From Woeseiaceae bacterium (GTDB taxonomy: Bacteria > Pseudomonadota > Gammaproteobacteria > Steroidobacterales > Woeseiaceae): a stretch of DNA of 64,000 nt. This document shows, piece after piece, positions 1 to 64,000 of this stretch. Position 1 is the first letter of the stretch. Each line of letters opens with the position of its first letter. The translations under genes and the position numbers were made by a program. The notes under the pieces were generated by a model. The model saw only the letters and a program-made list of their open reading frames with translations, did not search any database and was not told the origin of the DNA. The stretch spans positions 1 through 64,000 of the forward strand of contig JAJFKP010000045.1 of assembly GCA_021773135.1 (NCBI GenBank), in the 5' to 3' direction.

Positions 1-1127
1 GGTGTCAACTTGAGCATTCGCCCTCTGCTCGGTGGGCGTTCATCCTCCAGTACCCACAATGCACCATCCGGACCCTGCTCTACGCTGCGAATGCGCGCAC
101 CCATTGCAAATCGTTCTGCCTCGCGCGCATTCTCGCCATCAATTGAAATACGCACTATCGCCTGCGATGACAGACCGGCCACGAGAAGATCGCCACGCCA
201 GTCCGAAAACATATCTCCACTGTAGGCAGTCAAATTGCCCGGCGAAACAACGGGCGTCCACCAGGCAGCCGGCGCAAGGAACTCTGGCTGCGTATCGTGA
301 TCCGGAATTTCACGACCGTCATAATGATCTCCGTTGGAGACAACCGGGTAACCGTAATTGCCACCGCGGACGACACGGTTCAGCTCGTCGCCGCCTGCCG
401 GGCCCATCTCGATATTCCAGAGCTGACCATCGGCATCGAATGCAATGCCGAGCGGGTTGCGGTGTCCCAGTGACCAGATCTGACCGTAAACAGCGTTATC
501 GTCGACGCGCGGGTCCTCGTCGCGATAGTTCACAAAAGGGTTATCATCGGGAACGGAGCCGTCGTCATTCAGGCGAAGAATCTTGCCGATATTCGACTGC
601 ATGTCCTGTGCCGGCGTGAATTTCTGGCGATCGCCTGAAGACACGAACAGGTAGCCTGCGTCATCGAACAACAGGCGGTGACCGTAGTGGCCGTAGCCAA
701 GCATTTTCGGATACTGCCGCCAGATAACCTCTACGTCCGACAGGTTACCGCGACCGTCGTTTTCATTAAGGACGGCCCGGGCAACGGCGGCGCCTCGCGT
801 GGCGCCAATGCCGCCTTCGGCGTAACTGAGGTAGATAATTCCGTTATCCGCAAAATCCGGATGCAGGGCAACGTCGCCCAGGCCACCCTGGCCACCGTAG
901 TCCACGTTTGGCACACCGCTTATCGGGCGCGATTTCTGGCCATCCTGGTTGACTATGACCAGGTTGCCCTTGCGCTCGGTAACCAGCATGCGTCCATCCG
1001 GCAGGAATGTCATGGCCCATGGCTCGTCAAACGAGGTGATCGGTTGAATATCAAATGGCAGGTCACTCTGTGCCTGCACATTTGCGAACAGAAGGAAGCC
1101 CAGCATCGTAACAAGTAGTCGGTTCAT
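1..1127 (-). CDS. PQQ-dependent aldose sugar dehydrogenase, C-terminal end outside window
   Basis: The minus strand reads without a stop from an ATG at 1127 to the window edge, about 375 residues. The N-terminus is a Sec signal peptide (hydrophobic run ending near AQS at residues 19-21), so the enzyme is periplasmic. The body matches soluble glucose/sorbosone dehydrogenases of the YliI/Asd type: the W-A-M-T-F-L-P-D-G start of the propeller, a G-Y-G-H-Y-G-H segment carrying the likely catalytic histidine, G-H-R-N-P-L-G, and a G-P-x-G-G-D-E-L-N metal/PQQ-site motif. Known family members oxidise the C1 of aldoses with PQQ and pass electrons to the respiratory chain. Family length is about 370-400 residues, so only a few C-terminal residues are missing. 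No PQQ synthesis genes are visible here. The family is clear; the substrate is not. Confidence 0.9.
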   Translation of the reverse strand, partial: MNRLLVTMLGFLLFANVQAQSDLPFDIQPITSFDEPWAMTFLPDGRMLVTERKGNLVIVNQDGQKSRPISGVPNVDYGGQGGLGDVALHPDFADNGIIYLSYAEGGIGATRGAAVARAVLNENDGRGNLSDVEVIWRQYPKMLGYGHYGHRLLFDDAGYLFVSSGDRQKFTPAQDMQSNIGKILRLNDDGSVPDDNPFVNYRDEDPRVDDNAVYGQIWSLGHRNPLGIAFDADGQLWNIEMGPAGGDELNRVVRGGNYGYPVVSNGDHYDGREIPDHDTQPEFLAPAAWWTPVVSPGNLTAYSGDMFSDWRGDLLVAGLSSQAIVRISIDGENAREAERFAMGARIRSVEQGPDGALWVLEDERPPSRGRMLKLT

Positions 1128-1387
1128 TTTTGCGCCCTGTTATTGGTTGATCTTATAACTGCTATAACTGTATCGAACGCTGATTGGCAGCGCCAGCGCA
1201 GCAACGCAACACGGGTAGATAAGAGTCCCGACGTTGACGCCCGGCTGGGCCGATACGTTACACTGGCTCAAACAGTAACAAGGCTTATCCAGGCCGAAAC
1301 GGACGCGAACAAAGGTATAGCGGTTCCGGCGCCAATTTGCCGTATTCCGGAGCGCGAACGGGTCGACTAAACCTTACAATCACCACC

Positions 1388-3472
1388 TTGAAGATAAAGC
1401 ACAACAATAGATCCGCCATCCTGCGCGTGCTCGCGACCTACGCGGTAACCTGCTTCGTCGTCTTGCAGTTTCTAGATATCGTACTTGAACCGCTGGGCGT
1501 GCCTTTAACTGCAATTCGCTGGGTGATGCTGGCCATGCTTGCCATCGCACCGATCCTGGTTATCTGGGTTGCATGGCAAAGTCGACGTGAAATGCATTAC
1601 TCGCCGGGTAGTACCGTCGAACCCGGCGAGGATGTCGTATTTCGTATTGAGCATGCTGAGCTGGATACTGCTCGTCGGGAGATCCGTTTCGATGGCACCG
1701 CAGTGGATGTTCAACCGAAAGTTTTTGATCTCATTGAATACCTGGTAAGGAACAGGGATCGCGTCGTTGCCAAGGACGAATTGTTCGATAATATCTGGCC
1801 GTCGGTTGTCGTGTCGGAAGCATCCCTGACACAATCAGTTAAACGTGCCCGGGACCTGTTTCGCCACAACGGTTTCGACAATGAAGTAATCCGGACGGTC
1901 GCCCGAAAGGGTTATCAATTTGCCTGTTCCGCCGAAACGGGCGCTGTCGTTTCGGCGGACGTTTTCAACGTTTGGTCCGATGTCGTGCTACCAGCGGCAA
2001 GTGTCAGTATTCTTGCTGTAGCGTTGGGCACTGTTGTCTGGAACTCCAGCCCCGTACGAACTTACATGGCAGCTGCCAGCGACCCGGCAAACTCGCTGGT
2101 CGTATTGCCATTCGCAAACCTGACGCCTGACCAGGGGTTTAGATATTTTTCGGACGGCCTCACGGAGACAGTAACCAGTTCGCTGACGACGGTTCGCAAC
2201 CTACGTGTAATCGCCCGCGGTTCTGCATTCAGTTTTCGCGACGCCCAACCCGACTATCCAACTATTGGAAGGGAACTCAATGTTGCGCATATCGTGGAAG
2301 GCTCGGTGCAGCGAAACGACGATGAGCTGCGTGTATCCGCGCGGCTAATTAGAGCGGGTGACGGGGAGCAGATTTGGTCGCAAATATACAGCCGCGCTTT
2401 TGATGACGTGTTTGCTATTCAGGATGACATTTCGCGCTCAATTGTTGATCAGATGTCGGCGTTGCTGGCCACGCAGCTGGTATTGGCAGACGGATCAACG
2501 GCTGAAGTCGACACCGTGGCGAGCGCGGAAGCCTACCGCCTGCTGCTGCTCGGGCTGGATCAACGAAAAACGGCGTCAGCCGATGAATTGAAATCGGCGG
2601 AAAACAATTTCCGTGCGGCTTTAAACCTACGGCCCGAATATCCGCAGGCATTGCTTGCGCTGGCCGATGTGATTCGCGTTCGCGCTGTCATCGGCGAACT
2701 GCCACGAGAGCCGACATTTGCCGAGGCCCTTACACTCATTCGCAAGACCCTTGATCTGCGTCCTGATTTCGCAGACGCGTACGTAGCACTCGGAGAGATT
2801 CAGCACCGCCACTTCTGGGATTTTGCAGATGCTGCACAATCTTATGATAAAGCGCTCGAACTCAACCCGGGCAGTGCCAGTGCCCATTCAGCGTATAGCC
2901 GATTCCTAAGCAAATCAGGCGAATTTGAACGCTCAATTCGCGAGGCAGAAATTGCCCTGGACCTCGATCCGAAATCGGCGCAGGCAGCCACTTCGCTTGC
3001 GATTCGGCAAATTCGCGCACGGAAGCTTGATGCCGCTCGCCGAGTCATCGACGCGCTGTCTTCCAGGTACCCGGACCATGCGGACGTGCCCTGGCTCGAA
3101 ACGAACTGGCACATTCGCAACGGCACCTATCGGGATGCACTGCAATGGGCCGCTCGCGAGGAGCTGGATTACCTGCGACTGTCACTGTCCGCCATTGCGC
3201 TGTATTTCCTGGGCCGCAATGAACAGGCCCGCGAGGCGCTCGACGAACTGATTCGAAGCGATCCGGATGGCGCCGCGTTCCAGATTGCAGAGGTTTATGC
3301 GCAATGGAATGAAACCGATAATGCCTTCGAATGGCTTGAGCGTGCCTATAGCCAGGGCGATCCGGGCCTGGCAGAGCTCTATTCGAGCGTGAACCTTGAA
3401 AACCTCTACGAAGATAGTCGCTTTGCCGTCCTGACCGGGCAGGTCGGGCTGCCAGCGCTGGACCCCCGATAG
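1388..3472 (+). CDS. Membrane-anchored winged-helix regulator with TolB/FlgO-like and TPR domains
   Basis: A 694-residue protein if started at the TTG at 1388; a longer frame begins at TTG 1337, but its first 17 residues do not look like family sequence. Order: two predicted membrane helices (about residues 12-60), an OmpR/CadC-type winged helix (about 80-175, with the typical R-K-G-Y-x-F end), a third hydrophobic segment (about 200-220), a FlgO/TolB-like domain (V-V-L-P-F-A-N-L...F-S-D-G-L-T-E, about 240-360), then TPR-like helical repeats to the C-terminus. CadC-type regulators sense envelope signals and bind DNA from the membrane. The odd feature is the helix pair ahead of the DNA-binding domain, which resembles the N-terminus of TPR proteins that lack the winged helix. 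It stands alone between an oppositely oriented dehydrogenase and the next gene; targets are unknown. Confidence 0.85.
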   Translation: MKIKHNNRSAILRVLATYAVTCFVVLQFLDIVLEPLGVPLTAIRWVMLAMLAIAPILVIWVAWQSRREMHYSPGSTVEPGEDVVFRIEHAELDTARREIRFDGTAVDVQPKVFDLIEYLVRNRDRVVAKDELFDNIWPSVVVSEASLTQSVKRARDLFRHNGFDNEVIRTVARKGYQFACSAETGAVVSADVFNVWSDVVLPAASVSILAVALGTVVWNSSPVRTYMAAASDPANSLVVLPFANLTPDQGFRYFSDGLTETVTSSLTTVRNLRVIARGSAFSFRDAQPDYPTIGRELNVAHIVEGSVQRNDDELRVSARLIRAGDGEQIWSQIYSRAFDDVFAIQDDISRSIVDQMSALLATQLVLADGSTAEVDTVASAEAYRLLLLGLDQRKTASADELKSAENNFRAALNLRPEYPQALLALADVIRVRAVIGELPREPTFAEALTLIRKTLDLRPDFADAYVALGEIQHRHFWDFADAAQSYDKALELNPGSASAHSAYSRFLSKSGEFERSIREAEIALDLDPKSAQAATSLAIRQIRARKLDAARRVIDALSSRYPDHADVPWLETNWHIRNGTYRDALQWAAREELDYLRLSLSAIALYFLGRNEQAREALDELIRSDPDGAAFQIAEVYAQWNETDNAFEWLERAYSQGDPGLAELYSSVNLENLYEDSRFAVLTGQVGLPALDPR

Positions 3473-3670
3473 CCCAGTCCGGAATCCTCCCGTAACACCG
3501 TGCGAACCGGCCTGGGCAGGCTCCGGACCGGCAACTTTGCCGAAAAAACGGCGTAAGTCACCAAAAAGTCACGCAATGGTTTCGGCGCCGTCACGACACC
3601 CGCCTGATCCTTAGCGAAACTAGCTCCCGCACAAAAGAAGCTATTTATTAACAACTTACGGGAGTCAATC

Positions 3671-4429
3671 ATGAAACGCACTGTCATCTTTATATACGGG
3701 GTCCTGAGCTACGCCCTGTTCTTCGTTACTTTTCTCTATTCGATCGGATTCATTGGCAATCTCGTGGTGCCGCGGTCCATCGACGCTGCGCCGACGTTGC
3801 CACTGGGCCACGCCCTGTTTATCGATCTTGCACTGCTGACCCTGTTTGCGGTGCAACACAGCGGCATGGCCAGACCGGCCTTCAAACAGTGGCTGACGCG
3901 CTTCATTCCGGAAGCCGCTGAGCGCAGCACGTATGTGCTCTTGTCGACCGCCTGCCTGGCATTGCTGATGTATTTCTGGGCGCCGCTGGGCGGCGTAATC
4001 TGGGAGGCGACGAATCGCGTGGCTGAAACGTCATTGATCGGTCTGTATCTGGCGAGCTGGGCACTGTTGCTTTACGCGACCTTCCTGATCAATCACTTCG
4101 ACCTGTTCGGTCTGCGCCAGGTTTGGTTCGCGCTGCGCGACAGGAAGATGCCGGAACTCAAGTTTGTCACGCCTGCCTTGTATCGAATTGTTCGTCACCC
4201 GATCTACGTCGGCTGGTTGGGCATCGTGTGGCTCACGCCGACGATGACGGTGACCCATTTGGTATTCGCAGTTGGCGCCACGCTCTACATCCTGGTTGGC
4301 ATTAAGTTTGAAGAGCGCGACCTGGAGCGGGCGCATCCGGAATACAGGCAATACAAGCGCAAGGTCCCCGGACTGATTCCTTCTATAACCCGCCGTTTGA
4401 ATCGCGAGGTCCCCGCACCATCGGCATGA
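3671..4429 (+). CDS. mddA: MddA/NnrU-like thiol S-methyltransferase, integral membrane
   Basis: A 252-residue polytopic membrane protein with about six hydrophobic segments. Near the C-terminus (about residues 175-185) is the isoprenylcysteine-methyltransferase-fold signature R-H-P-I-Y-V-G-W, followed by an E-E-R-D-L motif that in this fold contributes to S-adenosylmethionine binding. Length and pattern fit methanethiol S-methyltransferase MddA, which converts methanethiol to dimethyl sulfide; the NnrU family is the close alternative. ATG start with G-G-G-A-G Shine-Dalgarno about 8 nt upstream. A rho-independent terminator follows directly, so this gene ends its transcript. The neighbouring sulfur operon supports a thiol role by context. 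The fold is confident; the exact substrate is inferred. Confidence 0.7.
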   Translation: MKRTVIFIYGVLSYALFFVTFLYSIGFIGNLVVPRSIDAAPTLPLGHALFIDLALLTLFAVQHSGMARPAFKQWLTRFIPEAAERSTYVLLSTACLALLMYFWAPLGGVIWEATNRVAETSLIGLYLASWALLLYATFLINHFDLFGLRQVWFALRDRKMPELKFVTPALYRIVRHPIYVGWLGIVWLTPTMTVTHLVFAVGATLYILVGIKFEERDLERAHPEYRQYKRKVPGLIPSITRRLNREVPAPSA

Positions 4430-4436
4430 CCGAAAT

Positions 4437-4465
4437 AGCCCCGGTTATACGCCGGGGCTTTTTTT
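4437..4465 (+). terminator. Rho-independent terminator after the mddA-like gene
   Basis: A perfect 8-bp stem (agccccgg / ccggggct) with a 7-nt loop at 4437-4459, followed by a run of six further T at 4460-4465. It begins 7 nt after the stop codon at 4429, which is a typical intrinsic terminator geometry. Confidence 0.9.
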
Positions 4466-4496
4466 CAAAAGTTTCACATTAATTACGGAGAAAGAC

Positions 4497-4637
4497 ATGA
4501 CCATCAAATTCGCACATCAAGCCACCGGCAACTACTCGGGCATTATCCGCAAACTCGGCATTGCCGGATTCACGTTTTTCCTGGCGAAAGGACTGCTGTG
4601 GCTGATCGTGCCATTCTTGTTTGCGTGGTTTATTTAG
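4497..4637 (+). CDS. Small single-span membrane protein, 46 residues, unrecognised
   Basis: An ATG frame of 46 codons with a strong Shine-Dalgarno (ggagaaag) about 3-8 nt upstream and a TAG stop. The product begins MTIKFAHQATG and has one hydrophobic helix over about residues 22-46 that reaches the C-terminus, with basic residues on the N-terminal side, so an N-in single-pass membrane protein is predicted. It sits between a terminator and the transporter gene. I do not recognise the family. The good ribosome site and the clean helix argue it is real; it could be an accessory peptide for either neighbour, but nothing proves that. Confidence 0.55.
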   Translation: MTIKFAHQATGNYSGIIRKLGIAGFTFFLAKGLLWLIVPFLFAWFI

Positions 4638-4727
4638 CAGTCCGTTTACGGACCGGGCAGGTCACGCGATCTGACGTCGGTGTCGCGAATTGTCGTATAT
4701 ACTCGATCGTGAGACGTTGGAGAAAGT

Positions 4728-5678
4728 GTGAAGATAAGATACCTGATAGCGCCACTCATCTTGCTGCTGGCAACTCCCCTCGCTTATGGCGCAGAATTTC
4801 CCCAGCGCAACATTCGGCTGGTGGTTCCCTTTGAACCGGGCGGCGCAGGCGATATTACATCGCGAATCATCGTCGAGGCGGCCAACAAGGTTCTGAGCGG
4901 TAGCAAGATGACGGTCGTCAACCGCTCCGGCGGCGGTGGAATTGTTGGCCAGACGTTCGTCTCACGTGCAGCTGGCGATGGCTACACAATCCTGGCGATG
5001 ACCAACTCGGTGGTGACCAATCCGTCGCTGAAAGGCGCCAGTTATACTGTTGATGATTTCAAGCCAGTTGCGCTGTATAACTTCGATCCGGATGTGATAG
5101 CGGTCGCAGCCGACTCCCCGTTGGCAACAGTTGCAGACCTGGTTGCTGCTGCGCGCGACAGGAAGCCCAACATGGTAACGGCGGGCATCGCGACAGCGCA
5201 CCACATGGTCGGGCTGGCGGTCGAACAAAACACGGACCTCAAATTTAATTATTTGCCCGTCCGCGGCTTCGGTAATCAATTGCAGACCGTAATGGGCAAG
5301 CATGCCGATGGAGGATTCTGGCCGTTGGGCGAGGCGGCAACCCATGCGCGCGGCGGCAGCATACGTATTCTTGCAATTGCAGCCGAGGCCCGCGACGAGC
5401 GATTTCCAGATGTACCAACATTCGACGAATCAGGTCTGAATGTTCCGGTATGGGCAACGTTTCGCGGCTGGGCCGTCCCGGCGGACACTCCGGATGAAAT
5501 TGTTGGTGTGCTTTCAGATTTGCTGGCAACAGTTCATGCGTCCGCAGAATACCGGAGCAAGATGGAGGCAGCCGGATACCAGCCCGTCTATCGGGATGCG
5601 CAGGAATTCCGCCAGGTCATTGCTGACTACGATAAACTCACCGGCGACGTCATCGCGGCGCACGGCCTGGGTCGCTAG
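4728..5678 (+). CDS. tctC: TctC/Bug-family periplasmic substrate-binding protein of a tripartite tricarboxylate-type transporter
   Basis: A 316-residue protein with a Sec signal peptide (residues 1-21, cleavage after A-Y-G-A). The start of the mature protein, F-P-x-R-N-I-R-L-V-V-P-F-E-P-G-G-A-G-D, is the Bug/TctC signature whose G-G-x-x-D loop contacts a carboxylate. GTG start with ggagaaag just upstream. It heads a plus-strand run continuing with tctB (56 nt gap) and tctA, so a complete TTT importer is encoded. Family ligands are carboxylates such as citrate, glutarate or nicotinate. Downstream thiol dioxygenase, rhodanese and C-S lyase genes suggest that this one may bind a sulfur-containing carboxylate; that is inference from context only. 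Confidence 0.93.
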   Translation: MKIRYLIAPLILLLATPLAYGAEFPQRNIRLVVPFEPGGAGDITSRIIVEAANKVLSGSKMTVVNRSGGGGIVGQTFVSRAAGDGYTILAMTNSVVTNPSLKGASYTVDDFKPVALYNFDPDVIAVAADSPLATVADLVAAARDRKPNMVTAGIATAHHMVGLAVEQNTDLKFNYLPVRGFGNQLQTVMGKHADGGFWPLGEAATHARGGSIRILAIAAEARDERFPDVPTFDESGLNVPVWATFRGWAVPADTPDEIVGVLSDLLATVHASAEYRSKMEAAGYQPVYRDAQEFRQVIADYDKLTGDVIAAHGLGR

Positions 5679-5734
5679 CCGAGCCGGGACGTCAGCCTGA
5701 CGTAAGCTTCGGCGGACTCGAAGCCAGGAACGCC

Positions 5735-6211
5735 GTGCCCAATTCCGATACGAGAACGACCACTGACATGCGCGGATTAACTGCCGGCGCCGTGCTGGTC
5801 ATCGTCAGTGGAACCGCAGCCTTTCACGCCCTCACTTTCGATGCTGATTCACGGATGTTTCCATTGACAGTCGCAGCCTTGTTGGCAATGACCGGGGCAG
5901 GCCTCATCCTCAACTCTCTTGTCAGTCGTGGCGGCGGTGGCGCGGTTATGCTCGTGAGAAGCAACAGACCAGCCGTCTTTACAGCCGCGATTATCGCAGT
6001 GTGGGCTACTCTGTTTGCAGGTGGGGCGGGTTTTGTGTTGCCAACGTTCCTGATGCAGGTGGCGCTCCTGTACCTCGCCGGCCTGCGCCGGCCTGCCTAT
6101 ATCGCAGCCACAGCCATACTGGTCACAGCAGTCGCTTACCTGCTGTTTGTTGTTTTACTCGACATCCCGATGCCGCCTTCGCTGTTGCCCCCCGTTTTCC
6201 AGGACTTCTGA
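5735..6211 (+). CDS. tctB: TctB-like small membrane subunit of TTT transporter
   Basis: A 158-residue protein with four hydrophobic helices, the size and topology of TctB subunits. GTG start at 5735 with an aagccagga stretch upstream. The gene lies between tctC and tctA; its TGA stop at 6209-6211 almost touches the tctA start at 6213, so the two are likely translationally coupled. TctB sequences diverge strongly and the assignment rests on topology, length and position as much as on sequence. The protein would sit in the inner membrane with TctA. Confidence 0.85.
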   Translation: MPNSDTRTTTDMRGLTAGAVLVIVSGTAAFHALTFDADSRMFPLTVAALLAMTGAGLILNSLVSRGGGGAVMLVRSNRPAVFTAAIIAVWATLFAGGAGFVLPTFLMQVALLYLAGLRRPAYIAATAILVTAVAYLLFVVLLDIPMPPSLLPPVFQDF

Positions 6212-6212
6212 T

Positions 6213-7742
6213 TTGGACCTGATCGCGATCGGATTCTCAACGCTGTTTGAACCTGCAGTAATACTGATGCTGGTAGCCGGGCTCTTCGCCGGCCTGATTG
6301 TGGGATCAATACCGGGCATTAACGACAACATCGCGTTTGCCGTATTTATTCCATTTTCGTTCGCCATGCCAGCTGCGCAGGCGTTGGCGCTGATGGTGGG
6401 TGTTTACTGTGCAGCGGCATCGGGTGGCGCAATTCCAGCCATCATGATCAAAGTTCCGGGAACCGCGTCGGCTCTGCTGACCGCTGTCGACGGCAATGCG
6501 ATGGCGCGCAACAACCAGGCGGGCAAGGCACTCTCTATTGCCCTTACCTCTTCGGTTATCGGCGGCACCCTCTGTTCGTTCGTACTGCTGCTGTTTGCGC
6601 CGGTCCTTGCAAAACTGGCACTCCTTTTTGGCTTTGTCGAAACGTTCGCGCTGACTGTACTGGGATTATCGAGCGTCGTCGGTATGCTCGCAGGGAACGT
6701 GCTCCGAGGGCTCGCCTCAGCCCTGATCGGACTCCTTGTATCGACGATCGGCTTCAGTCTCACCACCGGTTACCCGCGCTTTACGTTCGACAATGTGAAT
6801 CTGATTGAGGGCGTGCCTTTTGTGCCGTTGCTCGTTGGCCTGTTTGGCATCGCATCGATTTTCGAGCTGGTCGTGGACATCGCCCGCGAGAGAGGAGAAT
6901 CCGGCACATCACAGGGTCTGCCGCGGATAGGTTCGATGCGACTCGGTCGCTCGTTAATTCGTCGGCTGCTACCTGTCTGGGCAACCAGCGCAACCATCGG
7001 CAACCTGATTGGCATGCTACCTGGCGCCGGCATGCTGATGGCGATATACCTGTCCTATGACCAGGCGGCGCGCCGCTTCAGGCGCAAATACGCAGGATCG
7101 CCGGGCGAACCGAAATGGGGTGAAGGCGCTCCGGAGGGCATTGCAGCGCCGGAATCAGCGAACAATGCGGTAACTGCAAGCTCAATGGTGCCGCTCCTGT
7201 CACTCGGCATTCCCGGCAACTCCACCTCGGCACTGTTTATCGGCGCACTGGGCGTTCAGGGCATGGTCCCGGGCCCGCTGTTATTTTCCCAGAATGCTGA
7301 CATTGCGTGGATGATTATTGTCGCTTTCCTGGTCGCCAACTTGCTGATGTGGCCGATTGCGTTCGTCGTTATCAAGTCTGTGTCGCGGACCGTATTCGCC
7401 ATCAGAAAAGAGGTCTTGGTCGGCGTTATCGCACTGTTGTGCGTGCTTGGCGCCTATGCAGACGGAGCGAACAGCTTTAACATCTGGGTCGCACTGATTG
7501 CGGGATTCGCAGCCTACCTGATGAAGCTCGCCAGCATTCCGCTGGGACCCGCAATCCTGGGCCTGGTGCTCGGCGGCCAGATGGAGTCAGCTTTGTCCAA
7601 TTCCCTGTCCGTCTCCGGTGGCAGCTGGCTGATTTTTGTTGACGTCAGGAATCACCCGATCAGTGCTGCCATGATTGCCATTGCAATGCTGATGTGGGCA
7701 ATTCCGATACTGCGTTATTTGAAAGAACGCGCCGCGCGATAG
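6213..7742 (+). CDS. tctA: TctA large membrane subunit of TTT transporter
   Basis: About 509 residues with roughly a dozen membrane helices. The TctA signatures are present: G-S-I-P-G-I-N-D near the N-terminus, G-M-L-P-G-A-G-M in the second half, and the E-x-A-N-N-A-V-T-A-S-S-M-V-P-L-L-x-L-G-I-P-G-N segment. The start is taken as TTG 6213, 1 nt after the tctB stop, because the alternative upstream frame overlaps tctB with basic, cysteine-rich sequence unlike the family. TctA forms the sodium-coupled transmembrane path of the importer. Confidence 0.93.
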   Translation: MDLIAIGFSTLFEPAVILMLVAGLFAGLIVGSIPGINDNIAFAVFIPFSFAMPAAQALALMVGVYCAAASGGAIPAIMIKVPGTASALLTAVDGNAMARNNQAGKALSIALTSSVIGGTLCSFVLLLFAPVLAKLALLFGFVETFALTVLGLSSVVGMLAGNVLRGLASALIGLLVSTIGFSLTTGYPRFTFDNVNLIEGVPFVPLLVGLFGIASIFELVVDIARERGESGTSQGLPRIGSMRLGRSLIRRLLPVWATSATIGNLIGMLPGAGMLMAIYLSYDQAARRFRRKYAGSPGEPKWGEGAPEGIAAPESANNAVTASSMVPLLSLGIPGNSTSALFIGALGVQGMVPGPLLFSQNADIAWMIIVAFLVANLLMWPIAFVVIKSVSRTVFAIRKEVLVGVIALLCVLGAYADGANSFNIWVALIAGFAAYLMKLASIPLGPAILGLVLGGQMESALSNSLSVSGGSWLIFVDVRNHPISAAMIAIAMLMWAIPILRYLKERAAR

Positions 7743-7766
7743 ATCGCTGATCAACTGGAGGGCACG

Positions 7767-8357
7767 ATGCCGGACATTCAGGAAACGAGAACAACACTAG
7801 CGGAAGAACTCGTAGCAACGACACGTTCGCTGAACGACAAGCAAGAAATCGATCGGAAGGCTCTGGACGATATCCGTCGCCGCCTGCTGGCGCTCGCGGC
7901 GAGGCGTGAGTTGTGGTCAAAGGACGACTACCCTGCACCGCCTGAAGGTGAGCTGCAAAGTCGATACTTTGTCGCTGGTGAAGCGGGCGGCGGAATTTCG
8001 CTTTATATGAATGTTCTTCGCTCCGGCAAGACCGTGCCGCCCCACGATCATACGACCTGGGCCTGCATCGCCGCGGTTGAAGGGGTCGAACACAACATGT
8101 TCTATACGCGCACCGATGATCGCTCGGTCGACGGCAAAGCGACATTGGAAATGGACAGGATTGTCGAGGTCGGACCGGGAAATGCGATCGCGATGCTGCC
8201 CGACGATATCCACAACTTCGAGGTGCGTGGCGATCAGGTGACTCGTCATTTACATTTCTACGGACGGCCGCTGGAAACACTTTCTGAACGCAAGGCTTTT
8301 GACCTGGAGAACGGTACTTATAAGATCATGGACGTCGGTGTGAAAACCATTGTTTAG
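7767..8357 (+). CDS. Cupin thiol dioxygenase (cysteine dioxygenase / 3-mercaptopropionate dioxygenase family)
   Basis: A 196-residue single-cupin protein. The likely iron ligands are His93 and His95 in the P-P-H-D-H-T-T-W motif and His149 in D-D-I-H-N; His163 and Tyr165 (H-L-H-F-Y-G) fit the second-sphere pair of cysteine dioxygenase. Family enzymes oxidise cysteine or mercaptopropionate to the sulfinate with O2 in the cytoplasm. ATG start with tggagg 6-11 nt upstream; 24 nt after tctA and 9 nt before the rhodanese gene, so it belongs to the same operon. Cysteine versus another thiol cannot be decided from the sequence alone. Confidence 0.85.
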   Translation: MPDIQETRTTLAEELVATTRSLNDKQEIDRKALDDIRRRLLALAARRELWSKDDYPAPPEGELQSRYFVAGEAGGGISLYMNVLRSGKTVPPHDHTTWACIAAVEGVEHNMFYTRTDDRSVDGKATLEMDRIVEVGPGNAIAMLPDDIHNFEVRGDQVTRHLHFYGRPLETLSERKAFDLENGTYKIMDVGVKTIV

Positions 8358-8366
8358 GAAAAGACT

Positions 8367-9944
8367 ATGAAAACTATTTCCGCTGACAGGCTCAAACCGC
8401 TGCTGACAGCAAACGATGAAATCGCATTCCTGGATGTGCGCGAACATGGACAATACGGTGAAGGTCATCCGTTTTTCAGTGTTCCGTTCCCCTACAGTCG
8501 ACTGGAAGCGCTGGCCCGAACGTTGTTGCCCGGCAAGCTTGCACATCTCGTTCTGCTGGACGACGCCGACGGTGTTGCCGAACGAGCCGCCGCGGTTCTT
8601 GAGTCGCTTGGCTACCGGAATGTCGCCATACTGGAGGGCGGTGTGCCCGCGTGGACCGAAGCCGGATTCACCTTGTACAAAGGTGTGAACGTAATTTCAA
8701 AAACGTACGGTGAGTTACTGGAGCATGCCGCGGACACGCCGAGATTGACTGCCAGTCAACTCGACGAGCTGCGTAAGAAGGACCCGTCCGTCGTCGTGCT
8801 GGACGGCAGAAGCCCCGCTGAATACCGCAAGATGTCGCTGCCGGAGGCGTTGTGCTGCCCGAATGCTGAATTGGGTTACCGCATCCAGTCACTTGTTCCG
8901 GATGATACGACGACGATTGTCATTAACTGCGCCGGCCGGACGCGATCGATTCTCGGCGCCGAAGGCCTCCGAATGTTGCACACCCGAAACCCGGTGTTTG
9001 CCCTGGAGAACGGCACGCAGGGCTGGCGCCTCGCCGGACTGGAGCTGATGCACGACGTTACACCGCAGGCACTTCCCGAGCCGGACGATGAGCAGTTGGA
9101 TGCAACAGCCAGAAGCGCCGAAGCGCTCATCAAATCGTGTCGATTAAGACTTGTCAGTGCAGAAACGCTGTCGGCCTGGCAGCGCGAAGCCGAGCGTACA
9201 ACCTACCTGCTGGACGTCAGGACCGAAGCCGAGTTTGATGCAGCCCACTGGCCAGGGGCACAGCACGCACCCGGCGGGCAGCTGGTGCAGGCAACCGATC
9301 AGTATGTTGCGGTCAGAAACGCGCGCCTTGTGTTGAGCGACAACAATCGCCTGCGCGCAGCCTCCACCGCAATTCGCCTGGAGGACATGGGTCATGACGT
9401 TTACCTGCTGGTTGTGGACGCTAGTTCCGGGCCATCCTCAGCCGGACACGAACCGCAGGGCGGGACGGCTACTTCGAGCGCTGCGAAATTTCCCGGCGTC
9501 AAGCAAACCCGGGACATGACCATTCTGGATGCATCGGACGGCATGTCGTTCCGCGGGGGACACATCGAGGGTGCCCGGTGGGTCACTCGAGCACGAATCG
9601 AGCAAACAGGACTCGAGCACGACGAGCAAATATTGTTGACCGGACAGGATAAGACGCTGATCTCGGGGGTTGCCGCAGAGCTCGAAAGTCGTGGATTCAC
9701 CAATGTGCAATGCGCGCCTGGCTCTGAGGAGATCTGGGCCGGTGCAGGCTACGATATTGTCGCCACGCCCGACGTACCATCGGACGAGGACTGCATTGAT
9801 TACCTGTTTTTCGTTCACGATCGGCATGACGGCAACCTGGATGCCGCGCGGCGTTATCTAAGCTGGGAAGTCGGCCTGGTCGATCAACTCGATGCGCAGG
9901 AACGATCCGTTCTGAATCCGCGCACGAAATTTACTCAGGAGTAA
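8367..9944 (+). CDS. Four-domain rhodanese-like sulfurtransferase with one catalytic cysteine
   Basis: A 525-residue cytoplasmic protein made of four rhodanese modules at about 1-105, 128-232, 255-350 and 385-470, with a C-terminal extension. Only the second has a sulfurtransferase loop, C-A-G-R-T-R-S at about 192-198. At the corresponding places the other three read L-D-D-A-D-G, L-S-D-N-N-R and L-T-G-Q-D-K, without cysteine, so they are probably binding or structural modules. Such proteins carry sulfane sulfur between donors and acceptors. It begins 9 nt after the dioxygenase and is followed 8 nt later by the lyase gene. Donor and acceptor are unknown. Confidence 0.9.
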   Translation: MKTISADRLKPLLTANDEIAFLDVREHGQYGEGHPFFSVPFPYSRLEALARTLLPGKLAHLVLLDDADGVAERAAAVLESLGYRNVAILEGGVPAWTEAGFTLYKGVNVISKTYGELLEHAADTPRLTASQLDELRKKDPSVVVLDGRSPAEYRKMSLPEALCCPNAELGYRIQSLVPDDTTTIVINCAGRTRSILGAEGLRMLHTRNPVFALENGTQGWRLAGLELMHDVTPQALPEPDDEQLDATARSAEALIKSCRLRLVSAETLSAWQREAERTTYLLDVRTEAEFDAAHWPGAQHAPGGQLVQATDQYVAVRNARLVLSDNNRLRAASTAIRLEDMGHDVYLLVVDASSGPSSAGHEPQGGTATSSAAKFPGVKQTRDMTILDASDGMSFRGGHIEGARWVTRARIEQTGLEHDEQILLTGQDKTLISGVAAELESRGFTNVQCAPGSEEIWAGAGYDIVATPDVPSDEDCIDYLFFVHDRHDGNLDAARRYLSWEVGLVDQLDAQERSVLNPRTKFTQE

Positions 9945-9952
9945 CCACGACG

Positions 9953-11113
9953 ATGCATCGAGAAACGAAGCTGCTGCACTATGGTCGCGGGACGCTTCCC
10001 ACTCCTGCCAACCCGCCCGTTGTGCGCGCTTCCACAATCTTGCACGACACCCTGGAAAGCTACGAAGAAACACTCCGCCGACGAAATGCCGACGACAGCG
10101 TGCTGTCATACGGCCGCCGCGGCACTACGACCGCGCACGCGCTCATGGCTGCAATCAATGATCTCGAGGGCGGTGACGGCTGCTGGTTGTTCCCATCGGG
10201 CGTCGCTGCGATAGCGACGACCTTGCAGGCTTATCTTCACCAGGGCGATCACCTGCTGCTCGCAGAAACGGCGTTTCATGCCACTCGCACCGTCTGTGAC
10301 CATTTTCTTAAGCCTAATGGCGTCCGGGTCGACACTATTCCGTGGGATGCGGCCGACCTGTCGCAATGGATCCGGCCCGAAACCAGGGCGATTTTCGTGG
10401 AGTCTCCTGGCTCAGATACGTTTGAAGTAATGAATCTTCCGGCGCTGTGTAAAAGTGCGCACGAACATGGCGCAATCGTGATTGCTGACAACACCTACGG
10501 CTCGGGCTGGCTCTATCAGCCGCTGCAGCTCGGCTGCGATGTGTCCATTATTGCCGGGACCAAATACCTCAGCGGTCACGCTGACGTCATGATGGGCGCG
10601 GTAACTGCGCGCGGCGCGGCCACGAGTGAGCTGCGACAAGCGGTATTGGCGTGTGGCCAGACGCTGGCACCGGACGAGGCCTATGCAACGCTACGGGGCA
10701 TGCGAACGATCAACCTGCGTATTGAACGCCATGAGGAAAATGCCCACGTGGTCGTCAACTGGTTTAAATCGCGCAAAGAAGTGGAGCGAGTGTTACACCC
10801 TGCCCTGGCAGAGCACCCGGGTCATGCGAGCTGGCAGCGTGACGCATCCGGAACGAACGGCCTGGTGACGGTTTTGTTCAATTCACGGGTGAATATTCGA
10901 GCCTTCCTGAACTCGCTGCAGCTCTTTGCGATCGGAAGTTCGTGGGGCGGTTTCGAAAGCCTCGCCAAGAAAGTGCAGCCAACGCGCATTCTAACGCAGG
11001 CCGGCATGGGAGATCTGAACAACGTCGTGCGCTTTCACATCGGGCTTGAACATGTCGCTGACCTTATCGACGATCTCGAAACGGCGCTTAATGCGGCAGT
11101 CGCTGCAAAGTAA
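9953..11113 (+). CDS. metC: Cystathionine beta-lyase-like PLP enzyme
   Basis: A 386-residue Cys/Met-metabolism PLP-dependent enzyme. The Schiff-base lysine is Lys204 in S-I-I-A-G-T-K-Y-L-S-G-H, and the usual Y-G-R-R-G-T segment near residue 53, E-S-P-G-S at about 150 and A-D-N-T-Y-G at about 178 are present. The N-terminal H-x-G-R-G pattern and the full length fit MetC, which releases homocysteine, pyruvate and ammonia from cystathionine, but the family also includes C-S lyases with wider substrates. As the last gene of the transporter-dioxygenase-rhodanese operon, a catabolic C-S lyase role on an imported thioether is plausible. The symbol marks family similarity, not proven function. Confidence 0.85.
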   Translation: MHRETKLLHYGRGTLPTPANPPVVRASTILHDTLESYEETLRRRNADDSVLSYGRRGTTTAHALMAAINDLEGGDGCWLFPSGVAAIATTLQAYLHQGDHLLLAETAFHATRTVCDHFLKPNGVRVDTIPWDAADLSQWIRPETRAIFVESPGSDTFEVMNLPALCKSAHEHGAIVIADNTYGSGWLYQPLQLGCDVSIIAGTKYLSGHADVMMGAVTARGAATSELRQAVLACGQTLAPDEAYATLRGMRTINLRIERHEENAHVVVNWFKSRKEVERVLHPALAEHPGHASWQRDASGTNGLVTVLFNSRVNIRAFLNSLQLFAIGSSWGGFESLAKKVQPTRILTQAGMGDLNNVVRFHIGLEHVADLIDDLETALNAAVAAK

Positions 11114-11176
11114 AAAGGTTTGCCCGGCAAATTCGGGACATTTGAAACACCAGGCCGCTTTATTGAACGACGTTAA

Positions 11177-12361
11177 CTAACCGTACTTTTTAAAGTGCAA
11201 TTCTTTCGCCTGGCCGATCCAGTCGTCCTGCTCCATACGACCTTTGAACTCTTTTAGCTGACGATTGACGCGGGCAATATCGGCAACACCGAAATTGGCG
11301 ATCTGCCGGTAGCTGTAGACACCGAGTCCGTGCAGCGTCTGTTCGAACTTTTTGCCAATGCCGACGATTTTCTGCAGGTCGTCATGCTCTTGCTGTGGCG
11401 ATTGACCATTCGTTTGCTGGGCGACTGCTGCTTTGCGGGCATCCCTGATGGCCTGACGCTGTTGTTTTTCCATCTCAGCGAAATGCTTTTCGACCTCGTC
11501 AAGCTTGACTTGCAGCGTTTCGGACTTCTGCTCGGTCTGATCGGCGCGATCACGATACCGTTTGGCATCGTTTTCGTATTGTTGTCGACTCGCCTCCATA
11601 GACTTGAGACAGTGCGCCAGCTCCTGGTTTTGCACTTTCAGCTCATCCATTTCTGCAACGTCTCGCTGCAGCACTTCGATTTCCATTTTTTTGCGAGACG
11701 CATCGTGCCTCAATTCAGCGTTCTCAGCTTCGAGCCTGATCACGTCTTCCTCAAGCACGTCAAGGTTGCCAAGTCGATTCTTGGCTGAGTCAAGCATCTT
11801 GTTGATGGCCTCGTGTTCGGATTGCGATGCCTGCAACAGGTTGTTAAAGGATTCGTGCTCCAGTTTTGCGTTCTCGAGGCTCACCTCCAGTGCCTTGCGT
11901 TTTTCGAATCCTTTTGCCAGCTCACGCTTGTAGAATTCAGCCGATTTTGTGAATTCTGTCTGCAACTCTGCGGACTGCTGTTGGACCGACACGAGCGCGT
12001 TGTGAAACTGTACGACCTTGTTCTTGAATTCCTCACGTTCTGCACGCAATGTGAACAGACTCTTGGCAAGCAGTTTTTCTTTTTCCTGCGCCGATTCAAG
12101 TTCGGTGCGACTCCTGGCGACGGCAGTCTCACACTGTCGCAGCCCTTCCTGCTGGGATTCAATGGTTGTGCGTAACGTTGCGGTTTCGGACGTAAGGCGA
12201 TCCTTCTGGCGAACGAGGTCGTCTACCTGCGTCTGCCATTCTTCGTTGAGCTCGCTGACCCGCCGTCTGCCGAGCGCACCCCGGATGAGCCATCCGCCGC
12301 CGATGCCGGCAACCGCCGCACCGAGCAGAATCCATATCGAATGTAGAGTCGAGCCATCCAT
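11177..12361 (-). CDS. Membrane-anchored coiled-coil protein with C-terminal helix-hairpin-helix-like domain
   Basis: A 394-residue protein. Residues about 8-25 form one hydrophobic helix, followed by a very long heptad-rich coiled coil (about 35-310) rich in Glu, Lys and Gln, and a globular end (about 325-394) with D-D-L-x-K-I-V-G-I-G-K-x-F-E. That end resembles helix-hairpin-helix modules seen at the ends of some envelope and NADH-dehydrogenase-related proteins. Convergent with the metC-like gene (63 nt gap). The layout suggests a structural protein with the coiled coil on one side of the inner membrane. No enzyme function is visible. Confidence 0.75.
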   Translation of the reverse strand: MDGSTLHSIWILLGAAVAGIGGGWLIRGALGRRRVSELNEEWQTQVDDLVRQKDRLTSETATLRTTIESQQEGLRQCETAVARSRTELESAQEKEKLLAKSLFTLRAEREEFKNKVVQFHNALVSVQQQSAELQTEFTKSAEFYKRELAKGFEKRKALEVSLENAKLEHESFNNLLQASQSEHEAINKMLDSAKNRLGNLDVLEEDVIRLEAENAELRHDASRKKMEIEVLQRDVAEMDELKVQNQELAHCLKSMEASRQQYENDAKRYRDRADQTEQKSETLQVKLDEVEKHFAEMEKQQRQAIRDARKAAVAQQTNGQSPQQEHDDLQKIVGIGKKFEQTLHGLGVYSYRQIANFGVADIARVNRQLKEFKGRMEQDDWIGQAKELHFKKYG

Positions 12362-12539
12362 TGGTCAGTCCCAATAAGGTTACGTGGCGGCGCTTGAGCA
12401 GCCAGGATCCCCGAGTATGGCGAACCTTAAGATTATGGAATATGACGAATCGCACAGTATTGGGCTAAAAACTGTCGAATTTCACTAAAATCAATAGCTT
12501 GGATTCATTAGTCGGGGCGGTCAGGGCAGTGCGCACGCG

Positions 12540-12779
12540 CTATTGGTGTCTGCGGGTCTCAAACAGACCGCGTAGATCGCCTTGGTCGGTGCAAACATAT
12601 TCTGACGGATCACAATGCGCTTCAATGCAAACCGCAACCCGACCCGGACCGCACTGCAGCGGCTGGGGATCTTCACTGGCGACCGGCGCATACCGGTGCT
12701 CGACGGTTTCGCTGCCCGCGCATGCTGCGATCAAGGCGAGATGCACAAATGTGAGGAGTGTTTTCGGGACCCGGTTCAT
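12540..12779 (-). CDS. Small cysteine-rich putative lipoprotein, 79 residues
   Basis: An ATG frame starting MNRVPKTLL with a hydrophobic stretch ending in the lipobox-like L-I-A-A-C near residue 20. The mature part has four more cysteines (Q-C-G, V-C-I, H-C-D, V-C-T) within about 30 residues, suggesting disulfides. A GTG 18 nt upstream (12797) is an alternative start. No family recognised and the ribosome site is weak, so this is a moderate call; lipobox plus evenly spaced cysteines are the main support. Confidence 0.5.
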   Translation of the reverse strand: MNRVPKTLLTFVHLALIAACAGSETVEHRYAPVASEDPQPLQCGPGRVAVCIEAHCDPSEYVCTDQGDLRGLFETRRHQ

Positions 12780-13293
12780 GTGATTTTTGACCGCCACCGC
12801 ATTCGATCGTTGCCTCGACTATTCGATTGTCGCCCTCTTGTTGGCGGCGAACAAGTGGCGCCAGGAGACAGTACGGTCTGCCTCGGCGCAGGCGTTTTTT
12901 TCGACTTCAGATCAAGTCGATTATTGCCTCGACCAATGGCGCTTGCCGGTATGCGCAAATTGAATAGACAGTCGATGGTTTCCAACAATAATGTGATCAC
13001 CGTTGACACTCGCGCGAAGGTTGGTGATGGAAATTTGAACTGCAAATAAACTTAATAAAATTTATACACTAATGCGTACAACATTACGCATCGCTTCATA
13101 TACCAAAGCGGCCCGTGTTGCGCCTTCACTGGCCGTGCCCGACATCCGGATGTGGGCCGACCAGATCAAAGCATGCTAGATTAAGTAAAGCGGCTGTACT
13201 CCGGCGATTTGCCTGGTGCAAGATAGTTTTATCGATCCGGATTCAGCGCATACACCAAAAGACACGGATAACACCGCGCTGGCAATTCGATAA
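12780..13293. other. 514-bp gene-free region with a 7-bp palindrome
   Basis: No convincing coding frame on either strand. The stretch around 13040-13070 is AT-rich, unlike the surroundings. At 13072-13091 there is a perfect inverted repeat, atgcgta - 6 nt - tacgcat, about 200 bp before the histidine kinase gene. It could be an operator for that gene or a weak hairpin; there is no T-run after it. Confidence 0.45.
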
Positions 13294-15189
13294 ATGGATC
13301 TTCGAAAGCTTAGTAACTCGCTGGCTGTTTTGGCCGCCATCCTGGTCATCGTAGTCCTGTCGCTGCTGATTGTTGAGTCTCGGTCTGTCAAAGACGAACA
13401 CTACGCTTCACAAGCAGAACGAACCCGTCTGATCGAGACCATGCGAACAGATCTGGCCGCATTGCTCGATGGAATGACGACCGCGATTGCATCCGGAGCG
13501 CGCATCTCTCCTGCTGTTGAGCTCGTCAATGTACGCCTCCGGGAAAACGCACAGGCGCTGGATGAATTCGAGCAGGTATTGCCCCGGATTGCCGACGAGG
13601 TATCGCCTCTCAAGGAATTCGACAATGCACTGACGCTGTTCCTGATAAGTAGTCAGACCTTCATGTCCACCCAGAACACCCTTGCCGAAGCGCTGCAACG
13701 ATTTCAGGAAGCGTCACCGGAATTGGTAAGAAACCTGCGAGAAAGCGGGCGCACCGCACAATCCGGCACAGCGTTTTCGTTGGCCATCGATGCCATTGAC
13801 TTTTCGACCGGGCAGCGGACATCTGATCCCGCGCAACTGCGCGAGCGCATCGAGGATCTGCGCAACGATCCGGCGTTTGCCGAACAATCGCCGGAAATGG
13901 CGGCTACGTTCCTCGCCACAGCAGAAACGGTTGTAGAACAGCATGTGGCGGCCGAACTGACGCTTGGCGCGATCCGTCGCAACCCGGTGATCGCGAAACT
14001 AGCAGCGTTGGAAGCAGCGGATGCCGCCGTCAACCGGACAGCGATGCAGCGCGCTGAGACTGCGCAATTACTGCTTGCCGTCTGCGCCGTCCTGTTATTG
14101 CTGGGTGCGGCATTTGCAATCTACAAATTGCAGTCGAGCTATCGTCAGCTGAACCAGAGCAACCAGGACCTGCAGCGCTCGAATGACACGCTCGAGGAGC
14201 GCGTCAGTGTGCGCACAGAGGAACTGGAGAAAGCCTATGACGATCTGAAGGAGTCACAGGTACAGCTGATTCACGCAGAAAAGATGTCGTCGCTTGGCGA
14301 AATGATCGCTGGCATCAGCCACGAGATAAACACACCGCTGTGGTACCTGATGAGTAATTCAAGCGTAATTCAGGAACTGCTGGATTCTGTCGGCGAACTA
14401 AGTGATGTCGCGGAATCTATGGTCGAGGCCGCGCTCTCCGGGCCGGAAAATAACAAGTCGTTACGGAGCGGGCTCGTCGACATGCACAGGATGATGAAGT
14501 CGGGAATCAAGGAAGAAATAGATGAGGCGAAAGGCCTGATGCAGGATAGCATCGACGGACTGGAAGAGCTGTCGACGCTTGCACAGGGACTGAAAGACTT
14601 TAGTCGACTGGACCGTGCAGAACAGTCCGCATTCAACGTTAACGAAGGACTGGACAAGGCACTGCTGATCATTAACAACCGGCTAAAAGGTCGAATTTCC
14701 GTGCACAAATACTACGGTGCCGTGCCGACGATCTATTGCGCTCCTTCGCAGCTAAACCAGGTTTTCCTGAATATTCTGACCAATGCGGCGGACGCAATAG
14801 ACGGACTTGGCGACATCGTACTGCAGACCCGTGAAGAAAACGGCAAGGTCATCATCAGCATTGGCGATACCGGCGCCGGAATTCCGGCGGACGTCCTGCC
14901 GCGGATTCGCGACCCTTTCTTCACAACCAAAGAGATTGGCAAAGGTACGGGGCTCGGCATGTCTATCGTTGACCAGATTGTGGCTGCGCATAAAGGCGAA
15001 TTACACATTGAGTCGAAACAGGGCAAGGGCACAACGATCACGATCGAACTACCGCTTGTAGATCATGGCAACCTTGTAATTGAGCACGATCGAGATGCTG
15101 AAATTCCAGACATCATCAAAATGATCCCTGCCGTGAACCAGGGCCATGGACAGCTCACGCAGGATTATGGCTCTCCTCCAGCTGTGTGA
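13294..15189 (+). CDS. Sensor histidine kinase with DAHL-type all-helical sensor domain
   Basis: A 631-residue protein: first membrane helix at about 8-27, an all-alpha periplasmic sensor region at about 30-255 resembling the DAHL domain, second membrane helix at about 263-285, a coiled-coil linker, then the kinase core. The phosphoacceptor is the histidine of G-I-S-H-E-I-N-T-P-L (about residue 345). ATPase boxes follow: N-A-A-D-A-I (N), G-D-T-G-A-G-I-P (G1) and G-K-G-T-G-L-G-M-S (G2). A helical insertion of about 80 residues between the H box and the ATPase domain is longer than usual. The response regulator gene starts 60 nt downstream, making a probable cognate pair. Confidence 0.9.
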   Translation: MDLRKLSNSLAVLAAILVIVVLSLLIVESRSVKDEHYASQAERTRLIETMRTDLAALLDGMTTAIASGARISPAVELVNVRLRENAQALDEFEQVLPRIADEVSPLKEFDNALTLFLISSQTFMSTQNTLAEALQRFQEASPELVRNLRESGRTAQSGTAFSLAIDAIDFSTGQRTSDPAQLRERIEDLRNDPAFAEQSPEMAATFLATAETVVEQHVAAELTLGAIRRNPVIAKLAALEAADAAVNRTAMQRAETAQLLLAVCAVLLLLGAAFAIYKLQSSYRQLNQSNQDLQRSNDTLEERVSVRTEELEKAYDDLKESQVQLIHAEKMSSLGEMIAGISHEINTPLWYLMSNSSVIQELLDSVGELSDVAESMVEAALSGPENNKSLRSGLVDMHRMMKSGIKEEIDEAKGLMQDSIDGLEELSTLAQGLKDFSRLDRAEQSAFNVNEGLDKALLIINNRLKGRISVHKYYGAVPTIYCAPSQLNQVFLNILTNAADAIDGLGDIVLQTREENGKVIISIGDTGAGIPADVLPRIRDPFFTTKEIGKGTGLGMSIVDQIVAAHKGELHIESKQGKGTTITIELPLVDHGNLVIEHDRDAEIPDIIKMIPAVNQGHGQLTQDYGSPPAV

Positions 15190-15249
15190 TCTGAGACACC
15201 ATCAGACTATGAAACGTGAAAGCAATCCAATGCACCGCGGGAATCGAAT

Positions 15250-16314
15250 ATGAACAACCGGCCAAACATTTTATTCGTGGATGACGAGCAGAGAGTGCTG
15301 AATTCCATGCGCGCGCTGTTTCGCCGCGAATTTGACCTGTTTCTAACGACGGACGGAGCAGAGGCGGTCAGGATCGCCGCTAACAACCGGATCGATGTAA
15401 TCGTTGCGGACCAGCGAATGCCCGGTCTGTCGGGAATCGAGGTTCTTGACCAGGTCAAGAAAATGTCTCCCAATACGATTCGCATACTTTTAACCGGCTA
15501 CGCTGATCCGGCCGCCGTGAATGACTCCATTAACATCGGAGAAGTATTCCGCTTCCTCGGCAAACCCTGTGCGCCGAAAGTCCTGAGAGAAACGCTGCGG
15601 CTGGCTGTCCATGCAACCCGGCCGGCAACGCACACTAACCCGCCCCGCCTTGAACCGGTCGCGGCTATACAGTCTGCTGCCCGGCAGGCACCGGAGGTAG
15701 CGCTCGACGTCACCAGCAGCAACGAGTTACCCGTGCTGCGGCCTGTGCCGCTGGGCCAACCCCGGAGTAGCCCTCCGCAAATGAAGCAACCTGCGAAGGA
15801 AGTCGGGGTCGTTGTTTACACCGTCGATTCCGCATTTGCAGAAACGGCGATCCGAACTATTTCGAATGAGCGCAGCACACTGCTCGCAACGTCACTGATC
15901 CGGGCCATGCGAGCGCTGGAGGAGGACTCTTCCGGTGTTTTGATCACTGACATAACAACAGAATTCGCACGATTGCAGCGAATCATCAGTGCACTGAAAC
16001 AGTGCGTACCAGAGCTGGTCACCGTTGTCGTGGCCGACAGTCGGGACTCAAACAATATGATCAGCCTGATCAATTACGGTCAGGTTTTCCGCTACGAGCA
16101 GAAACCAGTCGCGCCCAATCAACTGCTCCAGGACATCGATGCTGCAGCGGCCAAGCACGTAAATCTGCGGAACAACCCTGAAATGGCGAGTCGCCATACG
16201 GTTGAAGATATACCACATAACGCTTTCCGGCCAACGGTGCCGCTACCACCGGCTGCCAGGACGAACGGCGGCTTGCGACAGGAGAGCCTGCGCGCAATAG
16301 GAGGCCAGCTGTAG
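15250..16314 (+). CDS. Response regulator with two receiver-like domains, no DNA-binding domain
   Basis: A 354-residue cytoplasmic protein. Receiver 1 (about 5-125) has the acidic pair D-D-E, the phosphoacceptor Asp in V-A-D-Q-R-M-P, a Thr in L-L-T-G-Y and the Lys in G-K-P. After a proline-rich linker (about 130-178) comes a second, degenerate receiver (about 180-300): it keeps an Asp in L-I-T-D-I and a Lys in Q-K-P, but lacks the acidic pair. The C-terminal 50 residues look disordered. There is no output domain, so signalling must go through protein contact. It lies between the kinase gene and a TonB-domain gene. Confidence 0.87.
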   Translation: MNNRPNILFVDDEQRVLNSMRALFRREFDLFLTTDGAEAVRIAANNRIDVIVADQRMPGLSGIEVLDQVKKMSPNTIRILLTGYADPAAVNDSINIGEVFRFLGKPCAPKVLRETLRLAVHATRPATHTNPPRLEPVAAIQSAARQAPEVALDVTSSNELPVLRPVPLGQPRSSPPQMKQPAKEVGVVVYTVDSAFAETAIRTISNERSTLLATSLIRAMRALEEDSSGVLITDITTEFARLQRIISALKQCVPELVTVVVADSRDSNNMISLINYGQVFRYEQKPVAPNQLLQDIDAAAAKHVNLRNNPEMASRHTVEDIPHNAFRPTVPLPPAARTNGGLRQESLRAIGGQL

Positions 16315-16326
16315 GGATTCGAATTG

Positions 16327-17646
16327 ATGGAATCTGCAAATTCGAAAGAATACAGTTCACTGCCACTGGTACTCGGAATCACGGCAGCCATTGTCGTCAG
16401 CGCGTCAGGCGGCTGGTTTGCGCTGGGTGGGAAAACGCCCGACAGTATTGCTGAGGCCGAAGTAGCCGCCGAATTCGTCCCGGCAGCCACAGAGGAACCT
16501 GTGTCTGAGACCGTGGCTGCCGTCGCGATTGCAACGGCGTCTACGGAGGACGTGGTCGAACACTCCATCGATGTCGATGCGAATCTTCGCAAGGCGCGGC
16601 TGGCTGCCGCTGCCGATTTGCTCGTCGCGCCAACGGACCAGAATGCACTCTACTTCTACGGTCGAGTGTTAACTGCAGATCCTGATCACGCCATCGCAAA
16701 TGCAGAGCTTGATGCGCTGCTGGCTTCAATAATGCTTATCGTCGATGACCATCTGGCTGCAGACGAGTTTGATGATGGCTACGATCTTGCGATGGCCGCC
16801 TCGCAGCTCAGGCCGGCTCATCCGCTTATAGACGAAATGCAAAATGACCTCAATGAATACGTCGCGGCACTTGCGGACGAAGCGTCGAGGCTGGCGGAGA
16901 GCGGCAATGATGAGGAAGCTACCGCCAAGCTGGCCACGCTGAAAGGCCTGCCTGGCCTGAGTTCCGACTTCGTTACTTCTGCCGAACAGGTGGTTCTCGA
17001 GACTCAGCAAACGAGGACTGAGCAACAGCAGCTCGAGGACGAAGCGCTGCAGAAAGAACAGGCGGAACAGGAATGGCTGCAGAAAATCAGCGACGCCATT
17101 GCGGCGGAAAACCTGATTACGCCGCCGGGAGAAAGCGCTCGCGATTATCTTGCGGAGCGCGATGAACCGGCTGAACTCAAGGAACAGTTGTCTACCCAGC
17201 TACGTGACGCGCTGCTGATCGCCGCCCAGAACAAAGTCGACGCCGGCGAACTTGACGACCTGGAATCCTACCTCGCAGCCAGTCTCGACTTTGGCGTTGA
17301 CGAGGAAACGGTCGCTGCGCTTCGGACGGATTTTGAAAGTAAGAAACTGGAGCAGGAAAGCAGGACTTCGATCGCGCTCAGCGAGTTTGTTCGTTTGACT
17401 TCGGCTCCGGCCAAATATCCTACTCGTGCCAGCCAGCGAGACATTACGGGTTGGGTCGAGGTCACGTTCACAGTGACCAAGGCTGGCAAAACGGCAGATA
17501 TTGAAGTGCTGCGCGCAGAGCCAGAAGAGGTTTTTGACATTTCCGCAATGGAAGCAGTCAAGAAGTGGACTTTCGAGCCACGGCAATACCAGGGCGAGCC
17601 CATTGATCAGCGGACAACTGCGCGTCTCGTTTTTGACCTGGAATAA
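16327..17646 (+). CDS. TonB C-terminal-domain protein with helical mid-region
   Basis: A 439-residue protein with one N-terminal membrane helix (about 12-32), a Glu/Ala-rich region, an all-helical central part (about 75-360, TPR-like with long acidic helices), and a TonB C-terminal domain (about 365-439) with G-W-V-E-V-x-F-T-V and W-x-F-E-P. TonB-type domains reach outer-membrane partners, but the proline-rich spacer of canonical TonB is absent and no exbB/exbD is nearby. ATG start chosen at 16327; a TTG lies one codon earlier. It begins 12 nt after the response regulator, so the three genes probably form an operon. Confidence 0.82.
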   Translation: MESANSKEYSSLPLVLGITAAIVVSASGGWFALGGKTPDSIAEAEVAAEFVPAATEEPVSETVAAVAIATASTEDVVEHSIDVDANLRKARLAAAADLLVAPTDQNALYFYGRVLTADPDHAIANAELDALLASIMLIVDDHLAADEFDDGYDLAMAASQLRPAHPLIDEMQNDLNEYVAALADEASRLAESGNDEEATAKLATLKGLPGLSSDFVTSAEQVVLETQQTRTEQQQLEDEALQKEQAEQEWLQKISDAIAAENLITPPGESARDYLAERDEPAELKEQLSTQLRDALLIAAQNKVDAGELDDLESYLAASLDFGVDEETVAALRTDFESKKLEQESRTSIALSEFVRLTSAPAKYPTRASQRDITGWVEVTFTVTKAGKTADIEVLRAEPEEVFDISAMEAVKKWTFEPRQYQGEPIDQRTTARLVFDLE

Positions 17647-17687
17647 GCGAAACCACGACCAGCTAAACGAGGAAAGCAGAAAGTTAT

Positions 17688-17867
17688 TTAGCCGTCGCGG
17701 TCAGCCCCGCATGCCGCCCACAGGCGCTTTCCGGCATCTGCATCAAGTTCGTTGACTCGACGTTGTGTCCAGCCGGAATGAAATTTCCCGCCACACGCAG
17801 CGCACGGCCAGCTGATTTTCTGCTGGTTAGCCGGCTTGCCGAGAGGTGATGTACTATGTCCCTGCAA
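17688..17867 (-). CDS. Possible 59-residue zinc-ribbon-like protein
   Basis: On the minus strand, between the TonB-domain gene and selA, a frame from a TTG at 17867 encodes 59 residues with P-C-A-A-C-G-G-K-F-H near the middle and A-A-C-G near the end, spacing that could hold a metal. No ATG or GTG start is available and the ribosome site is weak. The same frame stays open far into the antisense of selA, so chance is a serious alternative. Listed because the Cys-x2-Cys-Gly pattern lies in otherwise non-coding DNA. Confidence 0.25.
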   Translation of the reverse strand: MQGHSTSPLGKPANQQKISWPCAACGGKFHSGWTQRRVNELDADAGKRLWAACGADRDG

Positions 17868-17912
17868 TTTCCATTGTAAAAATAAACAAGAACACGAGGC
17901 GCGTGCCCGCCG

Positions 17913-19322
17913 TTGAGCGCTGAAACCGACAATATTCCTGGCAAGGACAAACTCCGCATGCTGCCATCGATCGATCGGCTGTTGCTTCAGTCTGGCGGCG
18001 TTGTGGAAAAGTATGGCCACAGGGCGACTACCGTTGCGCTCCAGGAAGTTGTTCAGAATCGCCGTGAGCGGATTGTTTCCGGCCATCATGCGAGCACCGA
18101 TGAAGATTCCATCACACAGGCGGCCGAACGAATACTGGAAACCCGGGCGACCCCTGAAACCAGGCCTGTTTTCAATCTGACCGGCACCGTGCTGCACACG
18201 AATCTTGGGCGCGCAGTTCTGCCCGAGAAGGCCATTGCAGCAATTTCGTCTGCGGCGATGGATTACAGCAACCTCGAACTCAATCTTGCTACCGGTAAAC
18301 GGGGAGATCGGGAGAGCCATGTTGAAAGCCTTGTGTGCGAACTCACCGGTGCCGAAGCGGCGACCTTTGTCAACAACAATGCTGCGGCGGTTCTGCTTGT
18401 CCTTAACACGCTGGCAATGAATCGTGAGGTTCCGGTTTCCCGTGGTGAACTGGTGGAGATCGGCGGGTCTTTTCGCATTCCCGAGGTGATGCAGCGAGCC
18501 AACTGCACATTGATTGAAGTTGGCGCGACTAACAGGACACATATCAAAGATTTCCGTGATGCGATTAACGAGCAAACCGCGCTACTGATGAAAGTACACA
18601 CCAGCAATTACAAGATTGAGGGCTTCACGAAAGAAGTATCGATTTCAGAGCTTGCAAAACTGGCCGCCGAGTTCGAACTGCCGTTCGTAATGGATCTTGG
18701 TAGCGGCAGCCTGGTCGACTTTGGTCGCTTCGGTCTGCCGCACGAACCTACCGCGGCGCACATACTTTCACAGGGCGCAGACGTGATCACGTTCAGCGGG
18801 GACAAGTTACTCGGCGGCCCGCAGAGCGGATTGATCGCAGGCAGGGCGGATCTGATTGCCCGTATCAAGGCGAATCCGCTGAAGCGGGCATTGCGCCTGG
18901 ACAAAATGACGCTGGCTGGACTGACCGAGGTGCTGAAACTCTATCGCAATCCTGACGGACTCGAGCAGAACCTGCCAACGCTACGACACCTGACCCGGCC
19001 GGCGGAGCAAATTCGCCAACAGGCCGAACGAGTCGCACCAACAATTGCTGCAGTATTGGGTGAGCGGTATTGCGTGGAGGTTTGCGACGCAGCCAGCCAG
19101 ATTGGCAGCGGTTCTTTGCCGACCGAGACGATTCCCAGCAGCGCGATTGGAATTCGATCGGCCAACATCGGGGAAGACAACACACACTCAATTGCGGCTG
19201 CGTTTCGCGCGCTGCCAACGCCGGTCATCGGTCACACACGAAAGGGCAGCTTTATGCTCGATTTGCGCTGCCTCGATGATGAAGCGCGCTTCGTTGCCCA
19301 GCTGGGATCTCTGCGGATTTGA
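17913..19322 (+). CDS. selA: L-seryl-tRNA(Sec) selenium transferase SelA
   Basis: A 469-residue PLP enzyme, close to the E. coli protein in length and sequence. It converts Ser-tRNA(Sec) to Sec-tRNA(Sec) with selenophosphate. Diagnostic segments: L-T-G-T-V-L-H-T-N-L-G-R (about 89-100), N-N-N-A-A-A-V-L-L (about 154), the PLP lysine Lys298 in F-S-G-D-K-L-L-G-G-P, and S-Q-I-G-S-G-S-L-P near the end. Start taken as TTG 17913 because it gives the expected N-terminal tRNA-binding region; ATG 17959 is the next option. The stop overlaps the selB start. Confidence 0.97.
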   Translation: MSAETDNIPGKDKLRMLPSIDRLLLQSGGVVEKYGHRATTVALQEVVQNRRERIVSGHHASTDEDSITQAAERILETRATPETRPVFNLTGTVLHTNLGRAVLPEKAIAAISSAAMDYSNLELNLATGKRGDRESHVESLVCELTGAEAATFVNNNAAAVLLVLNTLAMNREVPVSRGELVEIGGSFRIPEVMQRANCTLIEVGATNRTHIKDFRDAINEQTALLMKVHTSNYKIEGFTKEVSISELAKLAAEFELPFVMDLGSGSLVDFGRFGLPHEPTAAHILSQGADVITFSGDKLLGGPQSGLIAGRADLIARIKANPLKRALRLDKMTLAGLTEVLKLYRNPDGLEQNLPTLRHLTRPAEQIRQQAERVAPTIAAVLGERYCVEVCDAASQIGSGSLPTETIPSSAIGIRSANIGEDNTHSIAAAFRALPTPVIGHTRKGSFMLDLRCLDDEARFVAQLGSLRI

Positions 19323-21235
19323 TCGTTGCTACGGCAGGTCATGTCGACCACGGCAAGACCGCATTGGTCAAAAACCTCACAGGCGTTGAGACAGACCGCC
19401 TGGAGGAAGAACAGCGCCGTGGCCTGTCGATTAACCTGGGCTATGCATACTGGCGACCGGACGAGCAGACTGTCGTCGGTTTTATCGACGTCCCCGGTCA
19501 TCGCCGGTTTATTAACAACATGATCTCCGGCATCAGTGGCATCGATCTTGGAATGCTGGTGGTTGCCGCCGATGATGGCCCCATGCCGCAAACCCTGGAG
19601 CACCTGCAGGTGATGCGCCTCCTTGGTGTGGAACACTATGTTCTTGTCGTCACCAAATGCGACCGCGCCGATAAGGCGACTATTCAACGGGCCTGCAGGA
19701 ATGCGTCTGCACTGTTGCCGGAAAAGACACCGATTCACAAGGTTTCCAACACCACGGGTGACGGCCTTGAAGAACTCAGGGCGGAACTGAAGCAGCGGGC
19801 ACGCAACTGGACTCAGCGAGCGGGGCGCGGTCACTTCAGAATGTCTATTGACCGTGTATTTCACCTGCAGGGCCGCGGCCCGGTCGTCACTGGCACAGTC
19901 GCATCGGGCTCCGTAACCAATGGCGAAAACCTCGTGCTCCAGCCACAGCAGAAAATCCTGCGTATACGCGGTATTCACACACAGGATGCGCCTGCATCGC
20001 TCGCCAGTGCGGGCGACCGATGCGCCCTCAATGTTTCGGGCGATATCCATAAAGATGACATTCTGCGCGGCGACTGGGTGACCGGCGAATGCTGCATCGG
20101 CGCAACGATGAGATTTGATACACAAATTCGTTTGTTACCGGATGCGGCTTTTCCGTTAAAGCATTTGTCGGACGTCAAGCTGCATATAGGCGCCAAGCAC
20201 CTCACAGCAAGACTGATACTGCTGCGCAGTGAGAACACTTCCGCGGCGCGTATTCAGCCGGGAGAAACCGCACTCGCACAGCTCGTCACCGACCGGCCAA
20301 TACTGTGTTGCCATGGTGACCGTTTCCTGTTGCGCGACCACGGAGAAACGGCAACGCTGGGTGGTGGCTTCGTGCTTGACCCGCAGGTACAAAAAGATCG
20401 CAAATCATCAGTCGCCCGACTACATTTCCTTGCGGCGATGAAACACGGTGATATCGAAGATGCAATTAGTGCCGCGCTACATGATGCGCATTGCACACTG
20501 GACTATGGTGCATTGCTGAGGTCATGGAACATTGATGCGGCGGATCGACCCGGCATGCACTTGCCCGGTATAGCGAGAATCCAGAGCCAACACACCGAGA
20601 TCTGGCTGGCCGAATCAAGATGGGCCGGTTTGAAGAAATCAGTTCTCGATACAATTATCACATTGCATCGCGACAACCCGAACGAAGCGGGATTCAAACC
20701 TTCGGTGGTCGCAAGCGCGGCTCTGCCGACTCGCAGCCAGCCCTTTTTTCAGCCCGCAATCGTCGCGCTAATGAAATCGGGCGATGTTCTCATAAATGAT
20801 AGCTTGCTGGTTGCAAAGGAAAATGCAGAGATTGCATCGAGTGACACGCACGAATGGTTAGTAGTGTCAGCCTGCCTGCAAAAACATGCACAACAGATTC
20901 CGACGTTGACGCAGCTGCAACAGGAATGCGGAATTGATCGCCAGACGCTGCTGCAGTGTATTGGTCGGGCCCAGCGCGAAGATAAATTAGTCAAGATTAA
21001 CGCCAAACGTTACGCGCTAACTTCGATCTTGAGGGAATGCGCTCAGGCCGCGCTGGATTTGACATCGGACCAGCCGGAGTTAACCGTTGCCAAATATCGC
21101 GATCACCTCGGCTGCGGCCGCAATATCGCTGTCGATATTCTCGAATATTTTGACGGCATTCGATTTACCCGCCGTGTGGGAGAAGCTCGTATAATATTGA
21201 AGCGAACGATGCCGGCCAGGTTTTTCAATGCCTGA
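19319..21235 (+). CDS. selB: Selenocysteine-specific elongation factor SelB
   Basis: A 638-residue GTPase. G1 is G-H-V-D-H-G-K-T (8-15), G3 D-V-P-G-H (about 60-64) and G4 T-K-C-D (about 117-120). EF-Tu-like domains follow, then winged-helix repeats in the C-terminal part (about 370-638) that bind the SECIS hairpin. SelB delivers Sec-tRNA(Sec) to UGA codons at the ribosome. TTG start overlapping the selA stop by 4 nt (ttga), so translation is coupled. The tRNA-Sec gene follows 7 nt after the stop. Its presence means the organism can recode UGA, which supports the two downstream selenoprotein calls. Confidence 0.97.
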
Positions 21236-21242
21236 AAACGAA

Positions 21243-21336
21243 GGAAGAGCGATGTCCCCGGTGGGGCGCCTGGTCTTCAAAACCAGCGAGGTGCATAGAA
21301 TGCGCCTGGTGGGTTCGACTCCTACCTCTTCCGCCA
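21243..21336 (+). tRNA. selC: tRNA-Sec (anticodon TCA)
   Basis: A 94-nt tRNA with encoded CCA that aligns with E. coli selC over its whole length. Anticodon stem ctggt/accag encloses the loop ctTCAaa, reading UGA. The long variable arm has a 7-bp stem (aggtgca/tgcgcct). The T loop is ttcgact and the discriminator G. The acceptor pairs as ggaagag/ctcttcc (7 bp) and the T stem as gtggg/cctac (5 bp with one G-U): 12 bp in total, one fewer than the bacterial 8+5. The gene is 1 nt shorter than E. coli selC, on the 3' acceptor side. It starts 7 nt after selB and is probably processed from the selAB transcript. Confidence 0.96.
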
Positions 21337-21360
21337 TTACCCGCTTGTCCGCAGAGAAGC

Positions 21361-22056
21361 CTATTGGGCGTTAAGGAGTTCCCTGGCATAGGCTAAGACG
21401 GTCTCGGAATGGACCCGGACCTGGTAGCGCTCGACGAAAATCTTGCCGACGATCTCCTGATCCGGATTCAGCACATAGATGCCAGGATAAGGAAGGCCGT
21501 AATTCTCGTCCCCGGGGGCATACTCATCGTTGAGGATACCCAGCGACTGAAAACTTGAGGCGTCGATATCGGACAGAAACGGATAGTCGATAGAGCCGGC
21601 CTCAATGAAAGCCTGCTGCAATTCCGGAGAATCGTAGGTCATTGCGACCATGCCGATACCAGCCTTTTCAAATTCGGCCGTATATTCCTGCAGCTGCCCG
21701 AGCTGCCTTCTACAGAATGGTCACCAGTCAACCGAGCGCATGGCGATGAAGATCATGCCTTTATCGCGAATGAAGCGGTCTACGGTTGTGATCTCTTGAC
21801 CCTGATACATAGCCCGGATTGCCGGGAACTGCGCACCAACCTGGACACCGGGATTAAAAGCATCGGTAATTTCAGTGACGAACATGTTCGCAAATCTGTC
21901 CTCAACCGGCGCGCTTTGACTGGCCGCCGGCTCTGCCGATGGCGCAGCTGCCACTTCTTCGACTTGCGCCTGCTGCGCGCTTTGCCCACAGGCGGCCAGC
22001 GATGCAAGCAACATCGCTGCGAGTAATCGGTCGGATAATTTAGGTATCAGTTTCAA
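21361..22056 (-). CDS. Selenoprotein: redoxin-fold lipoprotein with Sec112 (in-frame TGA) in a U-x-x-C motif
   Basis: One 231-residue frame if TGA at 21721-21723 is read as selenocysteine. N-terminal lipobox L-A-A-C (Cys23) predicts a membrane-anchored periplasmic protein. A linker rich in Ala, Glu and Pro leads to a thioredoxin/AhpC-TSA-like domain (about 65-231). The recoded site reads S-V-D-W-U-P-F-C-R-R-Q-L: cysteine homologues have W-C-P-x-C here. Frame and family similarity continue on both sides (E-K-A-G-I-G-M-V-A-M-T, Y-P-G-I-Y-V-L-N-P after the TGA). A hairpin with a G-containing loop starts 15 nt after the UGA. It is convergent with selC and divergent from the second selenoprotein gene. 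Likely a thiol or peroxide reductase; the substrate is unknown. Termination at the TGA would leave a 111-residue product without the second half of the fold. Confidence 0.88.
21690..21706 (-). promoter_or_regulatory. Candidate bacterial SECIS hairpin of the redoxin selenoprotein
   Basis: On the coding strand a perfect 6-bp stem gcagct/agctgc encloses the 5-nt loop cgggc. The stem begins 15 nt after the UGA and the loop lies 21-25 nt after it, with G at loop position 2. Position, loop size and G match the general bacterial SECIS pattern bound by SelB. It lies inside the coding sequence, as expected for bacteria. Confidence 0.65.
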
Positions 22057-22176
22057 TTTGGCTCGATTGGTAAACGCTTGCCGATTTCGCGTAGTGCAGC
22101 GAAATACGCCGGTCCGGTGAAATATACAAGGAAGTTGCTGGCCTGTCTCCCCTTACGTGAGCGAGCCTCGGTTTTA

Positions 22177-22218
22177 AGTTGTCCTGTTTTGAGCTAGTCT
22201 CGGCCTGTCAGTTGTCCT
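22177..22218. promoter_or_regulatory. Direct repeat agttgtcct in the divergent region between two selenoprotein genes
   Basis: The 9-mer agttgtcct occurs at 22177-22185 and 22210-22218, 33 nt apart start to start (about three helical turns), in the 171-bp space between the two divergent selenoprotein genes. The second copy ends 9 nt before the start of the AhpD-like gene. This could be a paired operator; chance repetition is possible. Confidence 0.3.
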
Positions 22219-22227
22219 CGTGGTCCG

Positions 22228-23358
22228 ATGATGCAGGCTTTCCGCTACTCACAATCCCCCTACTCGATTCGTGACGACTTGAGCGCCGCCTATCGTGCGT
22301 TCTGGTCGCGCCTGGCCAGTCCCGGCAGCTGGTGGACCGGTGCTGAGCGGGTGGCGATCGCGCAGGAAAGTCGTCACGCGGTTAAATGTCGATTCTGCGC
22401 AGAACGCAAAGAGGCTCTTTCTCCTTACAGCTTTGCTGGCGAACATGAACACGCCGGCACGCTGGACCCGCTGGTCGTGGACGCGATTCACCGCATCATT
22501 ACTGATCAAACGCGCATTACTCAGAGCTACGTCGACGACAACGCGGGCGAGGGCCTGAGCAAGGAACACTATGTGGAGCTGGCAGGCATCGTCGTGGTTA
22601 CCTTCAGTATCGACGAGTTCCACCGTGCGCTTGGCTTGCCGCTGGAACCGCTTCCCGATCCGCTAGCCGGCGAACCAACACACTACCGACCCGCGCATGC
22701 CGTGGCAGGCACGGGTTTCGTGCCAATGATTCCGGCCGACGGCAACGTCGGGCAGGAAGCTGATTTGTGGCCAGAGGGCGCCAACGCCAATGTGCTGCGA
22801 GCCTTCAGCGTGGTGCCCGACGCAGTGCGTGACTGGATGCTGGTGGGCAATGCCCAGTATCTGTCGATGGAAGGCATGCAAATCTTTGCCGGCGACACCG
22901 GTCGCTGCATCGACCGGATGCAGATAGAACTGGTGGCCGCCAGGGTTTCGTCGCACAACGAGTGCTTCTACTGAACTACCTCACATTCCATGATGCTCAG
23001 TTTGAGTGCCAAGACTACCGAGACAGCCGTCGATCTGCAGATGGTCAATGGCTCATCTGCAAGTGATGCGCAGGGAATCGCTCACGCCAATGAACTTGCC
23101 TCTTTTGCAGAAGCGATTGCACAGCGTGATGCTGCAAAGATCAAACGTACCAGGGACGCCTTAGCGGAAGTCGCCGGTGACGCAATCATGATTGACGCAG
23201 CTGCGGTTGCTGCCAACTTCCAGCGCATGGTGCGCATCGCGGATTCAATGGGCATACCGATCGATGACAAGAACGTTGAAGCGGGTGCGGGTATTCGCCA
23301 GGAACTGGAGTTGGGCCGCTTCGCTTCCGCACAGAATACGCCCAGCGCCAATCGTTGA
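22228..23358 (+). CDS. Selenoprotein: AhpD-like protein with Sec249 (in-frame TGA) in a C-x-x-U-x3-H motif
   Basis: One 376-residue frame if TGA at 22972-22974 is read as selenocysteine. The recoded site is N-E-C-F-Y-U-T-T-S-H: Cys246, Sec249 and His253 fall exactly on the C-x2-C-x3-H active site of the AhpD/carboxymuconolactone decarboxylase fold, where cysteine forms give C-F-Y-C-T-T-S-H. After the TGA the helical fold continues for 127 residues. The N-terminal half has another redox pair, C54-R-F-C57, so the protein appears to be two related modules. A candidate SECIS hairpin starts 20 nt after the UGA. AhpD-type proteins are peroxidases or thiol reductants with a resolving cysteine pair. 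Cytoplasmic, with no signal peptide. Start ATG 22228, with a second ATG next to it. Confidence 0.88.
22994..23008 (+). promoter_or_regulatory. Candidate bacterial SECIS hairpin of the AhpD-like selenoprotein
   Basis: Stem tgctca/tgagtg (four Watson-Crick pairs plus two G-U at the base) closing a 3-nt loop gtt. The stem begins 20 nt after the UGA and the loop sits 26-28 nt after it with G in first position, inside the bacterial SECIS window. Weaker than the partner gene's hairpin because of the G-U pairs and small loop. Confidence 0.5.
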
Positions 23359-23513
23359 TCACAATCGAAAAAGTTTCGGCTGGTCGTGCGGCAGCAAATT
23401 ATACGAATCTAGCCCGCATAATTTCCCAGGAAAATCTTGACGTCAGATTGATCGTGAGGCGCGGATAGGTGGGTGACTAAAGATTTAGTGCGATCCCGGT
23501 TTTCCAGACTAAA

Positions 23514-24497
23514 CTAGCTGGCGTTAGCAATATCGCCTGCTTCTGCCATTTCATTGGCTGCCAGAATTCTGGCTTCTGCGTCATGCACCAACGCTTCCGA
23601 ATCAGCATGTCTGCCCTCCTTGAACGTAACTGCCTGGGTATCGACATTCAGCTCGTCCTTCTCGTCGCAGTCGCGATTCCGAGCACTTAGTTGTTCCTCA
23701 AATCGATAACGCGCCGTTTCCACGCCATCCAGATTCGAACCTGCAAGCAAAACGCAAAAAGTATCGTGAGAGAGGCGCGCCACAACATCCGAATTGCGGA
23801 AGCAGGCCATTAGCAGATGTGCCAGCTCGACTGTTACGGCATCTCCTTCAGGGCGTCCATTATCCTCTTCGATATCGCGCAGGTTCTGCAGGTGAAACAT
23901 AAGCAGGGTTGCCGGTTGGTCGGTCCGCTTGCACATTGATATCAGGTGATCGGCAATTGTGAACATGCCGCTTCGACTAGAAAGGCCGGTAACCGGGTCG
24001 ATCGTCGACGCGTCAGCGGTAATCATTTCTTCCTCGATCATGCGGCCGAGCTCGCGCAGCAGCGACAGCTGCTCTGAAGACATCTCCCTGGGCTTGTTAT
24101 CAATAATGCAGAGAGTACCGACACGGCTGCCGTCCGGAGCAGCGAGCGGGTACCCCGCATAGAAGCGTATATTCGGATCTCCACAAACGAGCGGGTTATC
24201 ACAAAAACGCTGGTCCTCAGGAGCGTTGTTGACGACCATGATCTTGTCATCAAGTATCGCGTGGCCACAGAAGGACACGTCCCTCGACGTCTCCTCGGCA
24301 TCCAGACCCTGGCGGGACTTGAACCATTGCCGGTCGGCATCAACCAGGCTCACTAAAGCGATGGGCGTTGCAAACACCTGCTTCGCAAGCCGGGTAACGC
24401 GATCGAAACGCTCCTCTGGAGGCGTGTCTAACAGCCTCATGTTTCGCAACGTCTGAATTCGTCTCGCCTCGTTGGACGGAATTGCTGGCTTGATCAC
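23514..24497 (-). CDS. GAF domain protein with degenerate GGDEF domain
   Basis: A 327-residue cytoplasmic protein. GAF domain at about 25-165, with the F-C-G-H-A-I-L segment and P-L-x-x-x-D-G-x-x-V-G-T-L-C-I typical of GAF-diguanylate cyclase proteins. A GGDEF-like domain follows (about 168-300, D-P-V-T-G-L-S-S-R), but the catalytic loop reads L-S-H-D-T-F instead of G-G-D-E-F, so cyclase activity is probably lost. It may instead bind a nucleotide or a partner. It lies between the selenoprotein genes and selD, transcribed toward them; no direct link to selenium is visible. Confidence 0.85.
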   Translation of the reverse strand: MIKPAIPSNEARRIQTLRNMRLLDTPPEERFDRVTRLAKQVFATPIALVSLVDADRQWFKSRQGLDAEETSRDVSFCGHAILDDKIMVVNNAPEDQRFCDNPLVCGDPNIRFYAGYPLAAPDGSRVGTLCIIDNKPREMSSEQLSLLRELGRMIEEEMITADASTIDPVTGLSSRSGMFTIADHLISMCKRTDQPATLLMFHLQNLRDIEEDNGRPEGDAVTVELAHLLMACFRNSDVVARLSHDTFCVLLAGSNLDGVETARYRFEEQLSARNRDCDEKDELNVDTQAVTFKEGRHADSEALVHDAEARILAANEMAEAGDIANAS

Positions 24498-24724
24498 TTT
24501 TCGGCACTCGAATGGCCCAATAAGTAATACTTATCGGCGCCATTAGACATAACTTTAGTCCGAGTTCACGATCTGCCGGGCACCGTCCGAGCAACATTGT
24601 GTGGTGCTCGGGGCAATTGATCGTTAATGCCGAGTCAGGGACAAACACTCAAGGTACATGATTAGGAAAGGAAAAGACTGCAACGGTCCGTTTGCTTTCC
24701 CAAGTCCAAATTTACATGGATCAG

Positions 24725-25771
24725 CTATTCGGAGAATAGCAAAGTCGGGCCTGGTTCAAGTGTCAGCAGTTCGCCAATACAGATCAGATCCATTTCTTCA
24801 GCACGAACGCACTTCTCAAATTCACCCAGATCTTCCGGCGTGACCGCAACCAGCAGTCCCCCGCTTGTTTGCGGATCACACAGTAGTGCACGGTGCGCGT
24901 CTCCGGTCGATTGCATTTGTTCACCGTAGCTTGCGAAGTTACGCTCGGTGCCTCCGGGAATACACCCTTCTTTGATGTACAGATCCACGCCATCAATCCT
25001 CGGAATTTTTTCTATGTTCAGTCGTGCTCGTACATTGCTGCCCTCGCAGACCTCCAGAAGGTGGCCCGCGAGTCCGAAACCAGTGACGTCGGTCATCGCG
25101 CTTACCGCCCGGACACCGCCCAGTGCAGCACCGATGCGATTTGGCAGGCACATCCAGTCGCGCGCTACGCCGACATGCTCGTCATGCAGCATTTGCCTTT
25201 TCTCAGCGGTAGTCAGGATGCCTATACCCAGCGGCTTGGTCAGGAATAACAGGTCACCCGGTTGCGCACTATCATTGCGCTTCAGGTTTGCAAGCTTTAC
25301 TTCGCCTGTTACAGCGGCACCAAATATAGGTTCCGGAGAATCGATGCTGTGCCCGCCGGCCAGCCGGATCCCGGCATCGGCGCAGGCCTGACGTCCGCCG
25401 TCAACGACCGCGCTGGCGACCGCAGCATCCAGTTTGTCGGTTGGCCAACCAAGCACGGCTATGGCCAGCAGTGGGTAGCCGCCCATCGCATAGACATCGC
25501 TGATTGCATTGGTTACCGCAATGCGACCGAAATCAAACGGATCATCGACGATGGGCATGAAAAAATCGGTAGTGCTGATAACACCGCGCCCATCACCTAG
25601 GTCATAGACCGCGGCATCATCCCGCGTATCGTTGCCAACCAGCAGGCGCTCGTCCTTCTCAAGATGCAATCGGGACTGCAGAATGTCTGTCAGCATTGAC
25701 GGGCTGATTTTGCAGCCGCAGCCGGCACCGTGACTGTATTCCGTCAGCCTGACATTCGTGTTTGCGGGCAC
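24725..25771 (-). CDS. selD: Selenide, water dikinase SelD
   Basis: A 348-residue enzyme that makes selenophosphate from selenide and ATP for SelA. The N-terminal glycine-rich loop S-H-G-A-G-C-G-C-K carries the catalytic Cys18 (cysteine form, not selenocysteine) with Lys21. Further family blocks: [24 protein letters not shown] and [12 protein letters not shown] start. It begins 5 nt after the ppa stop, so it is transcribed with ppa. With selA, selB and selC it completes the selenocysteine pathway within 8 kb. Confidence 0.97.
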
Positions 25772-25776
25772 GATCG

Positions 25777-26301
25777 CTAGCCGGCTCTGTTTATGGATTG
25801 ACTGACCAGTTTTTTCGCTTCATCTGCGCCGTGCCAATCACCGATCTTGACCCATTTGCCGGGTTCCAGGTCTTTGTAGTGTTCGAAGAAGTGCTCGACC
25901 TGCAGCCGAGTTATCTCGGGCATGTCGGAGAACTCCGTAATATGGTCATATTTTTTGGTGAGGCGATGTGACGGAACGGCGATTATTTTTTCGTCCTGAC
26001 CGGCGTTGTCTTCCATGATCAGGACGCCGATTGGCCGAGCGTTAATCAGACACCCGGGCACCAATGGGCGCGTATTGCACACCAGGACATCTATCGGATC
26101 GCCGTCCTCGGACAAGGTATGCGGCACGAAACCATAGTTCCCCGGATAGGACATCGGTGTATACAAAAATCGGTCCACGACGAGGGTGCCAGCTTCCTTG
26201 TCAAGCTCATACTTGATCGGCTGCCCGCCAAGCGGCACTTCGATTATGACGTTGACGTCTTCTGGCGGATTATCGCCAATGCTTATTGCATCGATTCTCA
26301 T
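25777..26301 (-). CDS. ppa: Inorganic pyrophosphatase, family I
   Basis: A 174-residue soluble enzyme hydrolysing PPi to phosphate. Family I signature: the [10 protein letters not shown] metal site, preceded by P-I-K-Y-E-L-D-K-E and Y-P-G-N-Y-G-F, and followed by K-Y-D-H-I and H-F-F-E-H-Y-K. The ATG at 26301 matches the usual N-terminus; a longer frame to 26367 adds sequence not seen in the family. First gene of a ppa-selD unit with a 5-nt gap. Confidence 0.95.
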
Positions 26302-26406
26302 CGCGTTATTCAGGTAATCAGGAAGTGGAGGAGTTTGCCATCTAATTCCGGGCAGAGATAGCGCCAACGCTGGTTAGCGCAAAGCAATGAAACTGCGGCA
26401 ATTCGT

Positions 26407-27969
26407 TCAGCGGTAGGTATCAGCGACGATCCGTTCGATCTCAGCCTGCATTTCAGCCACCCGCTGCGGGTGTTTTGCGGCCACGTTGACTTGCTCGCCC
26501 AGGTCGTTTGCCAGGTTGTAAAGTTGCGGAATGGTTTCGAATCCGCCCTCAATATCCTTGTCCTCTGCAACCCAGTCGAAGGTGTTTTCTCCGGAGAACG
26601 GTGCGATGTATTTCCAGTTTTCGTCGCGCAATGACAGTGTCCCCACGGACTCTTCCAGCAACAGGTTTCGCCCGCTTGACGTACGGCCGAGCCAGGCATC
26701 GAGGTGATTGCGACTATCCACGGCTTCGCCGGCTTCGAGTTTAATGCCGACGAGCTCGGCCATCGACGCATAGATATCAACTTGCGAAAGCAGCGCGCTG
26801 CTGGTTTTTGCTGTGACGGTACCGGGCCAGTAGACGACCGTAGGAATTCGGGTGCCGGCTTCAAACGCGCTGTACTTGCCGCCGCGAAACGGACCGGCAG
26901 GCGTGTGCTTTCCCAGCAGTTCGACGGACTGGTCAGCATAACCGTCGTCAAGCACAGGTCCGTTGTCACTGGTGAAAATCACCAGCGTATTGTCGGCGAT
27001 GCCAAGTGCTTCGAGTTCCTCGATAATCTCACCGACCATCCAGTCCGTCTGGACGATGGCGTCGCCCCTCGGTCCCATCGAACTCTGGCCCTCGAAGCGG
27101 CCGTTCGGCAGACGAGGCACATGGATGTCATGAAAGGAATGAAACAGGAAGAACGGCTGATCCCTGTTTTGCCGCATGAATTGCACAGCCTTTGCAGTGA
27201 AAATGTCCGGAAAGTCCTCGTCCGTCCACAACGCAGACTCACCGCCGCCCATATGCCCGATCCGGCTGACTCCATTAACGATTGTATCGCTGTGTTGCGG
27301 GTCTGCATTGAAGCGCAACAGTTCAGGGTTTTCGTAGCCGGTCGGGCGAGTGCCGACTTTGCCCTGGTAGCTGATCGCTATTGGATCCGAAACCTCGAGA
27401 TCCACGACATTTCGATTTTCTACGTACACCGAAGGTACGCGATCACCGGTAGCGGGAAGCAGGAAACTGTAATCGAAGCCTATATCGAGCGGCCCGGGAC
27501 GAATTTCAGTATTCCAGTCCATGTTGCCGCCGCCGAGCCCGAGGTGCCACTTGCCAACCACCGCGGAGACATATCCTGCGCGCTGCAGCATTGTTGCAAT
27601 AGTCGGCTTGCCGGGCGGAATTAGCAGTGGCGCATCTCCTTCAAGGATATCTGCCGCTACGCGAAAGCCATGCTCGCCGGTCAGGAGTGAGTACCGAGAC
27701 GGTGTGCAGGTTGCGGCTGTACTGTGCGCGTCCGTGAAGCGGATGCCGTTTTCGGCCAGGCTGTCGATGCTGGGTGTCTGCACGCCGACGGCCCCGTAAC
27801 TACCGACATCACCGTATCCCAGGTCGTCGATGTAGAAAATGACGAGGTTGGGTTTGCGTGCGTCGACGTTAGCCGGTGCATTCTCCGGTGCGCTTTCATC
27901 ACCTGGAACACACGCACCCAGCAAAAACACCAGCAAGGCGAATATCCGCAAGGCTCTGATCGGCATCAT
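26407..27969 (-). CDS. Sulfatase (arylsulfatase family) lipoprotein
   Basis: A 520-residue type I sulfatase. Residues 1-21 form a signal ending in L-L-G-A-C, a lipobox, so the enzyme is anchored in the periplasm or outer membrane. The active-site motif C-T-P-S-R-Y-S-L-L-T-G (about 88-98) has the Cys that is converted to formylglycine. The first metal site is Y-I-D-D-L-G-Y-G-D, and F-T-S-D-N-G-P gives the later Asp/Asn ligands. The class hydrolyses sulfate esters of sugars or aromatics. No formylglycine-generating enzyme gene is in the window. The substrate is unknown. Confidence 0.92.
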   Translation of the reverse strand: MMPIRALRIFALLVFLLGACVPGDESAPENAPANVDARKPNLVIFYIDDLGYGDVGSYGAVGVQTPSIDSLAENGIRFTDAHSTAATCTPSRYSLLTGEHGFRVAADILEGDAPLLIPPGKPTIATMLQRAGYVSAVVGKWHLGLGGGNMDWNTEIRPGPLDIGFDYSFLLPATGDRVPSVYVENRNVVDLEVSDPIAISYQGKVGTRPTGYENPELLRFNADPQHSDTIVNGVSRIGHMGGGESALWTDEDFPDIFTAKAVQFMRQNRDQPFFLFHSFHDIHVPRLPNGRFEGQSSMGPRGDAIVQTDWMVGEIIEELEALGIADNTLVIFTSDNGPVLDDGYADQSVELLGKHTPAGPFRGGKYSAFEAGTRIPTVVYWPGTVTAKTSSALLSQVDIYASMAELVGIKLEAGEAVDSRNHLDAWLGRTSSGRNLLLEESVGTLSLRDENWKYIAPFSGENTFDWVAEDKDIEGGFETIPQLYNLANDLGEQVNVAAKHPQRVAEMQAEIERIVADTYR

Positions 27970-28080
27970 GAAACCCGGTCCTGGTCAGTTTCCAAGACGA
28001 TAAACTGTTGGTGCAGGATCAGCAACAGAACGAGAGACGAAGTATAAAGCGCCCAGGCCGGCATCCTTCTTCCTGCCTGA

Positions 28081-30537
28081 CTACTCAGCTTTATACGCTG
28101 CGGCTTTGTCGGGTCGGGCCCATTTATCGTAGAGGAGCAGCGCAGCCGCGCGCGCCTCCGTTGTGCGTTCGTGATCAGCCCCCCACTGCCCTTCTACGGT
28201 CTCAAGCCCGGAAACAATCAGCTTCTCTGCTTCCTCGTACTGGCCAGTCATTGCGAGACAGCGCCCAAGGCGCCACTTCACATCGCCAAAAACCCAATGT
28301 CCGGGAAGCCGCGATTCGAATACGTCAGCTGCCTGTCGATAGGCGGGTATGGCCAGATCGTAGCGCTCGCGAAGCGCGTTCGCTTTGCCGAGACTGGCGA
28401 GCGCGAACGCGAGATTAGGAGAATCAGGCGTATGCAGACTGATCAGTCTGATCGAGTCTTCGAATAGCGAAATCGCTGTCTCGTAACGACCCCGTTCAAG
28501 TTCGACCAGCCCAAGGCCATTCACTACGTAAAGATTGTAGCTGTTATCCGGCCCATAGAGCCGCGTGTTCATATCCAGTGCCTTCTCGTAGACCTCGGTT
28601 GCCTCATCGAGCTTGCCAAAGTTTTTGAGCGTGGAACCCATGCCCAGCAGGATTTCGGTGAACTCGGAATGGTCGCCTTTATAAAAGAGTTCGCGAATGC
28701 GCAGCGCTTCTTCGAATTCCGCGAGAGCCTCTGCGTAACGGGTTTGATGGTTCAACAAATTGGCCAGGTGTGAGCGAGACTGCGAAACCTGCAATGAATC
28801 CGGGCCGTATTCGCGGGTATACAAATCCAGGGCCTGGCGGTATCCGTTTCCGGCACCCTCATAATCACCCTGCAAATGGAGTATGCGACCCACGCGCGTA
28901 TATCCGGCCGCCTGGCCTGGCAGGTCCTGCAAGGTCTCGCTTACGCTCAACGCCTGTTCCGCATAGGCAAGCGATCCTTCGTAGTCTCCAGCAATATCAG
29001 AAATCTGCGCAAGCCTGACCAGAACGTCCGCGTACTCGGCACTTTGTTCACCGTTAAGCTCGCTGCGAATCTGTCGTTCCCGTTCAAAAACCTCCGTGGC
29101 TTCAGTCGCCATTCTCCAGCTCTGGTACGCGAGGCCCATTGCCTGAAGAAGCGCTGCCTGCACTTCCGGCTGGCCCGACAGTTCGTTTTCGATACGCTCC
29201 CGACCTTTCTCGAGAATCTCGAGCGCGGTTTGATCCGCGGGTTCGATATTCGGATCGGCTGAATCGAAAATGCTGATGAGGAAAGCCGTTGTTTCCTCTG
29301 CCCTGTCTCGCTCCAGTGCAATCTCATTCGCCTGGCGTTCGGATGTAATCGCCGACCTGACGGCAAGAATTGCGATGCTGGTCAGTGCCATTGCTGCAAA
29401 CCCGGCGAACGCAACGCCAAGTCTATGGCGGCCGACAAATTTTCGCGCACGATACCATGGGGATGGCACCTTGGCAGTTACAGGAAGACCGGCCAGGAAA
29501 TTGCGCACGTCGTTGGCAAGACTTTCTACTGATTCGTACCGCTCAACGGGGTCCTTGGCAAGCGCCCTGGCCACGATCGCGTCAAGATCTCCCTGAAATT
29601 TCGGATTCTCTGTGCTCATGAGCGGTGGAATCGCGGTGGTCGCGTGTTCACACATATCCGTCAGGCTCATGCCGTCATAGCGGAGTGGCGCCCGACCGGT
29701 CAGCAAGACGTAGATCAGTACGCCGATTGAATAGACATCTGTTGTGACATCAACGGGATCGCCGCGCAGCATTTCCGGACTGGCGAACGCCGGGGTTGCC
29801 GGTCTTTGCGTAATTCTCGTCAGTTCGTCGGTCGCAACGTTTGGTTCAAGCATCTTGGCGATACCGAAGTCGAGCAGTCTTACCTGGCCGCTGTCGGTTA
29901 CCAAAACATTGCTGGGCTTTAAGTCTCGATGGATAATCAGGTTGCGATGCGCAAACTGGACAGCCTTCGCAATATCCAGGATTAACGACAGTCGGCGCCT
30001 GGTTTTGAGCTGGTGTTGATTGCAATAATCATCAACAGGCAACCCCGCCACAAAATCCATAACGAAATACGGCACGCCGTCTTCCGTAACGCCTCCGTCG
30101 AGCAGCCGCGCGATATTGTCGTGCACGAGTCGCGCAAGAATTTGCCGCTCAACGAGAAATCGTGCGCGCGCCTGATCAGTATCAAGGCCGGTGGGCAATA
30201 TCTTCAGTGCCGCACGCTGTTCGAACTGCTCGTCGGCGCGCTCTGCAAGATATACCGCACCCATTCCGCCTCGGCCGATGCATTCGCGGAGCCGCCACTG
30301 CCCGATGATCTTGTCTTTTGGCAGCACCGCGTCGTCGCCAGCAAGTGCACCGAGACTGACCTTGCCCACCAGCCCGTCAAAATACTCTTCGGACTCGTTT
30401 GCAGCCTCTAGCAGGGTATTGACTTCATTTAAAAGATGCGGATCGCCGCCACAACTGCTCGTGACAAATTGTGCGCGCGTTTCCGGGTCTAGCGAGTTTG
30501 CTTCCAGGAAAATGTTGGCGGCCCGCTCGGAGATCAC
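28081..30537 (-). CDS. Serine/threonine protein kinase with TPR region
   Basis: An 818-residue Hanks-type kinase: short N-terminal helical region, kinase domain at about 85-350 with G-R-G-G-M-G-A-V-Y (P-loop), the A-A-L-K lysine, H-R-D-L-K-P-S-N (catalytic loop) and D-F-G (metal), one membrane helix at about 380-400, then TPR repeats (about 440-800) on the far side. GTG start overlapping the sigma-factor stop by 3 nt, so the two proteins are probably made together. Kinase-TPR proteins next to this sigma type are thought to transmit a signal to it; the target is inferred from the pairing. Confidence 0.93.
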   Translation of the reverse strand: MISERAANIFLEANSLDPETRAQFVTSSCGGDPHLLNEVNTLLEAANESEEYFDGLVGKVSLGALAGDDAVLPKDKIIGQWRLRECIGRGGMGAVYLAERADEQFEQRAALKILPTGLDTDQARARFLVERQILARLVHDNIARLLDGGVTEDGVPYFVMDFVAGLPVDDYCNQHQLKTRRRLSLILDIAKAVQFAHRNLIIHRDLKPSNVLVTDSGQVRLLDFGIAKMLEPNVATDELTRITQRPATPAFASPEMLRGDPVDVTTDVYSIGVLIYVLLTGRAPLRYDGMSLTDMCEHATTAIPPLMSTENPKFQGDLDAIVARALAKDPVERYESVESLANDVRNFLAGLPVTAKVPSPWYRARKFVGRHRLGVAFAGFAAMALTSIAILAVRSAITSERQANEIALERDRAEETTAFLISIFDSADPNIEPADQTALEILEKGRERIENELSGQPEVQAALLQAMGLAYQSWRMATEATEVFERERQIRSELNGEQSAEYADVLVRLAQISDIAGDYEGSLAYAEQALSVSETLQDLPGQAAGYTRVGRILHLQGDYEGAGNGYRQALDLYTREYGPDSLQVSQSRSHLANLLNHQTRYAEALAEFEEALRIRELFYKGDHSEFTEILLGMGSTLKNFGKLDEATEVYEKALDMNTRLYGPDNSYNLYVVNGLGLVELERGRYETAISLFEDSIRLISLHTPDSPNLAFALASLGKANALRERYDLAIPAYRQAADVFESRLPGHWVFGDVKWRLGRCLAMTGQYEEAEKLIVSGLETVEGQWGADHERTTEARAAALLLYDKWARPDKAAAYKAE

Positions 30538-31130
30538 GATTGTGTTTCCTCGCTGACGCTGCCTCGCTGCAGTTTTAGTTCGCTGTACAGCCAGGCGCTT
30601 ACGACCGTCCAGTCACGTTTGACGGTCGCCGGTGATACTGCGAGCGCGGTGGCGGCTTCTTCGATGGTCATGCCGCCGAATACCCGGCATTCGAACAGAC
30701 GACAGTGGCGCGGATTGCTGTCTTCGAGCCGGTCAAGAAGCGTATTGATCTGCAGCAGATCATCGAGCGTGTTGTCTTCACCAAGGGACAACCCCGTCAG
30801 GGTTACCCGCACCGGGTTGCCACCCCGCTTTTGGGATGATACGCGTTCGGCATAGTTGATCAGAATCTGGCGCATCGCACGCGATGCTGTTGCAAAAAAA
30901 TGAACTCGATCCTGATAGTTGGCGAGCGTGCGACTCGCAAGCCGCAGATAGGCCTCGTTGATGAGCGCAGTCGTATTGAGCGTGTCGTTGCCACTCCAGC
31001 GACGCCGGTGTGACCTGGCGATAACACGCAGCTCCTGAAAGACGGACCGGAACAACTCGTTGTTTGCTTCCCGGTCTCCTGCCGATGCCGCCTGCAACAG
31101 TTTTGTTATCTCGCCGTCGCTGCTCGACAT
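30534..31130 (-). CDS. ECF-type RNA polymerase sigma factor
   Basis: A 198-residue sigma-70-family factor with region 2 (about 25-95) and region 4 (about 130-185, with C-R-V-F-G-G-M-T-I-E-E-A-A-T-A-L). It resembles the ECF group linked to Ser/Thr kinases with TPR repeats. ATG 31130 was chosen because gggaga lies 4 nt ahead of it; an upstream frame to 31196 adds unrelated sequence. First gene of a two-gene unit with the kinase, without an anti-sigma gene, so phosphorylation may be the control. Confidence 0.92.
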   Translation of the reverse strand: MSSSDGEITKLLQAASAGDREANNELFRSVFQELRVIARSHRRRWSGNDTLNTTALINEAYLRLASRTLANYQDRVHFFATASRAMRQILINYAERVSSQKRGGNPVRVTLTGLSLGEDNTLDDLLQINTLLDRLEDSNPRHCRLFECRVFGGMTIEEAATALAVSPATVKRDWTVVSAWLYSELKLQRGSVSEETQS

Positions 31131-31481
31131 GGTTCTCCCGAATGACCTGCTTCGCCCGCCCGAGGATAAGGGCAAGGTCGTCAACGCCTGTGGCAACAGT
31201 ATATAAGCGTTGCACTGCCATCACGAATGCAGGCGCCGGAATATGCGTGCGAAATTGTCGGCGAGCAAAACTCAAAACTACGGCTCCATGAGTATTGGCG
31301 GGAGTTTCCGGTCTTATTTGGAGCAAACAGAAAATTTTCCAGTTTTGGCTCAACGTCGGATCCGGCAGTGCGTAAGCCTATGAAAAATCGCAATTTATGA
31401 AATATTCTTACTCCCGGTGATCGGGTTTCACCACGGTTCCTGTTTAAGTCAATAAGAAGTAGCTAACCGTGGAGACCGAAC

Positions 31482-32219
31482 GTGAGTCGTCAGGTCGCAT
31501 TGCTGTTTTACATTTCTCAGGCGTTGGTTATTGGCCTGCACCCGACTGCTGCCATCGGCGCTGCGGGGGATTCGAATAGTTTGCGGCTTGGCGGCTCCGC
31601 CACTGTTACGTCCGACTACCTGTTTCGCGGCATCTCCCAGACGCTGGGACGCCCGGCCATCCAGGGCTCGCTCGATATCGACCACGACAGTGGATTCTAT
31701 GCCTATGTTTGGGGCACGAATGTTGATTTCTTTCCCGACGCGGAAACCGATGACGGTGCGCGCACCGAAATTGACCTTGCCGCCGGGTACGTTGCAGATA
31801 TCGGCGATCGGTGGTCGATCGATACGATGTTTGTGCGTTACACCTTTCCTGGAACGAGGAGTGACTTCAACTACGACTACAACGAAATAATGTCCACGCT
31901 TCGCCTCGACGATCGAGTTGGCCTGACCGTAGCATATGCAGGAGATGTCGATGGCACAGCCACAGAAAGCTGGTATTACAAAGCGGACGCCAGCTTTGAA
32001 CTGCCCGCCACTGTCGCACTGGACATATCCTATGGCTATTTCGACCTGGCACACGCATACGGAACCGGCTATGCCTTCGTCTCTGCCGCATTGACACGGG
32101 AATTCGGAGAGGCTGCGGCAACGCTCGCCTTTTACAGCGCATTCAACGGAGCAGAACAGATATTCTTTGCACAGGCCGAGGGCTCGCGACTGGCATTCTC
32201 GATTGACTTTATTTTCTGA
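31482..32219 (+). CDS. TorF-family putative porin
   Basis: A 245-residue outer-membrane beta-barrel: signal peptide (about 1-27), then V-T-S-D-Y-L-F-R-G-I-S-Q-T near the mature N-terminus, the signature of the TorF-like porin family. Alternating hydrophobic strands follow and the C-terminus ends in aromatic Phe (I-D-F-I-F), as required for barrel insertion. GTG start with ggaga upstream. The EamA gene begins 3 nt after its stop, so a shared operon is likely. Confidence 0.85.
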   Translation: MSRQVALLFYISQALVIGLHPTAAIGAAGDSNSLRLGGSATVTSDYLFRGISQTLGRPAIQGSLDIDHDSGFYAYVWGTNVDFFPDAETDDGARTEIDLAAGYVADIGDRWSIDTMFVRYTFPGTRSDFNYDYNEIMSTLRLDDRVGLTVAYAGDVDGTATESWYYKADASFELPATVALDISYGYFDLAHAYGTGYAFVSAALTREFGEAAATLAFYSAFNGAEQIFFAQAEGSRLAFSIDFIF

Positions 32220-32222
32220 ACG

Positions 32223-33188
32223 ATGCCTGCGCTTACGGATAGCTGGTTGTTGTTAGCGCTGCTTGCTGCCGGTTTTTGGGCGTTGTCCTGTGTCGTTGAC
32301 GTTTGTCTTGTCGGCGAAGGCATCATTAAAAACGCGCTCGAAGGCACCATTATAATGGGGCTATTCAGCGTCATTCCACTTGGCTTTCTGGTGTCGGGGT
32401 CGTTCCTGACATCGCAATCGGTCGATTGGAGCGTCACGAATATTGCCCCCATCGGAACGGCTGCACTGGCTGGAATCTGCTATTTCCTGCACGCGTATTT
32501 TAATTTTCGCGCATTGTTCGCCGTCAACGATGCATCGAATGCGGAGATCTTTAACAATCTGACCGTGCTATTTGTGCCGATGTTCGCATTCGTTCTCCTT
32601 GGCGAGCGCCTGGATCCGATCTATTACGTTGCACTCGGACTGGCGCTGTGCGGGATTCTTACTCTCCTGCGAGGTCAGATTCGGAAAATGGGTGCGCACG
32701 TAATCATCTACCTGCTGGCATCCGTAATCTCAATGTCACTTGCAATGGTGCTGCAGGCCTGGGCGCTGCAGTACCTCGACTATACACATGCAGTCTTCTT
32801 TTTTTCATCCGCCACTTTAGCCGCCGCAATTTTTCTCCTGGCCCTTGATCGGGAGCGGCGCGAGAGAATCATCGGCTTGTGTCGGCGGATTGGCATTTTT
32901 TTTGCCGGTGTCGAACTTCTCGACATAGCAGCCGTATTGCTATCGCAGCGTTCCACAAGCATCGCACCCTCTGTGACGCTGGTTGCTGTCGCGGAATGTG
33001 CACTGCCGATTTTTATTATGGCGCTGAGTGCCCTGTACCTGTCCGGTTCGGGGTTGTGGCGATTTGCGTCGATCAGGATGCATGATTCCATTGCAATACA
33101 GGCCGAAGGATGGGGCACCAAAGTCGTCTCGATTAGTCTGATTGCCGGCGCCATTGTCGTGATGCATCTTGGCGGCCCACCCTGGTAA
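32223..33188 (+). CDS. EamA/DMT-superfamily transporter
   Basis: A 321-residue membrane protein with about ten helices in two similar halves, each resembling EamA; E-R-L-D-P-I-Y-Y closes the first half. Such proteins export small metabolites across the inner membrane. Located 3 nt after the porin gene: porin plus exporter could serve the same solute, but that is only suggested by arrangement. Confidence 0.85.
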   Translation: MPALTDSWLLLALLAAGFWALSCVVDVCLVGEGIIKNALEGTIIMGLFSVIPLGFLVSGSFLTSQSVDWSVTNIAPIGTAALAGICYFLHAYFNFRALFAVNDASNAEIFNNLTVLFVPMFAFVLLGERLDPIYYVALGLALCGILTLLRGQIRKMGAHVIIYLLASVISMSLAMVLQAWALQYLDYTHAVFFFSSATLAAAIFLLALDRERRERIIGLCRRIGIFFAGVELLDIAAVLLSQRSTSIAPSVTLVAVAECALPIFIMALSALYLSGSGLWRFASIRMHDSIAIQAEGWGTKVVSISLIAGAIVVMHLGGPPW

Positions 33189-33258
33189 GAACAGGTCCGT
33201 TCGTTGGTACGCGGAAACCGGGTCAGAATGTTCAGTCCTTGCAGGCGGTTGGCAGTGG

Positions 33259-34179
33259 TTACGGAACCTGCGGAATTTTGGGCCCGGCGGATCGCTTGAG
33301 GCGATTCTCGCGCCACACGATTAGCAGGTTCGACGCAATGACGACCGCCGCACCGGCAAATACGATCGGCATTGGCCAGTCATTCCAGATCAGCCAACCA
33401 AACAGAATTGCCCAAATGATGCTGCTGTAACTGACGATGGCGACCACGGCCGCTGGCGTATGCTTCATTGCGACAGAGTAAAGCCACTGAGCGGCCGCCC
33501 CAGAGAGGCCTATACCGACGATAAGCGGTATCTCGGCAAGCGTTAGTCCTGTCGCGACAAACGGCAGGGCCAATCCGGTGATGAATGTTCCAATGACAAA
33601 AAAGTAAAAGGTGATGGTCTCCGGTCGCTCGTGCCCGCCCAGGTGACGCAGCAGAATACTCATCAGCGCCTGCAAAAGGGCCGCACACAACGCGACGATG
33701 ACGCCCAGCGTATTCGTTTCGCCGGTTGGGTTGACCATGATTGACACGCCGACAAAACCGGCGAGGACAGCCGTCCATCGGTACGGGCCCACCCGCTCCT
33801 TCAGTATGGCTACGCCCAGAACCGGAATAAACAGAGACGCTGTAAACAAAAGCACCGTGGTCTCAGCCATTGGCATGAGCGCATAGGCGGCGAATGTTGT
33901 GGTCAGCGTTGCAGTTCCGATGACAGCGCGGACCGCAACCCACCGTGGTTTGCTCTGAATAATCAGTATCTCGCGGCGACCGAATATGAATATGGCGGTG
34001 AGGAATGGTACGCAGGCAATCAGGTTGCGATAGAACGCAATTTCGAGCACCGAGTGATTCGTACTCAGGTACTTTGCGAAAACGTTCATTATCGAGAACA
34101 TCAGTATCGCGCCAACCGCTGCCCACATGCCCAGGACTATGCGCTCGGGTTCCTTCTCTTGTGTCGTTGCATCGGCCAT
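33259..34179 (-). CDS. EamA-family (RhaT/DMT) transporter
   Basis: A 306-residue inner-membrane protein with about ten helices and two EamA domains. The first half has the family-like S-I-M-N-V-F-A-K-Y and F-Y-R-N-L segments. Convergent with the other EamA gene and not closely similar to it, so this is not a recent duplication. Substrate unknown; many relatives export amino acids or related metabolites. Confidence 0.87.
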   Translation of the reverse strand: MADATTQEKEPERIVLGMWAAVGAILMFSIMNVFAKYLSTNHSVLEIAFYRNLIACVPFLTAIFIFGRREILIIQSKPRWVAVRAVIGTATLTTTFAAYALMPMAETTVLLFTASLFIPVLGVAILKERVGPYRWTAVLAGFVGVSIMVNPTGETNTLGVIVALCAALLQALMSILLRHLGGHERPETITFYFFVIGTFITGLALPFVATGLTLAEIPLIVGIGLSGAAAQWLYSVAMKHTPAAVVAIVSYSSIIWAILFGWLIWNDWPMPIVFAGAAVVIASNLLIVWRENRLKRSAGPKIPQVP

Positions 34180-34613
34180 GTCGGTGCGGATCGTAGCAGC
34201 TGCACACGAAATGCGGCTGAAATTTTGTTTACCGGACCAAATCGCGTTGTGCTTGACGCTCGCACTCCGAGGCCCCCTTTTGTCCCGTTTTCAGGCGGCG
34301 TTCCATGCTGACGGGAAGGATCGGGACTGGCGGTCGAACCTGCATTCTGGCCGCTGGCCGGCAGTTCACGAATCGGGTTTGCGGTATCGCTACTCCTCCC
34401 TTCCACGTCTGTCTGGTGCTGGCTCATTTGGGAACCTGGTCAGTTCTTCCGCATTACACGCTTTGGGATTCCTTTCGATCATGGGTTATACAGACCCGCC
34501 CCGCCTTGCATCCTGACGACACCCTTTGAGGAGGCTGCGTGGCGAAAAAATTGATGGAACTTTCAAACAGTACGAGTACAGTGCGCCACACAAACACTAC
34601 TTTGGATATCTGA
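34180..34613. other. 434-bp gene-free region
   Basis: Open frames on both strands here have low-complexity, basic or serine-rich products and no plausible ribosome site, so none is called. The region lies between the divergent starts of the EamA gene and the DUF21 gene and must contain both promoters; no clear operator or repeat was seen. Confidence 0.5.
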
Positions 34614-35639
34614 ATGGACAGCATAATTTGGGTAGGCATATTCGTTTGCCTGTGTCACTCAGCGATGTTTTCAGGCCTGAACCTGGCGTTTTTCAGCCTG
34701 AGTCGATTACGGCTGGAAGCGGAGGCCAGTGCCGGTAACCGGGTTGCGTTGAAAGTACTCGAACTGCGCAGGGACTCGAACTTCCTCTTGACCACAATTC
34801 TATGGGGCAACGTCGGTATCAACGTCTTGCTTACACTATTGTCGAACTCTGTGATGATCGGCGTGGTCGCGTTCTGTTTTTCCACAATTGTCATCACGTT
34901 TGCAGGTGAAATTATTCCACAGGCTTATTTTTCACGTAACGCGATGAAAATGGCTTCATTGCTGAGTCCGGTAATGCGGTTTTATCAATATCTGCTCTAC
35001 CCGGTGGCCAAACCAAGCGCAATCATGCTTGACAAATGGCTGGGCCAGGAGAGCATTGTTTACATGAAAGAGCGCCAACTCAAAGGGGTGATCGCGCAAC
35101 ACATTGACTCGGAACATGCTGAGATCGATCACATCGAAGGTCAGGGCGCACTTAATTTCCTCGATATCGATGACGTCTCTATCGAGGATGAAGGTGAGAC
35201 CATAGATCCATTGAGCATCATTGCGCTGCCGACCAAAGTCGACCTGCCCGTGCTGCCAGACGTCGAATCGCAGGACGATCCATTCATCCGCGACGTCAAC
35301 GCGTCAGGGCATAAGTGGATCACCATCACCGACGAAGCGGGAAAACCCCAGTTGGTGCTGGATGCAGATTCCTATCTGCGTGCCATCATGAACGACGTTG
35401 CCACCGTCGATCCTTATGAACATTGTCATCGTCCAATCGTGGTCACCAATCCGATGAAACCCCTGGGCCACATTATTCTTTCATTGAAAGAAGGACTGGA
35501 GGCGCAAAGTGACAAAGCTATTGAAAAAGATATCGTTCTTCTTTGGACGCCGGACCGGCGCCAGGTCATTACCGGCGCCGATCTACTGGGTCGATTGTTG
35601 AGAGGAATTGATCCGAACTTCTCGTCGTTGCAATCATGA
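34614..35639 (+). CDS. DUF21/CNNM-type membrane protein
   Basis: A 341-residue protein. The N-terminal 135 residues form the DUF21 membrane domain (S-A-M-F-S-G-L-N-L-A-F-F-S-L-S-R-L-R, then G-E-I-I-P-Q-A-Y-F), the transport-like core of CNNM/CorC-related magnesium proteins. The cytoplasmic remainder, with some CBS-like segments, lacks the transporter-associated domain of long CorC homologues. Its 3' end overlaps that of the convergent MscS gene by 6 nt. Beside CorA and MscS genes, a role in divalent cation balance is likely but inferred. Confidence 0.85.
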   Translation: MDSIIWVGIFVCLCHSAMFSGLNLAFFSLSRLRLEAEASAGNRVALKVLELRRDSNFLLTTILWGNVGINVLLTLLSNSVMIGVVAFCFSTIVITFAGEIIPQAYFSRNAMKMASLLSPVMRFYQYLLYPVAKPSAIMLDKWLGQESIVYMKERQLKGVIAQHIDSEHAEIDHIEGQGALNFLDIDDVSIEDEGETIDPLSIIALPTKVDLPVLPDVESQDDPFIRDVNASGHKWITITDEAGKPQLVLDADSYLRAIMNDVATVDPYEHCHRPIVVTNPMKPLGHIILSLKEGLEAQSDKAIEKDIVLLWTPDRRQVITGADLLGRLLRGIDPNFSSLQS

Positions 35640-36992
35640 TGGCGACATTGCCGTTTGAATTTCGACAGCTGCGCTGACGTCTGAAGATCGTAGATGAAGA
35701 TCGCGTTGCGGATAGGGAATTTCGATGCCGTGCTCATGGAATTTGTCCCAGATATTCAGCAACAGCGGGCTAATTACATTTGCCCGGCCGTTCATGGGGT
35801 CGTCAATCCAGAAACGAATTTCCAGATTCACTGAACTGTCGCCGAACTCCTGCATATGACAAACAGGTGCTGGTTCTTTCAGTATCCGGGGGGTTTCAGC
35901 AGCTGCTTGCAGGCACAGCTCTATCGCCTTGCGCACGTCGGAATTGTAGTGAATTCCGACCGTCTTTCGAATGCGTAGCAAACTTTGTGAATACGACCAG
36001 TTTTCTACCCTGTTGGTAACGAGCTCCTCATTTGGAATCAGGTGTTCGATTCCATCACGTGTAAGGACCGAAACGTATCTCGCACCGAGTGAGTCGACGC
36101 GTCCGTAATAGTCGGTCACGGCAATGACATCCCCGGGCTTGATTGATTTGTCCAGCAACAGAATAAATCCACTTACAAGATTTGAGAATATTTTCTGCAG
36201 ACCAAAACCAAGGCCCACGCCAATTGCACCGCCAACCACTGCCAGCGCTGTGATATCGATGCCGACGATATTCATGGCGAACAGGAAAGCGATGGCGCCC
36301 AGGCTAATTCTTAGCAACTTGGTTGACAGAACCTGAATCGATGGCGTCAGATTAGGGGATGCCTTGATCCGGCTTTCGGCCAGTTGCCCGATGACAGAAG
36401 TTATCCACAGAAGCAATCCGAGTGCGATGGTTCCCTGTATCACGGTGAGCGCAGAAATATTGACCTGCCCAACCGTAATAGCTGCACTATCCAGAACTGC
36501 AACCGCCTCGTCGAGCACACCAAGGATATTCAGCGCGGCAACAATCCATGCAGTGATGGCTATCGTCTTCGACCAAAGCGAGTTTTCGACAAATACTGTC
36601 GCAATGTTAATTACGACCCATGCAGTCAGCATGCTGGAGGTCACAACCAATGCGGCGTGTCGGTATCCAAGATATGCCATTGTGACTACCACAAGCCATT
36701 GAATGCTGAGCCAGACTATGGGAAAGGCGATTCCGCCCAGCGCTTTCCAGAAGCGGCGCAGAAGCGCATACCTGATGTGTTTTTCACCAAGCTTTTGAAT
36801 GCCCTTGCGTATTGCTATCGATATCGGCCATGCAATCGTGGCCGCGATAACGATCAGGCTAATCTCGATCAGCGTGTCAGACGAAAACAAGTTTTCATTC
36901 GCCCAATTCGCGGCGTCAGCCGACCATTGTGACCACAGTTCTCCGTCCCTTAGCGCATCGATCATCGGCTGTTCGTCGTCCACTATATCCAC
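35634..36992 (-). CDS. MscS-family mechanosensitive channel
   Basis: A 452-residue membrane protein with about six helices ahead of the conserved MscS core: the pore helix A-V-V-G-G-A-I-G-V-G-L-G-F-G-L-Q (about 250-265), then the beta domain with K-P-G-D-V-I-A-V-T and the C-terminal cytoplasmic vestibule domain. Such channels open on membrane stretch and release osmolytes. GTG start; it overlaps the CorA stop by 10 nt, so the two are co-transcribed. Confidence 0.92.
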   Translation of the reverse strand: MDIVDDEQPMIDALRDGELWSQWSADAANWANENLFSSDTLIEISLIVIAATIAWPISIAIRKGIQKLGEKHIRYALLRRFWKALGGIAFPIVWLSIQWLVVVTMAYLGYRHAALVVTSSMLTAWVVINIATVFVENSLWSKTIAITAWIVAALNILGVLDEAVAVLDSAAITVGQVNISALTVIQGTIALGLLLWITSVIGQLAESRIKASPNLTPSIQVLSTKLLRISLGAIAFLFAMNIVGIDITALAVVGGAIGVGLGFGLQKIFSNLVSGFILLLDKSIKPGDVIAVTDYYGRVDSLGARYVSVLTRDGIEHLIPNEELVTNRVENWSYSQSLLRIRKTVGIHYNSDVRKAIELCLQAAAETPRILKEPAPVCHMQEFGDSSVNLEIRFWIDDPMNGRANVISPLLLNIWDKFHEHGIEIPYPQRDLHLRSSDVSAAVEIQTAMSPS

Positions 36993-37951
36993 CGCTTCCT
37001 TCGAAAGTAATAGAGCTGGATGACGACAATAACAAACATGACTGCAATTACCGCAAAATAGCCTGACTGGGTCGCAAGCTCCGGCATATTCTCGAAATTC
37101 ATGCCGTAAATTCCTGCAAGAAATGTCAGCGGCACAAAAATCACCGTAATGATGGTGAGAATCTGCATGACTCGATTCAGCTGGTGTGATGACATGCCGA
37201 GATAGCCGTCTGTCAGGTCAGTAGCAATCTGGTAGTAAAGATTGGCCAGACTCTGCGTCCGCTCGACTTGCTCATAGAGATCCACAATCTCGTGTTGCAG
37301 GAACTCGGGAAACAGCGGATCTCCTGTTCTTTGCAGTCGAGCAACTATCTGCTCATGGTATTTCGCAATACGATTGATATTGCGCAGTCTTGACTTGTAT
37401 TTGGTGAGCTCCGAAAGAAGCGAGTCATCAGGACGCTGAAACATCTCATCCTCTATTTCATCGAGACGCGGTTCCAGTCCCAACAAAATTTCTACGTAAC
37501 GTCTGGCCAGGCGATTGCTTAGCCGTATCGCCAGCGCCCCTGTCCCTTCTGCCATTAGTCGAGGTTCACTCTTTAGCTGAGCGAAGAGCCAGTTTGCGGA
37601 TATCGACTTGCCAATATGGCGTGAGATCAGAAAACGCTCGCCGATGAAAAGCGAAAGCTGAATGACACCAAAGTCCAGGCCGTCGGTGTCAGCGTCCAAA
37701 CCACGGAACAGAATAAACAAAAAATCATCAAACCGCTCAATCTTGGGAGGGTGTCGTGGTCGCAGTGCGTCCTGAATCGCCAGGGGATGTATGCCAAATT
37801 CCCGCAGCAGTTCTTCATCGTTGTCGTTAGCGACACTCTCGATATCGATCCAAACCAGTTGATCGTCTGAATTTCTCCAGGCGTCCAGCAGTTCCGCACC
37901 GCCATGCTGAGTTTTCTTCAATTTTGGATCGTATGAGACAACATTAATCAC
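36983..37951 (-). CDS. corA: CorA-family magnesium/cobalt transporter
   Basis: A 322-residue protein with a soluble N-terminal funnel domain and two C-terminal membrane helices. The selectivity signature Y-G-M-N-F is at about 287-291, between them. The C-terminus is basic (R-R-K-R-W-I), as usual. GTG start. Central gene of a rimK-like / corA / mscS run on the minus strand (55-nt gap before, 10-nt overlap after). Confidence 0.93.
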   Translation of the reverse strand: MINVVSYDPKLKKTQHGGAELLDAWRNSDDQLVWIDIESVANDNDEELLREFGIHPLAIQDALRPRHPPKIERFDDFLFILFRGLDADTDGLDFGVIQLSLFIGERFLISRHIGKSISANWLFAQLKSEPRLMAEGTGALAIRLSNRLARRYVEILLGLEPRLDEIEDEMFQRPDDSLLSELTKYKSRLRNINRIAKYHEQIVARLQRTGDPLFPEFLQHEIVDLYEQVERTQSLANLYYQIATDLTDGYLGMSSHQLNRVMQILTIITVIFVPLTFLAGIYGMNFENMPELATQSGYFAVIAVMFVIVVIQLYYFRRKRWI

Positions 37952-38006
37952 TTTTCAACCCTTATTGTTATGACACAAATGTCTTCGAGTCAGAATGTTT
38001 TGCCTG

Positions 38007-39197
38007 TCAGGTGCCGATTTCGGTATCCAGGCTGCCGACGCTGGGGCGCCTTCGCCGGCGGATCTTCGCCGGGACCATGTGTCGCATGGATTCGAGTTTG
38101 CCGAAACAAAGCAATTTGTCTTCCGGCTCCAGCACGCGTGATGACCGCGGATTGGGAATGGCCTTGCCGCCTCTGTACAAGGTAAGAACATTGATGTCCG
38201 ATTCGTCGAACTTGCAATCCGCAATGGTGAGGCCCTCAAATTCTGAACCTTCGTGAATCAGTATTTCGCTGACGCCGTGACCGTGACTGACCGTCAAACG
38301 TTGTCGAATGTCGATCTCCGGAAAATCGACTCGTGCGGCCATGTATTCAACGATGGCACCGGCTATGTCCAGCTGTGTGCACGTCTCGATTCCTTCGAGG
38401 CCTGGAGAAGAATTTACTTCCATGATCTGTGGACCCGATTGCCCTTCGAGCATGTCGACTCCGGCCACCCTTAGTCCCAGTATTTGCGCTGAGCGGACAG
38501 CCGTTTCACGATACTCCTCAGAAAGATCGACCGGCTGCGCGACGCCGCCACGATGCACGTTACTGCGAAACTCCTGACCCTGGGCCACACGCCGCATCGC
38601 GGCTACCACCCGGTCTCCAACCACGAACGCGCGAATATCCTTGCCCTTGCTTTCAGCGACGAACTTCTGAATCAGAACGTTTTGCTGCTGGCTATGCAAA
38701 AGCTCTACGATTGACGCAGCGGCGCTGGTCGATTCTGCCAGCAGCACACCGATGCCCTGCGTTCCCTCTATCAGCTTGATAACGACGGGAGCCCCGCCAA
38801 CCCGCTCGATGGCGGGAAGAACGTCTTTCTTGTCGGCTACAAACGTCGTTCGGGGAATGCCGATGTTGTGCCGGCTGAGAATCTGCAGGCTGCGCAACTT
38901 GTCGCGGGAGTTCGAAATACCATTTGATGTGTTTACACAAAAAACGCCCATTTCCTCGAACTGCCGGACAACGGAGGTTCCGAAGTACGTTATAGAAGCA
39001 CCAATACGTGGCAATACGGCATCGTAAGTGCTGAGCGGTTTCTGACGATAGTAAAGGTCCGGTTCTCCCCGCTGCAGGTCGATAGCGAACTTTAGGGTGT
39101 TCAAGACCTTAACTTTATGATTACGTTGTAGAGCGGCCTCTTTCAGCCGCCTGGTACTGTATGAGTTCGGGCCACGAGACAAGATAGCAAGTTTCAT
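38007..39197 (-). CDS. RimK-type ATP-grasp ligase fused to a TrkA-C (RCK_C) domain
   Basis: A 396-residue protein. Residues 1-295 are a RimK homologue: R-G-P-N-S-Y-S-T-R-R-L near the start, the ATP-grasp loop V-V-I-K-L-I-E-G-T-Q-G-I-G-V, D-I-R-A-F-V-V-G-D and the metal site I-M-E-V-N-S-S-P-G-L-E-G-I-E. RimK adds glutamate to a protein C-terminus (S6). Residues about 305-380 add a TrkA-C-like domain (E-F-E-G-L-T-I-A-D, then L-E-P-E-D-K-L-L-C-F-G), usually found on potassium channels and exchangers where it binds small ligands. Together with the corA and mscS genes downstream, the fusion suggests ligase activity gated by an ionic or nucleotide signal; that is inference. Confidence 0.87.
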   Translation of the reverse strand: MKLAILSRGPNSYSTRRLKEAALQRNHKVKVLNTLKFAIDLQRGEPDLYYRQKPLSTYDAVLPRIGASITYFGTSVVRQFEEMGVFCVNTSNGISNSRDKLRSLQILSRHNIGIPRTTFVADKKDVLPAIERVGGAPVVIKLIEGTQGIGVLLAESTSAAASIVELLHSQQQNVLIQKFVAESKGKDIRAFVVGDRVVAAMRRVAQGQEFRSNVHRGGVAQPVDLSEEYRETAVRSAQILGLRVAGVDMLEGQSGPQIMEVNSSPGLEGIETCTQLDIAGAIVEYMAARVDFPEIDIRQRLTVSHGHGVSEILIHEGSEFEGLTIADCKFDESDINVLTLYRGGKAIPNPRSSRVLEPEDKLLCFGKLESMRHMVPAKIRRRRRPSVGSLDTEIGT

Positions 39198-39242
39198 TTT
39201 TTTAATTCCCCGATTGGTAGTTCGCAGTGCAATTTATTGAAA

Positions 39243-39566
39243 TCAATTGCCAGGTATGCGGTCGACGCGGAAGGTGTTTTGATAACAACGTCCGAGTGGA
39301 TTCGCCCATAACTTTTTCAGTGTGTCTTCCAGAAGTTCAAAATCGCGATCAATTGCTGCTACATGCGACTTCCAGGTCTTCGGCTTCGTGATAACCAGTT
39401 TTGCCAGGTTCATTTGAATATGGCTTTGCATGTCCTTAGCCGCATCAATGGTTTCCTTTCGATCGCGGCCGTTCGACAGTGGAATCGCTGACAGCTTCGA
39501 CAACAAGACTCTGTTTCCATCCGCCCGAGAGAGCGCGTTTCGAAAGTATTCAGTTCGCGCAGTCAT
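39243..39566 (-). CDS. Hypothetical 107-residue basic protein
   Basis: An ATG frame with ggag about 9 nt upstream. The product is soluble and mainly helical, with K-P-K-T-W-K-S-H near the middle and W-A-N-P-L-G near the end; there is no signal peptide or membrane helix. It lies 45 nt ahead of the RimK-like gene on the same strand, so it is probably expressed with it. I recognise no family. A longer frame to 39602 has no good ribosome site. Confidence 0.6.
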   Translation of the reverse strand: MTARTEYFRNALSRADGNRVLLSKLSAIPLSNGRDRKETIDAAKDMQSHIQMNLAKLVITKPKTWKSHVAAIDRDFELLEDTLKKLWANPLGRCYQNTFRVDRIPGN

Positions 39567-39638
39567 AATGGGTCTCCACTTTCCCGATGACGCATTTTGC
39601 ACATAAAAAACCCACGCCCGGCTACCTGGTCGGTCATG

Positions 39639-39665
39639 CCGCAGCCGGCTTCGAGCCGGCTGCGG
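39639..39665. repeat. 11-bp perfect inverted repeat (strong hairpin)
   Basis: ccgcagccggc at 39639-39649 and its exact complement at 39655-39665 enclose the 5-nt loop ttcga. It lies 15 nt past the stop of the LPKTA-protein gene on the minus strand. No T-run follows on either strand, so it may be a transcript-stabilising hairpin or a rho-assisted end rather than a standard terminator. Confidence 0.7.
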
Positions 39666-39680
39666 ACAACATTATTGCGC

Positions 39681-40178
39681 CTACAAACGGGCTGAGAGTC
39701 GCAACATACCGGCGCCAAACAACGCCAACATGCCGACCACCAGCACAGCTGGCCACTGCGATGCGGTCTTCGGCAGGGTAGTTGGCATGACTTCCGCCGC
39801 AACCGGTTCTGCACGTCGTTCTTCCAGCGTCTGATCCGACTCCGGAACTCGCAGCTGCACAACGACCACTTCATCTTGTCTCGGACGCATCGCGATCATT
39901 ACATTGTCGCCTCTGCGAATGTCGCGCAGCCGCGCATCGCGACCGTTAACAGAAATTCGCGTACCTTCAGGCACTGAGAACTGCCGCGTCTCCCCGCGTT
40001 TTTCTCCTCTGACGGTCAATGTGCGTGCATTCGATCGCACCCGCACCACCGTCGCTTCAACAAAATCTTGCGAGGTGATGTAGCCGTCGACGAGGATGCT
40101 GTCTTCGTCCTGTGCATGTGCGTTCGCCGTAAAAAAGAATGCGGCAATCGCCATCGTTAGTACTGCAGTAAGTTTCAT
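39681..40178 (-). CDS. Exported protein with LPKTA sorting-signal-like C-terminus, presumed sortase substrate
   Basis: A 165-residue protein. Signal peptide at 1-22 (A-N-A-H-A-Q), a beta-rich domain at about 30-110 resembling small OB-like or DUF5666-type modules (V-V-R-V-R-S-N-A-R-T-L-T-V), a short linker, and a C-terminal tail T-L-P-K-T-A-S followed by a hydrophobic helix (about 143-160) and Arg. This is the three-part sorting signal of Gram-positive wall proteins; class D sortases favour LPxTA. The sortase gene lies directly upstream (25-nt gap). What the protein would be joined to in a Gram-negative envelope is unknown. Confidence 0.8.
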   Translation of the reverse strand: MKLTAVLTMAIAAFFFTANAHAQDEDSILVDGYITSQDFVEATVVRVRSNARTLTVRGEKRGETRQFSVPEGTRISVNGRDARLRDIRRGDNVMIAMRPRQDEVVVVQLRVPESDQTLEERRAEPVAAEVMPTTLPKTASQWPAVLVVGMLALFGAGMLRLSARL

Positions 40179-40203
40179 TTTTTAGTCTCCATAGTTGCGT
40201 AAA

Positions 40204-40866
40204 TCATAATTCGGCACGACGAGTCTGCAACTTCGCTCGCACGATAAACCGTTTGGGCGCATCGCCCACATAATAAAATGGATAGCAGGTGATCAGCGTG
40301 ATCGTCGGCGTTTGTGTCGGCGCCAAAACAGAGACGTCGGACGGGTCGACTATGCGGATGTCGGCTACCGAGTAGGTCACCGATCCGGCGCCACGCTGAA
40401 GCGTAATTTCGTTGCCGATTGCAATATCTTTTAACCCTCTAAAAAATCCGTCCCGGTGTGCGGCAATTGCCAGGTTTCCATCACCATCGATCGCTGCGGT
40501 ACCCGGAACGCGCCCGGCACCTATGTTGAGTACTTCCTCGGTTGTGCCGTTGAAGACAGCAACGCGGACAGCTACGTCCGGAATCGTAAGAATTCCTAGT
40601 GGCGCCGGCATGCCGCTTTCGGTCCGCAGTGCGGCGAACTCCGCGATACGTTTCTCAGACCACATGGACTGGTCAGGGCTGACGTTGGCCTGATCCAGCC
40701 AGTTTGTTTCGAGCTCCTGCATTGCCGCAGATTGAGCGCTGGCGGTCTGCAGCGCGTTCGTTACATAGGCAGCCACACTGGCAATTCCGATCGCCCACAG
40801 GGCGACTTCGAGCCAGCGTCTTGCTGGTCTGAACCAGGCGGCATATACAGAGCTGGAACGTCTCAT
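40204..40866 (-). CDS. Sortase, class D-like
   Basis: A 220-residue protein with one N-terminal membrane helix (about 18-38) and a sortase fold. The catalytic triad is visible: His137 in A-A-H-R-D, Cys194 in T-L-I-T-C-Y-P-F and Arg206 in A-P-K-R-F. Other sortase marks: P-G-T-A-A-I-D-G-D-G-N near 120-130 and the G-D-A-P loop. Sortases cut an LPxT signal and transfer the protein to an amine. ATG start; a GTG lies one codon earlier. It begins 6 nt after the preceding lipoprotein gene and is followed by the LPKTA protein, so enzyme and substrate are co-transcribed. Sortases are rare in Proteobacteria. Confidence 0.9.
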   Translation of the reverse strand: MRRSSSVYAAWFRPARRWLEVALWAIGIASVAAYVTNALQTASAQSAAMQELETNWLDQANVSPDQSMWSEKRIAEFAALRTESGMPAPLGILTIPDVAVRVAVFNGTTEEVLNIGAGRVPGTAAIDGDGNLAIAAHRDGFFRGLKDIAIGNEITLQRGAGSVTYSVADIRIVDPSDVSVLAPTQTPTITLITCYPFYYVGDAPKRFIVRAKLQTRRAEL

Positions 40867-40872
40867 CACTGC

Positions 40873-41436
40873 CTACAGCCTCTGTGATTTCGGCGGCAGT
40901 GGTTTGTCGCCGAGCAGCGCGCGCTGGGCGTTGCGCATCAGGGTGCTGCCAGTCTCCATCAGGGTGCGACCCTCACGTACTTCGGCCTGCCCTCTATCGA
41001 GACTCTTTTTGCCTTTCTCCACAAGACTGTTGCCGTCGCGAATATCCGCAATGGCATCTTCCCAACGTTTGCCAATGGCTTTGAGCCGCTTCGTTTCCGC
41101 CGCTAATTCCTTGGGCGTTGTCGAGCTGCCGATGGTCACAGCGGCAGACTGGTAGTCCATGCGCGCCTGCGCGACACGTTGATTTGCCGCCGTTATCTTG
41201 TCCTGGCCCTCGCGTACCTGGCGGTGGCCGGTCGCGAGCCGTTGTTCACCCCTCGAAAGCAATGCTTCACCGGTATCAACGGCTTTCTGCCCGTCTTCCC
41301 ACATGACACTGGGATTACCTGCGAGTGCAGCATCGCTCAACTTGACACCGGAACCACCGGCGCAGCCGCTGAATAACGCAAGTGCCAGCGCAATACAGGT
41401 CGCTAAGCGCAAGAATTGATTGGTGTGCAGCGTCAC
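40873..41436 (-). CDS. Lipoprotein with helical, coiled-coil-like repeats
   Basis: A 187-residue protein with a lipobox (L-F-S-G-C, Cys25) and a mature region of nearly continuous helix. Short repeated units occur (G-E-A-L-L-S-R-G-E-Q-R, G-K-K-S-L-D-R-G-Q-A-E, G-R-T-L-M-E-T-G). GTG start with ggagaaact upstream. Directly precedes the sortase gene. Probably a periplasmic or outer-membrane scaffold; no known family. Confidence 0.75.
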   Translation of the reverse strand: MTLHTNQFLRLATCIALALALFSGCAGGSGVKLSDAALAGNPSVMWEDGQKAVDTGEALLSRGEQRLATGHRQVREGQDKITAANQRVAQARMDYQSAAVTIGSSTTPKELAAETKRLKAIGKRWEDAIADIRDGNSLVEKGKKSLDRGQAEVREGRTLMETGSTLMRNAQRALLGDKPLPPKSQRL

Positions 41437-41479
41437 TCAGTTTCTCCAGGCCGGTCGGTAAATAGCGGTGCGATAGTAC

Positions 41480-42091
41480 TTAATTACAGATCACGCTTAC
41501 TTTCCGCGAGGCAATATCTATCTCCTCTCGGGTTGACGCTAACAGGAGCTGCTCTTTAGCCGCGTGACACTGCTCTGCGTCGCGCACGTGTACAGGCTCA
41601 ACAGTTCTAGCCGGTCCGTTATCGCAGAGAACGTTTGCGACCCGGCGAATGTTGGCATGCTGACCACGTTCGACAGCCACACAGTCACCGACCTGCAGGT
41701 AACCTTTTTCAGTGATGAATCGGGAATCGTTGCCATCAGCAAACTGAAGGGTGTATTCGTACCCGAGTCGATCTCCCTCCAGCGCCCGGGTCGCAAGACC
41801 GCCGAGTACCGCGCCGCCGGCGCCGGTAGCCAGCTGGCGTCCTGTTGATCTGTTGCGAGAAAGCATTAGCCCGGTGAACCCGCCCACAACTGCGCCTGCC
41901 GGGGCCGCAGAGGGAAGTTGCGTGCGATTGACTTCGACGACCTCGGCATAGCGAATGCGCAACTCATAACCACGCGCTGACGACGAACCACTGCTTGCGC
42001 AACCAGCGAGCACCACGCCAATCGCTATACCCATCATTACAGCGAATTGAGAGTTTCGCTCAATATTCAGAAGTTTTCTGGCAGTTTCCAT
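41480..42091 (-). CDS. Glycine-zipper outer-membrane lipoprotein
   Basis: A 203-residue protein with a lipobox (V-L-A-G-C, about residue 31) after a 30-residue signal. A glycine-zipper segment (G-A-V-V-G-G-F-T-G, then T-G-A-G-G-A-V-L-G-G-L) resembles the SlyB/Pcp-type lipoproteins. The C-terminal part has four cysteines, possibly in disulfides. ATG 42091 is preceded by ggagg at 9 nt, so this start is favoured over a longer frame to 42142. Confidence 0.77.
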   Translation of the reverse strand: METARKLLNIERNSQFAVMMGIAIGVVLAGCASSGSSSARGYELRIRYAEVVEVNRTQLPSAAPAGAVVGGFTGLMLSRNRSTGRQLATGAGGAVLGGLATRALEGDRLGYEYTLQFADGNDSRFITEKGYLQVGDCVAVERGQHANIRRVANVLCDNGPARTVEPVHVRDAEQCHAAKEQLLLASTREEIDIASRKVSVICN

Positions 42092-42214
42092 TATTCGTGC
42101 CTCCGGTGTATCTATGCCGCCTGGTTGCCCGGCGCTAATCAATAATGTATGCGTAACTGCAGAGATAATTGGGGCCCATCGACAGTCTTGCGAGAATCTG
42201 TAGTTCGTTGGAAA

Positions 42215-42934
42215 TTAGTTGTTCAATTCCAGACGCTCGCGCACCCAAACCGGTCGATTCAGCTGCTCGCCGATCTTGACGAGCGTCTTCCCGGTTGCCG
42301 CGACAGGCCGGTTCCTGTACACCCTCTCCGGTCGATCGCTGGTCTGCAGCGCTGTGCCCATTTCTCGGCTCGATTCGAGCGCGTTGAGAACGCTGCGGTC
42401 AATGCGGGCATCGGACCACAGCACCGCACGTTCGAGATGATGAGCGGTCGCCCACAGATAACGTCCTGCATTCTTGTGCTGTGCGGCATCTCTGGAGTCT
42501 GTTGCCATCATCAAGTAGTGCTGCGCGAGCAGCCAATGCACTCGCGCGAAAGTTGAATCCAGGTCGCTGCCTGATACTGACGTATCTCGAATGTTTTCGC
42601 GAATACTCTCCAACTCCGCTATCGCCTCGGACATCGGTGGCTGCAGTTTCTCCGGCGCACGCGAGGCTTCAATGGAAGTGAAGTTGATGGCAACCTGCAG
42701 GTCGCTTTCAGCGGCGTCGAAATCTCTGCGCACAAAGGCGTCACGAATATTGCGAAAACGCCGCGACGGCAGATCATAGAATGTTGCCCAGACGTTTTCG
42801 TCCAAGGTCAGGAACTCTCTTTCCTGTGCCGACGCGCCAGCCAGAAACAGAGGCGATAGTGTGAACACCCATAAAGAATGAATTGAAATGCGCAGCATGC
42901 GATTCAAAAACTGTCGAGTTTCAATTTGTTTCAT
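42215..42934 (-). CDS. Exported helical protein, unrecognised
   Basis: A 239-residue protein with a signal peptide (about 10-37, ending A-S-A-Q) and an all-helical mature region with aromatic-rich stretches (W-L-L-A-Q-H-Y, W-A-T-A-H-H-L-E). The ATG at 42934 has a perfect aggagg about 8 nt upstream. It is third in the minus-strand envelope operon. I recognise no family; a periplasmic helical scaffold is the most that can be said. Confidence 0.7.
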   Translation of the reverse strand: MKQIETRQFLNRMLRISIHSLWVFTLSPLFLAGASAQEREFLTLDENVWATFYDLPSRRFRNIRDAFVRRDFDAAESDLQVAINFTSIEASRAPEKLQPPMSEAIAELESIRENIRDTSVSGSDLDSTFARVHWLLAQHYLMMATDSRDAAQHKNAGRYLWATAHHLERAVLWSDARIDRSVLNALESSREMGTALQTSDRPERVYRNRPVAATGKTLVKIGEQLNRPVWVRERLELNN

Positions 42935-43036
42935 GTGTTCCACCTCCTCACCGGTACTGGGTACTTATGCTCCATGAAGCCGATTAACGCAGTTTGCAGG
43001 CGCCACGACACTCGCCGCACCTCAGAGCATATCTCG

Positions 43037-43345
43037 TCACCGGAATTTCGCAATCGCCAGCTTGATAGATTGCGCAACATCTTCCCAGGCATTGTTGAAC
43101 GAGTCCCTTGCGGCGTACCAATTCTCATTATCAGCTTTCTTCAGCTCCTTGAGTTTTCGCTGCGCCGTAAGCATGAAGAAATTCATCTGGCGTCTCAGGC
43201 GCCGCAGTTGCTGACTGTCAAAACTGTTTCCTGCTGCGATTTCCCTTCGCAACAGCGCCCTGACGATAAATACCTTTCCCTGAATTTCGTTAAGCTTCGC
43301 CGATGCCAGAGCGACGTATGCCGATCGACTGTTCCTGTCTGCCAT
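43037..43345 (-). CDS. Small basic helical protein, 102 residues
   Basis: A soluble, Lys/Arg- and Gln-rich helical protein without signal peptide (R-R-L-R-R-Q-M-N, L-K-E-L-K-K-A). ATG 43345 was chosen over the ATG at 43354 for its better spacing from agggatg. It lies between the OmpA-like and the exported helical protein genes on the same strand. No family recognised. A cytoplasmic product in an envelope operon is a little unusual. Confidence 0.6.
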   Translation of the reverse strand: MADRNSRSAYVALASAKLNEIQGKVFIVRALLRREIAAGNSFDSQQLRRLRRQMNFFMLTAQRKLKELKKADNENWYAARDSFNNAWEDVAQSIKLAIAKFR

Positions 43346-43432
43346 ACCCAGCATCCCTGCTGCCGCTGCTAATTCGCCGTAACCGTATCGATCGCTGAGC
43401 GCTTGCGCGAAACACTGTTTCGCGCGCGCACC

Positions 43433-44878
43433 TCAGCTGCCGCTTGAATCTGACTTAGGCCGCAATACCAGATCGATACGGCGGTTTTTTGCTCGCCCGT
43501 CGACGGTTTCATTGTTTGCCACCGGCCTCGATTCGCCGTATCCGATGGAGGCAATATCACCATCTGGAACGCTGGACATATTGGCCAGCAGGTAGCTGCG
43601 GACCGCTTCTGCGCGCTCACGAGAAAGCGCCAGGTTCGCTTCATCGCCGCCGAATGCATCTGTGTGTCCCTCCACAATCACCTCATTGTCAGGGAATACA
43701 AGAATTGCGTTTTGCAATTTTCGCAGCAATGCGAAGTACTGCGATTCGATCTGTGCGCTACCGGTAGGAAACACGAGCCCAATTGGCCTGATAAGAATAT
43801 TTTGACCCTGGGTGAAAACCTCGGCCTCATTTTCATCGAACATGCTTTCAATTTGACGGAATTTCTGGCGCTGCTCTTCCTGTGCTGCCAGGCGCTCCGA
43901 CTGTGTGCCCAGTTGGCCTTCCAACTGCTGAATTTCTGACTCAAGTTCGGCGATCTGTACGTGCCGCTCTTTCAATTCATAGGAATCTTTCTGCAGAGCC
44001 ACGATTTTTTCCGACACGGCGTCGGTGGGACCTGCGTAACCCTGGTCGAATTCTGCAACCAGGTCCAACGTTGATGCGATACGCTCAACCGGCACTTCTG
44101 TTGATAGCGCGAAGTCTTCGAGGGACACATCGCGGTCGCGGACGGGTTTGAGCGTGCGTGCCAGGTACATAGCATGTTTTACTTCGTACTTGGCCTGTCG
44201 CGCGATGCTACGCGGTTCGTCGGTGTCGTATCGATTCTGTGTCAATGCCGTTTCGGCCTGTGTTAACAGCGTCTCCGCTCTAGCAAGCGTTCGCGGCGCG
44301 TAACGTTCGACACGGTCGTCTTTCGCCTGTGTGATGAGCCGGCGCGTTTCGTCGAGGTAGTTTGCCTTGATCGCGGCTAGCTCAGCGCTGCGATAGATTT
44401 CTTCGGCAGCTTGCGCGCGTGATCGCGCTGAATTGATGTTGCCATCTTCGAGCCGGCGCGCTGCGCTGGCAAACCTTTCTTCGGCGTCGCGCCATTGGTC
44501 TGCGGCAAACTTCTCCGCGTCCGCCGCCTCGGCGTCGTTGCGTGCCTGGATAGCAGTGGTAAGCGTAATGCCAGCAAGACCGGTGGCCTCAACTGCGTCG
44601 CGCAGGGCGCTTGATGCCTGTTCCAGGTCCTTCTTGATGCTGTCGATACTGCGACCGCGTTCGAGTTTTTCTTCTGCCGATCGATAGTATTTTGCGGCTT
44701 CACCGTATGATTTGGGCGCAAGTACGCTCGCACGAGCCTCATTTGCCGCTTTCAGGTCGTCGTCAGCTTGTGCAAACAGCGTTGCACGCAGGTTTTCCTG
44801 CCCATACAGAGCGCTGCCGCTTAGCCCAAAAATGGCGCTAGCCAGCACAAGCAGTAGGTATTTAGTGAACGTGGTCAT
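43433..44878 (-). CDS. OmpA-family protein with DUF4398-like N-terminal region
   Basis: A 481-residue protein: signal peptide (about 1-26), a long helical region (about 30-240) with DUF4398-like repeats (Y-G-E-A-A-K-Y-Y-R-S-A-E-E-K-L), a coiled coil at about 295-340, and an OmpA peptidoglycan-binding domain at about 355-470 with E-G-H-T-D-A-F-G and S-R-E-R-A-E-A-V-R-S-Y-L, ending K-N-R-R-I-D-L-V. It should sit in the periplasm and hold peptidoglycan. First gene of the operon that ends with the sortase and LPKTA genes; divergent from the LysR gene. Confidence 0.9.
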   Translation of the reverse strand: MTTFTKYLLLVLASAIFGLSGSALYGQENLRATLFAQADDDLKAANEARASVLAPKSYGEAAKYYRSAEEKLERGRSIDSIKKDLEQASSALRDAVEATGLAGITLTTAIQARNDAEAADAEKFAADQWRDAEERFASAARRLEDGNINSARSRAQAAEEIYRSAELAAIKANYLDETRRLITQAKDDRVERYAPRTLARAETLLTQAETALTQNRYDTDEPRSIARQAKYEVKHAMYLARTLKPVRDRDVSLEDFALSTEVPVERIASTLDLVAEFDQGYAGPTDAVSEKIVALQKDSYELKERHVQIAELESEIQQLEGQLGTQSERLAAQEEQRQKFRQIESMFDENEAEVFTQGQNILIRPIGLVFPTGSAQIESQYFALLRKLQNAILVFPDNEVIVEGHTDAFGGDEANLALSRERAEAVRSYLLANMSSVPDGDIASIGYGESRPVANNETVDGRAKNRRIDLVLRPKSDSSGS

Positions 44879-45017
44879 TATTTAGCCTCCAGGGGACTGT
44901 TGAATTCGTGCGGTCGACAGACCAATGTCGCCGGACCACGCCACTTTAGGGTCTCGACTATTATTAATCTAACTAAAATAACTTGTCTGTTTGATAACTT
45001 TTGTTTATAACTGGCAA

Positions 45018-45854
45018 ATGGACCTGGAGCTACTTCGCACCTTTCTCGAGCTGAATCGCACCCGCCATTTCGGGCGCTCGGCCGAGGCGCTGCATGTCAC
45101 GCAGGCCGCGGTCAGCAGTCGCCTGAAGTCCCTGGAAGAGCAACTGGGAGTGACCTTGTTCGAGCGTACCCGCCGCGACATGCGCCTGACGCCCGAGGGC
45201 GGCCGACTGATCCGGCACGCGGAACGGCTGATCGCTGGTTGGCGCTCCGCACGCCAGGACGTTTCGCTCGCTGAATCGAGTGAACAGCTTGTGATTGGCG
45301 GCAGCCTGCGGCTGTGGGACGTGTTGCTGCAACGCTGGCTACATGACTTGCGCCGCGCCTATCCTGAGATGGCGATCATCGCCGAATCGCAATCGCCGGA
45401 CGTGTTAACACGGCGCCTGATTGACGGCACGCTTGATGTCGCCATCATGTTGGAGCCCGCACAGCTGGACATCATGCAGATCAGGGAAATCAGGACTGTG
45501 ACTTTTGTTTGCGTTTCCAGTCGTGCCGGGTTGGCAATAGACGATGCGCTGCGTGAAGACTATGTCTTCGTCGACTGGGGTCTGACGTTCGGTCTGGACC
45601 ACCGACGCACGTTTCCTGATGCCCCAGAATCCGTAACCCGAGTCTCACATGCCAAAATGGCGCTGGAATATATTAATACTGTAGGCGGCAGCGCCTATCT
45701 GCCGCGCGCAATGGTCGAGAAAGAAATTGAGTTTGGATTGCTCCATCATGTAGAAGGCGCTCCAACCTTCGAGCGCCAGGCATACGCGACCTACCCGGTA
45801 CGATCGCCGCGGCTCGAGCGCGTCGAGGAAAGCCTGGCCCTGATCAGCGGCTAA
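45018..45854 (+). CDS. LysR-family regulator, HdfR-like
   Basis: A 278-residue LysR protein. The N-terminal helix-turn-helix M-D-L-E-L-L-R-T-F-L-E-L-N-R-T-R-H-F-G closely matches HdfR (YifA), the flagellar-master-operon repressor of enterics. A substrate-binding effector domain follows. ATG 45018 was chosen because it gives the standard LysR start. Divergent from the OmpA-sortase operon (139 bp between), so it may control that operon; LysR proteins often do so. No binding site was identified. Confidence 0.88.
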   Translation: MDLELLRTFLELNRTRHFGRSAEALHVTQAAVSSRLKSLEEQLGVTLFERTRRDMRLTPEGGRLIRHAERLIAGWRSARQDVSLAESSEQLVIGGSLRLWDVLLQRWLHDLRRAYPEMAIIAESQSPDVLTRRLIDGTLDVAIMLEPAQLDIMQIREIRTVTFVCVSSRAGLAIDDALREDYVFVDWGLTFGLDHRRTFPDAPESVTRVSHAKMALEYINTVGGSAYLPRAMVEKEIEFGLLHHVEGAPTFERQAYATYPVRSPRLERVEESLALISG

Positions 45855-46025
45855 GCCTGTGCCACGTCACTGCCGATGTTCGTATCGTCGCTGAGCGTCC
45901 TGAGCGTTTACAGATTGGTTCGACCCGATTTGTCTCAGTAACCGACGGCGTTGCATACTGACCCGGAAGCCGGCGCGGGAGTAGGAGCCTCGTCCAATTC
46001 CAACAAGAAAAGGTGAGGGGAGATA

Positions 46026-47318
46026 ATGCGCTCAGAATTAATCGCGCTAACGCTGGTCGCTGTAACGGCGGTCGCACAGGCGGATGACAGCACGACCGTG
46101 GTTCACGCGGGCACGTTGCTCGCGGTACCTGGTCAGCCAGCTGCTGATAAGCAGACTATTGTCATCGAAGGCGATCGCATAATTCGCGTTGCGGACGGTT
46201 TTATAGATCCGACAGATATCGACGCTGAAGCGAAACTCATCGATCTCTCGGACAAGTTTGTATTGCCCGGTCTCATGGACATGCACGTCCATCTGCTTGG
46301 TGAGCTCGGGCCGAATTCGCGCATGGAAGCACTGACGATGACAACCTCCATGGATGCATTACGTGGTGCACAGTATGCCCGTCGCACGCTGCAGGCCGGG
46401 TTTACCACTGTCCGTGATCTGGGCGGTGCGCCTGAGGCGATCTATGCGCTGCGTGCGGCAGTTGCTGCCGGCTGGGTTGCAGGTCCCAGGATTATTGCTG
46501 CGGGCAGCGCCATTGCTGCGACCGGCGGCCACGGGGATGTCGACGGTGTAAAAGCCGAGCTGCTTGAGCTGTGGACGCCGGAAACAATTTGCGACGGCCC
46601 GTATGACTGTCGGCGGGCAACCCGACACGCGGTCAAGTATGGCGCCGACTGGATCAAGATCACGGCAACCGGCGGCGTGTTATCGGATACCGCGACCGGC
46701 ACCGATCAGCAGATGACCGATGATGAGCTGCGGGAAATTATGGCTACAGCGCATGGCCTGGGCGTCAAAGTCGCTGCGCATGCGCACGGCACTAACGGGA
46801 TTAACGCGGCCCTGCGTGCAGGAATCGACAGTATTGACCATGGCTCATTTCTTGATAGCGAATCGATAAAGCTCTTCAAGGAGACTGGTGCATATCTGGT
46901 GCCGACGTTGTTGCCCAGTTACAAGATTCCGGCACAGATGGAGAACAACCCGTTTTTCACAGATGCCATCAGGGAGAAGGCAACTGCTGCATCGGCCGCG
47001 TCCAAAGCCAATTTCTCGAAGGCCGTGCGTGCCGATGTAAAAATTGCGTTCGGCACGGATACGGGTGTCACCATCCACGGGGAGAATGCCGATGAGTTTG
47101 CCTACATGGTAGAGAACGGCATGACGCCGATGCAGGCTATCTATGCCGCGACGGTGGCGGCCGCCGACTTGATTGATAAGTCAGATTCACTTGGAACGAT
47201 CGAGCCGGGCAAACTGGCCGACATCATTGCGGTTGACGAAAGTCCTCTTGCCAATATTTCATCGCTGGAGAACGTAACCGTAGTTATAAAGGACGGCGTG
47301 CTCGAGTACCGACAGTAA
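46026..47318 (+). CDS. Exported metal-dependent amidohydrolase
   Basis: A 430-residue protein with a signal peptide (about 1-19). Amidohydrolase motifs: M-D-M-H-V-H-L (metal His pair), the K in D-W-I-K-I-T-A-T-G-G, H-A-H-G, D-H-G-S-F and F-G-T-D-T-G. It resembles periplasmic Xaa-Pro-dipeptidase or imidazolonepropionase-like members. ATG start with aggtgagggga 5-15 nt upstream. Its 3' end overlaps the convergent PepSY gene by 35 nt. Substrate unknown. Confidence 0.9.
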   Translation: MRSELIALTLVAVTAVAQADDSTTVVHAGTLLAVPGQPAADKQTIVIEGDRIIRVADGFIDPTDIDAEAKLIDLSDKFVLPGLMDMHVHLLGELGPNSRMEALTMTTSMDALRGAQYARRTLQAGFTTVRDLGGAPEAIYALRAAVAAGWVAGPRIIAAGSAIAATGGHGDVDGVKAELLELWTPETICDGPYDCRRATRHAVKYGADWIKITATGGVLSDTATGTDQQMTDDELREIMATAHGLGVKVAAHAHGTNGINAALRAGIDSIDHGSFLDSESIKLFKETGAYLVPTLLPSYKIPAQMENNPFFTDAIREKATAASAASKANFSKAVRADVKIAFGTDTGVTIHGENADEFAYMVENGMTPMQAIYAATVAAADLIDKSDSLGTIEPGKLADIIAVDESPLANISSLENVTVVIKDGVLEYRQ

Positions 47319-48450
47319 CCGGCAATAACGGGGAGACCAGGCGCCGCCAGGCTAAGGCGAACCCCGTCCACACCATAAACAGACTGGTCAATGAAACCAG
47401 CCCGGCTATTGTCTGACCAAAAAAACCGAATGCCTCTCCGGTATGGAGAAAACGAATCCAGCTACGTGCCTGTCTGCCCGGTGAGCGGTTGGCAAGCGTT
47501 TCGTAAGCGATCGTTCGCCCGGTGCCGGCATCGAGGATCAGCGTGCTCTGATATTGCGGCTGGCGCCCGGTGCCAGTATCGATCCTGAAGCTGGTCTCGT
47601 TCTCGCCCTGCTGCGGCAAATTCATAGTGATGATCTGCCAGTCTGCAGTCCTTGCCCTGGCCGTCGCCAAAAGATCATCCAGCGGCAAACGCCGTGCGTC
47701 TGCGCTGGCTTGATACGCTGGTGCTGCAGCTGGAGCAGAAGAAGATCCGGCGCCACGTGACGGTGGTTCTTCGCCGGCAATTGTGTAAACCAGGTCACTT
47801 GCCCAGGAAAACGAGAATACCGTTGCGGTTGCGATTACGACGATTAACGGCAGCGCTGACCATATGCCGAAAACATGGTGCCAATTGAAATCCCGCTGCT
47901 GTGCGGTTTTATTTTTGGGTGAAAAAAAGAAGCGCGCTCGCAGCAGCGGCCAGCGAATGAGCTTCGGCAACCAGAGGTACATGCCGCTCACGACAAGAAA
48001 CAGGAAGGCAAGATTGCTGACCCCGGTGATCAGTCTTGCCGTCTGGCGAGATTCGCCGCTTGCATTGAACCAACGATGCCAGCGCGTAACAGTTGAAAAC
48101 AGGTTCCTGATTGTCGGCGATGGTTCACCCAAAGCTTCGCCCGTGTAGGCATCGATGAAAAGCGACCCTTCGCCACGCTGGCCGCTGGCAAGTACGGGTG
48201 CCGCGGGATTATCCCGGTACTTGAGGGTAGTGACGTTCAGATCAGCTGCACGGGCTGCCTCAATCAGAGACTCGGCGGGCAGCATGACCCTCTCTTCAGT
48301 GCCCGCGTCGCGGTAATACGCACGATCCGACCAGTCAAAGACCTGGTTCTGATAGGTCAGGAACACCCCGGTGACCGACATCATCGCCACCACGAGGCCG
48401 GTAATGACGCCGGATCCCAGGTGCAGCCAGAAGATGGTTTTACGAAACAT
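47284..48450 (-). CDS. PepSY-associated transmembrane protein
   Basis: A 388-residue protein with four membrane helices and the N-terminal W-L-H-L-G-S-G-V-I-T-G-L-V block typical of PepSY_TM proteins. Two PepSY-like periplasmic stretches (about 50-105 and 255-315) lie between the first pair and last pair of helices. Family members often neighbour TonB receptor genes and may reduce metal chelates in the periplasm. Divergent from the DUF2946-receptor pair, with Fur-box-like sites between them. Confidence 0.88.
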   Translation of the reverse strand: MFRKTIFWLHLGSGVITGLVVAMMSVTGVFLTYQNQVFDWSDRAYYRDAGTEERVMLPAESLIEAARAADLNVTTLKYRDNPAAPVLASGQRGEGSLFIDAYTGEALGEPSPTIRNLFSTVTRWHRWFNASGESRQTARLITGVSNLAFLFLVVSGMYLWLPKLIRWPLLRARFFFSPKNKTAQQRDFNWHHVFGIWSALPLIVVIATATVFSFSWASDLVYTIAGEEPPSRGAGSSSAPAAAPAYQASADARRLPLDDLLATARARTADWQIITMNLPQQGENETSFRIDTGTGRQPQYQSTLILDAGTGRTIAYETLANRSPGRQARSWIRFLHTGEAFGFFGQTIAGLVSLTSLFMVWTGFALAWRRLVSPLLPVTVGTRARRPL

Positions 48451-48560
48451 GAGAATTTGAGTCGGACCGAGTCTCTAGCCTGTCATTACAGGACGCCTGC
48501 GGGTGACGCATATCGCTGCCAGACAGGCCCCGGAGATACGGTAATGTTCGCTCCTATCGC

Positions 48561-48603
48561 GAATGATTCTTATTCCGGATACTAATAAGAACGCTTCTCA
48601 TTT
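48561..48603. promoter_or_regulatory. Two Fur-box-like operators
   Basis: In the divergent region, 48561-48575 (gaatgattcttattc) forms an imperfect 7-1-7 palindrome typical of Fur boxes. A second, 48584-48603 (aataagaacgcttctcattt), holds a related 7-1-7 element. Each matches about 5 of 7 positions between half-sites. Their place, 111 bp before the PepSY start and about 140 bp before the DUF2946 start, would let both transcripts be iron-repressed. A similar metal regulator cannot be excluded. Confidence 0.6.
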
Positions 48604-48739
48604 GCAATTGAACAGAATCCAGGCGTCATTACCGGCACCTCAGCGAACGCCGTCAATCAGTACAAATAACGAGGTGGGACGCTGCAGAATAAGCGACTAT
48701 TGGCGATGCTTGCTCAGAACACTGGTATTGGCCGGCTAC

Positions 48740-49126
48740 ATGAACACAATCCGCGATTATCGCTGTAAGCCTGTAGCGCTGCTGTTAGCAGTGCTGCTAT
48801 TGCGCGCGGCCATTCCGGTCGGGTTCATGCCTGCGGCCCTCGGCAGCGGCATGCTGGTGGTGTTTTGTCCTGACGGTGTCTCCACCGAATTCATGCAATT
48901 TCTGTCCGGTGAGGGTGGCGGCAATCATGCTCATCTCGAACATGGGAATGCCGGCGACGATCCTCATCAGTGCCCGATTGGTCACATGCTCCTGTCTGCC
49001 GCCGCTACAGACAGCGGCTCCGCAACTGCTGAGGTAGCCAGCCCGCCGCCGCCGACCGCAGCTACACCCTATCGTTTTGTCAGCATTTCGCGCCCACACT
49101 ACTACTCCCGCGGCCCACCCGCCTGA
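48740..49126 (+). CDS. DUF2946-like exported protein, histidine-rich
   Basis: A 128-residue protein starting MNTIRDYR, with an N-terminal hydrophobic helix (about 10-32; A-A-I-P-V-G-F-M-P, the DUF2946 hallmark) and a histidine-rich part (H-A-H-L-E-H, D-D-P-H-Q-C-P-I-G-H) able to bind metal. The ATG at 48740 was preferred over an upstream frame to 48563 because it gives the family-like start. The TonB receptor gene begins 42 nt later. DUF2946 genes are often beside copper-related receptors, in line with that gene's features. Confidence 0.75.
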   Translation: MNTIRDYRCKPVALLLAVLLLRAAIPVGFMPAALGSGMLVVFCPDGVSTEFMQFLSGEGGGNHAHLEHGNAGDDPHQCPIGHMLLSAAATDSGSATAEVASPPPPTAATPYRFVSISRPHYYSRGPPA

Positions 49127-49168
49127 AAAGCAACTCACTAATTAAAAATTCGCTTTTCAGGAGTTACT

Positions 49169-51280
49169 ATGATGAATACCTGGCAGACAGCCGTTCTGGC
49201 TGCTCTCCTCTACCTGCCCGTTATCGGCCAGGGGCAAGAGGAAATAAATGACAAACGTGCCGTTGATGGCCTCGCCATTGATGATCTGACCGTTGAAGAA
49301 ATTGTCGTCCTGGGACGGTCTGTTTCGACGTCATCCACCCGCATCGAAGTCGAGCGCGAAATGCTCGTGGACTCTTCGGCCGTGCTGAAAGACATTCCCG
49401 GCGCAAACGTCAATTCAAATGGATTGATCACTGGCATTGCCCAGTATCGCGGCATGTACGGTGACCGTGTTGCCGTAACCATTGACCAGCTCGGCGTAAT
49501 CTCCGGCGGTCCGAATGCGATGGATACACCGCTTTCCTACATGTCACCGATGATCACCAAGGACCTCGTCCTGGAACGCGGCATCGCCAGTGTCTCGGTC
49601 GCGCCGGAATCAATCGGTGGCTACATCAACACTACGCTTGCCCGCGGTGAATTCAGCGACGGCCCGGTCGGCCTGTCGGGCGCACTGGGCACGCGCTATG
49701 CAGGGAACGGTGATGTCAGCACATCCGCAGGTCGACTGACGCTGGCCAATGACCGCCACCGGGTTTCACTGGTCACGGAGTTCGATGACGCAAATGATAT
49801 TGCAACGCCGGTTGGAAAAATCAGGCCTTCACGCCTGAATCGCGAGCGCTACGACCTGAGTTATGGCTTCGCCGGCAGTGACAAACACCTGCTCGTATAT
49901 GCCGGGTCGCTGGATACAACGGACTCCGGCACGCCGGCTCTGCCAATGGACATTCGTTTCATCGACAGTGACCTGTTTGGCCTGCAGTTCGGCGCCAATT
50001 TGAGCGAGTCGCTTAAGGTGGAAGCCCGATTCGCCTATAACGATGTCGCGCACTTGATGGACAACCTGACTTTGCGCGCCGCTCCTGTGCCGATGCTTCG
50101 GCGGCAAAACCTTGCGCACGGATCAGGTTCGCAATTCCACCTGGCCGGTTTGTTTGACATGGATCGGTCCACACTGCGCTTCGGCGTGGACGGCAGCATG
50201 GCCGATCACGATTCAGTCATCACGAACCCCGACATGGCGATGTTCCAGGTCAATAACTTTACCGCTATTGAGCGAGACATTTTGGGCGTGTTCGCAGAAT
50301 GGAAGCGTAGCCTCGAGTTATCGAATTTGGAAATCGGCCTGCGCTACAAGCAGATTGACGCGGATGCTGGCGTTGTCGGCGCGATGGGTATGCCGACGCC
50401 GATGGCCACGAATGTGCAGTTACTTGCCGACGCGTTCAATGCTGCCAATCGCGACAGGAGCTGGGACTCGCTGGATGCTGTCTTCAAATACCGCTACGCA
50501 ATGTCGGATCGAACGGAGTGGATCTTTGAGCTCGGCTCGAAGACTCGCGCTCCGTCATACCAGGAACTCTACCTGTGGTTGCCGCTGCAGGCGACCGGTG
50601 GCCTGGCCGACGGCAGGTCATATGTCGGTAATCTCGATCTCGATCAGGAACGCTCTAAGGAAATCGTCGCTGGCCTTACCAGTAGCATTGGCCGTGTCAG
50701 CCTGTCACCGCAGGTATTTTTTCGCAAGGTCGACAACTATATTCAGGGCATACCGGCGACAGACATGACCGCGAACATGGTGACAACAATGATGACCGGT
50801 GCACCCGCGTTGCAGTTCTCCAATGTAGACGCCGAAATCTGGGGCGCAGACATCGCGTGGAAAATAGACCTGACCGACAAATGGTATATCGACGGCATAG
50901 CGAGCTACAGTCGCGGCAAACGCACGGACGTCAGTGACAATCTGTATCGACTGGCACCGTTTAACGGCAGCATTGGCTTAGCCTACGTCAGTGAATCCTG
51001 GTCAATCAAACCTGAGATCATGTTCTACGCAAAACAGGACAAGGTTTCGGCGTTCAACGATGAACGAGCCACGCCAGGGTATGAGCTGGTCAATATTGCG
51101 TTTGACTGGTCTCCGCTGCAGTCGCTAAGGCTGGAAGCGCGCATCGACAATTTGCTGGATGAGACCTACCAGGATCACCTGGTTGGAATAAATCGCGCAA
51201 TGGGTTCAGACATTGCAGTTGGCCAACGCTTTTACGGTGCGGAGCGGACGCTCAGCGCCGGCGTCATCTTCAGTTTCTGA
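49169..51280 (+). CDS. TonB-dependent outer-membrane receptor, possibly for copper
   Basis: A 703-residue receptor: signal peptide (1-23), a TonB-box-like I-V-V-L-G at about 45-49, plug domain (about 60-165), and a beta barrel ending in the typical aromatic V-I-F-S-F. The plug contains G-P-N-A-M-D-T-P-L-S-Y-M-S-P-M, close to the methionine loop of OprC/NosA-type copper receptors, and the barrel has more Met clusters (M-G-M-P-T-P-M, M-V-T-T-M-M-T). ATG start with caggag upstream. Nearby Fur-like sites argue for iron, the Met loops and the DUF2946 partner for copper; the substrate is unresolved. Confidence 0.88.
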   Translation: MMNTWQTAVLAALLYLPVIGQGQEEINDKRAVDGLAIDDLTVEEIVVLGRSVSTSSTRIEVEREMLVDSSAVLKDIPGANVNSNGLITGIAQYRGMYGDRVAVTIDQLGVISGGPNAMDTPLSYMSPMITKDLVLERGIASVSVAPESIGGYINTTLARGEFSDGPVGLSGALGTRYAGNGDVSTSAGRLTLANDRHRVSLVTEFDDANDIATPVGKIRPSRLNRERYDLSYGFAGSDKHLLVYAGSLDTTDSGTPALPMDIRFIDSDLFGLQFGANLSESLKVEARFAYNDVAHLMDNLTLRAAPVPMLRRQNLAHGSGSQFHLAGLFDMDRSTLRFGVDGSMADHDSVITNPDMAMFQVNNFTAIERDILGVFAEWKRSLELSNLEIGLRYKQIDADAGVVGAMGMPTPMATNVQLLADAFNAANRDRSWDSLDAVFKYRYAMSDRTEWIFELGSKTRAPSYQELYLWLPLQATGGLADGRSYVGNLDLDQERSKEIVAGLTSSIGRVSLSPQVFFRKVDNYIQGIPATDMTANMVTTMMTGAPALQFSNVDAEIWGADIAWKIDLTDKWYIDGIASYSRGKRTDVSDNLYRLAPFNGSIGLAYVSESWSIKPEIMFYAKQDKVSAFNDERATPGYELVNIAFDWSPLQSLRLEARIDNLLDETYQDHLVGINRAMGSDIAVGQRFYGAERTLSAGVIFSF

Positions 51281-51292
51281 TGATAATGATAT

Positions 51293-51394
51293 AAGGGGTC
51301 GAACCGATATCTTAGTTTAAGGGGTCGAACCGATATCTTGATAGGTTAGAGACGTGCTTTGATTCCTATTGATATTTAAAATCGGTTCGACCCC
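51293..51394. repeat. REPIN-like repeat: two direct copies plus one inverted partial copy
   Basis: The 21-mer aaggggtcgaaccgatatctt occurs at 51293-51313 and 51319-51339, and the complement of its core ggggtcgaaccgat at 51381-51394. Core and inverted copy could pair over 14 bp around a loop of about 40 nt. A degenerate relative (gggtcgaccaaagatgtcttgac) is at 53501-53523. The element fills the space between the receptor and flavoprotein genes and resembles families of extragenic palindromes. Confidence 0.75.
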
Positions 51395-51416
51395 ATTTGC
51401 TATGCTGACTGTGACA

Positions 51417-51425
51417 GGGGGGGGG
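51417..51425 (+). repeat. Nine-G homopolymer in the ribosome-binding region
   Basis: Nine consecutive G at 51417-51425, directly ahead of the TTG start at 51430, doubling as the Shine-Dalgarno region of the flavoprotein gene. Slippage of such a tract changes spacing, so expression could be phase-variable; it might also simply be an accident of sequence or assembly. Confidence 0.6.
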
Positions 51426-51429
51426 AACT

Positions 51430-52827
51430 TTGCAAAAACGTATATTGGCAAACAGCGTCAGTCTCGTCGTTATCGGCTTCTTCACTTTGTTAGTGGGCTC
51501 ACCGGTGAAGGCCCAGTCCGACCTATCGGGCGACTGGGATGTGGTCGTCATTGGTGGCGGCCTGATGGGCAGCAGCGCTGCGTGGCAGCTCGCACGCAGC
51601 GGCCAAAAGGTTCTGCTGCTCGAAAAACAGGTCGCGGTCTACACGCAGGGCTCGAGCTTTGGTGAAGCACGAATCTCGCGAAGCTTAGGGCCCCCCGGCG
51701 ATATCTGGTCATACATGCATAACCGAACTGTCGCCGACGCACGTGAACTGATTGACATGCTGCAACAACATGGCGAATCGGTAGACATGAACGACATCTA
51801 TTCGACGTCACCCGTCAACTATGTGCGCCACGAAAGTCGCCTGGACAGTATCGCCTATCTGCCCGAACAGCATGATCGCTATGAACTTGCGACGACTCCG
51901 GAACAGGCGCGCGAGCGATTTGGACTTATGTTGCCCCATGACGCATTTATCGTCAGGGAACACAAAGACTACTCCGGCACGATCAACCCATCTGCGGTAA
52001 TCAGTCTGACCCACCGGGCTACAACTTTGCTGGGAGGTCGCGTCGCCTACGGCCGGCACGTCAGCAGACTGTCACGCACCAGCGACGGCTTTGAACTCTC
52101 TATCATTGATATTGCCTCCGGCCGATCGGAGCAATTAAAAGTCGAAAAAATTGTGAGCGCGGCAGGTCCGTACACCGGCGAACTCCTGCAGGAGGTTGCT
52201 CCCGAATTCGATCGACTGATCACGCCAAAACGCGTTTTTCTCGCATTCTTCGAAGTCACGCCGCAGTTCTGGGAAGAACTTTCGCCGCCAGAGCAACTGG
52301 GTCTTAGAAACCTGTTTCCGGGGATAAACAGCACGGTACCGACGCGCGGCGCAGGATCATTCTCCATGATCGAGCGCTTCACAGATCATGGGACGCCAGT
52401 CATTAAAATCGGCGGGCATTTTCAGCGTTCGGACATCCAGGAACTTGACTCGATCTGGCAACAGTCACTGAGTGAGGCAGAAATCGAATGGGCGCGTGCA
52501 AGCCTGGTCAGGCACCTGTCGCTCCTTGGCATTGGCTTGACTGCCGACCATTTGCGCCTTGATTCCGGTTACTCCTGTGTCTACTCATTGACTACGAGCG
52601 AAGTGCCTTACGTAACCAATGCACCCATGGCAGATGGTCGTGCGGACCCGGGCCTGGTCGTTATCGGCGGTTTATCCGGTGTTGGTGCCAAAGGCTCGCT
52701 GGCATACGGTGCGATCGCGGCAGACCTGATACTCAATCGATCGGACACCGACGCCGATTACCAGGCTGCCAGGCAGGCCTTCGGCTTCGAGCGTATGCGC
52801 CGCGACTCGCTGGCGTTCCAACAATGA
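51430..52827 (+). CDS. Exported FAD-dependent oxidase of the monomeric sarcosine oxidase type
   Basis: A 465-residue DAO-family flavoprotein. Residues 1-29 look like a Sec signal peptide (S-P-V-K-A-Q). The FAD-binding fold starts V-V-V-I-G-G-G-L-M-G-S-S-A-A-W. The S-C-V-Y-S-L-T-T segment near residue 380 matches the place where monomeric sarcosine/N-methyltryptophan oxidases bind FAD covalently through Cys. Those enzymes demethylate N-methyl amino acids with O2, giving formaldehyde and H2O2. TTG start 4 nt after the G tract. An exported oxidase of this type with a non-Tat signal is unusual. Confidence 0.87.
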   Translation: MQKRILANSVSLVVIGFFTLLVGSPVKAQSDLSGDWDVVVIGGGLMGSSAAWQLARSGQKVLLLEKQVAVYTQGSSFGEARISRSLGPPGDIWSYMHNRTVADARELIDMLQQHGESVDMNDIYSTSPVNYVRHESRLDSIAYLPEQHDRYELATTPEQARERFGLMLPHDAFIVREHKDYSGTINPSAVISLTHRATTLLGGRVAYGRHVSRLSRTSDGFELSIIDIASGRSEQLKVEKIVSAAGPYTGELLQEVAPEFDRLITPKRVFLAFFEVTPQFWEELSPPEQLGLRNLFPGINSTVPTRGAGSFSMIERFTDHGTPVIKIGGHFQRSDIQELDSIWQQSLSEAEIEWARASLVRHLSLLGIGLTADHLRLDSGYSCVYSLTTSEVPYVTNAPMADGRADPGLVVIGGLSGVGAKGSLAYGAIAADLILNRSDTDADYQAARQAFGFERMRRDSLAFQQ

Positions 52828-52854
52828 ATCAAGCGGCGAGTTAACAGATTTACG

Positions 52855-53481
52855 ATGCACGGCCTGAAACGCTACAGCTCGAAAGAGACCACCATCACGC
52901 GCAAGGAAGACGCCAACCCGGAAGGCAAAGGCGCTAACGGCTTCCTGCTCGACTGGTATCAGAGCGAGCCACGGGGTGTTGTCGCAAAGCCGCAGAACCA
53001 GGTGCTCGCCGAATTCTTTACGTCCATGCTCGTGCTGTCTGCGAAGTTCAAATACAAACCCGTTATCGGGGTAGCTAATTATCTTTACCGGTTCGACGGC
53101 GAATGGAGTCTCAGTCTTATCGCTCCTGGGGAATGGTCAGACCAAAGGCGCTCAGGCTTCGCGGGCACCTGTGTTTTACAGCATGACATGACCTGGACGA
53201 TTGCACCTTCCGCATTGCTAAGAGAGGACAATGCCGTATCTGAGGCAATCGGGAGATTTTACGACGCATTTGCCGAAACCCTGGATTCGGATCTCACATT
53301 GGAGGAAGTATTGCCGTACTACGTCGACAAGATGCCCTACTACCAGCGGCTGTACGCAAATGCTCTGAGTCGCTCTGTTCGCGGCACCGTGACGCTGGGT
53401 GACCAGAGGTCGATCAGGTGCCGGGACTGGCAACAGCGCTTACCGCGACTCGAACGGGTTTTGCTGCCCTTCAAGGAATGA
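52855..53481 (+). CDS. DUF2452-like protein
   Basis: A 208-residue cytoplasmic protein. The N-terminal half reads N-P-E-G-K-G-A-N-G-F-L-L-D-W-Y-Q-S and P-R-G-V-V-A-K-P-Q-N-Q-V, then F-K-Y-K-P-V-I-G-V-A-N-Y-L-Y, the conserved core I associate with DUF2452. No catalytic motif can be named. ATG start 27 nt after the flavoprotein stop. Confidence 0.65.
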   Translation: MHGLKRYSSKETTITRKEDANPEGKGANGFLLDWYQSEPRGVVAKPQNQVLAEFFTSMLVLSAKFKYKPVIGVANYLYRFDGEWSLSLIAPGEWSDQRRSGFAGTCVLQHDMTWTIAPSALLREDNAVSEAIGRFYDAFAETLDSDLTLEEVLPYYVDKMPYYQRLYANALSRSVRGTVTLGDQRSIRCRDWQQRLPRLERVLLPFKE

Positions 53482-53555
53482 TTCGGGTATTGCCGCTATA
53501 GGGTCGACCAAAGATGTCTTGACAGGCCACCGACAATAGGTAACCATTCGGTTAC

Positions 53556-53921
53556 ATGTTAGATCACAAAGATATGGATGCCGTGTTTCATGCGCTGGCC
53601 AGCGAAAGTCGCCGGCGGATGCTGGATATCGTGAAAGAGCGCCCGGGCATTGCGGTAGGCGCACTCGCGAAAGAGTTTGACGTGAGCCGTATTGCAGTCA
53701 TGAAACACCTGCGAGTCCTCGAACACTCAAGCCTGGTCCTCTCGGAGAAGAGCGGGCGTACCCGCAGGCTCTACTTCAATGCAGTACCGGTGCAGATGAT
53801 CTACGACCGCTGGACCACTGAATACAGTGCCTACTGGAGCGGCAACCTCACGAAACTGAAGTACGCGGCCGAAACCCGTGCACTTACTAACGCAAGAAAA
53901 ACAAAGAAGAGAAGCAAATGA
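53556..53921 (+). CDS. ArsR-family transcriptional regulator
   Basis: A 121-residue winged-helix protein with the ArsR start F-H-A-L-A-S-E-S-R-R-R-M-L-D and the recognition helix V-S-R-I-A-V-M-K-H-L-R-V-L. There are no metal-binding cysteines, so it does not look like a metal sensor. It overlaps the next gene by 4 nt (atga), the usual arrangement of ArsR/SRPBCC pairs, and probably represses this operon. Confidence 0.92.
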   Translation: MLDHKDMDAVFHALASESRRRMLDIVKERPGIAVGALAKEFDVSRIAVMKHLRVLEHSSLVLSEKSGRTRRLYFNAVPVQMIYDRWTTEYSAYWSGNLTKLKYAAETRALTNARKTKKRSK

Positions 53922-54451
53922 CAAACGAGAAGTACGCAGAACGAGCCTTGTACAAGGTATTCGTGAATGCGCCTATTGAGACCGTCTGGTCAGAGTTAAT
54001 CGATACTTCAGCGCCCCGTCCCTTCTTCTGGAACTCACGCTGGGATGCGAAATCCATGGCTGCCGGCAACGCCTATCGCGTGGTATCTGGCGACGGCAAG
54101 GTTGTCGCTGTGGTGGGTGAGATTCTCGAGATGGACGCACCGCATCGGCTCGTTACAACATTCCGACTGACATCTCTCGATGACCCGGCTTCGAAAGTGA
54201 CCTACCTGCTGAAAGAACAGGACGGTGGCACTGAGTTTACGCTCGTGACGGAGAATATTCCTGTCGGTTCGAAAAGCGAAAAGTCCATGGCGGACGGCTC
54301 ACAGTTCATCACCCGCAACTTCAAGGCCTATGTCGAAACGGGCAAGGTTACCCTCGGCGCACGCATGATGCTGGCCATGTTCCGGCTCATGGCGCCATTC
54401 ACTCCAAAAGCGATGCATGCGGATAAATGGCCGCTCGGCCGTAAGGAATAG
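53918..54451 (+). CDS. SRPBCC/AHSA1-like ligand-binding protein
   Basis: A 177-residue START-like protein (Y-K-V-F-V-N-A-P-I-E-T-V-W, then D-A-P-H-R-L-V-T-T-F). The fold has a deep hydrophobic pocket for small ligands. ATG overlapping the ArsR stop by 4 nt; the DUF4287/DUF5655 gene follows 12 nt later. Ligand unknown. Confidence 0.9.
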   Translation: MTNEKYAERALYKVFVNAPIETVWSELIDTSAPRPFFWNSRWDAKSMAAGNAYRVVSGDGKVVAVVGEILEMDAPHRLVTTFRLTSLDDPASKVTYLLKEQDGGTEFTLVTENIPVGSKSEKSMADGSQFITRNFKAYVETGKVTLGARMMLAMFRLMAPFTPKAMHADKWPLGRKE

Positions 54452-54463
54452 GAGAGAAAAACA

Positions 54464-55021
54464 GTGCCCAAGTCACCCGAAGAAATGGCGCAAGCCATGA
54501 TCGCCAACATGAAGGATAAAACCGGCAAAACACTCGAGCAATGGATCAAAATTGCGAAAAAGTCGGGTTCCGGCAAACATGGCGAGATCGTCAGGTTTCT
54601 GAAATCGAATCACGGCATGACCCACGGTTTTGCCAACCTTGTCGCTCACAAAACACTTAAGAGCGATGCGGGCAGCGCAGACACGGACCTTGTGGCTACA
54701 CAGTATTCAGGTGCAAAAAAAGGCTTAAAACCTATCTATGACGCGTTGATCAAAGCTGCGAAGAAGTGCGGTGATCTCGAGGTCGCACCCAAGAAAGCGT
54801 ACGTCAGCCTGCGGCGTTCGAAACAGTTCGCCATTATCCAGCCGTCGACCAAGACACGTGTTGACCTGGGATTGAACATGAAGGGCGCTCCGGCAAAGGG
54901 GCGGCTTGAGGCGTCCGGCAGTTTCAATTCGATGGTCAGTCACCGGGTGAGACTCGAAAATGCTGGTGACGTCGACAAAGAGGTGACGACCTGGTTAAAG
55001 AAGGCCTGGTCAGACGCATAG
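54464..55021 (+). CDS. DUF4287 and DUF5655 domain protein
   Basis: A 185-residue cytoplasmic protein: DUF4287 at about 1-65 (K-T-G-K-T-L-E-Q-W-I-K-I) and DUF5655 at about 80-183 (V-S-L-R-R-S-K-Q-F-A, then R-V-D-L-G-L-N). GTG start with aggagaga just ahead. Third gene of the ArsR-SRPBCC unit. Neither domain has a proven function; the second resembles nucleic-acid-interacting modules only loosely. Confidence 0.82.
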   Translation: MPKSPEEMAQAMIANMKDKTGKTLEQWIKIAKKSGSGKHGEIVRFLKSNHGMTHGFANLVAHKTLKSDAGSADTDLVATQYSGAKKGLKPIYDALIKAAKKCGDLEVAPKKAYVSLRRSKQFAIIQPSTKTRVDLGLNMKGAPAKGRLEASGSFNSMVSHRVRLENAGDVDKEVTTWLKKAWSDA

Positions 55022-55274
55022 TTATTTTTACCTGACAGCGTCAGGAATTAGGCCCCGCGGCGGCTGCACCATGCCACCGGCCTCGCAGACGTCGTTTTCG
55101 TTGCAGAGCCACTGGTTACGGATTATGCGCCGTGCACCGGCAATGGCCGGGGCGCGCCACCGCCGACGAGAGTCAACGACTTGCTTTTCGAGACTGCCGT
55201 AATCAGGGTGAGAATTTCCCCTGACTTGAATTAGACTAGTCTAGGTCCATCCCTTCTCGATAAGGATTATCACC

Positions 55275-56753
55275 ATGAGATTCAATTTCGGCCGCCTGGC
55301 TATCATCAATTTACTGCTGGCTGTTGTCATGCTGGCTTCCTGCGCGAAAGAACCTGCGTCGCCTGAACAGCAATTGATCGGGGACGTTGCCGCGGCGCTG
55401 GGTGGCAGGGACGCGATCGTAGCGGTGGAGACATTCACGATGGAAGCCGAGGGCCGTATGCTGAACATAGGCCAGGACCTTACGCCGGAAGCCGCGACTA
55501 TGGAGTTCGATGTTTCGGACTACAGGCTCGTGGCGGATCTCGCCAATAACCGCAGTCGCACGGAGCTTACGCGGACGCCACTTTTTGACTATTTTCGCGG
55601 ACGAGACCCCATGCCGCAGGTCTCGGGCATTGACGGCACCGTAGCGTACGATATCGGACCGGATGGAAGTGCAAGACGCTCGCACGAGGATGTCGCAACC
55701 GATCGACTCTCGGCCTACTTTCATCACCCGCTGCCTTTGATGAGAGCAGTAATAACCGGCGCCGGCTCGCTCGGCAACGTGCGCAATAACGGCGGGTATA
55801 CAGTCGCAGACGTTACCCTGGAATCGGGCAAGGCATTCACGCTTGCGATTGACCCTGGCACCAAATTGCCAGCCTATATCAGTTCCACTGATCACCACTA
55901 CTACTTTCGCGACGTCATGCGTAAGACCGAGTTCGCAGACTACATGGCGGTTGGCGACGTTATGCTGCCAGCCGAGATCAGCCAGTCGTTCGATGAATTT
56001 CATGTATTCAGGATCCAGGCAACGACGCAACATGTGAATGAGCCGGTTGACGCCAGCGCACCGCAAGCGGTCATCGCCGCTGCCCCGGTTACCGGATCAA
56101 CGCCCGCCCAGGTGACCGCAGAGCAACTCGCTGACGGCATCTGGGTTCTCGCCGGCCAGTCGCACCACAGCGTTTTGTTTGAATTCAGTGACCACCTGAA
56201 GCTGCTGGAAGCACCGAATGAGTTGAGGACCCTCGCGGTCATCGCCAAAGCGCAGGAACTTGTGCCGGACAAGCCGCTCACGCATGTGATTAACACGCAT
56301 CATCACTTCGACCACTCCGGTGGGCTACGCACGGCCGTGTCTGCAGGACTTACGGTGATAACCCAGGCGGCCAACGAAGCTTTCTATCGACGGATGGCAA
56401 AACAACCAAGCACCCTCGTGCCTGACCCTCTGTCCCGGGCACCGCGCGAGATTGAAATTGAGGCTGTTAACGACGAAGCGGTCTACGCAGACGATTCGAT
56501 GACTATCGAGCTGTATCATGTGGCCGGCAGCCCGCATTCGAGTTCAATATTGATGGCTTACCTGCCGGAACATCGTGTCCTCATAGAAGCGGACCTTTAC
56601 AATCCGGGCCGCACGACTCCGCAACTGTTCGCACCCAACCTGTTGGACAACATCCAGAAATTTGAACTGGACGTTGAGCGAATCGTGCCAATCCACGGTG
56701 GCATCATCGAATTCGAAGAACTGGAGACTGCAGTGCAGGCATTGCGTAACTAA
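55275..56753 (+). CDS. Metallo-beta-lactamase-fold lipoprotein hydrolase
   Basis: A 492-residue protein. The signal ends with lipobox L-A-S-C (Cys23). The N-terminal region (about 30-265) is beta-rich and of unknown role; the C-terminal region (about 270-490) is an MBL domain with N-T-H-H-H-F-D-H-S-G-G as the H-x-H-x-D-H metal motif, later ligands in P-H-S-S-S, E-A-D and H-G-G. Substrate unknown. ATG start 253 bp after the preceding gene, probably its own promoter. Confidence 0.88.
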   Translation: MRFNFGRLAIINLLLAVVMLASCAKEPASPEQQLIGDVAAALGGRDAIVAVETFTMEAEGRMLNIGQDLTPEAATMEFDVSDYRLVADLANNRSRTELTRTPLFDYFRGRDPMPQVSGIDGTVAYDIGPDGSARRSHEDVATDRLSAYFHHPLPLMRAVITGAGSLGNVRNNGGYTVADVTLESGKAFTLAIDPGTKLPAYISSTDHHYYFRDVMRKTEFADYMAVGDVMLPAEISQSFDEFHVFRIQATTQHVNEPVDASAPQAVIAAAPVTGSTPAQVTAEQLADGIWVLAGQSHHSVLFEFSDHLKLLEAPNELRTLAVIAKAQELVPDKPLTHVINTHHHFDHSGGLRTAVSAGLTVITQAANEAFYRRMAKQPSTLVPDPLSRAPREIEIEAVNDEAVYADDSMTIELYHVAGSPHSSSILMAYLPEHRVLIEADLYNPGRTTPQLFAPNLLDNIQKFELDVERIVPIHGGIIEFEELETAVQALRN

Positions 56754-57061
56754 CGCAATGCCGCGACGCCGATCTTTGGCTTTCACTCATCCCTACTGCG
56801 TGTAACAAGTTGTATCCCTTGCACCCGGGGCTCTTGGACTTGTGTCACCATCAGCGTTAGTTTGATCTCGAGTATGCCCGCTTGCTGCGGCGACCTGGCG
56901 GTTTAATGGGTGATCAGCGGTCGTTTGTCCCGGCAGCTGAAAGGCCTGCATGACTCCAGAGATTGGATGAAAACCCCGCTGTCAATGTTCGGCCGGCCCG
57001 GAGAACGAACACCGGGCCTGGAAACGGTTGCGCGCAAACCGAAGCACGAGTCGAGCCCGAC
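56754..57061. other. 308-bp gene-free region
   Basis: Frames here are short or continue into the CIA30 gene from a poor start. No promoter, repeat or terminator could be recognised with confidence. Confidence 0.4.
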
Positions 57062-58024
57062 ATGAAAACGCTGACCCTGATTTTAGGAATACTGTTGATG
57101 ACCACTACTGGCCCACATCGCGATGCTTCGGCTGCACAATCCGGGGCACATTCCGTTCTCACAGATCTAACCTCGCTCAGTTCTGCGACGAGCTGGTACG
57201 TCGTCAATGACAACGTGATGGGTGGACGTAGCAATGGCAGTTTTGAAGTGGAGCAAGGCGTGCTCCGTTTTGCGGGCCGCACGAATACGAACGGTGGCGG
57301 TTTCAGCTCTATTCGCACGCAACCGTTGCGGCTCGATTTATCAGACCTCACCGGCATTCAACTGCGGGTCAAGGGCGACGGGCGCCGTTATACCTGGAGG
57401 CTTGCGACGGATGCGCGCTGGCGTGACAGGCAGGTCAGCTACTGGGCTGAGTTCGATACCCGCAACGGTGAGTGGAATGTCATCGACATCCCGTTTGCCA
57501 GTTTCGTTCCGAAGTTTCGCGGCTCCCGATTAAACGGGCCCGCGCTCGACCCTGGGCAGATTACCGGCATGGGCCTGATGATTTACGACGAACAGGACGG
57601 TCCGTTCGAGTTGCACTTGTCCAGCGTGCGCGCCTATCGTGAAGATCCGGAATTTACGCTCGGGCAATTCCAATGGAAGAAGCGGGTACTGGTGGTCAGC
57701 GCCCCAACCGCCGACGATTCTGATCTGCGCGCGCAGCTGGATGCGCTGGAACTTTCGAGCGATGAGTTCGAGCTGCGTGACATGGTTCTGGTGAAACTGG
57801 TCGATGCCACTGCTTCAGTGGCCGCTGAGCGCAGGTTGAACAATGCCGAAGTATCTTTGGCGCGAGCGACACTGGGTATTGAACCTCAGTCGTTTGCTGT
57901 TCGGTTGCTGGGCAAGGACGGATCTGTAAAGTTGGAAAACAGCGTCGCCACGTCAATGGCAGAAATTTATGGCCTTATCGACTCGATGCCGATGCGGCGG
58001 CGAGAGGTGCTTGATCATGAGTGA
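57062..58024 (+). CDS. Exported CIA30 plus DUF4174 domain protein
   Basis: A 320-residue protein with signal peptide (1-25). The CIA30-like jelly-roll domain (about 35-190) starts W-Y-V-V-N-D-N-V-M-G-G-R-S-N-G, a conserved carbohydrate-binding-like pattern. A DUF4174 domain (about 200-315) follows (K-R-V-L-V-V-S-A-P, then F-A-V-R-L-L-G-K-D-G). ATG 57062 was chosen because it gives the signal peptide directly. Downstream gene begins within 60 nt. Function unknown. Confidence 0.85.
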   Translation: MKTLTLILGILLMTTTGPHRDASAAQSGAHSVLTDLTSLSSATSWYVVNDNVMGGRSNGSFEVEQGVLRFAGRTNTNGGGFSSIRTQPLRLDLSDLTGIQLRVKGDGRRYTWRLATDARWRDRQVSYWAEFDTRNGEWNVIDIPFASFVPKFRGSRLNGPALDPGQITGMGLMIYDEQDGPFELHLSSVRAYREDPEFTLGQFQWKKRVLVVSAPTADDSDLRAQLDALELSSDEFELRDMVLVKLVDATASVAAERRLNNAEVSLARATLGIEPQSFAVRLLGKDGSVKLENSVATSMAEIYGLIDSMPMRRREVLDHE

Positions 58025-58080
58025 GTCAGTTGACAGCACGCAGCCGCGCAGCCGGCGCATGTCTGCCTGGAGATAACTGC

Positions 58081-58959
58081 ATGGCTGAACGTAACAATGC
58101 CCAGAGCGTGGCCGCAATCGCTGTCGCAATCGTGGTTGGTGTCCTTATTTCGTGGGCCGGCAGCGACGGTGGCGACCGTTGGGGCGCGATACCGGTATTC
58201 GCATTGTGCGGCGCGCTGGCATTTGCGGTTAACTGGCTGGCTTTCATTCCAGCGGCACTGGCGCAAACGGAACGCTATTACGACCTGACGGGAGGAATCA
58301 CCTACATCACCGTCACCTTGGTCGCCGTGCTCCTGTCTCGCGAACTCGATCTGCGTTCGACCCTGGTCGCTGCGATGGTCATGGTCTGGTCGCTGCGTCT
58401 CGCCACGTTCCTGTTCATGCGTATATCTCGCGATGGCAAAGACAGCCGCTTTGACGAAATCAAGAAGGGACCGCTGCGATTTTTAATGGCCTGGACCGTT
58501 CAGGGCCTGTGGGTATTGCTGACCGCGGCGGCTGCGCTGGCCGTAATCACCGGTGGTGCACGTGAACCGCTCGGCGTAGTCGGCATCGTCGGCATCGCCG
58601 TGTGGGCGGCCGGCCTGCTCATTGAAATGGTTGCAGACCGGCAGAAGTCGACATTCAAACGCGACCCGGACAATGAAGGCAAGTTTATTCGCTCAGGGCT
58701 GTGGGCCTGGTCTCGTCACCCGAATTACTTCGGCGAAATAGTGCTATGGACAGGCATGGCGATCGTCGCAGTGCCAGTGCTGCAGGGCTGGCAGTGGGCA
58801 ACCCTGATCTCGCCGGTTTTTGTGGCGGTTCTGCTAACCAGGATTAGTGGCATACCGCCGCTCGAAGCGAAAGCAGACAAGAGATGGGGCGGTCAGGACG
58901 ACTATGAAGAATATAAACGCAACACGCCGGTCCTGATAATGAAGCCGCCAGCGAACTAG
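58081..58959 (+). CDS. DUF1295 membrane protein, steroid-reductase-like
   Basis: A 292-residue protein with about seven membrane helices. Conserved motifs W-S-R-H-P-N-Y-F-G-E-I and a C-terminal Y-K-R-N-T-P belong to DUF1295, related to steroid 5-alpha-reductase and isoprenylcysteine methyltransferase folds. The ATG at 58081 has tggagataa upstream and was preferred to a GTG at 58021. Probably a reductase on a lipid; substrate unknown. Confidence 0.88.
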   Translation: MAERNNAQSVAAIAVAIVVGVLISWAGSDGGDRWGAIPVFALCGALAFAVNWLAFIPAALAQTERYYDLTGGITYITVTLVAVLLSRELDLRSTLVAAMVMVWSLRLATFLFMRISRDGKDSRFDEIKKGPLRFLMAWTVQGLWVLLTAAAALAVITGGAREPLGVVGIVGIAVWAAGLLIEMVADRQKSTFKRDPDNEGKFIRSGLWAWSRHPNYFGEIVLWTGMAIVAVPVLQGWQWATLISPVFVAVLLTRISGIPPLEAKADKRWGGQDDYEEYKRNTPVLIMKPPAN

Positions 58960-59104
58960 TAACGCTACCTCCGCGCGAGCTTTTCCCTCCGAGTGAAATA
59001 TTAGCGAGGCCCGGTAATTTTCCGTCAGCGCCTCGATCCAGGGACCATCGCTGTTACGGAGTTGGCGATATACTGGCAGCGACTCGACGCCAGGACAAAC
59101 CCCG

Positions 59105-59818
59105 ATGACGATCGACACTGTTCAGTACACGTTGCAAGACAGGCTTGCCATTATTCGTATTGATGATGGCAAGCGCAATGCCCTGTCCCCTTCAGTACTA
59201 CATGAAATATACGACGCGCTGGACCGCGCGGAAGCGGATCGCGCGACGGTAATCATCACGGGCCGGGAAGACGTGTTCTCGGCAGGCTTCGATCTCAACG
59301 TCATGAAGCGAGGCGGCACCAACGCACTGCGCATGCTGCGCGCGGGTTACGCCCTGACCGCCAGGGTGCTTGCATATCCGTATCCGGTCATTGCCGCCTG
59401 CAACGGTCACTCGCTGGCGATGGGCGTTTTTCTAATGCTCTCGGCTGACTATGTCATCGGCAGCCGCGGCGATTACAAGATTGCGGCCAATGAAGTTGCC
59501 ATTGGCCTGACCATGCCGCGCGTAGCTGCGGTTATGTTGCGCCATCGCCTGAACCCATCCGCATATCAGCGGGCGGTGACGGTGTCACAGTATTTCAGCG
59601 TCGATGCCGCTCTGGTGTCAGGGTTCTTCGACGAATTGGTGAACGTTACGGACCTGCAAAGCCGTGCCGAGGAGCTCGCTGATTCCTTTCAGGCACTCGA
59701 CGAACGTGCGCATACGGTGTCCAAACGCAGGATTCGGGCAGCACTAATCAGGAAAATACGGTGGAGTATTCCGCTCGATTTACTGGACGCAATCCTGCTT
59801 GGCATGCGGCGCAATTGA
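59105..59818 (+). CDS. Enoyl-CoA hydratase/isomerase family protein
   Basis: A 237-residue crotonase. The oxyanion hole segment is F-S-A-G-F-D-L-N and the second G-H-S-L-A-M-G. The glutamate pair of classical hydratases is not evident at its usual place (the stretch reads N-E-V-A-I-G-L), so an isomerase or another acyl-CoA reaction is possible. ATG start. Confidence 0.87.
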   Translation: MTIDTVQYTLQDRLAIIRIDDGKRNALSPSVLHEIYDALDRAEADRATVIITGREDVFSAGFDLNVMKRGGTNALRMLRAGYALTARVLAYPYPVIAACNGHSLAMGVFLMLSADYVIGSRGDYKIAANEVAIGLTMPRVAAVMLRHRLNPSAYQRAVTVSQYFSVDAALVSGFFDELVNVTDLQSRAEELADSFQALDERAHTVSKRRIRAALIRKIRWSIPLDLLDAILLGMRRN

Positions 59819-59946
59819 ATTGATGGTGTTAACATTTTTTTCGTCGCCGCGAGGCTCATCAATGCTTCGCAATAAAGCGGGATGCTCAATGACTGCAGCC
59901 ATGCTGTGACTGTCATGGCAAGAATATTCAACAGGAGGCGCGCAGC

Positions 59947-60705
59947 ATGCGATTAGCAAAGATTTTCTTAATGATAGTTTTAGCCTCGATGTCAGCGCAT
60001 GCGTTCCCGGATGACGCAGGCGAGATGGCAGCACGGATAAAGAAACAGATGTCCGCGCCGGACCGGCACGCCTGGGATATACGTCGCGACGTCCCCAGGA
60101 AACCCGTCGAAACGTTCCGGTTTTTAGGCCTTCGGACGGGCATGGTCGCCCTAGATATTGGCGCATATGCGGGCTACACGACCGAGATGTTGTCTGCCGG
60201 GGTAGGACCGGAAGGCACGGTCTACATGCAAAACACACAGGAAGTCATCGAAGAGTATGCACAGGGATATTACGACAGAACGATCGCAGAACGATTGGCG
60301 AACAACCGCCTGCCCAATGTCATACTGCATGTGCGTGCGTACGATGACCTGGGACTCCGCGACGAGGTTGACGTTGCTTTTCTCGGCAACCTGATTCACG
60401 ACTTCTACTATCGCGACGGCGAAGAAAATGCGCTGCGTTTTCTGGCCAGCATTCGTACCGCACTCAAAGCCGGTGGTGTCCTCGGCGTGATGGACCATGT
60501 TGGAGATGCGGATCAGTCCAACGGTGAACTGCATCGCATCGATCCGGAAATTGCGCGTGATTTGCTCAAACGGGCAGGTTTTCGGATCGATGCGGAATCA
60601 GATCTGTTTGTCAATTCTCAGGACGACCACTCCCTGATGGTGTATGACGACACCATTTACCTGCAAACAGATCGGTTTCTGTTTCGGGCAGTCAGCCCTG
60701 ACTAA
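59947..60705 (+). CDS. Class I SAM-dependent methyltransferase with signal peptide
   Basis: A 252-residue protein with an N-terminal signal (1-19, S-A-H-A-F) and a Rossmann methyltransferase domain: motif I L-D-I-G-A-Y-A-G-Y, then D-V-A-F-L-G-N-L and L-G-V-M-D-H. The ATG has a strong aggaggcg 7 nt upstream. The signal peptide is surprising because SAM is made in the cytoplasm. Confidence 0.85.
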   Translation: MRLAKIFLMIVLASMSAHAFPDDAGEMAARIKKQMSAPDRHAWDIRRDVPRKPVETFRFLGLRTGMVALDIGAYAGYTTEMLSAGVGPEGTVYMQNTQEVIEEYAQGYYDRTIAERLANNRLPNVILHVRAYDDLGLRDEVDVAFLGNLIHDFYYRDGEENALRFLASIRTALKAGGVLGVMDHVGDADQSNGELHRIDPEIARDLLKRAGFRIDAESDLFVNSQDDHSLMVYDDTIYLQTDRFLFRAVSPD

Positions 60706-60776
60706 AGATCAGGCGGGCCAACTAACCGATGGCGATTTTCATTCGCGTGTAATCGATGCCTGTTATTTAGCATGGA

Positions 60777-61943
60777 CTAGGAGATCATCACCGTTCGCGG
60801 AAACTGCGCATAGTTCTCCCACCTGGACGGTTTTTCCGGCATCTCGTCCACAGTCGCCTGAACCTTGCCGTTGATGTCTGTTACGCGCGAAACGAGCGTG
60901 TGTTCGCCCGGGGTCGCACCATCCCAATCGAGATAAAACAGTTTCCAGGAGTACTGTGACGATTCTGGATCGATCTGCGCTGCACGCCACGGCCCGTTGT
61001 CGATCTTGACCTCAACCGATTCGAGCGGCGTACCATCATTGAGTACGAAACCGGTTATCCGGTGGCTACCGTCGCGGCGTGTCACGCGAATTATGGAAGA
61101 CTTGAGCTGGATTCTGGTGACCGAGCGCTCGTCCCAACGCTCAACGCCGCCGACGTCAATCTTGCTCAATGTCACATAGTCCCGCGCCATGAAACGACCC
61201 ATGTAGCGGCGATCCTGGACGTGAATGTGTTCCAGCCATTTGACATTCGCAATGCCATACCAGCCGGGCACGATCAGCCGCACCGGCGCGCCGTGATACA
61301 CAGGCAAAGGGACGCCGTTCATCTCATAGGCAATAATGACTTCAGATCGCATAGCATCATCTATGTGCATGCTGCGCGCGAATGCCTGCTCGACGTCGGT
61401 CGCGCGAATATTCTCAGCGCCCATATCCGCACCGTAAAAGACGACCTCGATCCCGGCGTCCTGGGCCCCCGCATCCCGCAACACGTCGTTTAAGCGAACG
61501 CCGCCCCATTTCGCATTGCCAATTAAGCCGTGAAAGATATTGTGTACGTTGCCACCACATTCGAAACCGGCATCAATTTCAACTTTGTCCCGGCTCTTCA
61601 GTTCGGCCAGCGAAAACTCCAGCGGGCGATCCACCAGGCCGGTGATGCGCAAACGGTAGTCATCTACAGGTATCTGCGGCTGACCATAGTGCTGTACAAC
61701 ATAAAAATCGTCATTCGACGTATAAAAAGAATCGATATAGCGTGTATCAAGGAAGTGAGTTGCGTCAGCTGCCTTCGGCGCCACGGCGTAGCCATCGGGC
61801 ACATCGGTAAATGGCACCAGTTCCTCGCCTTGCGCAAGCGCGAGCTTCGACCAGAACGGCATGCCGGCTGTCGCCGCGACTCCCCCAAGCGCCAGGCCAT
61901 TTTTGAGTACTTCACGACGATCTGTTTGATGTTCATCAGACAT
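60777..61943 (-). CDS. Tat-exported sulfite-oxidase-family molybdoenzyme
   Basis: A 388-residue protein with a twin-arginine signal (D-R-R-E-V-L-K). The molybdopterin-binding region has F-E-C-G-G-N where sulfite oxidases have a Cys ligand followed by A/S-G-N; the C-terminal Mo-co dimerisation domain starts near residue 265. Family members oxidise sulfite or reduce oxidised methionine. Sulfite oxidation would suit the sulfinate products of the thiol dioxygenase operon, but that is inference. Convergent with the methyltransferase gene. Confidence 0.9.
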   Translation of the reverse strand: MSDEHQTDRREVLKNGLALGGVAATAGMPFWSKLALAQGEELVPFTDVPDGYAVAPKAADATHFLDTRYIDSFYTSNDDFYVVQHYGQPQIPVDDYRLRITGLVDRPLEFSLAELKSRDKVEIDAGFECGGNVHNIFHGLIGNAKWGGVRLNDVLRDAGAQDAGIEVVFYGADMGAENIRATDVEQAFARSMHIDDAMRSEVIIAYEMNGVPLPVYHGAPVRLIVPGWYGIANVKWLEHIHVQDRRYMGRFMARDYVTLSKIDVGGVERWDERSVTRIQLKSSIIRVTRRDGSHRITGFVLNDGTPLESVEVKIDNGPWRAAQIDPESSQYSWKLFYLDWDGATPGEHTLVSRVTDINGKVQATVDEMPEKPSRWENYAQFPRTVMIS

Positions 61944-62122
61944 GCTTTGTAATCCCCTTGGTCGATTTCTTGATTATTACTATAGCGGAAGATTATTCGC
62001 TGCCGTGGCGGCGGCGTCAAATCAGGCGACCCACTCAACAGCGAGTTGCGGCCAGCAGAGCCTTCTTTCCGCCGTCGTGCCTGTGTCAGAATGTAATTGA
62101 GACAATTTTCAAGGTGCACATT

Positions 62123-63529
62123 ATGGACAACAGTTTCCCGGGACCCAAAACGCGCGCTGCACTGGAACGCGGTATTCCGCTGTTCAAGAACGGCCTGCGG
62201 TTTGATGCTGAAATGGAGCGCGCGGGTCAGCGCGGCTTTCGCCCGGTTCGCCAGATTGTCATCGACAAGGCCGAGGGCGACTTTGTCTGGGACCTGGACG
62301 GCAAACGCTACATCGACTTCCAGAACGGCTGGGCAACCAACCCGCTCGGCAACTGTCACCGGGAAATTCTCGAAGCAGTCGAAATCGCCAACCGCCGCTT
62401 TGGTTTTCACTACGACCATCCACTGCGTTACGACCTGGCCGAACTGCTGGCAGCAACAATGCCGGGCAATGCTTTGCCGCGAACAAACTACGAAGTCTCG
62501 GGAACCGAGGCGGCGGAAGCTGCCGTGCATCTCGCGCTCACCTACACAAAAAGACGTTACATCATTACTTTCAGCGCGTCCTACCACGGCATGGGGCTTG
62601 GCACAAAAGTGCTTAGCGGTCTCGATGGCGACTACGGCACCTACCTCGAAGGCTGGGGCGGCGGCGTAATCAAGGCGCCTTATCCCTACAGCGAGCGAAT
62701 TCCGGCCGGTATGAGTGAAGAGCAGTACACCGAATACTGCCTGTGGTACCTGGATAACCACATTCCGACGAGTATTGCGGCACGCGACAACATCGCCGGC
62801 ATACTCATCGAACCCGGCCTCGCCGAAGGTGGCAACTGGATTCCGTCGACGCGATTTCTGCAGGGTATCCGCGAGGTCTGTGACAAGAATGACTGGCTGA
62901 TGATCTCTGATGAAGTGCTGACCGGCCTGGGGCGTACGGGACGGATGTGGGGCATCGAGCACTATGACGTCGTGCCCGACATTCTCGTGTATGGCAAAAA
63001 CCTCTCTGGCGGAATTGCTCCGCTGTGTGGCATCTCGGCGCGTGACGAAATCATGGGCGACAACACCGATTTCCTGTCGGGCTCGACATTTGCCGGGACG
63101 CCTGCCGGGTGTGCAGCGGCGATTCGAACATTGCAGATTTTCGAACGCGACCACATCGTGGCGCATGCAAAGCGCCTCGGCAATATTGCGGCCGGCATCA
63201 TGGCTAAATGGGAAAAGTACAGCATCGTTCGCCAGGCGCGTGGCAACGGGTTACTGCTCGGCGCGAGCTTCGGCAAACCCGGGTTTGCCGGGGCCGATGA
63301 AAAAGACTGGTGGACCGCTCGCGCTGTGCGCGGAAAAATGCTCGAGAACGGCGTCTGGGCGATTTCGGATCATGAGGACACGATCCGCCTGTATCCCGCG
63401 TTGAACATGGATGAATCGGTGCTTCGTGAAGGACTGCAGATCATGGAAGATGCGATCCGGCACGTCGAAAAACACGGTCATTCCGAGGGCGACGCGGTGG
63501 CCTATCCCAGTGGCGTTGCTGGTTTCTAG
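62123..63529 (+). CDS. Class III aminotransferase, PLP-dependent
   Basis: A 468-residue enzyme. The PLP lysine is in V-Y-G-K-N-L-S-G-G-I; the S-G-T-E-A-A-E-A-A segment, S-D-E-V-L-T-G-L-G-R and F-A-G-T-P motifs are present. ATG 62123 has aaggtg upstream and replaces a longer frame to 61958 that lacks family sequence. Members transaminate omega- or alpha-amino groups of amines and amino acids. The APC permease gene starts 9 nt later, which suggests uptake and deamination of the same compound. Confidence 0.93.
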   Translation: MDNSFPGPKTRAALERGIPLFKNGLRFDAEMERAGQRGFRPVRQIVIDKAEGDFVWDLDGKRYIDFQNGWATNPLGNCHREILEAVEIANRRFGFHYDHPLRYDLAELLAATMPGNALPRTNYEVSGTEAAEAAVHLALTYTKRRYIITFSASYHGMGLGTKVLSGLDGDYGTYLEGWGGGVIKAPYPYSERIPAGMSEEQYTEYCLWYLDNHIPTSIAARDNIAGILIEPGLAEGGNWIPSTRFLQGIREVCDKNDWLMISDEVLTGLGRTGRMWGIEHYDVVPDILVYGKNLSGGIAPLCGISARDEIMGDNTDFLSGSTFAGTPAGCAAAIRTLQIFERDHIVAHAKRLGNIAAGIMAKWEKYSIVRQARGNGLLLGASFGKPGFAGADEKDWWTARAVRGKMLENGVWAISDHEDTIRLYPALNMDESVLREGLQIMEDAIRHVEKHGHSEGDAVAYPSGVAGF

Positions 63530-63538
63530 ACGTTTAAC

Positions 63539-64000
63539 GTGACCGGCGACCGGCATGCGTTACCAAAAAGATTTGTAATAGCAGTTACTGTTGGCGGCGT
63601 CATTGGGCTCGGCATATTGCGCGGTCCCGGGGAAATCGCGGAAGTTGTACGTGATCCTGCTTTGTATCTCGCGCTTTGGCTGGTTGCCGGGATTTTCGTA
63701 CTGCTAAGTACGGTGGTTTCCGCTGAACTGGTCGGCATGACGCCTCGATCCGGCGGTTTTTACGCATTGATCAGACGTGCGTACGGCCCTTACGCCGGAT
63801 TCCTGATCGGTTGGGCCGACTGGCTGACCTACGCCGCCGACCTTGCGCTGAAGGCAGTCGTCATTACCGAGTTCGCTGCCATCCTGCTTCCTGGCATTGC
63901 GACCTTCAGTACGGGTCTCGCGATTGCGGTAACCACCGTCTTCGCAGGCATTCAGCTGCGCGGCGTCGCACTGGGGGCCCTGATCCAGGAAATCGCAACG
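63539..64000 (+). CDS. APC-family amino-acid permease, N-terminal part only
   Basis: The first 154 residues of a membrane transporter; the rest lies outside the window. The start of TM1 reads V-T-V-G-G-V-I-G-L-G-I-L-R-G-P, the APC substrate-binding loop, followed by helices with E-L-V-G-M-x-P-R-S-G-G-F-Y and G-W-A-D-W-L. GTG start. It probably takes up an amino acid or amine for the preceding aminotransferase. Confidence 0.88.
   Translation, partial: MTGDRHALPKRFVIAVTVGGVIGLGILRGPGEIAEVVRDPALYLALWLVAGIFVLLSTVVSAELVGMTPRSGGFYALIRRAYGPYAGFLIGWADWLTYAADLALKAVVITEFAAILLPGIATFSTGLAIAVTTVFAGIQLRGVALGALIQEIAT

Follow-up and report, generated by a model that had tools for sequence, protein, structure and literature searches.

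Selenocysteine genes and two interrupted reading frames

We analyzed a 64-kb window (positions 1 to 64,000 of contig JAJFKP010000045.1; Woeseiaceae bacterium, assembly GCA_021773135.1), which contains a set of selenocysteine (Sec) genes together with two reading frames that are each interrupted by a single TGA. The features are given below (window coordinates).

17913..19322, plus strand: selA, L-seryl-tRNA(Sec) selenium transferase (TIGR00474, 582 bits; cut-off, 268)
19319..21235, plus strand: selB, Sec-specific elongation factor (TIGR00475, 373 bits; cut-off, 242)
21242..21335, plus strand: selC, tRNA-Sec with anticodon TCA (ARAGORN; Rfam RF01852, 69.2 bits)
21361..22056, minus strand: seleno-redoxin gene, 231 residues, TTG start and TAG stop (homologues)
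21690..21706, minus strand: SECIS-like apical hairpin, GCAGCT-CGGGC-AGCTGC (comparative: 45 of 45 TGA genes, shuffle control, covariation)
21721..21723, minus strand: TGA codon 112, predicted to be read as Sec (homologues: TGA, 45; TGC or TGT, 48)
21988..22056, minus strand: predicted lipoprotein signal peptide, residues 1 to 23, MKLIPKLSDRLLAAMLLASLAAC, with lipobox L-A-A-C23 (Cys23 codon, 21990-21988)
22228..23358, plus strand: predicted second selenoprotein gene, AhpD-related CFYU protein, Sec249 (TGA, 22972-22974; NF041238, 471.6 bits; cut-off, 175)
24725..25771, minus strand: selD, selenophosphate synthetase (TIGR00476, 428 bits; cut-off, 125), with no in-frame TGA

Mechanical open reading frame calling divides the seleno-redoxin gene into pieces of 111 amino acids (21721-22056) and 96 amino acids (21361-21651). 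The initial annotation, which gave no strand, had joined the two same-frame pieces through one TGA; the minus strand does read through from 22056 to 21361, and the single in-frame TGA of this 231-residue frame is codon 112 (21723-21721). The codon lies in the context RSVDW-U-PFCRRQLGQL, giving the UxxC motif Sec112-Pro-Phe-Cys115. By eye, the ribosome-binding site upstream of the TTG start is weak; the start itself is supported by the aligned ATG start of the L004/L039 relative. The selA-selB-selC run is convergent with the gene, and selC ends 25 bp from its stop codon, in agreement with the initial placement of selAB and selC directly beside it.

The second interrupted frame (22228-23358) is divergent from the seleno-redoxin gene and is split by one TGA at codon 249 (CFY-U-TTSH). 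It matches a model of alkylhydroperoxidase-related (seleno)proteins, a known family, and in L039 and L053 the homologues located close to the seleno-redoxin gene keep this TGA. A GTT-loop hairpin of weak energy, also kept in L039 and L053, is located 25 nt past this TGA. Inspection by eye of the open reading frame list revealed no comparable TGA join elsewhere in the window.

Two other genomes carry additional copies or parts of Sec genes. In L039, a Woeseia metagenome-assembled genome (MAG; Woeseiaceae), the minus strand at 9935-10017 holds a truncated tRNA-Sec gene that retains just its 3' part; the fragment is near-identical to the window selC and lacks the 5' acceptor arm. A complete tRNA-Sec is present on another contig (G011:C175), apparently of the same MAG. 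The partial copy may have been left behind by an integration event in selC. The genome of L036 (G023:C57, 2000-18799) has a pair of tRNA-Sec genes separated by about 8.5 kb on a single contig, the first of them outside L036, as well as two selB copies whose starts are 92% and 74% identical to the window selB.

Comparative evidence for Sec insertion at codon 112

We compared the gene with its homologues in related genomes. A search of 99 related genomes yielded four TGA homologues (57, 55, 54, and 36% identity) and several Cys homologues (35 to 38% identity). A single-sequence scan of genome contigs for the seleno-redoxin returned no match, and an alignment-based scan gave 80 loci. Among 93 nonduplicate homologues, the codon-112 column contained TGA in 45 and TGC or TGT in 48, with no other codon, which bears out the expectation of Cys at this position in homologues; extra stops, which had also been raised as a check, were not seen in the homologues. 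In a 58-member tree (a quick tree without bootstrap, from which the codon-112 column was excluded), all 19 rows of the starred clade that includes the window carried TGA, and at least three Sec/Cys changes were needed by parsimony over the whole set. The nearest named relative is the Woeseia MAG L039. Pseudogene formation, frameshift, and sequencing error were rejected on the basis of the conserved TGA/Cys column.

An assembly or sequencing error that replaced TGC or TGT with TGA deserves mention because many of the relatives are MAGs. However, the TGA is found in 45 separate records, and Candidatus Litorirhabdus singularis IMCC14734 (L058), which is a named strain, is among the independent assemblies that agree. 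The hairpin described below also tracks the TGA. We consider such an error extremely improbable. One TGA member, L057, comes from a MAG contig recorded as Klebsiella pneumoniae and groups with marine gammaproteobacterial sequences; the species name on this record is probably wrong.

The hairpin downstream of codon 112 has a 6-bp stem and a 5-nt loop (CGGGC) with G at loop position 2, and the loop starts 20 nt past the TGA. This agrees with the published bacterial SECIS geometry (stem, 4 to 16 bp; loop, 3 to 9 nt; G in the first two loop positions; 16 to 37 nt from the UGA [PMC13188914]). All 45 TGA genes had the full stem, at an identical distance from the TGA, compared with 3 of the 48 Cys genes (6%; synonymous shuffling expects 5%). 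Synonymous shuffling of the TGA genes, which holds the peptide constant, gave the full stem in 17% on average and at most 36% (1,000 shuffles), a comparison to be read with the relatedness, and hence nonindependence, of the 45 genes in mind. Given 45 of 45 against 17%, the hairpin is not due to chance, and the shuffles also rule out that it arises simply from encoding the QLxxL peptide. In 22 diverse TGA genes, 100% of the stem cells were standard pairs (slid controls, ≤48.5% paired), and three of the six stem pairs (pairs 1, 4, and 5) exhibited compensatory changes. The loops observed (CGTGC, CGGGC, GGTTC, GGTCC, CGTGA, GGTCG, and CGTGG) each have G within the first two positions. The 6-bp hairpin with a G-containing loop at the correct distance, as originally read from the window, is thus shared by every TGA gene and covaries.

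Regarding folding energy, the published bacterial SECIS limit is ≤−7.5 kcal/mol (PMC13188914); the isolated window hairpin has −7.5 kcal/mol, and the 42-nt region has −10.8 kcal/mol, the latter in another fold. Folded alone, the window RNA has a different, longer helix as its minimum-energy structure, and the mean pair probability of the conserved hairpin is 0.21. Given that this competing helix does not covary and is disrupted in many of the relatives, it was rejected, and the conserved hairpin was taken as the functional form. The whole-region folding energy (mean z, −0.76) was uninformative by itself, and Rfam contained no credible match for the hairpin. On comparative evidence, it is close to certain that the conserved hairpin would serve as a SECIS element.

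Finally, tRNA-Sec genes (called at >60 bits, our own threshold; other long tRNAs score near 50) were present in 24 of the 28 TGA-form genomes versus 4 of the 26 Cys-form genomes (Fisher P = 3e-7). The assembly sizes of the four TGA-form genomes without tRNA-Sec range from 1.8 to 3.3 Mb. The four Cys-form genomes with tRNA-Sec are of the Pseudohongiella type, in which sister lineages carry the TGA form. Could TGA-112 nevertheless be a true stop, in a pseudogene or between two separate genes? TGA is a stop in table 11 and both halves are open frames, but the codon is retained across 45 diverse homologues, within conserved sequence on either side, and the remaining homologues have Cys; both the hairpin and tRNA-Sec are associated with the TGA form. 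We consider a true stop very improbable. That 22056-21361 is one selenoprotein gene in which TGA-112 is recoded as Sec is, as judged from these sequence comparisons, close to certain.

The Pseudohongiella-type lineages include Cys forms (L062, L067, L071, and L077) that are sisters of Sec forms (L075, L113, and L115). The genomes of L062, L071, and L077 retain tRNA-Sec. These Cys genes have a hairpin at the same place (5 to 7 bp; loop GCAGC or GCAAC), possibly a relic of a lost SECIS.

Fold, redox center, and relation to known families

The window protein matches both AhpC-TSA (PF00578; 67.6 bits; gathering threshold, 26) and Redoxin (PF08534; 48.4 bits; E = 1e-12), with the domain spanning residues 72 to 204, and all 58 aligned members likewise match both models. 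The AlphaFold2 model (pLDDT, 93.8) had its best structural matches to Bcp and AhpE peroxiredoxins (Z, ~20). When profiles were aligned, Sec112 coincided with the first Cys of the ResA WCxxC motif and with the Ser of Bcp, and Cys115 coincided with the Bcp peroxidatic Cys. The classical peroxiredoxin motif PxxxT/SxxC is absent, with Ser108 in place of Pro and Sec112 in place of Thr/Ser; these substitutions leave a thioredoxin-like UxxC center on a peroxiredoxin fold.

Several known systems resemble this protein. The ResA/TlpA envelope oxidoreductases share W-C/U-x-x-C, export, and frequent membrane anchoring with it, but the window protein is closer to peroxiredoxins in sequence and fold and missed the cut-off of the ResA model. 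The Bcp/PrxQ and AhpE peroxiredoxins have the same fold, with Cys115 on the peroxidatic Cys; the window protein differs from them in lacking PxxxTxxC and in being exported. No NCBIfam model reached its cut-off for the window protein. The top model, SelL-related NF040769, describes a peroxiredoxin-like fold and matched partially over the motif region (33.2 bits; cut-off, 120), and SelL family identity was rejected on this score. SelL has UxxU, while the window protein has UxxC.

The closest known class is that of the Prx-like UxxC selenoproteins, described in 2005 from the Sargasso Sea as having a thioredoxin-like UxxC on a peroxiredoxin fold (PMC1088965) and later listed as "Prx-like 1" (PMC2398784) and under PF00578 with UxxC (PMC13188914, Table 1); the same table lists a UxxC redoxin family of PF08534. 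Prx/Trx-type seleno-redoxins had been called a known class from the outset, and these reports agree. The window protein shares with the PF00578 class the AhpC-TSA domain, a single Sec in UxxC, abundant Cys homologues, a marine setting, and a bacterial SECIS; with the PF08534 family it shares UxxC and a domain match, but its PF00578 score is higher. Placed by domain and motif, it fits the description of the Prx-like UxxC class. The surveys searched do not mention a lipoprotein form of these selenoproteins (limited literature search). A limited search for papers on Woeseia or lipobox selenoproteins found none, and a broader one returned only unrelated mammalian papers. The class is already known, and it is mainly the lipid-anchor signal on its own small branch that is unusual.

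Export, lipid anchoring, and proposed function

The N terminus of the window protein is MKLIPKLSDRLLAAMLLASLAAC-GQ, and that of the Woeseia relative is MHLAKTSFDRVLALMLLTAVAAC-DS. The window sequence has the bacterial lipoprotein pattern of a basic n-region, a hydrophobic core, and a lipobox ending in Cys23, as assigned by a pattern test. In E. coli, the residue after the acylated Cys directs the membrane destination; here it is Gly, and in the relative it is Asp, a difference that may send the two proteins to different membranes. By the same pattern test, only 2 of the 45 TGA genes (the window gene and L039) have a lipobox, and the others have, by eye, cleavable signal peptides or uncleaved N-terminal hydrophobic anchors. 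Facing the periplasm is thus general among these proteins, and lipid anchoring is not. The lipobox from which an envelope lipoprotein had been predicted was confirmed, but it is peculiar to the window and one close relative. Export of the seleno-redoxin to the envelope is very likely, and lipid anchoring at Cys23 in the window species is, from the pattern, probable. For Sec insertion at codon 112 together with export, our main reading, we estimate a probability of about 0.95.

We propose that SelB with Sec-tRNA would bind the hairpin 20 nt past UGA-112 and insert Sec, yielding a full-length selenoprotein that would be exported via the lipoprotein signal peptide and lipid anchored at Cys23. Sec112, the presumed nucleophile, would then attack an oxidized substrate, most likely a disulfide and otherwise a peroxide; Cys115 would resolve the Sec112 intermediate, forming a selenenylsulfide; and a reductant in the envelope, for example the DsbD of this genome, would regenerate the Sec112/Cys115 pair. 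Redox catalysis by this pair is likely from the fold and the motif. The genome encodes one DsbD-type protein, a plausible electron source for the seleno-redoxin.

The substrate is where two activities compete. The protein may instead reduce hydroperoxides through Sec112, or through Cys115 at the peroxidatic position, and so be an envelope thiol peroxidase that is perhaps paired with the AhpD-related selenoprotein in peroxide defense. The peroxiredoxin fold, the Bcp and AhpE peroxidases as nearest solved relatives, and the alignment of Cys115 with the peroxidatic Cys all suit this activity, as does the adjoining divergent AhpD-related gene, a pair of this kind having been reported in 2008 (PMC2398784). 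However, PxxxTxxC is lost (Ser108 for Pro and Sec112 for Thr), WUPFC is thioredoxin-like, and the AhpD-related neighbor has no export signal evident by eye, so that the compartments may differ. On balance, a peroxidase is a serious candidate at somewhat less than even odds, and we favor an envelope thiol-disulfide oxidoreductase, to which we give a little better than an even chance. Cooperation of the seleno-redoxin with the AhpD-related selenoprotein is possible only, as judged from gene position.

Within the clade of the window, no conserved gene neighborhood was found except for the Sec genes in the closest relatives. A second TGA clade (L065, L066, L089, L093, L097, L099, L103, L112, and L117) has a TRAP transporter set about 0.3 to 3 kb downstream on the same strand, consisting of a T-component lipoprotein (PF16811), DctP, DctQ (tested in L065), and a probable DctM.

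A broader interpretation would make these proteins a distinct gammaproteobacterial family of exported seleno-redoxins, as yet without a name; one Woeseia-type branch would have become lipid anchored and would team up with the neighboring AhpD-related selenoprotein in a selenium-dependent unit of peroxide or disulfide defense. This interpretation seems to us rather unlikely. The clean Sec/Cys pairs, including the sister Pseudohongiella lineages, are suited to the study of Sec gain and loss, and the window seleno-redoxin offers a predicted lipid-anchored selenoprotein that is open to simple testing. Given that gene callers split or drop such genes, envelope selenoenzymes of marine-type gammaproteobacteria may escape annotation.
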